Source: an uncultured Spirochaetales bacterium (GTDB lineage: Bacteria; Spirochaetota; Spirochaetia; Sphaerochaetales; Sphaerochaetaceae). Taken from it: DNA of 39,977 bases. Each line of letters begins with the position of its first letter. Position 1 is the first letter of the stretch. Both the position numbers and the translations under genes were made by a program. The notes beneath the pieces were generated by a model. That model was not told the DNA's origin and ran no database searches. It saw only the letters and a program-made list of their open reading frames with translations. The stretch covers positions 1 through 39,977 of the forward strand of contig CADCOT010000022.1 in NCBI GenBank assembly GCA_902803145.1, read 5' to 3'. Positions 1-39,977 of the stretch are shown piece after piece.

Positions 1-32
1 AGTACAATAAGAATTGCCATTACTTTTTTCAT
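1..32 (-). CDS. 5' end of an exported protein (partial)
   Basis: Only the first ten codons are inside the window. They read MKKVMAILIV followed by Leu, which is the basic-then-hydrophobic start of a signal peptide. A good ribosome binding site (AAGGA, at 40-44 on the minus strand) lies 7 nt before the ATG. The start resembles that of the binding lipoprotein at 2323 (MKKALIAILIV), so a second lipoprotein or solute-binding protein is possible, but nothing more can be supported. The 139 bp between it and the next gene (33-171) must hold its promoter; I see no clear hairpin there. Confidence 0.6.
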   Translation of the reverse strand, partial: MKKVMAILIV

Positions 33-171
33 ATTTTTCTCCTTGTTTTGCGTTTTTCCAGAACGCATTATTCTTGAGTTAATTCTAGATGGGGGTAGGT
101 CATATAGTAAATGTTTCAACAACCCAAAAAAATGAAAAAAGATGAAAAGTTTTTTCTGTATAGGTATTGAG

Positions 172-981
172 TTAGTTCAGAAAGTTTTTCAGCTGCGCAA
201 GGAAGTCCGGGGCGGTGTCGTAGACTGCATGGCCGTAGCCGTTGTACATGACAAGTTTGACATTTGGGTTGTTCATGTACCAGGCAATTGCGGGAGAGGC
301 AACAGGGCCAAAGACCTTGTCATCTGAAGAGCCGATTATCAGGGCAGTGCATTTGATTTGAGAAACAAAGTCTGTTGCATCAAAACCCCTGATGGCACTT
401 GCAAGAATGATAAAGCGCTCAAGTTCGGCCTTTGTGACAGTCTTTGAGGCTGCTTCAAGCATGGCTTTGGACTTCTCAAAGACTTCTTTGGAATAGACAG
501 CCTTGCCAAAAGAAAGATAGAGGTTTTTGGCATTGCCTGCTTTGGCAAAAGAAATCCATTGTTCAAAGATCTGAAAGTCAGTTACCTTGGCAGATGCAGA
601 GCCAAGACAGATTTTCTCTACAAGATTCGGGTGTTTTGCAGCAAGACAAAGTGTCATCATCCCGCCCTGTGATGTACCGAAGATGCTGTTATGCTCAAGG
701 CCAAGGGTCTTAAGAACACTTGCCATGTCTTCTGCCATTTCATAGATGGTGTAGACAGGAGGCAGTTCGTTTCTGCGGTCAAAAAGATAGATAGTGAAAT
801 CCTTTTCAAAAGCTTTAAATGCAGATTCAACGGCATTTGCAGAAAGAAGAATGCTCTGAACACTCAGGCCTGGGAGAATGATCAGATTACGCTTTCCGCT
901 TCCAAAGCGGACATAGTTCATTGTGAATGAACCGGTGTCAGCAGTTTGAAGACAGATACTCGTGGGATTTTCTGAACTCAT
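172..981 (-). CDS. alpha/beta hydrolase
   Basis: A 269-residue single-domain alpha/beta-hydrolase-fold protein without a signal peptide, so cytoplasmic. The nucleophile elbow GTSQGG is at 102-107 (Ser104). The acid is probably Asp220 or Asp221 in the SSDD motif, and the catalytic histidine is His251 in GYGHAVYD. The oxyanion region ILPGLS is at 35-40. Substrate cannot be read from sequence; esterase, lipase or small-ester hydrolase are all possible. The start overlaps the 3' end of the upstream deaminase gene by 44 nt and has a GGGAG motif 10 nt before it, suggesting translational coupling. A later start at Met21 would remove the overlap but lose a segment that comparable proteins also have. 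Confidence 0.85.
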   Translation of the reverse strand: MSSENPTSICLQTADTGSFTMNYVRFGSGKRNLIILPGLSVQSILLSANAVESAFKAFEKDFTIYLFDRRNELPPVYTIYEMAEDMASVLKTLGLEHNSIFGTSQGGMMTLCLAAKHPNLVEKICLGSASAKVTDFQIFEQWISFAKAGNAKNLYLSFGKAVYSKEVFEKSKAMLEAASKTVTKAELERFIILASAIRGFDATDFVSQIKCTALIIGSSDDKVFGPVASPAIAWYMNNPNVKLVMYNGYGHAVYDTAPDFLAQLKNFLN

Positions 982-2239
982 AGAAGATTTTCTCCCTATC
1001 CATAGTCAGGAACTGGCCGTCTTTGTAAAGAACACGACCGTCGACCATAGTCATACAGACATCGCTCGCCTGGGCAGAATACGTAATAAGGGCCAGCGTG
1101 TCGTGATCAGGCACCATGTGGGGCGCATCAAGATTCAGGGCAATTATGTCTGCCTTCTTACCAACTTCAAGGCTGCCGGTGTCCGGACGACCCTGAGCAA
1201 GAGCTCCGTTGACAGTGGCCATTTTCAGGACCTGAGAAGGGGTCATGAGGGTGGGGTTGCAGGTGAAGCCGTTGGGAATGACAGAGGCCAGATGCATCTC
1301 CTCAAACATATTCAGATTGTTGTTGCTGGCACTGCCGTCGGTTCCAAGGGCAACGTTAATTCCCATCTTAAGCATATGGGGAATTTGGGCAAAACCGCTG
1401 CCGAGTTTCATATTGCTTGTGGGATTGTGGACGACTGTAACTTTTTTATTCTTAAGGATTTGCATGTCTTCTTCAGAAACCCAAACACAGTGGGCGGCAT
1501 AACTGTGAAGATTGAAGAACCCGGCTTTTTCAAGCCAAGCTGCGGGGGTTATGCCCCTTCTTTCAATGCAATCCATGTGTTCTTTTTTTGTCTCTGAAAG
1601 ATGGGTGTGAAAACGCCCGCCAATCTTCTGAATCTCTTCTGCCCACTTAAGGGAAACGCTGTCTGCAATTGTGTATTCACCATGGATGCTGAAATCAACA
1701 TGAAGGCGGTCTTCATAAGCACCGTCATAATCCTTGTGAAAGGCAAGGGACTGCAGTCTGTTGGGGTAGGTAAGGTAGTCAGTATCTTTGTCACCGCCTA
1801 TGACAACTCTAGTCATATTTGCCTTTATTCCGCTCTGTCCAACGGATTGCTGGGTAAACCACGGAGCCATGTACATGTCTGAAAAACTGACAGTTCCGCC
1901 GGCCAGCATTTCCAAAATGGCCATGTCCATTCCGGTCTTCAGATCTTGCTCCCGCATTTTGTCCTCAATTGGCCAAATCAGGTGAAGCCAATCCTGAAGG
2001 GAAAGGTTGCTTCCAATGCCCTTAAGGAGGTTCATTGCAGTGTGGGTATGTCCGTTTACCAAACCGGGCATGAGGAGTTTGTTGTACATATCAACAGTTT
2101 CTGAGTATTCAATTGCAGGTTTCTCAGTTCCTATGTAATCAATGAACTTGCCGTTTACACCCAAGTAGGCATTTTCAAGAACTTTGAAACAATCGTTTTC
2201 AGTAGATATTATCTTTGCATTTTTAAAAAGTAATGACAT
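938..2239 (-). CDS. mtaD: amidohydrolase, MTA/SAH deaminase type
   Basis: A 433-residue metal-dependent amidohydrolase. The metal-binding HTH is at 64-66 within PGLVNGHTHTAMNLLKG, a pattern typical of 5'-methylthioadenosine/S-adenosylhomocysteine deaminases. Further ligands are His213 (HTHLSET), His250 (AAHCVWV) and Asp301 (LGTDGSASNN). The family deaminates SAH, MTA or adenosine to inosine derivatives, so the likely role is recycling of methylation by-products in the cytoplasm. Related guanine or triazine deaminases share the same metal site, so the substrate is an inference. It is the first gene of a two-gene unit with the alpha/beta hydrolase. It is transcribed away from the ABC importer, with which it shares an 83-bp divergent promoter region. 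Confidence 0.82.
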   Translation of the reverse strand: MSLLFKNAKIISTENDCFKVLENAYLGVNGKFIDYIGTEKPAIEYSETVDMYNKLLMPGLVNGHTHTAMNLLKGIGSNLSLQDWLHLIWPIEDKMREQDLKTGMDMAILEMLAGGTVSFSDMYMAPWFTQQSVGQSGIKANMTRVVIGGDKDTDYLTYPNRLQSLAFHKDYDGAYEDRLHVDFSIHGEYTIADSVSLKWAEEIQKIGGRFHTHLSETKKEHMDCIERRGITPAAWLEKAGFFNLHSYAAHCVWVSEEDMQILKNKKVTVVHNPTSNMKLGSGFAQIPHMLKMGINVALGTDGSASNNNLNMFEEMHLASVIPNGFTCNPTLMTPSQVLKMATVNGALAQGRPDTGSLEVGKKADIIALNLDAPHMVPDHDTLALITYSAQASDVCMTMVDGRVLYKDGQFLTMDREKIFYEFRKSHEYLSSNC

Positions 2240-2266
2240 AAAAACCCTGCACCCTAATTATTTTTG

Positions 2267-2294
2267 TTGAATTACATAGATAATAGGTTAAAAT
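2267..2294 (+). promoter_or_regulatory. candidate promoter of the ABC importer operon
   Basis: TTGAAT (2267-2272) and TAAAAT (2289-2294) are separated by 16 bp and lie 29 bp before the binding-protein start codon, upstream of its AAGGAG site at 2310-2315. The assignment rests on consensus similarity only. Confidence 0.45.
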
Positions 2295-2322
2295 TTTAGA
2301 AAAAGAAATAAGGAGATTCAGC

Positions 2323-3354
2323 ATGAAAAAAGCTCTTATTGCTATTCTTATCGTCGCTCTTGCTCTTTGCACAATCGTAGCATGCAGCAAGAAAGGCGAA
2401 TCATCAGCTACAGCAGAAACAGCCAAGAAAACCTATTCTGGAACTGTAATGCTCTATTCATCAATGCAGGAAGCACAGCTTCAGGCAGTTAAGGATGCCT
2501 TTGAAAAGGCATATCCCGGCATCACAATGGAATACTACTTCGCTTCCGGCGGAAAGGTACTCACAAAGATGACAACAGAAGCCCAGGGCGGCCAGATTGC
2601 TGCCGATGTTGTATGGCTCGGTGACCCGTGTGACTACGAAGGATTCAAGAAAAACGGTTGGCTTGAGAAGTACTCATCTCCTGAAGAGAACCACATTGCT
2701 AAGGCTTACATTGATCCGGACGGATACTACACAGCAGGAAGACTTGTCACAATGGGTATTGCATGGAACACAACACTTGTCAAAGATTCAGAAGCTCCCA
2801 AGACATGGAATGACCTTCTTGATTCAAAGTGGAAGAACCAGATTATCATGACAGACCCCGACCAGGCTTCAACAACAAAGTACTGGATGACAGCTATGAT
2901 GCAGAGTGATAAGTACGGAGAGAAGTTCTTCCAGGCTCTGTACAACAACGGAACAAAGCTTGAGTCCGGTACAACAGCAACACATAACAGAGTTGCAGAC
3001 GGATCATACAAGATTGGTATCTGTCTTGACTACGTATCAGCAAACCTCATTGCTGAAGGTTCACCCATGAACTTCCACTTCACAACATCAGACGTTGTAA
3101 CAATGACAAGCCCTGTTGCCCTTATTAAGGGTTGTGCTAACCCCGACAACGGTAAGCTCCTCATTGACTTCCTCCTTTCAAAGGCAGGACAGGAAGTACT
3201 GGTTGAGCAGAACCTGGTATCAGTCAGAGACGATGTTGCAATGAAGGTTGATACATCAGCTATTGCAGCAGTCAACATGCCTGTAGACTTCATCAAACTC
3301 GGCGAGAACATGAAGTCTTACCAGGGAGTATTCAACAAGATTTGGAATAAATAA
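2323..3354 (+). CDS. ABC importer substrate-binding lipoprotein (FbpA/AfuA class)
   Basis: A 343-residue extracytoplasmic binding protein. A lipoprotein signal ends at the lipobox TIVAC, with Cys21 as the lipidated residue, and is followed by a short Ser/Ala-rich tether. The mature part starts with the pattern typical of the FbpA/AfuA/aminoethylphosphonate group (VMLYSSMQEAQLQAV, PGITMEYYFASGG, AADVVWLGD). This group includes ferric iron, hexose-phosphate and phosphonate binders, so the ligand cannot be fixed here. It is the first gene of the importer operon. The strong RBS AAGGAG and a terminator immediately behind it fit a binder made in excess over the membrane parts. Confidence 0.85.
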   Translation: MKKALIAILIVALALCTIVACSKKGESSATAETAKKTYSGTVMLYSSMQEAQLQAVKDAFEKAYPGITMEYYFASGGKVLTKMTTEAQGGQIAADVVWLGDPCDYEGFKKNGWLEKYSSPEENHIAKAYIDPDGYYTAGRLVTMGIAWNTTLVKDSEAPKTWNDLLDSKWKNQIIMTDPDQASTTKYWMTAMMQSDKYGEKFFQALYNNGTKLESGTTATHNRVADGSYKIGICLDYVSANLIAEGSPMNFHFTTSDVVTMTSPVALIKGCANPDNGKLLIDFLLSKAGQEVLVEQNLVSVRDDVAMKVDTSAIAAVNMPVDFIKLGENMKSYQGVFNKIWNK

Positions 3355-3369
3355 TCTGTTGTAATTCCG

Positions 3370-3407
3370 TGCGGGAACTTCCGTCTGGGAGTCCCCGCAT
3401 TTTTTTA
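3370..3407 (+). terminator. intra-operon terminator after the binding-protein gene
   Basis: The hairpin GCGGG-A-ACTTCC, loop GTCT, GGGAGT-C-CCCGC has 11 pairs and one A/C mismatch, and runs straight into seven T residues (3400-3406). It separates the binder gene from the ATPase and permease genes, and probably lets only part of the transcripts through. Confidence 0.8.
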
Positions 3408-3432
3408 TAAGAATCGTTTATAAGGAAATAAA

Positions 3433-4527
3433 ATGGCGGAAGTAAAATTTGAAAACATTACAGCCACCTATGGTAAGAAGACGGTCCTTAAGGACTTTTC
3501 TCTTACCGTAAACAGTAATGAAATTTTGTGTCTGGTAGGACCTTCCGGTTGTGGAAAGACAACGCTTGTGCGCTGTCTTTTGGGTCTTATGAAACCGGAC
3601 AGCGGTTCCATTACTGTCGGAGACACGGTTCTTTTTGATGCAAAGAAAAGAATCAACGTCCCGGCTGAAAAAAGAAACATCGGTATCGTATTCCAGGACT
3701 ATGCGGTATGGCCGCACATGACAGTTTTGGAAAACGTTTCTTACCCTCTGAAGAAGAGGAGGGTTCCCAAAGAAGAAATCAGAGAACGCGCAATGAGGGC
3801 TCTGGAACTTGTACACATGGAAACATATGCAAACCACCTTCCCATGCAGCTTTCAGGCGGACAGCAGCAGCGAGTTGCAATTGCAAGAGCTCTTGTAGTT
3901 GACTCTGAGATTCTTGTTATGGACGAGCCCATTACAAACCTTGATGCAAAGCTTCGTGAAGAGATGCTTCTGGAAATCAGAATGATTCAGTCCCGTCTGA
4001 AATCAACGGTTCTGTACATTACTCATGACCAGCAGAGTGCACTCCAGCTTTGTGACAAGATGGCAATCATGGAACTTGACGGTTCTCTCTGCCAGTACGG
4101 CAATGATGAAGATATTATCCTCAGACCGGCAAACAGATTTACATTTGAGTTTATCGGAGTTTCCAACATGATTCCTGTAGTACTCAAGAACAAGAAAATC
4201 CACTTGGACTGCGGCATTGACGCAGCTTTGGATGTTGAAGTTCCTGCAGATGTTGATTTCTCCGTCAAGACCGATATGGGAGTCAGAATGAACGACGTTG
4301 TTTTTGACGCCAAGTCCCCCGTAAAGGCCAAAGTAGTCAGTAAGGTCTTCCTTGGAAGTGAGTACAACTACTTTATCAAACTCGGAGACAAGGAAATCCG
4401 TGTTCAGCAGAGTATGTTGGATGCAAAACTCAGCGGAGTTCCGGATGACGGCGCAGAAGTGGGAATCCGCTTTGTGAATCCCAGATTCTACCCCGCAAAA
4501 AAGGAGGTGTCAGGTGAAGCTGTTTAA
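3433..4527 (+). CDS. ABC importer ATPase 1 (Fe3+/2-AEP/polyamine class)
   Basis: A 364-residue nucleotide-binding subunit. Walker A GPSGCGKTT is at 36-44, the Q-loop region FQDYAVWPHMTV at 88-99, the signature LSGGQQQR at 140-147, and Walker B LVMDEP at 161-166. The roughly 120 residues behind the ATPase core form a TOBE-like C-terminal regulatory domain, as in FbpC/PotA proteins. It is expected to energise the fused permease encoded next, whose GTG start lies 14 nt inside this gene, indicating translational coupling. The RBS is AAGGAAAT just before the ATG. A second, different ATPase follows the permease. The transported compound is uncertain for the same reason as for the binding protein. 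Confidence 0.88.
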   Translation: MAEVKFENITATYGKKTVLKDFSLTVNSNEILCLVGPSGCGKTTLVRCLLGLMKPDSGSITVGDTVLFDAKKRINVPAEKRNIGIVFQDYAVWPHMTVLENVSYPLKKRRVPKEEIRERAMRALELVHMETYANHLPMQLSGGQQQRVAIARALVVDSEILVMDEPITNLDAKLREEMLLEIRMIQSRLKSTVLYITHDQQSALQLCDKMAIMELDGSLCQYGNDEDIILRPANRFTFEFIGVSNMIPVVLKNKKIHLDCGIDAALDVEVPADVDFSVKTDMGVRMNDVVFDAKSPVKAKVVSKVFLGSEYNYFIKLGDKEIRVQQSMLDAKLSGVPDDGAEVGIRFVNPRFYPAKKEVSGEAV

Positions 4528-6250
4528 TAAAACCGATAACCTTGCAGCTCTGGACGGAAGAAAGAGGTTCAGCCTTGATAAGGCACTGACAATCACAACC
4601 TTTATTCTTCTGATTATCATTGTTGTCATTCCCGTATTCATGATCATTTTCAATACCTTCTTTGAAAAGGCAACAACGGGAAGATGGAACTTTGATTTGA
4701 GCTTGTTCAAGACCCAGCTTTCAGAGGAGAAAAACCTGTCGGCAATGTGGAATACTGTAAAGATTGCAGTATTTACCACAATCTTCGGAACTATAGCCGG
4801 TGTATTCTATGCATGGCTTTTGGGAAGATCGGATATTCCTGCAAAGGGCCTTATGAAAGCTCTTTTCAACATTCCGTACATGTTCCCGCCGTTCCTTGGT
4901 GCTATGGCATGGGATATGTTGCTCAACGGCCGCGGAGGATACTTTAACAAGTTCCTAATGACCACCTTTGGTCTTGAAACGGCACCGTTTAACATCAACT
5001 CAATCTGGGGCATTGTATTTGTAGAAGTTTCGTACTACTTCCCGTTTGTATTCATGCAGGTAGTAGCAGCCCTTGAAAAGATGGACCCCACACTGGAAGA
5101 GTGTGCCAGAATTGCCGGTGCAAAACAGAGCACAGTCATTTGGAGAATTACACTTCCTTTGACAAAACCTGCAATCTCAGCAGGTGCACTGCTTATTCTG
5201 ACAACATCACTTGCACACTTCGGTGTTCCGTCAATTATCGGTTACTCCCAGGGAATCTATACCTTGCCCACACGAATCTACGCCGTTATTTACAATGCCG
5301 GCGGATCGTTTGAGGGTATTCGTGAAGGTGCAGCCTTGTCCGTACTTCTTGTAGCAGTAGTATCTGCAGCCCTTATTCTGCAGAACAAGATTCTGTCTTC
5401 AGGAAGTTACGACATTATTAAGGGAAAGAGTACAAGACCTACACTTATCAAACTGCGTGGTGCAAAATATCCTCTGTTGATATTCTGTATCCTCACACTG
5501 GTAATCATTGTAGTTGTACCTTTGGTCATGATTGTTCTTGTATCGTTCCTCAAGGCCTACGGTCTGCCTCTCAAGCTTGAGAACTTCTCGTTCATCCAGT
5601 ACCAGAGAGTGTTCAAAGGAAATGCAACAATTCAGTCAATCAAGAACTCTCTGTTTGCATCTATTACAGCAGGCGTTGTCTGTATGCTGCTCGGTACTCT
5701 TGTTGCATACGTTGTTCAGAAGATCAAACCCAAGAACAGGGGAGCCTTGGAATTCATGTCCATGCTGCCTTATGCAATCCCCGGTACAGTATTGTCAATC
5801 GGAGTTATTCTTGCATGGCAGGGTTCAATCCTTGGAATCAACCTGTACAACACAATTTGGATTATCATTGTAGCTTACCTGGCCCGTTACCTGAGCTTCT
5901 CAATGAAGACAAGCTCGGCAGCTTTGCTGCAGGTCTCAAGCTCGCTTGAAGAAGCAGCAAGAGCCTGTGGTGCATCGCACACAGAAAGCCTTGCCGATAT
6001 TACATTGCCCCTCATCAGACCGGCAATGGTATCAGGCTTCTTCCTTATCTTCCTGCCTGCAATGCGTGAAGTTACAACTTCAATCCTGTTGTACGGTCCC
6101 AAGACAAGGACGTTGGGTGTCCAGATTTACGGTCTGCGTGACGCCGGTATGATTCCTCAGGCCGCCGCTCTTGCAACGGTTGCAATTGGTATCATCATCA
6201 TACTGAACACTGTGGTTAACTACATTGTTAAGGACAGAAAGGGAGTGTGA
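4514..6250 (+). CDS. ABC importer permease, two fused domains (FbpB type)
   Basis: A 578-residue inner-membrane protein made of two MetI-like permease halves in one chain, about 12 membrane segments in all. Each half has the cytoplasmic EAA loop that docks an ATPase: LEECARIAGAKQSTVIWRI in the first, LEEAARACGASHTESLADI in the second. This fused form is usual for the FbpB/AfuB class. The start is GTG at 4514, chosen because the strong AAGGAGGTG at 4501-4509 precedes it. The gene overlaps ATPase 1 by 14 nt and ends one base before the start of ATPase 2. The second ATPase's RBS (GGGAG, 6241-6245) lies inside this coding sequence. Confidence 0.9.
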   Translation: MKLFNKTDNLAALDGRKRFSLDKALTITTFILLIIIVVIPVFMIIFNTFFEKATTGRWNFDLSLFKTQLSEEKNLSAMWNTVKIAVFTTIFGTIAGVFYAWLLGRSDIPAKGLMKALFNIPYMFPPFLGAMAWDMLLNGRGGYFNKFLMTTFGLETAPFNINSIWGIVFVEVSYYFPFVFMQVVAALEKMDPTLEECARIAGAKQSTVIWRITLPLTKPAISAGALLILTTSLAHFGVPSIIGYSQGIYTLPTRIYAVIYNAGGSFEGIREGAALSVLLVAVVSAALILQNKILSSGSYDIIKGKSTRPTLIKLRGAKYPLLIFCILTLVIIVVVPLVMIVLVSFLKAYGLPLKLENFSFIQYQRVFKGNATIQSIKNSLFASITAGVVCMLLGTLVAYVVQKIKPKNRGALEFMSMLPYAIPGTVLSIGVILAWQGSILGINLYNTIWIIIVAYLARYLSFSMKTSSAALLQVSSSLEEAARACGASHTESLADITLPLIRPAMVSGFFLIFLPAMREVTTSILLYGPKTRTLGVQIYGLRDAGMIPQAAALATVAIGIIIILNTVVNYIVKDRKGV

Positions 6251-6251
6251 C

Positions 6252-7361
6252 ATGGCTGATCAGATTGTATTAAGAAACGTAACTAAAATATTCACCACAA
6301 AGACTTTGGGTGATATTACAGCAGTTGATAACTTCAACATCAGCGTACATGAGGGCGAATGCTTCTCATTCCTCGGACCGTCCGGTTGCGGAAAATCTAC
6401 AACACTGCGTATGATCGCAGGTTTTGAAGATCTTACCGCCGGTGAGATTGAGCTTTGCGGTAAACTTGTTTCTTCAAGTTCAAAGAAGCTCTATATCCCG
6501 CCGGAGGAAAGAGGACTTGGAATGGTATTCCAGGCCTTTGCCGTATGGCCCCACATGACTGTTTTTGACAACGTTGCATTCCCTCTTGCTATCAAGAAGG
6601 TCAACAAGAGTGAGATCAAGGAGCGTGTTGCTCAGGCTCTGAAGCACACAAGTCTTACCGGACTTGAAGGCGTCTATCCCGGAGAACTTTCCGGAGGACA
6701 GCAGCAGAGAATTGCACTTGCTCGTGCAATTGTAACAAACCCCAAGGTCATGCTTTTGGACGAACCGTTGTCAAACCTTGACCCGAAACTGCGTGAGACC
6801 ATGCGTTTTGAGATTAAGGCACTTCAGAAGAAGTTCGGTTTTACAATCATCTTCGTTACACACGACCAGAGCGAAGCTATGGCAATCAGTGACAGAATGA
6901 TGGTTTGTGATATGGGTAAGATTATGCAGATTGATACTCCTGAAAATCTGTATAACCATCCGAACAGCCGCTTTGTACACAACTTCCTTGGTGAAAGTAC
7001 CTTCATCAATGTTGAAGTCAAGGGTGATAAGGTTTATCCCAAGGGATCAAACCAGGAACTCAAGATTTCCATTCCTAAGGGAGTTAAGGGCAAGATGGTT
7101 GTTGCAACCCGTCCTAACGAAATTGAGCTTACAACATCTTCTGAAGACGGTTTCAGAACACACATTGAAAAGCGTATCTTCCTTACCGACAGAACAGAGT
7201 ATCTGGTACCGGTAGGAGATCAGATGGTAAAGATTCAGACTCCTCACAGAATCCGTTTCAACGCCCAGGATGAGTGCTACGTCAAATTCATTGAACCTAT
7301 TTGGTATCCTGAAGATGACGAGGCCGCAGTGGCAGAAAGAAACAAGAGGCAGCTGATCTGA
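6252..7361 (+). CDS. ABC importer ATPase 2 (same class, distinct from ATPase 1)
   Basis: A 369-residue nucleotide-binding subunit. Walker A GPSGCGKST is at 42-50, FQAFAVWPHMTV at 93-104, the signature LSGGQQQR at 146-153, Walker B MLLDEP at 167-172, and there is a TOBE-like tail. The reading frame stays open upstream to 6225, but ATG 6252 is preferred because GGGAG at 6241-6245 is placed 6 nt before it and homologues start with a short leader before the first strand. It differs from ATPase 1 along its whole length and is not a recent copy. The natural reading is that the importer uses a heterodimer of the two ATPases on one fused permease. The alternative is that one of them serves another transporter. 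Confidence 0.88.
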   Translation: MADQIVLRNVTKIFTTKTLGDITAVDNFNISVHEGECFSFLGPSGCGKSTTLRMIAGFEDLTAGEIELCGKLVSSSSKKLYIPPEERGLGMVFQAFAVWPHMTVFDNVAFPLAIKKVNKSEIKERVAQALKHTSLTGLEGVYPGELSGGQQQRIALARAIVTNPKVMLLDEPLSNLDPKLRETMRFEIKALQKKFGFTIIFVTHDQSEAMAISDRMMVCDMGKIMQIDTPENLYNHPNSRFVHNFLGESTFINVEVKGDKVYPKGSNQELKISIPKGVKGKMVVATRPNEIELTTSSEDGFRTHIEKRIFLTDRTEYLVPVGDQMVKIQTPHRIRFNAQDECYVKFIEPIWYPEDDEAAVAERNKRQLI

Positions 7362-7378
7362 CCTTCAAAGAACTGAAG

Positions 7379-7413
7379 AAGTGGGGCGGAAGCAATTCCG
7401 CTCCACTTTTATT
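7379..7413 (+). terminator. terminator of the ABC importer operon
   Basis: The hairpin GTGGGGCGGAA, loop GCAA, TTCCGCTCCAC has 11 pairs including one G-T, extended by two A-T pairs, and is followed by a short T-rich run. It lies 17 nt after the stop codon of ATPase 2. Confidence 0.85.
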
Positions 7414-7436
7414 ATCTTTATTTACAGAGGCATGGT

Positions 7437-8132
7437 ATGGAAATCCGCATTCTTAATCAGATAGAAGGTGCAAAACAGGCAGAAGGCCTGACTGTAATCA
7501 TAGATGTTTTCAGGGCATTTACAGTTGAGTGTTTTCTTGCAGATCTGGGAGTTAAAAAGATAATCCCCGTAGGCAAGGTAGAAACCTGTCATGCCTTAAG
7601 AGCAGAGCATCCTGATTATTATTTGGTAGGGGAGCGCAAAGGCATTAAACTTCCCGGTTTTGACAGCGGAAACAGCCCCTCATACCTTACAACTGCCGTG
7701 AACTTAAAAGGCAGGACGGTTGTACACAGTACAAGTGCAGGAACACAAGGCATTATCTATGCCGCACAAAGAGCAACTGAAGTAATAACAGGCAGCCTTG
7801 TAAATGCCTCTGCAATAGCAAAATATATTAAAAAAAGAAACCCTTCTGTAGTAACTCTTGTCTGTATGGGACTGAATGGAATTGAGGAGTCTGCAGAGGA
7901 CACACTCTGTGCCAGATACATAAAGGCAAAGCTTCTTGGAGAAGATCTGAATATTCACAAAGAGATTGCGGATCTTAAGAACACAGCAGGTGCAAAGTTC
8001 TTTGATGATGTACAGAAAGAACACTTCCCGGAGCCTGATTTCTTTATGTGTCTTGTGCCCGATATTTTCAACTTTGTCCTTAAAGCAGATACAACAAAAG
8101 ATCCGATTGAGATGATAAAGATAGAAGTCTGA
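7437..8132 (+). CDS. ComB-family 2-phosphosulfolactate phosphatase-like protein
   Basis: A 231-residue cytoplasmic protein with the conserved blocks of the ComB family: IDVFRAFT at 22-29, GERKGIKLPGFDSGNSP at 65-81, a Ser/Thr-rich STSAGTQG block at 98-105, and ESAEDTLCARY at 151-161. In methanogens ComB is an Mg-dependent acid phosphatase that makes sulfolactate for coenzyme M. Bacterial relatives occur outside that pathway, and none of its other genes is visible here, so the substrate is unknown. It stands between a terminator and the convergent HD-GYP gene, which begins at the very next base, and is probably transcribed alone. An AGAGG motif precedes the ATG. Confidence 0.8.
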   Translation: MEIRILNQIEGAKQAEGLTVIIDVFRAFTVECFLADLGVKKIIPVGKVETCHALRAEHPDYYLVGERKGIKLPGFDSGNSPSYLTTAVNLKGRTVVHSTSAGTQGIIYAAQRATEVITGSLVNASAIAKYIKKRNPSVVTLVCMGLNGIEESAEDTLCARYIKAKLLGEDLNIHKEIADLKNTAGAKFFDDVQKEHFPEPDFFMCLVPDIFNFVLKADTTKDPIEMIKIEV

Positions 8133-9386
8133 TCAGTTGATTCTGAACTCTTCTTTGTGCTTAAGAAGAACATTAATCAGAGTCGGATCAAAGTGAGTTC
8201 CTGACTCGTTTTTCATCTCTTCAATTGCCTGATCAAACGGCATTGGTTCCTTATAACAACGGGCAGAAACCAAAGCATCAAGGACATCGGCAACAGCCAT
8301 AATTCTTGCAGAAAGAGGAATCTCTTCCCCCTTGAGGCCTTCAGGGTAGCCTGTGCCGTCCCAGCGCTCGTGGTGATAGTTTGCAATATCGGCTGCAAAA
8401 GAAATGAAGTCTTCAAAAGAAATGCCGCTCAGCACCTCTCTGACAATTCTTCCGCCTGCTGCTGCGTGCTTTTTCATTTCTTCACGCTCTTCTTCAGTAA
8501 GCTTTCCAGGCTTCTTGAGAATTCTGTCAGAGACAACAATCTTTCCAACATCGTGAAGCGGGGAAAGGGTGTAAAGCATAAGAATGAAATCATCTGTAAT
8601 TTCTTTGCTGTAAACATGCTCGCTTCTTGCCAGTGTGGCAAGCTTCTTTACATATTCCTTGGTGCGGAAAATATGCTCACCGGTTTCTGTGTCGCGGCTT
8701 TCAATCAGGTTGGCCAAACTGGAAATTACATGTTCCTGAATTGTCAAGACCTTTTCCTGATTGTCAAACTGAACCAGGTCGTTGTAGTAGATGTAACAGA
8801 TGCATGAGCAGATAGCTATGGCTATGTAAGAAACGTTAATCTTGAACAGGCTCATAGGAACAATACCGGCCAGAAGAATTACAACTACCATAACGATAGA
8901 ACCCCTGTCTCTGTGCCTGAAGTGCGTTCCGACCCTGATCAGATTTGCAATTAGGTGCAGTATTCCTGCAACAAAGAAAAATTCGTAAATAATAAAGAAA
9001 TTTCCGCGGGAATAACCTGTTTCAGAGAAATAAAATATCTTTCCAAAAGGAGCAAGGGCAGTTTCAGTAACAATGCCGAGTATCAGAAAGCATAAAAAGG
9101 CCTTTTCCTGCTTTTTCATTCCCAAAGCACCGGCAAAAAGAACTCCCAGGGTAGGTGAATAAGAGAACTGAAGAACAGTGATGATTGTCAGCGGAATTCT
9201 GAGCTCAGGGCGATACGTAATGCCGTGAACTGTAAACTCTGCAAAGCTGCAGAACAAAATTGTTGCAAATGTCAGCAGAAACCAGCTCTTCTGATGTACG
9301 GTGAAACCTTTGTAGTTCAGGACATGGAGAATCATTGTTACCATCATAAGTGCGGTGAGCATGAACTGCGCCTGGTAAAAAGTCAT
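8133..9386 (-). CDS. membrane-anchored HD-GYP protein (c-di-GMP phosphodiesterase)
   Basis: A 417-residue protein. Residues 1-200 form about seven membrane helices of no family I can name, and residues from about 215 form an HD-GYP domain. The catalytic HD pair is in HDVGKI at 278-283, the HHERWDGTGYP motif is at 338-348, and ADVLDAL is at 366-372. HD-GYP proteins hydrolyse cyclic di-GMP, and all visible metal ligands are present, so activity is likely. The N-terminal part is probably a sensor, arranged like 7TM receptor-HD proteins though without a visible extracellular domain. The gene converges with the ComB-like gene with no spacer and diverges from the barrel-Nudix gene. GGAG lies about 10 nt before the start. 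Confidence 0.9.
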   Translation of the reverse strand: MTFYQAQFMLTALMMVTMILHVLNYKGFTVHQKSWFLLTFATILFCSFAEFTVHGITYRPELRIPLTIITVLQFSYSPTLGVLFAGALGMKKQEKAFLCFLILGIVTETALAPFGKIFYFSETGYSRGNFFIIYEFFFVAGILHLIANLIRVGTHFRHRDRGSIVMVVVILLAGIVPMSLFKINVSYIAIAICSCICYIYYNDLVQFDNQEKVLTIQEHVISSLANLIESRDTETGEHIFRTKEYVKKLATLARSEHVYSKEITDDFILMLYTLSPLHDVGKIVVSDRILKKPGKLTEEEREEMKKHAAAGGRIVREVLSGISFEDFISFAADIANYHHERWDGTGYPEGLKGEEIPLSARIMAVADVLDALVSARCYKEPMPFDQAIEEMKNESGTHFDPTLINVLLKHKEEFRIN

Positions 9387-9438
9387 GTGCTAATTCTCCA
9401 ATCATTGATATGATATCACTGACTAAAGCGGTTTTGCT

Positions 9439-10365
9439 ATGATGAAAAAATTTATTTTAATATTACTTTTTGGTATTGTTCTACTTGTTTCTGTATCTTC
9501 CGCAGGTACCTCAAGTTTATTCTTCCAGGGCATCCCGTATGCAGGGCGCACCTCTTCAGGCCAAAGGTCTGTCTACGGCTTCGGAGCAGAACTTGGCTAC
9601 AGATATAACATTTGGCGCGGCATCAAAGTAGGGGCAGACCTGTCATACAAGTCCTTCAATTATCAAGAATTACAGCGCCAAGGTGTCCTTTCATTTATTG
9701 CAAAAGCAGGCTGGAAGCAGACCTTCGGAAAGGGCAAAAACTTTGCAGTTGGCGCCTACCTTGGCCTTGGGGCCGATATCGTCATCTCCTCCAATTCTTC
9801 TAATGTTTTCTTTGCCGTAACTGCAAGCGGCGCCCTTGCTTATAAACTTAGCAATCATCTCTCCGTAATGACAGGCCTTGATTACGGCTTTCTTGACCGA
9901 AGCGTAACGGCAAAAATAGGCATGATAGTTACCTTATCACGCTTTCCCTACCACGGAGCAGGTGTTGGCCTTGTCATGGATGGTAAAATCCTTATGGGTA
10001 AACGCCTGAACACCCCTCTGTTTAGTGACAAATGGGCCATCCCCGGCGGAACTCGTGAAAAATTTGATGCAGATGACTTTGCAACTGCAACTCGCGAATT
10101 AAAAGAAGAAATGGCAATTGACTTTTTCAACCTTGATGCTACCTACATAGGGCAGTGGTCCCTTACCATTCCCTTCTTCAGTTGGAAGACCTTCTTTTAC
10201 ACCATAGACAGCATGGATCAGCAGATAGTAATGAAGGAGTTTTCCGAATACCGCTGGCTTGAGATAGACAAAATCTTGGACGGCTCATACTCCGACCTTG
10301 ATTTCAGACCGTTCACTCGTTCAGAAATGAAAAAACTTGCCAAACTCTTAGAGGAAATGAAATGA
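9439..10365 (+). CDS. signal peptide + outer-membrane-like barrel + Nudix fusion
   Basis: A 308-residue protein with an unusual architecture. Residues 1-22 are a cleavable-type signal peptide. Residues 25-169 are rich in alternating, aromatic-capped strands (VYGFGAELGYRY, IKVGADLSYKSF, FAVGAYLGLGADI, SVTAKIGMIVTLSRF), as in a small outer-membrane beta-barrel ending in an aromatic residue. Residues 172-300 look like a Nudix domain: WAIPGG at 199-204, then RELKEEMAI at 219-227. The Nudix box has two extra residues in its first loop and Ala in place of the usual Gly, so it is divergent. The frame is open throughout without a gap. Nudix enzymes normally act on cytoplasmic nucleoside diphosphates, so the location is puzzling. 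It is coupled to the ASCH gene by an ATGA overlap. Confidence 0.75.
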   Translation: MMKKFILILLFGIVLLVSVSSAGTSSLFFQGIPYAGRTSSGQRSVYGFGAELGYRYNIWRGIKVGADLSYKSFNYQELQRQGVLSFIAKAGWKQTFGKGKNFAVGAYLGLGADIVISSNSSNVFFAVTASGALAYKLSNHLSVMTGLDYGFLDRSVTAKIGMIVTLSRFPYHGAGVGLVMDGKILMGKRLNTPLFSDKWAIPGGTREKFDADDFATATRELKEEMAIDFFNLDATYIGQWSLTIPFFSWKTFFYTIDSMDQQIVMKEFSEYRWLEIDKILDGSYSDLDFRPFTRSEMKKLAKLLEEMK

Positions 10366-10802
10366 ACATAGAAGACCTTGAACACTGGCACTTTGACCTT
10401 ACAGAAGAATCTGCAAACAAACTTCTCAATCTTGTCCTGGAGGGCAAAAAGAGGGCAACCTCCAGCAGCTATCCCGGCTATCTTGTAGAAGGTGATCCCA
10501 TCCCTAAAGTCGGAGACATGAGTGTAATAACCGACTGGGACGGCAATCCCCGCTGTGTTATTAAAACCACAAAAGTCCAAATAATTCCTTTCAATGAAAT
10601 AACTTTTGACCTTGCATCTCTTGAAGGCGAAGATGAAAACCTCCAATCTTGGCGCACAAAGCACGAAGCCTTCTTTCTTGAAGAATCCAAAGAGGTAGGC
10701 TACACCTTCACACCCGACATGAAGGTAGTCTTTGAGCAATTTGAAGTAGTCAGCGTGTGCGGAAGAAGAGTACTGCCAGTAAAAGGACTGTGCTCAGGCT
10801 AA
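10362..10802 (+). CDS. ASCH domain protein
   Basis: A 146-residue soluble protein that is essentially one ASCH domain. The characteristic GKKRATSS is at 28-35, PKVGDMSVITDWDGNP sits mid-protein, and the family's Glu/Phe-rich second half follows (SWRTKHEAFFLEES). ASCH proteins have a PUA-like fold. Members bind RNA, and some small ones (YqfB) deacetylate N4-acetylcytidine. Which applies here is unknown. The start overlaps the Nudix fusion by ATGA, so the two are made together; both would fit modified-nucleotide metabolism if the Nudix part were cytoplasmic. The last 53 nt overlap the convergent antiporter gene. Confidence 0.82.
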   Translation: MNIEDLEHWHFDLTEESANKLLNLVLEGKKRATSSSYPGYLVEGDPIPKVGDMSVITDWDGNPRCVIKTTKVQIIPFNEITFDLASLEGEDENLQSWRTKHEAFFLEESKEVGYTFTPDMKVVFEQFEVVSVCGRRVLPVKGLCSG

Positions 10803-12222
10803 GGCCAATCCAGGCTGTACCTGTCAGGCCGATAATCAGGTAGCCGATTGCGCAGATAATGGCAACTAAGGTTGCATACGGAATCTGTGTCTCAACGTGA
10901 CGAATGTGCTTACACTGAGCACCGGTGGAGGAGAGGATTGTTGTGTCTGAAATAGGAGAGCAGTGGTCTCCGTAGACAGAACCTGCCAAAGTTGCACCAA
11001 GAACCGGTACAAGGTAAGCCTGTGCGCCTGAAGAAGCGCAAATCATAGTGACAATGGGAATCAGCATGCCGAATGTTCCCCAAGAGGTGCCCATTGAGAA
11101 AGACATAAGGGCGGCAATCACAAAGACAAAGAACGGCAGGATGCTGACCGGGAAGTTTGAAGATGAAACAAAGCCGGAAATGAACTGGCCGGTTCCAATC
11201 ATCTGACGGCAGACACCGCCAAGACTCCACGAAAGGATGAGGATAAGCATGGGCGGAATAATGCTGCTAATGCCGTTGACAATAGATTCAATGAATTCTT
11301 TTGCACTGACAATCTTTCTTGGAATGTACATTACAAAAGCAGTGACAAGACCGGCAAAAGCGCCAAGTGAAAGACCTGCAGTGGGGTTTTCGCCAATTGC
11401 CTGAGAGAAGGGAACACCGCTGAAGAAACCGCCTACATAGGCCATGCCAAGGATTGCAAAGACAACAAGAACGGCAATGGGAAGAACAAGATCAATAACC
11501 TTGCCGTTATTTGAAGAGTGAGCAGGCTTTTCATCAACACTGTCCTGGATTTCTTCCTTTTCTGCCCTAAGTTCGGCATTTCTCATTTTGCCAAAATCCC
11601 TGCCGGACAAAGAAACAAAAAGCACCATCACGAGTGTGAGAATGGCGTACAGGTTGTATGGGATTGTTGACAGAAAAACATTGAAACCATCTGTGGCACT
11701 TACCTCAGAAGCAACCGCAACTGCCCAGGATGAAACAGGAGCGATAATGCAAACAGGGGCAGCTGTGGCATCAATAATGTAGGCAAGCTTTTCACGGGAA
11801 ATCTTCTGCCTGTCATAGATGGGGCGCATTACAGTACCGATTGTCAGACAGTTAAAGCCGTCGTCAATGAAGATCAGAAGACCAAGCAGGGAAGTGGCCA
11901 GCATGGTAGAGCGCTTTGTCCTGAGCTTTTTCTGTGCCCAACGACCATAGGCGGCCATTCCACCGGATTTGCCCACAAGTGTGATTACTGCCCACAAAAG
12001 AGCAAGGAAGATAATCATGTATGAGTTGTCGGAAATCTTTTCTGCCATCATGTCAAAAAGGTGTGAGAATACTGCAATCAGCGGCTCATGAGCTGCAATT
12101 ACGTAGATAAGCATTCCCGATAAAACACCAAGGAAAAGGGCAGAATAAACTTCCTTTGTAATCAATGCCAAAACAATGGCAATCAGAGGGGGTAGAATAG
12201 ATACAAATCCGGTTTCAATCAT
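10750..12222 (-). CDS. Na+/H+ antiporter, NhaC family
   Basis: A 490-residue inner-membrane protein with about 11-12 hydrophobic segments. NhaC-family signatures are DDGFNCLTIG at 120-129, APVSSWAVAV at 161-170, and GDHCSPISDTT at 418-428. The family exchanges sodium (sometimes with malate, lactate or amino acids) for protons, so sodium or pH homeostasis is the best general call; the exact ion pair is not readable. AGGAG lies 7 nt before the ATG. The gene's 3' end overlaps the convergent ASCH gene, and its 5' end diverges from the Phd/VapC pair across a 153-bp spacer. Confidence 0.9.
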   Translation of the reverse strand: MIETGFVSILPPLIAIVLALITKEVYSALFLGVLSGMLIYVIAAHEPLIAVFSHLFDMMAEKISDNSYMIIFLALLWAVITLVGKSGGMAAYGRWAQKKLRTKRSTMLATSLLGLLIFIDDGFNCLTIGTVMRPIYDRQKISREKLAYIIDATAAPVCIIAPVSSWAVAVASEVSATDGFNVFLSTIPYNLYAILTLVMVLFVSLSGRDFGKMRNAELRAEKEEIQDSVDEKPAHSSNNGKVIDLVLPIAVLVVFAILGMAYVGGFFSGVPFSQAIGENPTAGLSLGAFAGLVTAFVMYIPRKIVSAKEFIESIVNGISSIIPPMLILILSWSLGGVCRQMIGTGQFISGFVSSSNFPVSILPFFVFVIAALMSFSMGTSWGTFGMLIPIVTMICASSGAQAYLVPVLGATLAGSVYGDHCSPISDTTILSSTGAQCKHIRHVETQIPYATLVAIICAIGYLIIGLTGTAWIGLSLSTVLLLAVLFFRTR

Positions 12223-12300
12223 GTTCGCTCCTGTCAGTAAATCATCCTACAGAAAAAATAATATATACAAAAGACTGCAACAACCCATTATCTGATATTT

Positions 12301-12358
12301 GGTAAAAAGTACTTTACCTGCGGATAAGAATGTACTATATTTTAAATATAAAATGTAC
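12301..12358 (+). promoter_or_regulatory. putative operator/promoter of the first toxin-antitoxin pair
   Basis: A perfect inverted repeat, GGTAAA-aagtac-TTTACC (12301-12318), is followed by TGTAC at 12331-12335 and again at 12354-12358, with an AT-rich stretch containing TATATT between them. Phd/YefM antitoxins repress their own operons by binding short palindromes of this kind. A GGAGG RBS follows at 12365-12369. Confidence 0.45.
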
Positions 12359-12375
12359 ATTTTTGGAGGCTGAAA

Positions 12376-12603
12376 ATGAACTATTTTGTAACTGCAACAG
12401 ACTTGAAACAGAACCTCAGCCATTACCTTTCTCTTGTCGATGATGGTCCTGTCTCAATAACAAAGAATGGAAAGATTGTAGCTGTTTTGGTTGGCCCGCA
12501 ACTCAGAAAAGAGTTGGCAATGCGGTCCCTCAAAGGAATTCTTTCAGACCGGAATTTGTCATCAGATGAAATAAGAAATGAAAGGTTGGAGAAACTGCTT
12601 TGA
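12376..12603 (+). CDS. antitoxin, Phd/YefM family
   Basis: A 75-residue protein with the Phd/YefM N-terminal fold (YFVTATDLKQNLSHYLSLVDDGPVSITKNGKIVAVLVG), a DNA-binding and dimerising part. A charged C-terminal tail is expected to wrap the toxin. It is the first gene of a two-gene unit with the PIN toxin, which starts at the last base before its stop codon (TTGA overlap at 12600-12603). It should neutralise the toxin and repress the operon through the repeats upstream. GGAGG is placed 6 nt before the ATG. Confidence 0.88.
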   Translation: MNYFVTATDLKQNLSHYLSLVDDGPVSITKNGKIVAVLVGPQLRKELAMRSLKGILSDRNLSSDEIRNERLEKLL

Positions 12604-13028
12604 AAGTATTGATTGATACAAATGTTGCTTTGGATTTCATGTCTTCCAGAGAACCCTTTGCAACTGATGCTGAAAAAGCATTTCTCCTATGTTGCTCAGA
12701 CTTGGTAGAGGCATATATTGCTGCAAATTCATTCTGCGACCTCCATTATGTGCTCCAAAAATATCTTCATGATGAAGAAGAGACCAGAAGTGCAATGATG
12801 TTTTGGCTTGATATAGTAAAGATTGCTCAAACCAGCGAAATTGATTGTATCAATGCACTTAATTCAAGAATTAGCGATTACGAGGATGCGGTGATTGAAT
12901 CCATAGCAAAGCGTATGGAATGTGAATACATAGTTACCAGAAATCTCAAGGATTTTTCAAATTCCTCTGTTCCTGCTCTCAGCCCCGAAGAATTTGTGTT
13001 AAAAGCTCTTAAAAATCAATCCTCTTGA
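12600..13028 (+). CDS. PIN-domain toxin (VapC-like)
   Basis: A 142-residue PIN-domain ribonuclease. The conserved acidic residues are visible: Asp6 in LIDTNVALDF, the DYEDAV cluster at 93-98, and the TRN...DF block at 113-119. VapC-type toxins cleave specific RNAs, often tRNA or rRNA; the target is not predictable. Translation starts at TTG (12600), overlapping the antitoxin stop, which makes expression depend on antitoxin translation. The final 20 nt overlap the convergent MATE gene. Confidence 0.87.
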   Translation: MKVLIDTNVALDFMSSREPFATDAEKAFLLCCSDLVEAYIAANSFCDLHYVLQKYLHDEEETRSAMMFWLDIVKIAQTSEIDCINALNSRISDYEDAVIESIAKRMECEYIVTRNLKDFSNSSVPALSPEEFVLKALKNQSS

Positions 13029-14355
13029 GCTCCATTCTGAAGAAGCACAGAGAAACAATCAGGGCGGCAACCTCGGCAATTACAAAAGAATACCAGACGG
13101 CATCTAGGCCGAAGAAATGACCCAAAAGCCATGCAGACGGAATGAGGAAACCAATCTGTCTGATAATAGAAACAATCATGCTCAGATAACCATCGCCCTT
13201 TGCCTGGAACAAAGACATTGCAATAATTGAAATTGATGCGATGGGGAAGGAAAGTGAGATAGTTCTCAGACACTTCTCGCCAATTTCAATCATATCGCCG
13301 GAGGCATTGAAAAGGCTCAAAAGGGCGTCCGGGAAGGCGTTAAAGACCACTGCACCCAGACTCATGAAGACAAAGGCAATGATCATGCCAAGCTTGAGGG
13401 CTTGCATCATGCGCTGGCGGTTTCTGGCGCCGTAGTTGAAGCTGACAATCGGCAAAAGTCCGCTGTTAAGGCCGAAAACGGGCAAAAAGACAAAGCTCTG
13501 AAGTTTGAAGTAGACTCCGAAAGCTGTGGTTGCAAGTACGTTGAAGGTAATTACAATTGCGTTCATTGCACCGGTCATTACTGTTCCGATTCCCTGCATT
13601 ACAACAGCCGGAAGACCGACTTTGATAATGTCTGAAAAACTGGATTTGTCTATTGACGGGCGGGTGAGTCTGACCTTTATGTACTTGTTTTTTGCAAGGA
13701 AAATCAGGCCCAAAATCATTGAAAAACACTGTCCCATTACCGTAGCAATTGCAGCACCTTTGACGCCCATAGCCGGCAGACCGAAGTAGCCAAAGATCAG
13801 GATGGGGTCCATGATAATATTGAAAATAGCTCCGACGCCCTGGATTATCATGGGCTGGATTGTGTTTCCAGTAGCCTGAATCATTTTCTCACACAAGGTG
13901 GCGATAAAGACACCGATTGAGAAGCAAAGACATATACGCAAATAAGTTACTGACATTTCTGCCAGGGCAGGATATGTTACATAAAGCCTTACAAACGGGC
14001 CTGAAAAGAAAAGACCGATCAAAACAAACAGACCATAAAGACAAAGGTCAATTGCGTAGCCGGTTTCAGCTGCATTGGAAGCCTCTTTTTCCAGCCCTGC
14101 ACCAAGGCGTCTGGAAATGACAGAACAAGTACCGATATTCATTCCGATTGCAAATGCAAAAAGCAGCATCTGAAGAGGGAAGGCAATTGAAACTGCGGTA
14201 AGAGCCTCCTCACTGAAACGTGCAACAAAAATGCTGTCTACAATGTTGTACAGTGCCTGAATCAGCATTGAAAACATGGTTGGAACGGACATGTATATGA
14301 GAAGTTTTCCTACCGGCATTGTGCCGAGTCTGTTATTAGATAAGCTCTGTGACAT
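13009..14355 (-). CDS. MATE-family multidrug/Na+ exporter
   Basis: A 448-residue inner-membrane protein with about 12 helices in two related halves. The start, MPVGKLLIYMSVPTMFSML followed by LYNIVDSIFVARF and LTAVSIAFPLQMLLFAFAIGMNIG, is typical of the MepA/NorM branch of MATE exporters, which expel cationic drugs or metabolites using sodium or protons. The substrate is unknown. It lies alone on the minus strand between the toxin gene, which it overlaps by 20 nt, and the divergent mnmE. I see no strong ribosome binding site before the ATG. Confidence 0.88.
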   Translation of the reverse strand: MSQSLSNNRLGTMPVGKLLIYMSVPTMFSMLIQALYNIVDSIFVARFSEEALTAVSIAFPLQMLLFAFAIGMNIGTCSVISRRLGAGLEKEASNAAETGYAIDLCLYGLFVLIGLFFSGPFVRLYVTYPALAEMSVTYLRICLCFSIGVFIATLCEKMIQATGNTIQPMIIQGVGAIFNIIMDPILIFGYFGLPAMGVKGAAIATVMGQCFSMILGLIFLAKNKYIKVRLTRPSIDKSSFSDIIKVGLPAVVMQGIGTVMTGAMNAIVITFNVLATTAFGVYFKLQSFVFLPVFGLNSGLLPIVSFNYGARNRQRMMQALKLGMIIAFVFMSLGAVVFNAFPDALLSLFNASGDMIEIGEKCLRTISLSFPIASISIIAMSLFQAKGDGYLSMIVSIIRQIGFLIPSAWLLGHFFGLDAVWYSFVIAEVAALIVSLCFFRMELKRIDF

Positions 14356-14435
14356 CAGGGGTTTATCTTACTCTGCAATAATATAATGTCAAGAAACATT
14401 GATGCTTTTCTCTTAATAAAGTAATCTTTTGCAGT

Positions 14436-15758
14436 ATGGGTGCCTACAGAACCGACGACATTATTTTTGCCCTTGCAACTCCATGGGGAACCGGAGCTCT
14501 AGCAGTAATCCGCCTTTCCGGCGATTCCTGCATCCAGGCACTTTCTCCGTATTTTAAGAGCAAGATTCCTCTGACAGAGGTAAAAAGTGGCTGTACAGTC
14601 TACGGAAACCTTGCAGATTTGGATAAATGTGTTCTCACAGTCTACAAAGACGGCCACGGCTACACAGGAGAAGAAGCAATAGAAATCTCCTGTCACGGCG
14701 GCCTTCAGACAGTAAAAGCCATACTTGAGTTTCTTCAGAAAATTGGCTTCAGACAGGCAGGGCGGGGCGAATTTACCCTAAGAGCCTTCATGCACGGCAA
14801 GATGGACCTGACCCGCTCAGAAGCTGTTGCAGAACTGATAGACAGTAAAACTCAGAAATCCAGAAGTGCAAGCCTTCAGCGCCTTGACGGGAACCTTCAA
14901 AGACGTATTTCAGAGATTAGAAAAGCAGTTTTGGAAATAATGGCCACGGTAGAGGTTCAGCTGGATTATGCAGAAGATGAAACCGAACCGGATCTTGGCT
15001 ATCCGGTAGAAGAAACCCGGAAAGTTCTAGAGCAGATAGATAGGCTCAGGCGTACCTACAGCACAGGCAAGCTGTACTCCGAAGGTGCAAGGATTGTACT
15101 TGCAGGCCCTGTAAATGCAGGAAAAAGCTCACTGTTCAACTACATGCTTAACGAGGAGCGCGCCATAGTAAGTCCTGTAGAAGGAACAACGCGTGACTTC
15201 ATTGAGGGACAGTGCTCAATTCATGGAATTCCTGTGCGGCTGTACGACACTGCAGGTCTTAGAGAAAGCACAGATGTGATAGAAGAAGAGGGCATAAGAC
15301 GCAGTCGCTCCCTCTTGGATGCTGCAGATTTGATTCTCTACCTTGCTGAAACTGAAAAAGACCTAGACCCTGAAATTACAAAGCGGGATAACTGCATTGT
15401 TGTTTTTTCAAAAACGGATCTGGGCACTGTGGGCAGTGTGGGCACTACGGGCATTTCCATCATAACAGGGCACGGACTGGAAGAACTGTATAATTTAATT
15501 GAGAAAAAGCTCTGTGAAACCGCTCCGGCTTTGGAAGAGGGAGATTTGGTAATTCAAAGCTCCCGTCAAAAGGACTGTCTTGACCGTGCCTACGATGCAC
15601 TTGTTTCTGCCCTTGAACACAACAACATAGGCCTTGGCCTTGATATAGTTGCAGTAGATGTAAAAGAAGCTTTGGACAGCCTTGGTGAAATTACCGGTGA
15701 AGTTACCACCGACGATATTCTGGACAGCATTTTCTCCAGATTCTGTGTAGGAAAGTGA
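14436..15758 (+). CDS. mnmE: tRNA modification GTPase MnmE
   Basis: A 440-residue MnmE/TrmE, which with MnmG installs the cmnm5 group on the wobble uridine of several tRNAs. The N-terminal folate-binding domain starts at ATPWGTGALAVIRLSG. The GTPase motifs are G1 GPVNAGKS at 224-231, G2 TTRD at 251-254 and G3 DTAGLR at 271-276. G4 reads SKTD instead of the usual NKxD. The C-terminal catalytic FCVGK motif is intact. It is the first gene of a run that continues to pdxY with only 1-12 nt between genes. No clear ribosome binding site precedes the ATG. Confidence 0.97.
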   Translation: MGAYRTDDIIFALATPWGTGALAVIRLSGDSCIQALSPYFKSKIPLTEVKSGCTVYGNLADLDKCVLTVYKDGHGYTGEEAIEISCHGGLQTVKAILEFLQKIGFRQAGRGEFTLRAFMHGKMDLTRSEAVAELIDSKTQKSRSASLQRLDGNLQRRISEIRKAVLEIMATVEVQLDYAEDETEPDLGYPVEETRKVLEQIDRLRRTYSTGKLYSEGARIVLAGPVNAGKSSLFNYMLNEERAIVSPVEGTTRDFIEGQCSIHGIPVRLYDTAGLRESTDVIEEEGIRRSRSLLDAADLILYLAETEKDLDPEITKRDNCIVVFSKTDLGTVGSVGTTGISIITGHGLEELYNLIEKKLCETAPALEEGDLVIQSSRQKDCLDRAYDALVSALEHNNIGLGLDIVAVDVKEALDSLGEITGEVTTDDILDSIFSRFCVGK

Positions 15759-15759
15759 A

Positions 15760-17547
15760 ATGGATTACGAAGTCATAGTAATAGGTGGCGGTCATGCCGG
15801 AATTGAAGCATCTTTGGCCTGTGCAAGAACAGGTTTGAAAACCCTTCTTGTTACCCAGAGTCTTGATGCAATAGGGCGCCTTTCCTGTAACCCGGCCGTT
15901 GGAGGCCTTGCAAAGGGAAACCTTGTTCGTGAAATTGATGCCTTAGGCGGCCAGATGGGCCTTTTGATAGATTCAACAATGATTCAGTTCCGCATGCTGA
16001 ACAAGAGCCGCGGACCTGCAGTTCAGTGCCCCAGAGCCCAGGCAGATAAGTTCAGCTACAGCCGCCTAGCAAAGCAGACACTTGAAAACCAGAAAAACCT
16101 CAATCTGTTCATGGATACGGTTACAGACCTTCTTACAGAGCAGGGAAGAATCTGCGGTGTAAAAACAATGCGCGGTCATGAGATTTCTGCAAAGACTGTG
16201 GTTCTTACAACAGGAACCTTCATGAACGGCCGCATCTTCATTGGTGAATATGATCATGTTGCCGGAAGGCTTGGAGAAGAAGCCGCCCTCGGACTTGGTG
16301 ACAGGCTCAGGGAAAAAGGCTTTAACGTAGGGCGTCTTAAGACAGGAACACCTGCCAGAATCCGCTTTTCATCACTTCACACTGAAGAGATGGAGCGCCA
16401 GGACGGAGATGAGGAAATTGTTCCGTTCAGCTTTATGAACGACAGCGTTGTCAAAGACCAGATTCCCTGCTGGATTACATATACAAACAGCAAAACTCAT
16501 CAGGTGATTTTGGATAACATAGGAAGATCTCCGCTCTATGGCGGAAAGATTACAGGTCGCGGCCCGCGTTATTGCCCCAGCATTGAGGACAAGGTTATGC
16601 GCTTTAGGGACCGCGAGCGTCATCAGGTTTTTGTAGAGCCCGAGGGCGCTGGAAGTGAAGAAATGTACCTGAACGGTCTTTCTTCAAGCCTTCCTGAAGA
16701 TGTCCAGGCAGACTTCATTCACAGCATTGCAGGTCTTGAGGATGCAGTAATTATGAGGCCCGGCTATGCGGTAGAGTACGACTATCTGGACCCGCTTCAG
16801 CTCAAACCTTCCCTTGAATCCAAGCTGATTGAGAACCTCTTTGTTGCAGGTCAGACCAACGGCACCAGCGGCTATGAGGAGGCTGCATGTCAGGGCCTTA
16901 TGGCCGGAATCAACGCCTCCCTGAAGCTTAGAAACATGGAAGCTTTGGTCTTGGACAGAACAGAGGCCTACATAGGCGTCTTGATAGACGATCTTGTCAC
17001 AAAAGGCACCAAAGAGCCTTACCGTATGTTCACAAGCCGTGCAGAGTATCGCCTCAGTCTGAGGCACGATAATGCTGACGAGCGCCTTACTCAGAAGGGT
17101 TTTGACGCAGGCCTTGTTTCCAAAGAAAGACTTGAAAAACTCAGAGAGAAGGTTAAGGATTCGGAGCTGCTTCAGGACCTTCTGAAAAACAACTCCTACA
17201 ACTGCCGCAATGCCCTTGAGGCCCTAAAGAGCCCTGAGGTTACCTTGGACAAAATGGCAGAAACCATCCCTGCAATCAAGGACTACACACCGTCTGTCAG
17301 GCTGAGAACGGAGCTGAATGTTAAATACGAAGGCTACATAAGGCGCCAGGACAAACAGGTTGAGCGTTTCAAAAACCTTGAAAAGATAGTAATCAAACCG
17401 GACTTTGACTGGGATGCAGTTGACGGAATCTCAACCGAAAGCCGTGAAAAGTTCAAGCAGGTCATGCCTCAGACCCTGGGTCAGGCTTCACGCATTTCCG
17501 GTGTAAGAGCCGCAGACATTACGGTTCTTCTTGCCTACCTGAGGTAA
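15760..17547 (+). CDS. mnmG: tRNA uridine-34 carboxymethylaminomethyl synthesis protein MnmG
   Basis: A 595-residue FAD protein, the partner of MnmE in wobble-uridine modification. The FAD-binding VIVIGGGHAGIEASL is at the N-terminus (GGGHAG at 9-14). The conserved RLSCNPAVGG, LKTGTPARI and GQTNGTSGYEEAA blocks follow in order, and the C-terminal MnmE-binding helical region is present. It starts one base after the mnmE stop codon, so the two partners are translated together. Its length is slightly below the E. coli protein but complete at both ends. Confidence 0.98.
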   Translation: MDYEVIVIGGGHAGIEASLACARTGLKTLLVTQSLDAIGRLSCNPAVGGLAKGNLVREIDALGGQMGLLIDSTMIQFRMLNKSRGPAVQCPRAQADKFSYSRLAKQTLENQKNLNLFMDTVTDLLTEQGRICGVKTMRGHEISAKTVVLTTGTFMNGRIFIGEYDHVAGRLGEEAALGLGDRLREKGFNVGRLKTGTPARIRFSSLHTEEMERQDGDEEIVPFSFMNDSVVKDQIPCWITYTNSKTHQVILDNIGRSPLYGGKITGRGPRYCPSIEDKVMRFRDRERHQVFVEPEGAGSEEMYLNGLSSSLPEDVQADFIHSIAGLEDAVIMRPGYAVEYDYLDPLQLKPSLESKLIENLFVAGQTNGTSGYEEAACQGLMAGINASLKLRNMEALVLDRTEAYIGVLIDDLVTKGTKEPYRMFTSRAEYRLSLRHDNADERLTQKGFDAGLVSKERLEKLREKVKDSELLQDLLKNNSYNCRNALEALKSPEVTLDKMAETIPAIKDYTPSVRLRTELNVKYEGYIRRQDKQVERFKNLEKIVIKPDFDWDAVDGISTESREKFKQVMPQTLGQASRISGVRAADITVLLAYLR

Positions 17548-17550
17548 AGT

Positions 17551-18165
17551 ATGCAAGAGAGTCTGAAAACACTGCTCAGCCAGGGCTTATCTGAAATTGA
17601 CACAAAATTCTGCACACCTTCAATTCTTGCAAGACTTGAAAAGTATTACGACCAGGTTGAACTTTTCAACAGCGCACTCGGTCTTGTAAATGCAAGCGGA
17701 AAAGAACTTGTTACAAGGCACATTCTTGACAGCATAATTCCCCTTACATGTATGCAGAACCTCATTTCTTCAGAATTTCAGGGAAGTGTAAGCATAGCAG
17801 ATTTGGGTTCAGGAAACGGCATGCCCGGTTTGGTTCTATCCTGCGTTGCTACAGAGACAAATCCGTCCTGGAAGTTCTACCTTGTAGAGAGGATGGGCAG
17901 AAGGGCAGGGTTTCTTAGAAACACACTTGCAGTTACCGGCCTTGCTGATAAAACAGAAGTTGTCCAGTCCGACATTAACGACATAAAAACCACCTTTGAC
18001 GTTCTGATAATGAGGGCCTTCCGCCCGCTTGAGGCAGTACATGACAGACTCTTGGAACTGTGTCATGAAAACTCGCTTGTCTTTATCTGGACGGCAGGGG
18101 AGAAAAACGGCGTGTCAGTACTAAGAAAAACTTCAGCAGGTGTTTTTCAAAAGATTCAGTTGTGA
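17551..18165 (+). CDS. rsmG: 16S rRNA (guanine-527-N7)-methyltransferase RsmG
   Basis: A 204-residue SAM-dependent methyltransferase. RHILDS at 56-61 and the SAM loop DLGSGNGMPG at 84-93 are diagnostic, followed by YLVERMGRRAGFLR and the MRAFRPL block. It modifies G527 of 16S rRNA. Its place directly behind mnmE-mnmG, 3 nt away, is the arrangement seen in many bacteria. The upstream GAGG lies across the mnmG stop codon. Confidence 0.96.
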   Translation: MQESLKTLLSQGLSEIDTKFCTPSILARLEKYYDQVELFNSALGLVNASGKELVTRHILDSIIPLTCMQNLISSEFQGSVSIADLGSGNGMPGLVLSCVATETNPSWKFYLVERMGRRAGFLRNTLAVTGLADKTEVVQSDINDIKTTFDVLIMRAFRPLEAVHDRLLELCHENSLVFIWTAGEKNGVSVLRKTSAGVFQKIQL

Positions 18166-18177
18166 TATATTAAGCGC

Positions 18178-20895
18178 ATGCGGAAGTTTTTAACGTTTTT
18201 GCTGGTTTTGGTTTTTCTTGCGGGTTTTGCAATCTGCGAAGCTCCGTATCTTAACCTCCAGCCAGGTTCATTTCTGGGATCAGTGCTTCTTCCGCTTAAT
18301 GAACTTGCAAAGCATTACGTAGGTTTCATCCCCACAGGCAGCTATGCAGATTACACACTTCTGCCGGCTGTTCTCCTCTTGTGGTTCACAGCCTCCGATG
18401 TCGGAATGAAGACAAAATTTCGTTCATGGCTTGCAAAATTACTCATCTTCATTGGTCTTTACTTTCTTGGAATCAGATACCTAGGACCTCAAGGCTACAT
18501 TCTTACAACCATTCTCACATTAGACCCGATAGTCTGGTTTGCATCCGGTGTTATCTTCTGCCTTGGCGGCCTGTCAATTATTTTGGTTTCATTCTCTCGC
18601 TGGCTTAAATATGAAAGCCTTAAGAGAAGAAACAAGGAAGTAGAAGAAGAGGCTGCTACACAGGAAGAAGAGCCTGAAGTTGAGAAGATGCCCTATGAAG
18701 AAGCCTTGGCATCTCTTTCTGCAGTCTACGTTCCTGAATTTGCAAATTTCTCAAACGTTCAGGTAACAGATGCAGATGGCCTGGGTTCCTCAATCAACCG
18801 CGGAATGTTCGGCGCTGCATTCGAAGACGGCAACATTCACCGCTCGGCTTACGAAGAGCAGGAAGCACGTGAGCGTGAAAACAGAGAAAAGATTAATGAA
18901 GTGTTCAGACCTACAAGCATTAAGCGTAAGCTTGATGAAGAGGCTAGGGCCAGTCTTAACTTCCCAAGTTTTGATTCAGATAAAGGCTTTGATATTCAGA
19001 ACCCGCATCCTGCTGCCGGCAGCCAGCCTCAGCAGCCTCAGGTTATCTATGTACAGCAGCCGGCTCCTCAGCCCCAGGTTATCTATGTTCAGCAGCCGGC
19101 ACCTCCTCAGCCGCAGGTTATCTACGTAAATCAGAACCAGCAGCCTAGTAATGCCCAAGATGCCCCTAGTGCCCCGAGTGCCCAGCCTGCCGTTCCTGCC
19201 GAACCTGTAGAACCTGTTCAGGAAGCTCCAAAACCGGTTGCACCGGCAGCACCTGCAGAGCCAAGGCCTGAACCTGAGGCAATAATTGACGAAGGTACAG
19301 ACGGTGAGGAAGAACTTGAAAGTGCCCACGAAGCATACAGAAAGATGAAAGAGGCCGAGGAGGAGAAGAAGAAAGAGCAGCAGAGCCAGGAGGATTATGT
19401 ATCCGGAATTGGCGGTCTGAAGCGTTCTCCCAACGGTTATCTTTACAATGCAAAGCGTTTTCTGTGGAAGTTCCCGCCTGAGAGTTACCTCAGACATTAT
19501 GAAACAAGCGCCCAGGAAAAAGTTGATATTGCAAGTGACATGGACGGTCAGATTATTGTCCAGACCTACAGGGATTTCAGAATTGAAACCGAGTTGTTGG
19601 ACATTCAGAGAGGACCTACATTCACACTGTATGAACTTGCTCTTTCAAAGGGAATTAAGCTTAACAGCGTAATCACACTTGCAGATAACCTGGCTCTGGA
19701 ACTTGCAGTATCAAGTGTCAGAATCCTTGCACCTATCCCCGGCAAACGTGCATTCGGAGTAGAAGTACCTAACAAAAAGCGCGACACAATCGGCTTTGAT
19801 GTAATGATGGGAGCACTCAAACGTAAACCTCTCAAAATTCCTATGGTACTTGGCCGCACCATTACAGGAGAGTCAATCATTATTGACCTGGCCGGTGCTC
19901 CGCATCTTCTGATTGCTGGTACAACAGGTTCCGGTAAGTCAGTTTGTGTAAACTCGCTGATTTGCAGCGTTCTCTATACCAAGTCTCCAAAAGAAGTGCG
20001 CATGCTTCTTGTTGACCCCAAGATGGTTGAACTTTCCATGTACAACAACATTGCCCACCTTCTTACACCTGTTATCACAGAGCCCAAGAAGGCAATTAAG
20101 GCCATGGCCTGGGTTGTATACGAGATGGAAAGAAGAATGAGCATGTTCAGTCAGGTTAAGGCCAGAAAGATTGAGGATTACAACCAAAAGATCAAGGACG
20201 AGAACCTGCTGCGTGAGCCGCTGCCTTACATTATGGTCATTGTTGATGAGTTTGCAGACCTGATGATGGTAGTAGGTAAGGAACTTGAGTCTTACATTAA
20301 GAGAATTACCGCAGTTGCAAGATTTACAGGAATTCATCTGGTACTTGCAACACAGCGTCCTTCTGCTGATGTCATTACCGGTATCATTAAGAGTAACATG
20401 CCAAGCCAGATTGCCTTTGCCGTTTCCAACCAGGTTAACAGCCGTATCATTCTGGACAGTACGGGTGCAGAAAAGCTGCTTGGTAGGGGTGACATGCTTT
20501 ACTCAAGTGCGTCAAGCAACACACCTCAGAGAATTCAGGGTGCCTTCATAGACACCGATGAAATTGAAAAGATTGTTGATTTTGTAAAATCGCAGGGAGA
20601 ACCTGACTACATAGACGAAGCTTACTTTGAAGATGAAGAGGAAGAGGCCGAGGATGAGGATATCGGCACAGCCGGAGGTGGATTCGGAACAGAAGATCTC
20701 TTCATGAGGGCCTGGAAGATTGTCTACGAGCGTGGTGAAGCTTCCGCCTCATACCTTCAGAGAAAGCTGTCTATCGGGTACAACAGGGCAGCCACGTTGA
20801 TTGAGCGCATGGAGGACCAGGGAATAATAGGTCCGGCCAGGGGCTCAAAGCCGCGTGAGGTAATCAAGGCTCCCGAATCCCAGAAGGAATCATAA
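18178..20895 (+). CDS. ftsK: DNA translocase FtsK/SpoIIIE
   Basis: A 905-residue chromosome-segregation motor. Four to five membrane helices within the first 145 residues anchor it at the division septum. A long, charged and Pro/Gln-rich linker (about 150-430) includes three copies of QPQVIYVQQPAP. The motor has Walker A GTTGSGKS at 581-588 and Walker B IVDEFADLMMV with Asp690. A winged-helix gamma domain (YLQRKLSIGYNRAATLIERM) near 860-890 reads orientation sequences. An acidic Glu/Asp stretch lies between motor and gamma domain. The start is 12 nt after rsmG without an obvious RBS; the stop overlaps the helicase start (TAATG). Confidence 0.96.
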   Translation: MRKFLTFLLVLVFLAGFAICEAPYLNLQPGSFLGSVLLPLNELAKHYVGFIPTGSYADYTLLPAVLLLWFTASDVGMKTKFRSWLAKLLIFIGLYFLGIRYLGPQGYILTTILTLDPIVWFASGVIFCLGGLSIILVSFSRWLKYESLKRRNKEVEEEAATQEEEPEVEKMPYEEALASLSAVYVPEFANFSNVQVTDADGLGSSINRGMFGAAFEDGNIHRSAYEEQEARERENREKINEVFRPTSIKRKLDEEARASLNFPSFDSDKGFDIQNPHPAAGSQPQQPQVIYVQQPAPQPQVIYVQQPAPPQPQVIYVNQNQQPSNAQDAPSAPSAQPAVPAEPVEPVQEAPKPVAPAAPAEPRPEPEAIIDEGTDGEEELESAHEAYRKMKEAEEEKKKEQQSQEDYVSGIGGLKRSPNGYLYNAKRFLWKFPPESYLRHYETSAQEKVDIASDMDGQIIVQTYRDFRIETELLDIQRGPTFTLYELALSKGIKLNSVITLADNLALELAVSSVRILAPIPGKRAFGVEVPNKKRDTIGFDVMMGALKRKPLKIPMVLGRTITGESIIIDLAGAPHLLIAGTTGSGKSVCVNSLICSVLYTKSPKEVRMLLVDPKMVELSMYNNIAHLLTPVITEPKKAIKAMAWVVYEMERRMSMFSQVKARKIEDYNQKIKDENLLREPLPYIMVIVDEFADLMMVVGKELESYIKRITAVARFTGIHLVLATQRPSADVITGIIKSNMPSQIAFAVSNQVNSRIILDSTGAEKLLGRGDMLYSSASSNTPQRIQGAFIDTDEIEKIVDFVKSQGEPDYIDEAYFEDEEEEAEDEDIGTAGGGFGTEDLFMRAWKIVYERGEASASYLQRKLSIGYNRAATLIERMEDQGIIGPARGSKPREVIKAPESQKES
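19033..19140 (+). repeat. 36-39 bp tandem repeat inside ftsK
   Basis: Three in-frame units begin at 19033, 19069 and 19108. The protein copies are QPQVIYVQQPAP, QPQVIYVQQPAPP and QPQVIYVNQNQ. Codon differences between units are mostly silent, so the peptide repeat appears to be kept by selection. It lies in the flexible linker between membrane part and motor and probably varies in number between strains. Confidence 0.85.
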
Positions 20896-22319
20896 TGAAA
20901 TTTAACGAATTGAAACTCCATGAAAAAGTCCTTGCAGGCATAAAGAATGCAGGTTTTGAGGAGTGCATGCCCGTTCAGGAGAGAACGCTTCCCATCTCTC
21001 TGACGGGTAAGGACGTGATGGTCCAATCAAAAACGGGAAGCGGAAAAACCGCAGTTTTCATAATCACCTTCCTTGAGGAATATCTTAGAAAAAAGGACCA
21101 GGGTAAAACCTCTTCCTGTCTGATAATTGCCCCCACAAGGGAACTTGCCCAGCAGATTTCTACAGACGCAACAATGCTCTGTTCGGGAATTCCGGGCTTC
21201 CATGTAGGTTGCTTTGTAGGCGGGGTGGGCTACGAAAGGCAGAAAAAGCTTCTGACCATGGGCTGTGACATCTACGTCGGAACCCCTGGCCGTATCCTTG
21301 ATTTCATGAAGACAAAGGAGCTTTCCTGCGCCAACATAGACACCTTTGTCATTGACGAGGCCGACCGCCTTTTTGACATGGGCTTTTACCCTGATCTGAA
21401 AAAGATGTTCCGCTACCTTCCGCCTAGGGAGGAGCGCCAGACAATGCTATTCTCTGCAACCCTTGAAATGCGGGTTCGCGAGCTTGCCTGGGAGTACATG
21501 AACGAGCCTGTTGAGGTTGAATTTGAGTCTCAGACAATGACAGTTGACAGCATCAAGCAGGAGCTTTACCACGTTGCAAAGTCTGAAAAGCTCAAGCTTC
21601 TTTTGCAGCTTCTTGCAGTTGAACAGCCCAAGTCGGCCCTCATTTTTACCAACAGCCGATACATGACAATGCAGCTTTCCAAGCTCCTGAAGGCCAACGG
21701 CTGGGATGCCGACTACATTTCCGGGGATCTGACTCAGTTTGCCCGAGAGAAGGCCCTTGAGAAGATGAAAAGCGGTAAGATTCGCATTCTGGTTGCCACT
21801 GACGTGGCTGCCCGAGGTCTTCAGATAGACAATCTTCCTCTGGTAGTTAACTACGACGTTCCCGAGGACTACGAGAACTACGTACACCGCATTGGCCGTA
21901 CCGCCCGTGCCGGAAAGAGCGGCAAGGCAATTACCCTTGCAGATGAAGAATTTGTCTACGGTCTTGAGGCAATTGAAAAGTATATAAACATGAAAATACC
22001 TGTAATCTGGCCGGACAACCTGCCGGAGATAGAGGTAAAAACCTATATTCCCAGAGAACCTGCTAGGAAGCCTGCTGCCAAAAAGCCGGCTGAGAAGCCA
22101 GCGGCTAAAAAGCCAGTTGCCAAAAAACCTGCTGGCAAACCGGCTGCAAAGCCTTCACATCTTGGAAAGATGACAGAAGAAGAGCGCATGAAGTACTACA
22201 GAGAAAAGTACGGCTTTGAGCCAAAAGAGGCTCCAAAAGCTGCTGAGGCTCCGAAAGAGAAGGTGGGCTTCTTCAAGCGTCTTGCTTCTCTGTTTAAGTC
22301 AAAGAAAGGAGACAGATAA
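20895..22319 (+). CDS. DEAD-box ATP-dependent RNA helicase
   Basis: A 474-residue RNA helicase with all core motifs: SKTGSGKT at 45-52, PTREL at 80-84, DEAD at 154-157, SAT at 187-189, then VATDVAARG and HRIGRTARAG in the second RecA domain. Residues from about 388 form a tail of Lys-Pro-Ala repeats (nt 22060-22155), followed by FKRLASLFKSKK, a very basic RNA-binding extension. It likely acts in ribosome assembly or mRNA turnover. The RhlE/CshA branch cannot be decided by eye. The ATG overlaps the ftsK stop by one base, and its own stop overlaps the plsC start in the same way. Confidence 0.94.
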   Translation: MKFNELKLHEKVLAGIKNAGFEECMPVQERTLPISLTGKDVMVQSKTGSGKTAVFIITFLEEYLRKKDQGKTSSCLIIAPTRELAQQISTDATMLCSGIPGFHVGCFVGGVGYERQKKLLTMGCDIYVGTPGRILDFMKTKELSCANIDTFVIDEADRLFDMGFYPDLKKMFRYLPPREERQTMLFSATLEMRVRELAWEYMNEPVEVEFESQTMTVDSIKQELYHVAKSEKLKLLLQLLAVEQPKSALIFTNSRYMTMQLSKLLKANGWDADYISGDLTQFAREKALEKMKSGKIRILVATDVAARGLQIDNLPLVVNYDVPEDYENYVHRIGRTARAGKSGKAITLADEEFVYGLEAIEKYINMKIPVIWPDNLPEIEVKTYIPREPARKPAAKKPAEKPAAKKPVAKKPAGKPAAKPSHLGKMTEEERMKYYREKYGFEPKEAPKAAEAPKEKVGFFKRLASLFKSKKGDR

Positions 22320-23059
22320 TGCTTTACATGTTCTGGGCATTTCCTTTTGCAATTGTTGCAATCCTTATAAATGTTGTATTTGGGGCAATTCCTGCTTTGA
22401 TTCTAAGACTTTTGCACCTTGGAAAAGCTGCAGACAAATGGGTGTTCTTCCACAATGCCTTTCTTTCAGACTTCCTGCTTTTCCTGCTCAACGTCCATCC
22501 TAAGGTAAGCGGCAATATTGAAGAACTGAGAAAACTCAGAAGAGAAGGAAAGCCCATCTGCTATATTGCCAACCACACCAGCATGGCAGACATTCTTCTC
22601 ATTGACGGAACACTTGCCCTGGGAAGCGGCTTTATTGCCAAATCTTCAATCTCTTATGTTTTTCCTGTAAACCTTATCTGCATAGCTTCAAACTGCGTTT
22701 TTATATCAAGAACAAGTCTTAAAAAGAGCGCAAGGGCAATTCAGAAAGGAGTACAGCACATTAAAGACGGAACTCCCATGACAATCTTCCCCGAAGGCAC
22801 AAGAAGCAAAACAGGGGAAATTGCACCGTTTAAGCATGGAAGTTTCAAACTTGCACTTCTGAGCAATGCGTACATTGTTCCAATCACAATCAAAGGTGTA
22901 AGGACTTCACTTGAAGACAGAAAGAAACTTTTTACCCGCACTCAGGGCAAAATTGTGATAGGCAAGCCGATATCGACCGAAGGTTTATCAAGAAATGTTG
23001 CCGCAGAGGTGGAGCAGGGAATTGAACAGGAAATAAAAAATATATACGCTAGTCTCTGA
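22319..23059 (+). CDS. plsC: 1-acyl-sn-glycerol-3-phosphate acyltransferase (PlsC)
   Basis: A 246-residue membrane-bound acyltransferase. One or two N-terminal hydrophobic segments are followed by the HX4D catalytic motif NHTSMAD (His86, Asp91) and the substrate motif FPEGTRS at 157-163. It adds the second acyl chain to make phosphatidic acid for phospholipids. It sits in the housekeeping run, joined to the helicase by TAATG and followed 9 nt later by the kinase gene. Confidence 0.92.
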   Translation: MLYMFWAFPFAIVAILINVVFGAIPALILRLLHLGKAADKWVFFHNAFLSDFLLFLLNVHPKVSGNIEELRKLRREGKPICYIANHTSMADILLIDGTLALGSGFIAKSSISYVFPVNLICIASNCVFISRTSLKKSARAIQKGVQHIKDGTPMTIFPEGTRSKTGEIAPFKHGSFKLALLSNAYIVPITIKGVRTSLEDRKKLFTRTQGKIVIGKPISTEGLSRNVAAEVEQGIEQEIKNIYASL

Positions 23060-23068
23060 GGTGTAAAA

Positions 23069-23893
23069 ATGTATAAAAGACTTCTAACAATTCAGGACAT
23101 TTCATGCTTTGGTCAGTGTTCTCTTACAGTAGCACTTCCAATCCTCTCTGCATGTGGCCTTGAGACAGTTATTCTGCCTTCAGCAGTTCTTTCAACTCAT
23201 ACAATGGGATTCTCAGGCTTCACAGTACGTGACCTCACAGACGACATGCCGGCAATTGCCGCACACTGGAAGAAGGAAGGCATTTCCTTTGACGCAATCT
23301 ACACAGGCTACCTTGGAAGCGCAAAGCAGATTGATTATGTAAAAGATATGATTAAGAACCTTCTCAGAGAAGGAGCAGTAAAAGTCATAGACCCTGCAAT
23401 GGCAGACGGCGGAAAACTCTATCCCGCCTTTGACATGGCCTTTGTTCAGGAAATGAAAAAGCTCTGCGCAGTTGCAGACTATGTTCTCCCAAACATTACA
23501 GAGGCTTGCTTCCTTACAGGCATTGAGTATAAAGAAAACTACGATGAAGCCTATGTAAAATCCCTTGTCAAAGCTCTTCTTGATCTTGGTGCAAAGAACG
23601 TTGTTCTGACCGGAGTAGGCTACAAGGCTTCTGAAACAGGTGTTGTTGTTTCTGACGGTAAGAGCTGGAAGCACTACGTACACAGAAAGATTGCCAAGGG
23701 CTGCCACGGAACCGGCGATGTCTACGCATCAGCCTTCACCGGTGCTTTGCTTCGCGGACACTCAGCCTATGACAGTGCTGTCATTGCTGCAGACTACGTA
23801 GTTGACTGTATTGAAGTAACTCAGCAGGACAAAGATCACACCTACGGCGTTGAATTTGAGAGAACAATTCCTCAGCTGATAGAAAAGCTTTGA
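23069..23893 (+). CDS. pdxY: pyridoxamine/pyridoxal kinase
   Basis: A 274-residue ribokinase-fold kinase. The start, TIQDISCFGQCSLTVALPI, is characteristic of the pyridoxamine-kinase branch in Firmicutes and spirochaetes. It is followed by STHTMGFSGF, the DPAMADGG phosphate-binding block, and CHGTGDVYAS with the catalytic Asp217. It salvages vitamin B6 to pyridoxal phosphate, the cofactor that the nearby CysK needs. It is the last gene of the plus-strand run and ends one base before the convergent cysE. A GAGGTG site lies 6 nt before the ATG. Confidence 0.9.
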   Translation: MYKRLLTIQDISCFGQCSLTVALPILSACGLETVILPSAVLSTHTMGFSGFTVRDLTDDMPAIAAHWKKEGISFDAIYTGYLGSAKQIDYVKDMIKNLLREGAVKVIDPAMADGGKLYPAFDMAFVQEMKKLCAVADYVLPNITEACFLTGIEYKENYDEAYVKSLVKALLDLGAKNVVLTGVGYKASETGVVVSDGKSWKHYVHRKIAKGCHGTGDVYASAFTGALLRGHSAYDSAVIAADYVVDCIEVTQQDKDHTYGVEFERTIPQLIEKL

Positions 23894-23894
23894 A

Positions 23895-24767
23895 TCAAAC
23901 TTCAGCAGGCTTGATACGCCTGTTGTAAAGTTGTGTTACCTTGGTGCCGGCGGGAACAGAACTGGTCAGCCAGACGTTACCGCCAATGGTGCAGTTTTCA
24001 CCAATTTTAGTATCGCCGCCAAGGATTGTTGCCCCGGCATAGATGACAACGTTGTCGCCAATGTCGGGGTGTCTTTTTATTCCCTTAACAAGACTTCCGT
24101 CCGGTTCAACTTCAAAACTCTTAGCACCCAGTGTTACATTCTGATAGATCTTCACATGGGCGCCGATTGTAGTAGTTTCACCAATGACTACACCTGTTCC
24201 GTGGTCAATGAAGAAGTAAGGCCCGATTGTTGCACCGGGGTTGATGTCAATTCCGGTCATCTCATGGGCAAACTCAGTCATCATTCTGGGAATTGTGGGA
24301 ACACTCATCAGATACAGTTCGTGAGCAATTCTATATGTGCTGATTGCTGTAAAAGCAGGGTAGGCAAGAATAATATCGTCCGTGCTCATTGCCGCCGGAT
24401 CGCCTTCATAGGCGGCCTGGATATCGTAGGTCAGCATCATCTTTACAGACGGGATGCGTCTGATAAGCTCGGTGACCACATCCATTGCCTTTTCCTTGTC
24501 CATAATGCAGACAAGGGCGCTCAGAAGCTCCTCGGATGCATTCTGAAATGCAATAATCCTGCGTTCTTTGACCGGGCTACCGGTGCATGTGCCTTGAGTA
24601 CAGTCAGTGCAGATTGAAAAATCTTTGCCAACAAAGGCGGGGAACATACCAATCTGAAGGTACTCAATTGCACGCCTAACGGCACGCTTCATTCCAATGT
24701 AGTTTTTTTTGTCTTCGTCATTGGAAATACTGTCAACAGTTTCCAGGATTGCATTTATCAAGTTCAT
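23895..24767 (-). CDS. cysE: serine O-acetyltransferase (CysE/EpsC)
   Basis: A 290-residue serine acetyltransferase. An N-terminal helical part (1-170) carries a small Cys-containing segment (ICTDCTQGTCTG, 52-62). The C-terminal left-handed hexapeptide helix includes INPGATIG, FIDHGTGVVIGETTTIG and GGNVWLTSSVPAGTKV. It makes O-acetylserine from serine and acetyl-CoA, the substrate for CysK encoded 2.9 kb away on the same strand. The long N-terminal form is that of the EpsC group. No good RBS is visible before the ATG, and the true start could differ. It is transcribed divergently from the nuclease gene. Confidence 0.93.
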   Translation of the reverse strand: MNLINAILETVDSISNDEDKKNYIGMKRAVRRAIEYLQIGMFPAFVGKDFSICTDCTQGTCTGSPVKERRIIAFQNASEELLSALVCIMDKEKAMDVVTELIRRIPSVKMMLTYDIQAAYEGDPAAMSTDDIILAYPAFTAISTYRIAHELYLMSVPTIPRMMTEFAHEMTGIDINPGATIGPYFFIDHGTGVVIGETTTIGAHVKIYQNVTLGAKSFEVEPDGSLVKGIKRHPDIGDNVVIYAGATILGGDTKIGENCTIGGNVWLTSSVPAGTKVTQLYNRRIKPAEV

Positions 24768-24828
24768 ACAGAGAAATGTACATTCAAAAGCCCTGTTTGC
24801 AAAGACCTTAATCTGCTATTATTGCCTC

Positions 24829-25875
24829 ATGGCCAAGGCAAAGAAGAAAAAATCGTCAATACTGCCGCTGATTATCATTGTAGTGATAATTGTTCTTGCA
24901 GCGGCACTTCTGTATTTTACCCCGGTTAAAGACCCTCGTCAGTTCATGGAAGTTGAAGGGGAGAACCTTGAACTGATTGCTCTTCCTTCCAATGACGGTG
25001 ACATAATTGTCCACAACGGCTTTACCCTCAAATACTCAGAAGAGCACGAGCAGCCGTACTGGGTTGCCTACGTCCTCACGCCCGAGGAAACTGTGGTCAA
25101 AGCCGTCTCACGTTCAGATGATTTCCGCGCCGATCCGGCAATCCCCACAGGCAGTGCCACCCTTGCTGACTACAAGAGCAGTGGCTATGACCGAGGCCAT
25201 CTTGCACCCTTTGCCGACCTTTCATGGTCAGAAGAATCTGCATCAGATTCCTTTTTACTTTCAAACATGAGTCCCCAGGCCGGATCTCTGAACCGTGGCC
25301 GCTGGGCTGACCTAGAGAGTGTAATTCGCACATTCAGCCTCTCGGGCCCCATCTGTGTAGTTACCGGCCCGGTTCTTACCGACGGTCCTTACAAGACAAT
25401 AGGGCAGAACAAGGTTGCAGTTCCCAACTACTTCTACAAGGTTGTTCTTTTCTACAGCGGCCAGCGCTCACGAGCAATCGGCTTTTTGCTTCCCAACGAA
25501 GCCTGCAAGGAACCTCTTAAGTCCTATGCCGTTTCTGTTGATTACATAGAACAGCTCACCGGCATTGATTTCTTCTCAATGCTTCCGGACGACGTAGAAG
25601 ACGTCCTTGAAAGCTCATTTGACACCGACCTCTGGGACTTTACTGACTATTCTGCCAAAGTGGCCGCCTCATACGGCTACAGTGCAGATACTGCAACTGT
25701 ATCCCCAATCCAGGCCACAACATTTGAAATCAGAAAAGATCCCCAGACAGCAGAGGAAAAGATTCTCTACTTCCTCTACGTCAATTTCTCATCAATAAAA
25801 ATTGAACTGCTTGAGCTTTTTGGTTATAGTTTGGATACTGTCAAAGAAATAACTGCGGCATTAGTACATCGGTAG
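24829..25875 (+). CDS. membrane-anchored DNA/RNA non-specific endonuclease (NucA/EndA family)
   Basis: A 348-residue protein. A lysine-rich start and one membrane helix (11-30) anchor it, so the enzyme should face the periplasm. The catalytic DRGH is at 121-124, and the metal-binding Asn of SLNRGRWADLE is at 155 with Glu163. A 100-residue C-terminal extension follows, of unknown role. The frame is open upstream to 24709, but ATG 24829 is chosen because the upstream part would run into the cysE gene and lacks the signal-anchor start. The last six residues (AALVHR) and the TAG stop are encoded by the first 21 nt of the tRNA-Gly gene. The family degrades DNA and RNA for nutrition, competence or defence. 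Confidence 0.9.
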   Translation: MAKAKKKKSSILPLIIIVVIIVLAAALLYFTPVKDPRQFMEVEGENLELIALPSNDGDIIVHNGFTLKYSEEHEQPYWVAYVLTPEETVVKAVSRSDDFRADPAIPTGSATLADYKSSGYDRGHLAPFADLSWSEESASDSFLLSNMSPQAGSLNRGRWADLESVIRTFSLSGPICVVTGPVLTDGPYKTIGQNKVAVPNYFYKVVLFYSGQRSRAIGFLLPNEACKEPLKSYAVSVDYIEQLTGIDFFSMLPDDVEDVLESSFDTDLWDFTDYSAKVAASYGYSADTATVSPIQATTFEIRKDPQTAEEKILYFLYVNFSSIKIELLELFGYSLDTVKEITAALVHR

Positions 25876-25925
25876 TACATGAGCTTCCCAAGCTCGTGAG
25901 GCGGGTTCGACTCCCGTATGCCGCT
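25855..25925 (+). tRNA. tRNA-Gly (anticodon CCC)
   Basis: A 71-nt cloverleaf folds completely: acceptor GCGGCAT/ATGCCGC (7 pairs), D stem GTAC/GTAC with a GG-containing loop, anticodon stem TGAGC/GCTCG around loop TTCCCAA with CCC at 25887-25889, and T stem GCGGG/CCCGT around TTCGACT. The discriminator is T. The 3' CCA is not encoded. The first 21 nt are also the end of the nuclease gene, whose stop codon lies in the D loop. A terminator follows directly. Confidence 0.96.
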
Positions 25926-25962
25926 AAAAAGGTCCATGGACACCCGTCCACGGACCTTTTTA
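25926..25962 (+). terminator. terminator behind tRNA-Gly
   Basis: AAAAAGGTCC-A-TGGAC pairs with GTCCA-C-GGACCTTTTT across the loop ACCC/ACC. That gives 15 pairs with one mismatch, ending in a T run. It starts on the base after the tRNA discriminator, so it sits inside the att-flanked block. Confidence 0.9.
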
Positions 25963-26138
25963 CTTGTATAGACAGGGAGTCGAAACGAGCGACGGCGCAG
26001 CCGGGTAAACGCCGTGGGTAAGGCGTTTACAGCGAAGGCGGGGTATTACAGCCTTATGCTTAAAAGGGCTGTAAAATGACTGAGTCAAGGACGGCCCTGC
26101 CGTTTATCTTGATCCTTGACGCAGTCTTATCAGTGCGA

Positions 26139-26156
26139 CGACTCCCGTATGCCGCT
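26139..26156 (+). repeat. 18-bp direct repeat of the tRNA-Gly 3' end (att-like)
   Basis: An exact copy of bases 25908-25925, covering part of the T loop, the T stem 3' strand, the acceptor 3' strand and the discriminator. The bases just outside differ (t versus a before the repeat), so the identity has sharp borders. It cannot fold as a tRNA on its own. Confidence 0.9.
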
Positions 26157-26165
26157 TTAAGGTAT

Positions 26166-26307
26166 ATGTTGTGGTTTTTCTTTAAAAAAGGCCCTTTACC
26201 ACAACATGTATATGAGTTTTGGTACTTTTAGAGATTTTTTCTTGAAAAGTACCAACTCTATTTAGAAATCTTGGTACTTTTTAAAGATTTTTTCCAAAAA
26301 GTACCAA
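26166..26307. repeat. three hairpins, two of them near-identical GGTAC palindromes
   Basis: ATGTTGTGGT pairs with ACCACAACAT at 26166-26207. Two 37-nt hairpins then follow 52 bp apart: TTGGTACTTTT/AAAAGTACCAA (26219-26255, 11 pairs) and TTGGTACTTTTT/AAAAAGTACCAA (26271-26307, 12 pairs). Both have loops containing AGATTTTTTC. The T tracts are inside the stems, not behind them, so they are not textbook terminators. They do lie between a tRNA unit and the convergent rrf2 gene. From 25963 to 26317 I see no gene. Confidence 0.8.
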
Positions 26308-26317
26308 ACTGACCTAA

Positions 26318-26743
26318 TCAAATAATATAGTCAAATCCCTGTGCGTTGTGATCAAGGATATCTTGAAGCGTAATTCCCTCAAGATAATCAGTGATAGCGC
26401 TGTATAGACCCTGCCAAACGTACATTAACTGCCAATCAGCAGCCTGGGGTGCCGAAGGGTCATCAAGCTCGTCAATAGGAGCTAGACTTCCCTCGGCCAA
26501 CTTCAGAATCTCCGCCACAGTATACCTGTCGGGGGTACGAGCCAGCTTGTAGCCACCTTGCGCACCCCTGACAGTCTTTATTACATCCTGACGGTTTAAA
26601 AGGGCCATAATCTGCTCAAGATACTTCTTGGAAATGTTCTGCCTTTCAGCAATGTCCTTAAGTGCAACACAGCCATCGGTGCCGTTTTGAGCCAGATCCA
26701 ACATAACACATAAAGCGTAGCGTCCTTTTGTAGAAATTCTCAT
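26318..26743 (-). CDS. Rrf2-family regulator, CymR-like
   Basis: A 141-residue transcription factor with the Rrf2 winged helix at the N-terminus (MRISTKGRYALCVMLDLAQN, SKKYLEQIMALL, VRGAQGGYKLAR). It lacks the three-Cys cluster that holds the Fe-S centre in IscR; the only cysteines are Cys12 and Cys25. The gene begins 2 nt after the cysK stop codon. In Firmicutes CymR works as a complex with CysK to repress cysteine synthesis when cysteine is abundant, and the same use is likely here. Its targets probably include its own promoter upstream of cysK and perhaps cysE. Confidence 0.85.
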   Translation of the reverse strand: MRISTKGRYALCVMLDLAQNGTDGCVALKDIAERQNISKKYLEQIMALLNRQDVIKTVRGAQGGYKLARTPDRYTVAEILKLAEGSLAPIDELDDPSAPQAADWQLMYVWQGLYSAITDYLEGITLQDILDHNAQGFDYII

Positions 26744-26745
26744 AT

Positions 26746-27678
26746 TCAGTCCTGGAAAAGAGGAGTGGAGAGGTACCTGTCTCCGGTGTCCGGAAGAAGA
26801 ACAACAATTGTCTTGCCCTTATTCTCGGGGCGTTTTGCAAGCTGGGTTGCTGCAAACAGAGCTGCACCTGAAGAAATGCCGACAAGCACACCGTCAGTTC
26901 TTGCAATAGCTTTTCCTGTAGCAAAAGCATCCTCGTTAGAAACCGGGATAATTTCATCATAAATCTTGGTGTCCAGAGTATCAGGAACAAAACCTGCGCC
27001 AATGCCCTGAATCTTGTGAGGTCCGGCAACTCCCTTAGAAAGAACAGGAGAAGACTCCGGTTCAACAGCCACAACCTTTACATTGGGATTCTTGGACTTA
27101 AGGAACTTTCCAACACCGGAAAGAGTTCCGCCTGTGCCAACGCCTGCAACAAAGAAGTCAACCTTTCCGTCAGTATCGTTCCAAATCTCGGGACCTGTAG
27201 TTGCAAAATGAGCTGCAGGGTTTGCAGGGTTTGTGAACTGACCGGGAATAAAGGCACCGGGAATTTCTTTTGCCAGCTCTTCAGCTTTGGCAATTGCTCC
27301 CTTCATGCCCTTAGCACCTTCGGTAAGGACAATCTCTGCGCCGTAAGCCTTAAGAAGATTACGTCTTTCAACACTCATTGTTTCAGGCATTGTAAGAATT
27401 GCCCTGTAACCTTTAGCTGTAGCAACGGCGGCAAGGCCAATTCCGGTGTTTCCGCTGGTAGGCTCAATAATGACAGAACCTGCCTTCAGAAGGCCTTTAG
27501 CCTCTGCATCTTCAATCATAGCCTTAGCGATTCTATCCTTAACACTGCCTGCTGGATTGAGATATTCAAGTTTGACAAGCACCTCTGCCTCAAGACCGTT
27601 TGCCTTTGAATAATTGACAACCTTAAGAAGAGGGGTGTTTCCGACCAACTGGGTAATACTGTTGTAAATTCTAGCCAT
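26746..27678 (-). CDS. cysK: cysteine synthase A (O-acetylserine sulfhydrylase)
   Basis: A 310-residue PLP enzyme that makes cysteine from O-acetylserine and sulfide. The PLP lysine is Lys47 in GSVKDR, TSGNTG is at 74-79 and the phosphate loop GVGTGGT lies further on. The frame is open to 27738, but the start at 27678 is chosen for two reasons. A strong promoter (27710-27738) lies inside the extra part, and [17 protein letters not shown] is the usual family start. The upstream Shine-Dalgarno (AGGTAGG) is rather far from the ATG. It is followed 2 nt later by the CymR-like gene, with which it forms an operon. Confidence 0.96.
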
Positions 27679-27709
27679 GTCTACTATACCTACCTTTTTA
27701 CTAGGCTTT

Positions 27710-27738
27710 ATTATGCCGCAAACACAGCTTTTTGTCAA
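27710..27738 (-). promoter_or_regulatory. promoter of the cysK-rrf2 operon
   Basis: On the minus strand a perfect -35 box TTGACA (27733-27738) is followed after 17 bp by CATAAT (27710-27715), about 30 bp before the cysK ATG. A near-palindrome with arms CACAGA/TTTGTG at 27741-27759 lies just upstream of the -35 and could be a regulator site. Confidence 0.75.
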
Positions 27739-27762
27739 TACACAGAAAAAACCTTTGTGCGG

Positions 27763-28947
27763 TTAAATTATGTTAATGAAGAACAAAATTGTAAAACTGT
27801 TAATCAGATCCAGAAAAACTCCGCCAACTACGGGAACCAGCAGAAATGCCTTCAAAGATGTTGCACGCCCGGATGTAACGGACCTCATGTTTGCTAGAGC
27901 ATTAGGGGTGGCGCCAAGACCAAAACCGCACACACCGGCAGTAATTACAGCGGCATCGTAATTGCCACCTAGGATTCTGAACACACCAAAGCGTGCAAAA
28001 GCAGCCAAAAATATTGTTTGGACACACAGCAAAATGACAAGCGGAAGGGCCAGACTTGCAATCTGCCAAAGCTTCAAAGATACAAGGGCAATTCCCAAAA
28101 AGAAGTCCAACATGATAGTGCTAATGTCATTCAGCTGCTTCTGCGGAACCTTGTACCACGCAGTTATAGTCCCAAGATTGCTGATAATCACGCCCACAAT
28201 CATTGCCCCAATGTAGCTTGGAAAAATCAGGCCGGTCTTAGATATTAAAGAAGAAAGCAGAGAGCCAAGGCCTGCAGCAATTGCCAGCTGGGCAGCAGCG
28301 TGATAGTAGGGTGTGCGTATGTAAACACGTTGAGGCTTTTCCTCGACCGCCGCATCCTCATCCGGCTCTGCCTGCTCCAAGTTGTACCTCTTAATCAGCG
28401 CCGCACCCACCGGCCCGCCAATCAGCGAACCCGCCACAAGCCCAAACGTTGCCGCTGCAGTTGCCAGTGTAGTGGCCCCTTTCAGCCCCAGATTCTCAAT
28501 TACAGGGCCGAACGCGGCCGATGTCCCATGTCCACCCAGCATTGATATTGAGCCCATACACAATGCCGCATAAGAATCCACACCAATCAAGCGGCAAATA
28601 ACCAAGGCAATCACATTTTGAGAAATTGCAATTACAGCAACAATAATAAGGATTTTTATAAACAGCACACCATAAGATCTCAAAGTCTTAATCTGCACAT
28701 TAAAACCCACCGCGGTAAAGAACAGCAGCATTGCAATATCCTTGATAGTCTCTGTAAAACAAATCTCTACAACACCCAAAACATACAGGATGCAGCACAA
28801 AACAGACACAATCCCACCGCCGATAACGGGCGAGGGCAGACAAATCCGTTTAAAAAAGCCAACTCTTTTCTTAATAAACGTACCAAGATATAGCGCCGCA
28901 ACAGCAATTGCCAAACTTTGATACATATCCAACGTTATTGTGTGCAT
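27763..28947 (-). CDS. gltS: sodium/glutamate symporter GltS
   Basis: A 394-residue inner-membrane protein with about ten helices. The family signatures are LPSPVIGGGIVSVL early, SMLGGHGTSAAFGPVIE in the first reentrant segment, and GVCGFGLGATPNALANM in the second. It imports glutamate with sodium. It is separate from cysK, which has its own promoter 25-50 bp behind the gltS stop. No convincing RBS precedes the ATG at 28947; Met8 is an alternative start with a GGA motif in front. The gene is divergent from the nuclease-like gene at 29062 across 114 bp. Confidence 0.93.
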   Translation of the reverse strand: MHTITLDMYQSLAIAVAALYLGTFIKKRVGFFKRICLPSPVIGGGIVSVLCCILYVLGVVEICFTETIKDIAMLLFFTAVGFNVQIKTLRSYGVLFIKILIIVAVIAISQNVIALVICRLIGVDSYAALCMGSISMLGGHGTSAAFGPVIENLGLKGATTLATAAATFGLVAGSLIGGPVGAALIKRYNLEQAEPDEDAAVEEKPQRVYIRTPYYHAAAQLAIAAGLGSLLSSLISKTGLIFPSYIGAMIVGVIISNLGTITAWYKVPQKQLNDISTIMLDFFLGIALVSLKLWQIASLALPLVILLCVQTIFLAAFARFGVFRILGGNYDAAVITAGVCGFGLGATPNALANMRSVTSGRATSLKAFLLVPVVGGVFLDLINSFTILFFINII

Positions 28948-29023
28948 AAAGCAAGTATAACACTTAATTCGTGCTCTAGAACTATGAGCTTTATGTCAAC
29001 TTTTTGTAATTTTTTGATAAAAA

Positions 29024-29040
29024 AGTGGAAAATTTCCACT
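29024..29040. promoter_or_regulatory. palindrome in the gltS / nuclease-like divergent region
   Basis: AGTGGAAA-A-TTTCCACT is a perfect 8-bp-arm palindrome 21 bp before the start of the downstream gene. It looks like a binding site for a dimeric repressor; the protein is unknown. Confidence 0.5.
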
Positions 29041-29061
29041 GTAATGTCATAAAATATTAAT

Positions 29062-29868
29062 ATGACGCTACTAGAATCTGTTAAAAATCTTCTTAAGAAT
29101 CTTAAATTGCCTCTTAATTATGCAAATGACAGGGCTAGTTTGCCCGAAGTAACTCTACTTACCAGAAAAGAAAAGGGTAAAGTACGTTACTACAGCTACA
29201 ATACAAAGACAAAGGGTTCAAAATACATCAACGATAATAAATCCGAGTCAATCAAAGCACTTGAGGAAAAGTTGTATAAGAAAAAACTGGAGAGCACCTT
29301 AAAAACAGAAATTAAGAACCTAAAGAAGGTTGAGAAGATTCTTGAAAAGACGCCTAGGTGGGAAACGGTGTATTACGATATGCCGGAAGAAAAGAGGCAT
29401 TTGATAAAGCCTTTTGAATTAAAGCCAATAAAACTCAACGAACAAGATGTTCTGAACTGGAAATTAAGAAACAGGGCAAGAAGAAATATAAAGACTCCAA
29501 ACAAGACAATGAACGGTGAGTACGTAAAATCAAAAAGCGAGTTGATAATTGCAGACAGATTGCACGCAGCGGGCGTTCCCTATGTCTATGAAGTAAACCT
29601 TGGACTTGCAGAGGAACATACCGGCATGTTTGTAACATGGAATCCGGACTTTAAAGTACTGAATGTAAGAACAGGCAAGGAGTATTATTGGGAACATTTA
29701 GGAAAGGTGGACGATCCTGAGTATCTTGCAGTCTGTATGTTCAAGATAGAGACATATTGGAAAAACGATATTGTCCAGGGCGACAACCTGATTATTACTA
29801 TGGAAACAAGCACCTCTGCGTTGAATACAGAATACGTTGATATGCTGATTCAGAAATTATTGAAATAA
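29062..29868 (+). CDS. hypothetical protein with PD-(D/E)XK-nuclease-like C-terminus
   Basis: A 268-residue Lys-rich protein that I do not recognise by name. Residues 60-95 are a charged helix. The C-terminal half carries a pattern like phage and mobile-element nucleases: KSKSELIIADRL at 156-167, NPDF at 194-197, then TGKEYYWEHLGKVDDPEY at 204-221 and GDNLIITMET at 240-249. Glu160, Asp196 and Glu211 could form the metal site, but the usual E-x-K is E-H-L-G-K here. The gene is more AT-rich than its neighbours and has no visible RBS, with ATG 21 bp after a palindrome. These are signs of recent acquisition. The role is unknown; a defence or mobile-element function is only a guess. Confidence 0.6.
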   Translation: MTLLESVKNLLKNLKLPLNYANDRASLPEVTLLTRKEKGKVRYYSYNTKTKGSKYINDNKSESIKALEEKLYKKKLESTLKTEIKNLKKVEKILEKTPRWETVYYDMPEEKRHLIKPFELKPIKLNEQDVLNWKLRNRARRNIKTPNKTMNGEYVKSKSELIIADRLHAAGVPYVYEVNLGLAEEHTGMFVTWNPDFKVLNVRTGKEYYWEHLGKVDDPEYLAVCMFKIETYWKNDIVQGDNLIITMETSTSALNTEYVDMLIQKLLK

Positions 29869-29873
29869 AGAAA

Positions 29874-29905
29874 ACGGGCTGTAACAAATAAATGCTACAG
29901 CCCGT
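29874..29905. terminator. bidirectional terminator between convergent genes
   Basis: ACGGGCTGTA and TACAGCCCGT form a perfect 10-bp stem around a 12-nt loop. A-rich sequence lies before it and AT-rich sequence after. It sits 6 bp past one stop codon and 20 bp before the other. Its GGGCTGTAA core also occurs in the stem at 26046-26074. Confidence 0.75.
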
Positions 29906-29924
29906 AAATTGTATCTGCGAAAGA

Positions 29925-30668
29925 TTACTTCAATTTGCCTGCAATTGAAATTAGGTTTGCAAGGTCAAAATCAACACCGTAGATTGTCTCAATAACACTT
30001 ACGTCTGTCTGAACGACCTTGACCAGTTCTTCAATTTGTTCACTTGAAGCAGACGGGTCTTCTGCCAGCTCTACAACATCTTTAACAATGTTGGTAATCA
30101 ATGTTGTGGCAATAATATCACCCTGAGACTGATATGTTTTGGTATTTCTTTCAGTAAGGACTTTATCAAGAGCAACAAGGGTGGGAACTGCCTGTTTGAG
30201 AGCGTCGACTACATCTTGGTTGTCGCCAACCAATGTCTCAGATGGTCCGATTACCCCTGATTTTTGCAGGAAACTATCCACCAAACTTCCAATTTCTGCT
30301 GCAGAAGCAGTAGCGTCAGCAACAGCGGCAGCAATATTTGTTGCCTCTTTAGCAGGCTTTTCTGTTCCCTCAACCTTCTTTGCTAGGGCTTTCTGGACAG
30401 CCTCAGCACTGGCACCGGACTGGCTGGCTTCAACAATCAGGTTTCTGATTTCATCAAGTTCATCAGCGCTGATGTCTGTGTTTCCATCCTTGAAAACTTC
30501 ATCAACTACAGATGTTACGTTGCCGACAGCAACTCTATCGCCATAACCCAGGTTGATATTTCCAACTCTGGTAAAACCCTTTCCCATCTTTTCAATCTGA
30601 TCCTGAGAGCAGGCTACACAGATTAACAGAACTGCAATTGTTAAAACAAAAATGAAATTCTTCTTCAT
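29925..30668 (-). CDS. lipoprotein of unknown function
   Basis: A 247-residue lipoprotein with lipobox ICVAC and Cys20 as the lipid site. The mature part is mostly predicted helix, rich in Ala, Asp and Glu, with acidic and hydrophobic heptad-like spacing (ISADELDEIRNLIVEASQSG, SSEQIEELVKVVQTDVSVIE). I see no known domain. The gene is second in a unit with the outer-membrane protein upstream, 15 nt apart, and has a very strong RBS (AAGGAGGTG). This suggests it is made in quantity and works with that barrel, for example as a periplasmic partner. Confidence 0.8.
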   Translation of the reverse strand: MKKNFIFVLTIAVLLICVACSQDQIEKMGKGFTRVGNINLGYGDRVAVGNVTSVVDEVFKDGNTDISADELDEIRNLIVEASQSGASAEAVQKALAKKVEGTEKPAKEATNIAAAVADATASAAEIGSLVDSFLQKSGVIGPSETLVGDNQDVVDALKQAVPTLVALDKVLTERNTKTYQSQGDIIATTLITNIVKDVVELAEDPSASSEQIEELVKVVQTDVSVIETIYGVDFDLANLISIAGKLK

Positions 30669-30683
30669 GACTGCACCTCCTTA

Positions 30684-31913
30684 TCAGTTTGAATCAAAGC
30701 CGAACTTGACTCTGAACGTGAGAGCATCGACGGGTTTGGCACCGTAAAGATCTCCAGCTTCGTGGAAGGAGTAGGAGACTTCAATGGTGTTGCCCTTAAA
30801 GCCTGCAGAAAGACCGAACATGGGGTAGCCGTTCTGGAAAGCAATGCTCAGATTGACAACCTTTACAATTCTCAGGTCGATTCTTGCAACAAGGTGGGTA
30901 ATCAGCTCCAGGCCGGGCTTCTTGCCACCATTCTTGTTCAAGTCTTCCTTAATGTAACCGTTAATATCCTCAATTGTGAATGAGAATACAGGGTTCAGGA
31001 CCTTAACCTTCGGTTCCCATACAAGACCAAGGTTCAGCTGCCACGGAGTGTAGAGAACAAAGTTGGAACCGCTGATAGGAGTTTTGCCGCCTGTAATAAC
31101 AGCGAACAAATCCTCCGGTTTATCAATCTGATAGTCCTTCATGTAGTAGTAGCCGTTAAGGTTGTTTACATTCAGGTTAAATCTCAGATTGCCGTTCATT
31201 ATTCCATAAGTAAGAGCAACATCAAACGGGATGGCAAAACCGCTCTTTGCCATCATTGAAAGAGAGGTGCCATGTTCAAGATACTCAACGGCATTCTTTC
31301 CTGAAATACCTGTAGCATAGCCCTTCAGTGCATAGCGCACACCTACACCAAGATCAAGGAAGAATGAGTTTGTTTCATAGATTCTGGTACCGTATGCAAC
31401 AGTTGCAGCAGCGTTAACCAAAGGAACAACCTCGGTATTGTAAATATTCTGGATACCTGTGCTGCCTTCAGAAGGCTTTGTTCTGGAATCTGCCCTAAGG
31501 TCAAATGAGAAACCGAACTTGTTAATTGCAAAGCCCAAACCTGCGTTTATTGTAATAACATCATTTCTACCGGTTCCCAGGTTCAGCATCATCTTACTTG
31601 CCAAATTAATCAGGTTTGCAGATGAAAAATCTAAATGGCTTATCTTGCTAAGAGCTTCAGCTGTTGTAGGAGCCGACATAGCCTTAGCCACGTTGTACAT
31701 TGTGACAGAAACGTTCGGAAGCTGAAGCATAAATCTGTTTCTAGCCAATTCTGCCTGATTGTTGTACATCTTGTAAGCCAGTGTACCGGGGGTAGAGTAC
31801 AGAGTAGGTCTAAATGGAACTGTAACCACTTTCTTGTAACTTCCGCCGTCACTTGCAGCAAAAAGAGACATGGTCAGAACCATCAGAAGTAATAGTCCAA
31901 GAATTTTTTTCAT
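30684..31913 (-). CDS. outer-membrane beta-barrel protein (TraF/FadL-like)
   Basis: A 409-residue exported protein. The signal peptide ends near LFAAS; the mature part is full of alternating strands (ITINAGLGFAINKFGFSFDLRAD, FFLDLGVGVRYALKGY, LNLGLVWEPKVK, FRVKFGF at the end). The layout, a leading helical segment (SANLINLASKMMLNLG) before the barrel, recalls spirochaete FadL/TraF-like outer-membrane proteins; no substrate can be named. The frame is open to 31940, but the start at 31913 is used because GAGGAG is 7 nt upstream and MKKILGLLLLMVL is a proper signal start. It forms an operon with the following lipoprotein. Confidence 0.8.
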   Translation of the reverse strand: MKKILGLLLLMVLTMSLFAASDGGSYKKVVTVPFRPTLYSTPGTLAYKMYNNQAELARNRFMLQLPNVSVTMYNVAKAMSAPTTAEALSKISHLDFSSANLINLASKMMLNLGTGRNDVITINAGLGFAINKFGFSFDLRADSRTKPSEGSTGIQNIYNTEVVPLVNAAATVAYGTRIYETNSFFLDLGVGVRYALKGYATGISGKNAVEYLEHGTSLSMMAKSGFAIPFDVALTYGIMNGNLRFNLNVNNLNGYYYMKDYQIDKPEDLFAVITGGKTPISGSNFVLYTPWQLNLGLVWEPKVKVLNPVFSFTIEDINGYIKEDLNKNGGKKPGLELITHLVARIDLRIVKVVNLSIAFQNGYPMFGLSAGFKGNTIEVSYSFHEAGDLYGAKPVDALTFRVKFGFDSN

Positions 31914-31947
31914 AAACTTCTCCTCAACTATAATATACACCTTGCGC

Positions 31948-31976
31948 TTGAAGAATGAAACCTAGTTAGGTAAAGT
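31948..31976 (+). promoter_or_regulatory. candidate promoter of the exported nucleotidyltransferase
   Basis: TTGAAG (31948-31953) and TAAAGT (31971-31976) are 17 bp apart. The start codon is at 31983, so the mRNA would begin almost at the ATG. No Shine-Dalgarno is visible, and the message may be leaderless. Confidence 0.45.
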
Positions 31977-31982
31977 ATAGAT

Positions 31983-33383
31983 ATGAGAAATACTAAAAAT
32001 TATCGTATCGTCAGCGTATTGCTGACATTTTTACTGCTTGTCAGTCTCCTTGTAGGCTGTTCAAGCACCGGCGTAACAAGCACCGGCGTAACAAGCACTA
32101 GTGCAAAGGCCCCAAGTGCATCAACATCGAGCGAAAGCGCAAGCGCATCCACAAGCGAAAATTCAGGTCTTTTTGCCAACAAAGAACTCAACCGCTTGAT
32201 TGACCAGAACCATAAAGAGGTAGAGAAAAACGGTTGGGCAGAACTTAGAATTCCTGCAAGTATGCACGGAATTACAGAAGATTTTGTAGATCCGGATGCA
32301 GTAGATGCAGCAAAGAAACTTCTTGCTGAAGGCTATGAAGTTTACGTAGTAGGCGGAGCTATCCGTGACCTTATCATGGGATATCCGGCAAACGACTTTG
32401 ACCTTGCAACCAACGCCTCTATTACAGAAATCAAAAGAATCCTCGGCGATGTCACCACACACGACGTAGGAGACATGACATTTGCCTATGCTCACTATCC
32501 CACACAGATAGTAGACGTTGCTCCGTTCTACAATATTCCAGTTGCTTACTACGGAAGTGAAGGTATCCCCGAATTCAATCCCCAGGAAAGAATTACAGAC
32601 AAAGCCATAAATGACTCATTCAGACGTGACCTCACAATGAATTCAATCTACTACGATATGTCCAACGGCGACATTGTCACATGGCAGGGCGGTCTTTACG
32701 ACATCAGAGAACAGCAGATTAATACAATTGCAGAGCCAAATTTGCAGATGACAGACGACCCCAGTGTCACAATCCGCGCTCTTCGCTTCAAGGCTCGTTA
32801 CAACTACAAGTTCTCAGACAGACTTGAAGAGGCCATGCGCAGCGGCTGTCCCATCTACCTTGACGCCCTTGATCCTGATTCAATGGCATTCAACCTGCCC
32901 AAGCTTTTCAACGGCGGTTATGCTACAGAATCCTACAACGTTCTTGTTGACTACAACGGCTTTGAAACCCTGTTCCCATCAACAGAAGGCTATGGTTCAG
33001 ACGCCGCATTCCAGTCCTACATGAAAGTTGCAATGGCTCAGTTTGACGCCCTCTACGCAGGCGGCACAAAGGTTTCCGAGCAGCTTATGTTCTCCACAAT
33101 CCTTTGGCCCATGATTGCCCGCGAAGAGAACTTTGACAGAGCCCTTGAGAAGCACATTTCCCTCCAGTTCAAGAAGTGCGCAACCGACTACGAGATTATC
33201 AATTCCATGCGCAGGATGCTCAGACTTGAGGAAAAGCTCACAACTGAAGCCACCCAGAACCACGCCGAGCTCATTGCCAGCTCCGACGAGTTCGCAGACG
33301 CCCTCAGGCTTCTTGAAATCCGCGCCTTAGCCGGCGATGTCCCCACCCAGACACTTGATTTCTGGAAAACATACGCCAAATAA
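31983..33383 (+). CDS. lipoprotein with poly(A)-polymerase/CCA-adding nucleotidyltransferase domain
   Basis: A 466-residue protein combining a lipoprotein signal with a class II nucleotidyltransferase. Residues 1-26 are a signal peptide with lipobox LLVGC (Cys26); residues 27-62 are a Ser/Thr/Ala tether. From 117 the poly(A)-polymerase head follows: VVGGAIRD at 122-129, DFDLAT at 138-143 (catalytic Asp138 and Asp140), IVDVAPF with Asp178 as third acidic residue, RRDLTMNSIYYD at 214-225, GGLYDI at 236-241, and DDPSVTIRALRF at 258-269. All key residues are kept. The family adds A or CCA to RNA inside the cytoplasm, so an exported copy is unexpected. The frame is unbroken. It is divergent from the outer-membrane protein operon. 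Confidence 0.85.
   Translation: MRNTKNYRIVSVLLTFLLLVSLLVGCSSTGVTSTGVTSTSAKAPSASTSSESASASTSENSGLFANKELNRLIDQNHKEVEKNGWAELRIPASMHGITEDFVDPDAVDAAKKLLAEGYEVYVVGGAIRDLIMGYPANDFDLATNASITEIKRILGDVTTHDVGDMTFAYAHYPTQIVDVAPFYNIPVAYYGSEGIPEFNPQERITDKAINDSFRRDLTMNSIYYDMSNGDIVTWQGGLYDIREQQINTIAEPNLQMTDDPSVTIRALRFKARYNYKFSDRLEEAMRSGCPIYLDALDPDSMAFNLPKLFNGGYATESYNVLVDYNGFETLFPSTEGYGSDAAFQSYMKVAMAQFDALYAGGTKVSEQLMFSTILWPMIAREENFDRALEKHISLQFKKCATDYEIINSMRRMLRLEEKLTTEATQNHAELIASSDEFADALRLLEIRALAGDVPTQTLDFWKTYAK
32064..32093 (+). repeat. 15-bp tandem duplication in the lipoprotein tether
   Basis: AGCACCGGCGTAACA occurs twice in a row (32064-32078 and 32079-32093), followed by a partial third copy (AGCACTAGTG). 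It adds the residues STGVT twice to the tether behind the lipid-bearing Cys, a place where length changes should be tolerated. Confidence 0.9.
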
Positions 33384-33398
33384 GCGCAAAACCAATAA

Positions 33399-34364
33399 TT
33401 AAATTCTAGGTAAACCCCTGAAATGCTCATTACGCATGGAAGGGGTTTTTTCTGCATTGGGGTTGAAGATAAGGTCTTTTGGCGGTTTGGCTGGAATCAG
33501 TTCTTCAGGTTTGAGGGACAGGATGGGCTTTCCGTACTCGTCTGTGGATTGAGAGGCAAGGGCGGTGAATGTGAACCAACCGGTCTGAAGTGACTCTGAT
33601 GTTTGGATGGGGAAGGACAGGAACTGTAGGTCTGACATACAGCATGTCATAACTACAAGGCCTGCGCGGAAAGAATTGTCAACTTTGCGAATCTCAAGTG
33701 CATCTGTGAAGCAAAGTGTCTTGCCGTTGTAATGGTCAGGATGATCTAACGAATCAAGCCAAAGCGGGAGGTAGATATCGCGGGTAACGCGGAGGGTTGA
33801 AGCCTCCAGGGAGAAGGGCAGAAAGAGATCAAAGGCCTTCTCGTGGTAGCCCATGGGGTCCTGACGCAGATAGGTGGCGCGGGCGTTCATCAGACGGAAA
33901 GTCTGAGAATAAGGGGCAAGAAGGGCCTTGGAAGGACAGGAGCGGAAGGTAATCTGGGACGAGGCGCCGACCATCTGACCGATGGCCTGCTTGTTGTTGG
34001 CAAGCTGGGCTTTAAGGTCAGACCAGTTGAAAAATGTGCACTGGTAGGTAATGTTCATCTCCTGGGGAAAATTGTCCTTAAGGGATGCGTTTTCACTGTC
34101 CATTTCCACGTAGATGCGACCCGGATTGTGGGTGGCAATTGCATCCGAGCAGAAAGATTTTATGTCAGTTTTGCCGTCATAGTAGACAACGCTTGTGCGC
34201 TTTTCAGAAAGGGCAGAGAGGTCATAGTCAAGCTCTCCGCGCTCAAAGCACAGAATCAGAGTTGAGCCGTATTTGTGAAAATAATCGTTTGCTATGCAAT
34301 CACTTATGTAGTAGGTTTTGCCAGCGCCTGGAAAACCATACACAAGACGTGTTTCTATGCCCAT
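33399..34364 (-). CDS. CobW-like P-loop protein with TIGR03943-like C-terminus
   Basis: A 321-residue cytoplasmic protein. The N-terminus has a P loop, LVYGFPGAGKT (Gly10 to Thr17), and a CobW/P47K-like strand-helix pattern (STLILCFERGELDYD). The CxCC metal motif and the NKxD guanine motif of true CobW proteins are not visible. The C-terminal part contains FRAGLVVMTCCMSDLQFLSF, close to the conserved core of TIGR03943-type proteins that accompany metal-related permeases. A role in metal homeostasis is plausible. The start codon lies 12 nt from the preceding terminator and has no clear RBS. The last codons also encode a terminator for the convergent gene. Confidence 0.65.
   Translation of the reverse strand: MGIETRLVYGFPGAGKTYYISDCIANDYFHKYGSTLILCFERGELDYDLSALSEKRTSVVYYDGKTDIKSFCSDAIATHNPGRIYVEMDSENASLKDNFPQEMNITYQCTFFNWSDLKAQLANNKQAIGQMVGASSQITFRSCPSKALLAPYSQTFRLMNARATYLRQDPMGYHEKAFDLFLPFSLEASTLRVTRDIYLPLWLDSLDHPDHYNGKTLCFTDALEIRKVDNSFRAGLVVMTCCMSDLQFLSFPIQTSESLQTGWFTFTALASQSTDEYGKPILSLKPEELIPAKPPKDLIFNPNAEKTPSMRNEHFRGLPRI
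33412..33451 (+). terminator. terminator of the exported nucleotidyltransferase gene
   Basis: AAACCCCT pairs with AGGGGTTT around a 21-nt loop and is followed by T residues to 33451. It lies 29 bp behind the stop codon, inside the coding sequence of the convergent CobW-like gene. Confidence 0.7.
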
Positions 34365-34375
34365 CTTTAAAGAAG

Positions 34376-34399
34376 TGCCCCACCGTTGCCAGTGGGGCA
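34376..34399 (-). terminator. terminator of the alcohol dehydrogenase gene
   Basis: TGCCCCAC and GTGGGGCA form a perfect 8-bp stem around an 8-nt loop. On the minus strand it is followed by CTTCTTT. It lies 20 bp behind the dehydrogenase stop codon and 12 bp before the CobW-like start codon. Confidence 0.7.
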
Positions 34400-34418
34400 G
34401 TATCGTGATTCAGAAGAA

Positions 34419-35369
34419 TCAGTCGTAAAGGCAGACAAGGCGTCCGCTGATTTCTCCGCGGCGGAGCTTCTCAATGCCTTCTCCAATTTCATCAAACTTA
34501 CAGGTGTGGATTTCCGGATCAAGCTTGCCGCTGGCAAGGAGGTCCAGAGTTTCCTGAAGGTCTTTTGTTGTGCTTCCCTGTGAACCTTCAAAAGTCAGTT
34601 CCTTGAAGATGAGGGAGTAGGTGAAGATTGTGGAAGTATCGGCAGCCATGCCAACCAGGACAACCTTACCGTACTGCTTGACTGTGTTAAGTGCGTCAGC
34701 TGTTGTCTTTCCTGCACCTGCAAAGTCAATTATTACGTCCAGGTTTTTGTCTGCAAATTCTGTGATGCTGTCCTTAACCTCTTTTGCTCCGAGGCTCAGT
34801 GCAAGCTCTTTTGCAGAGGGCTTTCTTGTTGCAACGTAGACTTCACAGCCTTTGACAACTGCAATGCGAACTGCAAACTGTCCAAGTCCGCCAACTCCGA
34901 TGATACCTACTTTCATGCCGGGCTTTACTCCGCCGACTGTGCAAACTGCATGGTAGGATGTTGCACCTGCGTCTGTTGCTGCTGCAGCTTTTGCGGGAGC
35001 AAGACCTGCGGGAACCTTAACAAGCTGCTCAACAGGAGCTGTTGTCATTGTGCCGTAACCGCCGTCTCTTGTGTAACCGGGTGTTGTGCCGTCTTTTGCG
35101 TAGAGGGGGCAAACTGCAACAATGTCGCCAACCTTGTAGCCTTTAACGCCTTCGCCAACTTCTACAATCTGTCCGCAGACTTCGTGTCCCATGATTACGG
35201 GGACTTTGAAGCTGCCCATCCATGACTCAATATCAAGTGCTGATACGTCTGAGTGGCAGAGTCCGCCAGCAAGTGTCTTAAGAACGACATAACCGGGTTT
35301 TGCTTTGGGATCCGGTTTCTCAACAATCTTCAGTGGCTGATGTGTGCCTGTAAATTCCCAACCTTTCAT
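34419..35369 (-). CDS. zinc-dependent alcohol dehydrogenase (MDR family)
   Basis: A 316-residue medium-chain dehydrogenase. The catalytic zinc ligands are Cys38 (GLCHSD) and His62 with Glu63 (MGHEVCG); Asp133 may take the third position. The four-Cys structural zinc lobe is absent, which explains the short length. The NAD(P)-binding GVGGLG is at 158-163. It would interconvert alcohols and aldehydes or ketones; the substrate is unknown. It is probably transcribed alone, with AGGAG 9 nt before the ATG and its own terminator behind it. Confidence 0.9.
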   Translation of the reverse strand: MKGWEFTGTHQPLKIVEKPDPKAKPGYVVLKTLAGGLCHSDVSALDIESWMGSFKVPVIMGHEVCGQIVEVGEGVKGYKVGDIVAVCPLYAKDGTTPGYTRDGGYGTMTTAPVEQLVKVPAGLAPAKAAAATDAGATSYHAVCTVGGVKPGMKVGIIGVGGLGQFAVRIAVVKGCEVYVATRKPSAKELALSLGAKEVKDSITEFADKNLDVIIDFAGAGKTTADALNTVKQYGKVVLVGMAADTSTIFTYSLIFKELTFEGSQGSTTKDLQETLDLLASGKLDPEIHTCKFDEIGEGIEKLRRGEISGRLVCLYD

Positions 35370-35485
35370 CTGAAATTCTCCTGTAAAAGTTAATATTCTA
35401 GATGCAGATTTTTCCGCAACCGATAATATAATACTTATTTCTTTGCCGTTTGTTAATATTTTGTTTTAAAATAATAGTGTGCTGG

Positions 35486-35529
35486 AATGTAATCAATTGT
35501 TTGCAAATGTAATCAAATGATGTTATATT
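35486..35529 (+). promoter_or_regulatory. promoter and operator repeats of the RelB/PIN pair
   Basis: TTGCAA (35501-35506) and TATATT (35524-35529) with 17 bp between form a good promoter. Two exact copies of AATGTAATCAA lie at 35486-35496 and 35506-35516, 20 bp apart or about two helical turns. One is before the -35 box and one in the spacer, as expected for autorepression by an antitoxin. An AGGAAGG RBS follows at 35536-35542. Confidence 0.65.
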
Positions 35530-35549
35530 GAGATTAGGAAGGTAAGATT

Positions 35550-35846
35550 ATGGCAAGTGCATTGATTCAATTCAGAACGGATGAAGCGGAAAAAATAGCA
35601 GCAATTCAGATTTGTGAAAGGCTTGGTCTGAATCTTTCTGCATATTTGAGAATGTGCATGCTAAGATTGGTTCAGGAGCAAGGTGTTCCTTTCAGCATGA
35701 AGTTAAATGATAGTTCAGAAAACCCGGGTATTACCGCTATGAGGAGGGCAAGCGCCATAGCATCTGAAAAAGGGATTGCTGATATGTCTCTTGATGAGAT
35801 AAACGCAGAAATTGCAGCTGCAAGAAAAGCAAGAAATAGAGAATGA
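35550..35846 (+). CDS. antitoxin, RelB/DinJ family
   Basis: A 98-residue ribbon-helix-helix protein. The N-terminus (ALIQFRTDEAEKIAAIQICERLGLNLSAYLRMCM) is the DinJ/RelB DNA-binding dimer motif, and QEQGVPFSM is the usual block that follows. The charged C-terminal tail should bind the toxin. RelB proteins more often pair with RelE or YafQ; here the partner is a PIN protein, whose start overlaps by ATGA. Direct repeats in the promoter fit self-repression. Confidence 0.88.
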   Translation: MASALIQFRTDEAEKIAAIQICERLGLNLSAYLRMCMLRLVQEQGVPFSMKLNDSSENPGITAMRRASAIASEKGIADMSLDEINAEIAAARKARNRE

Positions 35847-36268
35847 AATATTATGCTGTCATTGATACAAATGTTCTTGTCTCAGCAATGCTTAAATGGG
35901 AATCTGTACCTGGCAGCATAATTAATCTAGCATTTGAGGGAATAATTGTTCCCTTGGTAAATAGCAGGATATTAAACGAATACAGAATAGTTCTTTCAAG
36001 AAGCAAATTTGGTTTACCAAAGGAAATTGTAGATAATATTGTGAAAACAATGGAACTTAGAGGTCTTAATGTTGATGAGTCTCCATTGGATATTGAATTG
36101 CCTGATCCTGATGACAAAGTGTTCTTTGAAGTTGTAATGGAAGAAAGAAAAACAGAGGATGCATATCTTGTTACAGGTAATATAAAGCATTTCCCAGTAA
36201 AACCCTTTGTTGTTACTCCAAGACAAATGCTGGACATAATCCTTAATACTTCTGAGGTCTTTGATTGA
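35843..36268 (+). CDS. PIN-family toxin (TIGR00305/COG1569 type)
   Basis: A 141-residue PIN-domain protein of the group annotated as toxin component, PIN family. It has VIDTNVLVSAML with Asp8, ILNEYRIVL with Glu46, the acidic LPDPDDKVFFEV block at 87-97, and LVTGNIKHFP at 109-118. It should be an Mg-dependent ribonuclease neutralised by the RelB-like protein encoded 4 nt overlapping upstream. It belongs to a different PIN branch from the VapC-like toxin at 12600, so the two pairs are not copies of each other. Confidence 0.87.
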   Translation: MKYYAVIDTNVLVSAMLKWESVPGSIINLAFEGIIVPLVNSRILNEYRIVLSRSKFGLPKEIVDNIVKTMELRGLNVDESPLDIELPDPDDKVFFEVVMEERKTEDAYLVTGNIKHFPVKPFVVTPRQMLDIILNTSEVFD

Positions 36269-36314
36269 ACAAATTCTTTGCGTGTAATATAGTAGTCAAC
36301 ACGTGGAGGCCGCT

Positions 36315-36761
36315 ATGAGTGACGAGGTAAAAAGCAGTAAGAAAGACAGTTCTTCATTCTCCCCAAAGTTCTTTGATGCAGAAGGTTCAGTTCTTGGAAA
36401 ACTTCAGAAAGTTCTTCATGTGATTACTGCAGTCATTGAAACACTTGTTGCCATGGTGCTCATTGCCGGCGTTGTTGTGGCTTTCCTGGATGTTCCGAGC
36501 ATCTTTGCAGGAATTAACGGAAACGGAAGAGAAGGGCTCAGAAACCTTGTTTCCTTCATGGCAACCATCATCATTGTTGTTGAATTTATCCACGTAATTG
36601 TCAGCCAGAACCTTGGTAGCGTTGTAGAGATTATCATGCTGGCTATCACAAGGGAGCTGGTTATCAGAGAGTATACAACATGGGAACTTCTTGCAGGCGT
36701 TGTCTGTATTGCAGGACTGTTTGCAGTAAAGAAGTACCTTGTTACTAAGAAAGACAGATGA
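36315..36761 (+). CDS. PsiE-like membrane protein
   Basis: A 148-residue protein with four membrane helices behind a charged, Ser/Lys-rich start. The end, ITRELVIREYTTWELLAGVVCIAGLFAVKKYL, is the conserved stretch of the phosphate-starvation-inducible PsiE family, whose function is unknown. The frame is open to GTG 36303, but GGAGG at 36305-36309 points to ATG 36315. The stop overlaps the next gene's start by ATGA, so both membrane proteins are made together. Confidence 0.8.
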   Translation: MSDEVKSSKKDSSSFSPKFFDAEGSVLGKLQKVLHVITAVIETLVAMVLIAGVVVAFLDVPSIFAGINGNGREGLRNLVSFMATIIIVVEFIHVIVSQNLGSVVEIIMLAITRELVIREYTTWELLAGVVCIAGLFAVKKYLVTKKDR

Positions 36762-37597
36762 ACCTGGAAATAATAAAGGACATACTGCTGGATGCCCTGA
36801 AGGACAGTGCCAGCGTATTTTTGTTTGTATTCATTTTTCACGCCCTCACATCGTTCTTTGAAGGCCGCATGGCCAGCTTCATTGCATCAAAGAAAGCAGG
36901 TGCACCGGTAATCGGATCGCTGTTCGGACTGATTCCTCAGTGCGGAACAAGTGTACTGGGCTCAGATTTATATGCACGTGGATACATAACGGCCGGAACG
37001 CTGATTGCAATCTTTCTCAGCTGCAGCGATGAAGCACTTTTGGTACTTCTTTCAGGAGGATTTGCAAAAATTATTCCAAGTCTTCTGATTCTGAAGTTTG
37101 TTATTGGAAGCATTGTTGGACTTGCTGTAAATGCAGTAGTTAAGCAGGAGACAGCTCAGAATCTGGACACTTACGAAGGACATGCACACTCAGAAAATGC
37201 AATAGACAGCCACCTTCTTCATCCGCTTCACCATGCGTTTGAAGTATTTGTGTATGTGCTTGTAATTAACATTGTCATGGGAACTCTGATTCAGCTGATA
37301 GGTGAGGAGAATCTGTCTTCAATCATAAGTGGCGGCAAACATCTGACACCGCTTTTGGCTTCCATTTTGGGCCTGGTTCCCAACTGTGCTTCAAGCGTAA
37401 TTCTCAGTGAGTTGTATATGTCTGGGAACATCGCCTTCGGCGCACTTACGGGAGGACTTTTAGTCAACTGCGGGCTTGGAATTTTGGTCCTGTTCAAGCG
37501 TAAGGCCACAATCAAAAGCGCCATGTGGATTATTGCAACCTGCTTTGCAGTCTCAGTTGCTTCAGGATACATAATCTGCTTTGTAAACGGGTTTTAA
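36758..37597 (+). CDS. ArsP_2-like putative heavy-metal (manganese) exporter
   Basis: A 279-residue inner-membrane protein with about eight to ten helices and two internal repeats. LIPQCGTSVLGSDLYARGYI with GTLIAIFLSCSDEA is mirrored later by LVPNCASSVILSELYMSGNI with GALTGGLLVNCG. This is the signature of the ArsP_2 (former DUF2899) family, annotated as a putative heavy-metal or manganese transporter. A His-rich loop (EGHAHSENAIDSHLLHPLHH) between the halves could bind metal. It is coupled to the PsiE-like gene by an ATGA overlap, and the ABC exporter starts 2 nt after its stop. Confidence 0.8.
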   Translation: MNLEIIKDILLDALKDSASVFLFVFIFHALTSFFEGRMASFIASKKAGAPVIGSLFGLIPQCGTSVLGSDLYARGYITAGTLIAIFLSCSDEALLVLLSGGFAKIIPSLLILKFVIGSIVGLAVNAVVKQETAQNLDTYEGHAHSENAIDSHLLHPLHHAFEVFVYVLVINIVMGTLIQLIGEENLSSIISGGKHLTPLLASILGLVPNCASSVILSELYMSGNIAFGALTGGLLVNCGLGILVLFKRKATIKSAMWIIATCFAVSVASGYIICFVNGF

Positions 37598-37599
37598 TA

Positions 37600-39318
37600 A
37601 TGCTCAAAAGATTTATTTCGTACTACGGACCGCATAAGAAAATGCTGGTTCTTGACATGCTGGCTTCGTTTCTAATTTCTGCCATTGGAATGGTTTATCC
37701 AGTTATTACAAGGCAGATGCTCAATGTGTATATTCCAAACAGAATGTACAATGTGATTATCAAGTTCGGCGTTATTATTCTTCTTTTGTACATTCTGAGG
37801 ATGCTGCTTAAGTACTTTGTTCAGTACTACGGCCACATTATCGGCGTGAACATGCAAAGTCGCATGAGGCGTGATCTTTTTGAGCACCTGGAGAAACTGC
37901 CGTTTACATTTTTTGACAACAATGAAACCGGCCGCATAATGACAAGAATCACCAGTGACCTTTTTGAGGTTGCAGAGCTTGCCCACCACGGACCTGAGAA
38001 CATTCTCATAAGCTCGACAATGATTATTCTGTCGTTTGCCTATCTGGCCACAATTGACCTGAGTCTGACGCTGATTATTTTCTGCTGCGTGCCGGTTCTG
38101 GCCGTTGTGACGCGTCACTATCGCAAGGCCTTCAGAAGCGCCTTTGACGACAGGCGTAAGAGCAACGCAGTAATCAACGCCGCAGTTGAAAGCTCAATTA
38201 CCGGCATAAGGGTTACCAAGGCCTACAACAACTCGGACATTGAGATTGAAAAGTTCGGGGAGGGGGACAACCAGTTCATAGATGCTTCCAAGCGCGCCTA
38301 TCGGGCGATGGCCGCATTCTTTGCATCCACTACCTTTGTTACAGACATCTTTAACGTTGTTATCCTTGTGGCAGGCGGAATCTTTTTGTACAACGGCCGC
38401 ATCACATTCGGAGATTATTCAACCTTCATTGTTTCTGTGAATTTGTTCATCAACCCCGTCACAACACTGATTAACTTCATAGAGCAGTACCAAAACGGAG
38501 TCAGCGGCTTCAGAAGATTCTGCGAGATTATGGATCAGGAGCCTGAAAAAGATGCCCCCGGTGCAACAGAACTTACAGATGTCAAAGGCGACATTGATTT
38601 TGTCAACGTAAGCTACTCCTACGAAGAAAATGCAGAAGTTCTTCATAACGTGAACCTCCACATTGGAAGGGGAAAGAAGCTTGCTCTGGTCGGACCTTCA
38701 GGCGGCGGAAAAACAACTCTTTGCCACCTTCTGCCAAACTTCTATGACGTAAAAGACGGAAGCGGCAGCATTCTGATAGACGGAAAAGATATCAGAACTC
38801 TTACCCGTGAATCGCTGAGAAGAAGCATCGGAATAGTGCAGCAGGATGTGTTTTTGTTCAACGGAAGCATAAAGGACAACATTCTTTACGGAAGACCTGA
38901 TGCAACTGAAGCAGATGTTATTGAAGCTGCAATTAAGGCAAACATCCACGACTACGTAATGACTCTGGAGCACGGCTACGATACTGAAATAGGAGAGCGC
39001 GGAGTAAAACTTTCAGGCGGACAGAAGCAGAGATTGAGCATTGCCCGTGTCTTTTTGAAGAACCCCAAAATCCTTGTTTTGGACGAGGCCACAAGCGCTT
39101 TGGACAACACAACAGAAGTAATGATTCAAACTGCTTTGGATGAACTTTGCAAGGGAAGAACTACCATTGTAGTAGCCCACAGGCTTTCAACAATCAGAAA
39201 TGCAGATGAAATTGCCGTAATCTTTGACGGCAAGGTCACCGAGCAAGGAACACATGAAGAACTGATGAAACTGAAAGGAACATATGCTAAACTGTATTCA
39301 CTTCAGTTTAAGGAGTAA
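37600..39318 (+). CDS. ABC exporter, fused membrane and ATPase domains
   Basis: A 572-residue MsbA/Sav1866-type half exporter. Six membrane helices lie in about 1-300 (with the coupling segment NNETGRIMTRITSDL). The ATPase has Walker A GPSGGGKTT at 365-373, LSGGQKQR from 471, and LDEATSALD with Asp495 and Glu496. It should work as a homodimer and export lipids, peptides or drugs; the substrate is open. The frame runs upstream to 37525 inside the previous gene, but ATG 37600 starts the typical MLKRFISYYGPHKK. No RBS is seen, so translation probably depends on coupling. The flavodoxin gene follows 3 nt later. Confidence 0.93.
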   Translation: MLKRFISYYGPHKKMLVLDMLASFLISAIGMVYPVITRQMLNVYIPNRMYNVIIKFGVIILLLYILRMLLKYFVQYYGHIIGVNMQSRMRRDLFEHLEKLPFTFFDNNETGRIMTRITSDLFEVAELAHHGPENILISSTMIILSFAYLATIDLSLTLIIFCCVPVLAVVTRHYRKAFRSAFDDRRKSNAVINAAVESSITGIRVTKAYNNSDIEIEKFGEGDNQFIDASKRAYRAMAAFFASTTFVTDIFNVVILVAGGIFLYNGRITFGDYSTFIVSVNLFINPVTTLINFIEQYQNGVSGFRRFCEIMDQEPEKDAPGATELTDVKGDIDFVNVSYSYEENAEVLHNVNLHIGRGKKLALVGPSGGGKTTLCHLLPNFYDVKDGSGSILIDGKDIRTLTRESLRRSIGIVQQDVFLFNGSIKDNILYGRPDATEADVIEAAIKANIHDYVMTLEHGYDTEIGERGVKLSGGQKQRLSIARVFLKNPKILVLDEATSALDNTTEVMIQTALDELCKGRTTIVVAHRLSTIRNADEIAVIFDGKVTEQGTHEELMKLKGTYAKLYSLQFKE

Positions 39319-39321
39319 AAA

Positions 39322-39831
39322 ATGGCAGGTCTTGTTGTTTATTTTTCACACGAAGGACAGAATTCAGTCAACTTTGACATTCAGAATGTAAAGAAAGGTC
39401 ACACCAGAACAGTTGCAGAGAAGATTGCAGATATTACAGGTTCTGATATCTTCCGCATTGTTCCCACAGAGCCGTACCCCGCAGACTACGATGCAGTATG
39501 CAGAAGAGCCCAGGCTGAATATGAGGATAATATCCATCCGCAGATCAATGTTCCTTTTGAAAGTCTTGAAAGCTATGACACAATCTACATTGGCTTTCCC
39601 ATCTGGTTCAGAAGCTACCCGCGTGTAGTTGCAAGCTTCATTGATAAGTTTGACTTCACAGGTAAAACAGTAAAGCCCTTCTGCACCAATGAAGAAGGCG
39701 AGTTCGGCATGGCCGATATGGAACTTGAGAACGCCGTAAAGACAAAGGGCGGCAAGGTTGTTAAGGGCCTTGCAGTAAGGGGCTCGGACGTAGATACATG
39801 TGACGCTGCCATCAGAAAATGGTTGCAGTAA
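39322..39831 (+). CDS. flavodoxin (Flavodoxin_4 type)
   Basis: A 169-residue FMN-binding electron carrier. The N-terminal LVVYFSHEGQN phosphate loop is followed by KKGHTRTVAEKIADITGSDIFRI, IGFPIWFRSYPRVVASF (the FMN-stacking loop) and GKTVKPFCTNEEGEFG. It carries electrons in reductive metabolism; the partner is unknown. It is the last gene of the unit with the ABC exporter (AAGGAG 6 nt before ATG), and it stands just before an FMN riboswitch. That riboswitch lies behind its stop codon and so does not control it directly. Confidence 0.92.
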   Translation: MAGLVVYFSHEGQNSVNFDIQNVKKGHTRTVAEKIADITGSDIFRIVPTEPYPADYDAVCRRAQAEYEDNIHPQINVPFESLESYDTIYIGFPIWFRSYPRVVASFIDKFDFTGKTVKPFCTNEEGEFGMADMELENAVKTKGGKVVKGLAVRGSDVDTCDAAIRKWLQ

Positions 39832-39873
39832 AATAAGGATTGCAATACCATTACTGACAGACATATAGAATAA

Positions 39874-39977
39874 TCTTCAGGGCAGGGTGAAATTCCCGAC
39901 CGGCGGTAAAGTCCGCGAGTGCTATGGCACAGATTCGGTGCAACTCCGAAACCGACAGTAAAGTCTGGATGGAAGAA
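39874..39977 (+). promoter_or_regulatory. FMN riboswitch (RFN element)
   Basis: The conserved RFN core is present in order: CAGGGCAGGGTGAAATTCCC, GACCGGCGGT, GTCCGCGAG, GGTGCAACTCCG, then CCGACAGTAAAGTCTGGATG. The closing stem TCTTC (39874-39878) pairs with GAAGA (39972-39976), so the aptamer is complete; the expression platform is beyond the window. The regulated gene, probably riboflavin synthesis or uptake, starts downstream. A possible promoter, TTGCAA (39840) and TATAGA (39864) with 18 bp between, precedes it. Confidence 0.97.

Follow-up and report, generated by a model that had tools for sequence, protein, structure and literature searches.

In the window studied here, a stretch of 39,977 nucleotides (positions 1 to 39,977 of contig CADCOT010000022.1, from the uncultured Spirochaetales bacterium assembly GCA_902803145.1), an open reading frame at 31983-33383 (+) joins a predicted lipoprotein signal and a low-complexity tether to a nucleotidyltransferase domain (Table 1). 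The frame begins with ATG, has an in-frame TAA four codons 5' of it, and runs uninterrupted by any stop. On its 5' side lie a putative promoter and two divergent genes, a pair that is kept together in both congeners (78% and 57% complete). The family of the 409-aa product is present in 116 of the 138 genomes of the bacterial family. Beside the conserved pair, both of these incomplete congeners carry a different gene and not a homolog of 31983-33383; judged from its start, this is apparently a DHH-type pyrophosphatase. The neighbor genes gave no functional link to 31983-33383.

Table 1. Features of the nucleotidyltransferase gene and its immediate surroundings (window coordinates)
Feature	Coordinates	Strand	Basis
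Second divergent neighbor, 247 aa, lipoprotein-like N-terminus, no Pfam family	29925..30668	-	Pfam, congener comparison
Divergent neighbor, 409 aa, signal peptide, no Pfam family	30684..31913	-	Pfam, congener comparison
Sigma-70-like promoter, TTTTCA-16-TATAAT, 10/12 matches, 48 bp 5' of the ATG	31907..31934	+	Consensus match alone
Whole ORF, 466 aa, lipoprotein with PcnB/CCA-type nucleotidyltransferase domain	31983..33383	+	ORF list, Pfam/NCBIfam profiles, PDB sequence matches
Signal peptide, residues 1-25, MRNTKNYRIVSVLLTFLLLVSLLVG	31983..32057	+	Lipoprotein rule
Lipobox Cys26 codon (LVG/C), predicted lipidation site	32058..32060	+	Lipoprotein rule
Low-complexity Ser/Thr/Ala tether, residues 27-62	32061..32168	+	Translation
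N-terminal helix, residues about 67-83 (NRLID..H..V..NG)	32181..32231	+	Alignment with relative, AlphaFold model
PolyA_pol head domain, residues 120-246, E=2e-20	32340..32720	+	Pfam
Catalytic DFD, residues 138-140 (E. coli PAPI D80/D82), kept	32394..32402	+	Alignment
RRD, residues 214-216 (E. coli R161, D162), kept	32622..32630	+	Alignment
Motif D, DDPSV versus EDPVR; template Arg (E. coli R208) replaced by Val262	32754..32768	+	Alignment
Weak PolyA_pol_arg_C match, residues 382-465, without an arginine-rich tail after it	33126..33377	+	Pfam

Residues 1-26 (MRNTKNYRIVSVLLTFLLLVSLLVGC) comprise a positive n-region with R2, K5 and R8, a hydrophobic core, and a lipobox (LVGC) whose cysteine falls within the interval of positions 15-35 that defines the rule. 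The protein and its homologs, 117 sequences in total, were assessed with a PROSITE-type rule and with the hydrophobicity maximum over 15 residues; only the 31983-33383 product passed on both counts, and its N-terminal hydrophobicity was the highest of the 117. Lipobox matches in three viral homologs were discarded as false positives, since they lie inside the catalytic VGGCVRD motif and lack a hydrophobic core. Thus, the lipoprotein signal claimed by the first-pass annotation for residues 1-26 is borne out, as is the low-complexity tether behind it, a Ser/Thr/Ala-rich stretch reaching to about residue 62. Lsp and Lgt are both encoded in the same genome, and the product is predicted to be exported and lipidated at Cys26. 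A search for a donor of the signal elsewhere in this genome yielded weak look-alikes only. A positive n-region predicts an N-in/C-out topology whether the signal is cleaved or not, and a lipobox puts the mature part of a protein outside. Consequently, the option that the signal holds the enzyme on the inner face of the membrane, which had also been raised, is disfavored.

A mis-called start was considered as a source of the signal and ruled out. Between Cys26 and codon 72 there is no ATG, GTG or TTG codon, which forces the start; barring a rare initiation codon, the conserved domain from about residue 64 onward is untranslatable without the signal. An alternative TTG at codon 13 would leave both the hydrophobic core and the lipobox in place. 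A start at TTG72 would truncate the NRLID helix (residues 67-83), which is common to the single relative described below and is folded with high confidence in the AlphaFold model; coding must therefore begin well 5' of this helix.

In the structure model, the domain after the tether is a complete PcnB/CCA fold. The AlphaFold2 model, built from a 37-sequence alignment, reached a pLDDT of 86.2 and a pTM of 0.85, and its top match in the PDB was E. coli PAP (3aql), aligned over nearly the full length with TM scores of 0.78/0.81, which places the product with PcnB by fold. A sequence comparison with the PDB likewise ranked structures of E. coli poly(A) polymerase first, and among NCBIfam models PcnB TIGR01942 scored highest (2.9e-47), its 161.5 bits lying well below the curated cut-off of 305.65.

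Motifs were compared with those of 37 poly(A)-polymerase homologs (35 from spirochetes, E. coli PcnB, and one human-fecal sequence filed as phage) and of the genome's own CCA enzyme. In the alignment, the product keeps GGxxRD, DFD, RRD, and, in motif D, Asp259, Arg265 and Arg268; in the numbering of PMC9764084, the equivalents of E. coli R161, D162, D205, R211 and R214 are all kept and that of R208 is lost. Val262 takes the place of the arginine of the motif D sequence EDxxR, and Tyr183 that of the TFR arginine, each an arginine in all 37 homologs and in the CCA enzyme. The GRRFR-type signature after DxD, which reads G[RK]RF[RK] in 37/37 homologs, was not found in the product, where the stretch reads VGDMTFAYAH. 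The motif D arginine is also kept by 76 further homologs from viral contigs: [ED]DxxRxxR fits 75 of them, and the other reads QDYLRMLR. The initial statement that every catalytic motif is retained thus holds for GGAIRD, DFDLAT, RRD and RALRF and fails for the EDxxR arginine, the TFR arginine and GRRFR, lost here against 37/37.

PMC9764084 gives the activity of E. coli PAPI as abolished by mutating D205 or R208. Libraries varied at the three EDxxR positions of the human CCA enzyme yielded no substitutions of Asp or Arg and tolerated the exchange of Glu for Asp or Gly (PMC11784652); the Val262 change therefore affects one of the two template residues found irreplaceable there. With the base-reading arginine lost, the 31983-33383 product is, judging from its sequence, probably not a poly(A) polymerase. 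The mature domain has a pI of 4.64, versus 9.2-10 for poly(A) polymerases and 5.6 for the genome's CCA enzyme; because the latter is acidic too, acidity proves little alone. The Arg/Lys-rich C-terminal tail of the basic PcnB type was not found in the product.

The search for relatives covered 138 further genomes from the family and overlapping draws of 392 and 394 other genomes from the phylum and class. These Spirochaetota sets held one, in the roe-deer rumen Spirochaetales MAG RGIG4911 (L005/L041, JAFUXI010000013.1), with 29% identity over residues 63-446. Contig scans with a single-protein query returned nothing, and those with an alignment query returned the roe-deer MAG only. The relative shows the same losses (template Arg to Thr, TFR Arg to Val, GRRFR gone), is also acidic, and keeps DxD and the equivalents of R161, D162, D205, R211 and R214. 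Its ORF starts 26 residues ahead of the aligned domain and no signal was found in it, the upstream frame being closed by a stop and devoid of a hydrophobic stretch; the protein should therefore be cytoplasmic. The roe-deer gene (L005 38-1426, +) overlaps by ATGA its upstream neighbor, which encodes a fusion of a MatE transporter with a HATPase_c_2 domain; on the other side of the roe-deer gene lies one for a histidine phosphatase.

The evidence on the signal thus comes from one genome and one draft assembly, and the sole relative, at 29% identity, is unsignalled. The first-pass annotation had held that homologs starting at about residue 63 would speak against the signal; the relative does begin its domain at the equivalent of residue 64, but the present gene offers no usable internal start at that point. 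Based on this one relative, the signal on 31983-33383 is probably a lineage-specific addition and not a start error. One could also imagine an assembly chimera, the start of a lipoprotein gene having been fused computationally with a PcnB-like one. The unsignalled relative, the single draft assembly in 150 contigs and the climb in GC3 from 0.40 to 0.66 along the ORF would all fit such an artifact. However, the frame is open throughout, the GC3 rise is gradual and without a step at the joint between signal and domain, codon usage in all parts of the ORF is like that of neighboring genes, and the congeners share the upstream neighbor pair, which marks this flank as the organism's own; we regard a chimera as very unlikely. 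Least probable of all, and in our view hardly credible, is that a divergent gene with an unsettled function was recently captured and landed by chance behind a lipoprotein signal. Its absence at the conserved pair in the two incomplete congeners and from nearly all spirochetes sampled agrees with capture; the intact ORF, the kept catalytic aspartates and the host-like codon usage argue against it.

In a quick tree with long branches, the product and its roe-deer relative formed a pair (99%) that a long stem joins to the PcnB side, with an unsure exact attachment point; five longer PcnB ORFs with upstream in-frame extensions, taken as mis-started, were excluded from it. Tree and fold together point to a PcnB ancestry for the domain. 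A phage or plasmid origin was rejected, as only ordinary PcnB/CCA homologs and no close relative were found there. Since the relative has the same losses but no signal, the changed pocket probably predates export. The economical order would be that a PcnB paralog altered its pocket in the cytoplasm and that one lineage later gained a lipoprotein signal. With two members known, the signal may alternatively have been lost in the roe-deer relative.

The second, unsignalled copy for which a search had been proposed was found twice over, as a CCA enzyme of 446 aa (L001) and an ordinary PcnB of 370 aa; with these two class II nucleotidyltransferases in the genome, 31983-33383 is a third copy. The former is also the separate CCA-adding enzyme that had been deduced from the tRNA-Gly of the window, which, as claimed, lacks an encoded CCA.

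Taken together, the reading that we somewhat favor is that of a lipid-anchored, extracytoplasmic nucleotidyltransferase derived from PcnB, with changed nucleotide recognition, whose ligand would be a nucleotide or nucleotide-like donor, perhaps transferred to an acceptor in the envelope or outside. The signal peptide would carry the chain through Sec, and Lgt and Lsp would process it at Cys26. The flexible tether would then expose the complete two-metal nucleotidyltransferase fold, of PcnB type, beyond the cytoplasm, at a leaflet of the inner or outer membrane or at the surface. There, the domain would still hold metal ions and bind its donor with a loosened or shifted preference for the base, and might carry out transfer onto the acceptor. 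A retained activity with such a donor and acceptor is what we infer for the product. In short, 31983-33383 probably represents a tailing enzyme repurposed for an extracytoplasmic job in a treponeme-like bacterium. The option of a new role for the fold, one of several in the first-pass annotation, gains support to this extent from the lost nucleobase-reading arginine and poly(A)-polymerase signature.

The leading rival reading is a pseudoenzyme that is exported but no longer catalyzes transfer, its fold being confined to a structural role in the envelope or to the binding of a nucleotide, an oligonucleotide or a protein there. We know of no ATP supply outside the cytoplasm, so transferase chemistry there would have no obvious donor; this weighs against the favored reading and for the rival, as do the loss of both the base-reading and the TFR arginine in the two members and an acidic surface unlike that of poly(A) polymerases. 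Nevertheless, the two catalytic aspartates, RRD and the R211/R214 equivalents are kept in both members at 29% identity, which would not be expected under drift in a pure scaffold and argues mildly for chemistry. We consider the pseudoenzyme possible, though on the unlikely side. A cytoplasmic RNA-tailing enzyme held at the membrane, with the N-terminus as an anchor only, appears improbable to us. A membrane location has been reported for E. coli PAPI (Jasiecki & Wegrzyn 2005, as cited in PMC9764084), and the expected cytoplasmic location of the roe-deer relative would suit this account. It is opposed by the N-in/C-out charge distribution, the canonical lipobox with tether, the loss of the template arginine and the poly(A)-polymerase signature, and the normal PcnB that the genome already has.

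Two other genes of the window are worth describing in this context. The ORF at 9439-10365 (+) has a signal peptide and an outer-membrane-barrel-like half (OMP_b-brl, below cut-off) fused to a Nudix domain (PF00293, 1.8e-8), and its product is possibly an exported Nudix hydrolase. The fusion is conserved at full length in two genomes of another genus, at 46-47% identity (L152 1492-2427, -; L153 1495-2493, -), and most relatives have the barrel-like and Nudix halves as separate genes. At about 24826-25875 (+), a DNA/RNA non-specific endonuclease (PF01223, 2e-51) carries an N-terminal membrane anchor, and the 3' end of its ORF shares 21 nt with the same-strand tRNA-Gly at 25855-25925. As both products resemble exported enzymes of nucleotides or nucleic acids, an extracytoplasmic nucleotide or nucleic-acid role for the 31983-33383 product becomes a little likelier, no more.

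Because they need ATP/CTP and RNA, PcnB and CCA enzymes are by definition regarded as cytoplasmic. We know of no exported member of the family, and none was found described in open-access papers. A more far-reaching proposal, speculative and in our judgment rather unlikely, is that the product works as a membrane-tethered, extracytoplasmic nucleotidyltransferase, its poly(A)-polymerase fold equipped with a remodeled nucleobase pocket, and modifies molecules of the envelope or outside, such as RNA ends, nucleotides or non-nucleic acceptors. If true, it would be, to our knowledge, the first case of template-independent RNA-polymerase-type chemistry outside the cytoplasm. A lipid-anchored copy with its metal site kept and one nucleobase contact removed would be a clean natural experiment on how this fold can be repurposed, and would prompt one to ask what a nucleotidyltransferase could use as donor and acceptor outside the cytoplasm.

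Among known systems, PcnB (TIGR01942; E. coli PAPI 3aqk/3aql/3aqm) is the nearest, as the best sequence family, by the side of the tree and by a full-length fold (TM 0.78), and the product shares with it DxD, RRD, the R211/R214 equivalents and a weak PolyA_pol_arg_C match. Unlike PcnB, it has a lipoprotein signal and tether, has lost R208, the TFR arginine and GRRFR, lacks the arginine-rich tail, has a pI of 4.6 versus 9.2-10, and scores far below the TIGR01942 cut-off. Class II CCA enzymes (PDB 1miv and the genome's own) have the head fold, GGxxRD, DxD and RRD in common with it; in contrast, EDxxR of motif D is broken in the product (DDPSV), which also falls off the CCA side of the tree. The roe-deer RGIG4911 homolog differs in having no signal peptide and different gene neighbors, but resembles the product over the whole domain (29%), in the NRLID helix, in the same losses and in its acidity.
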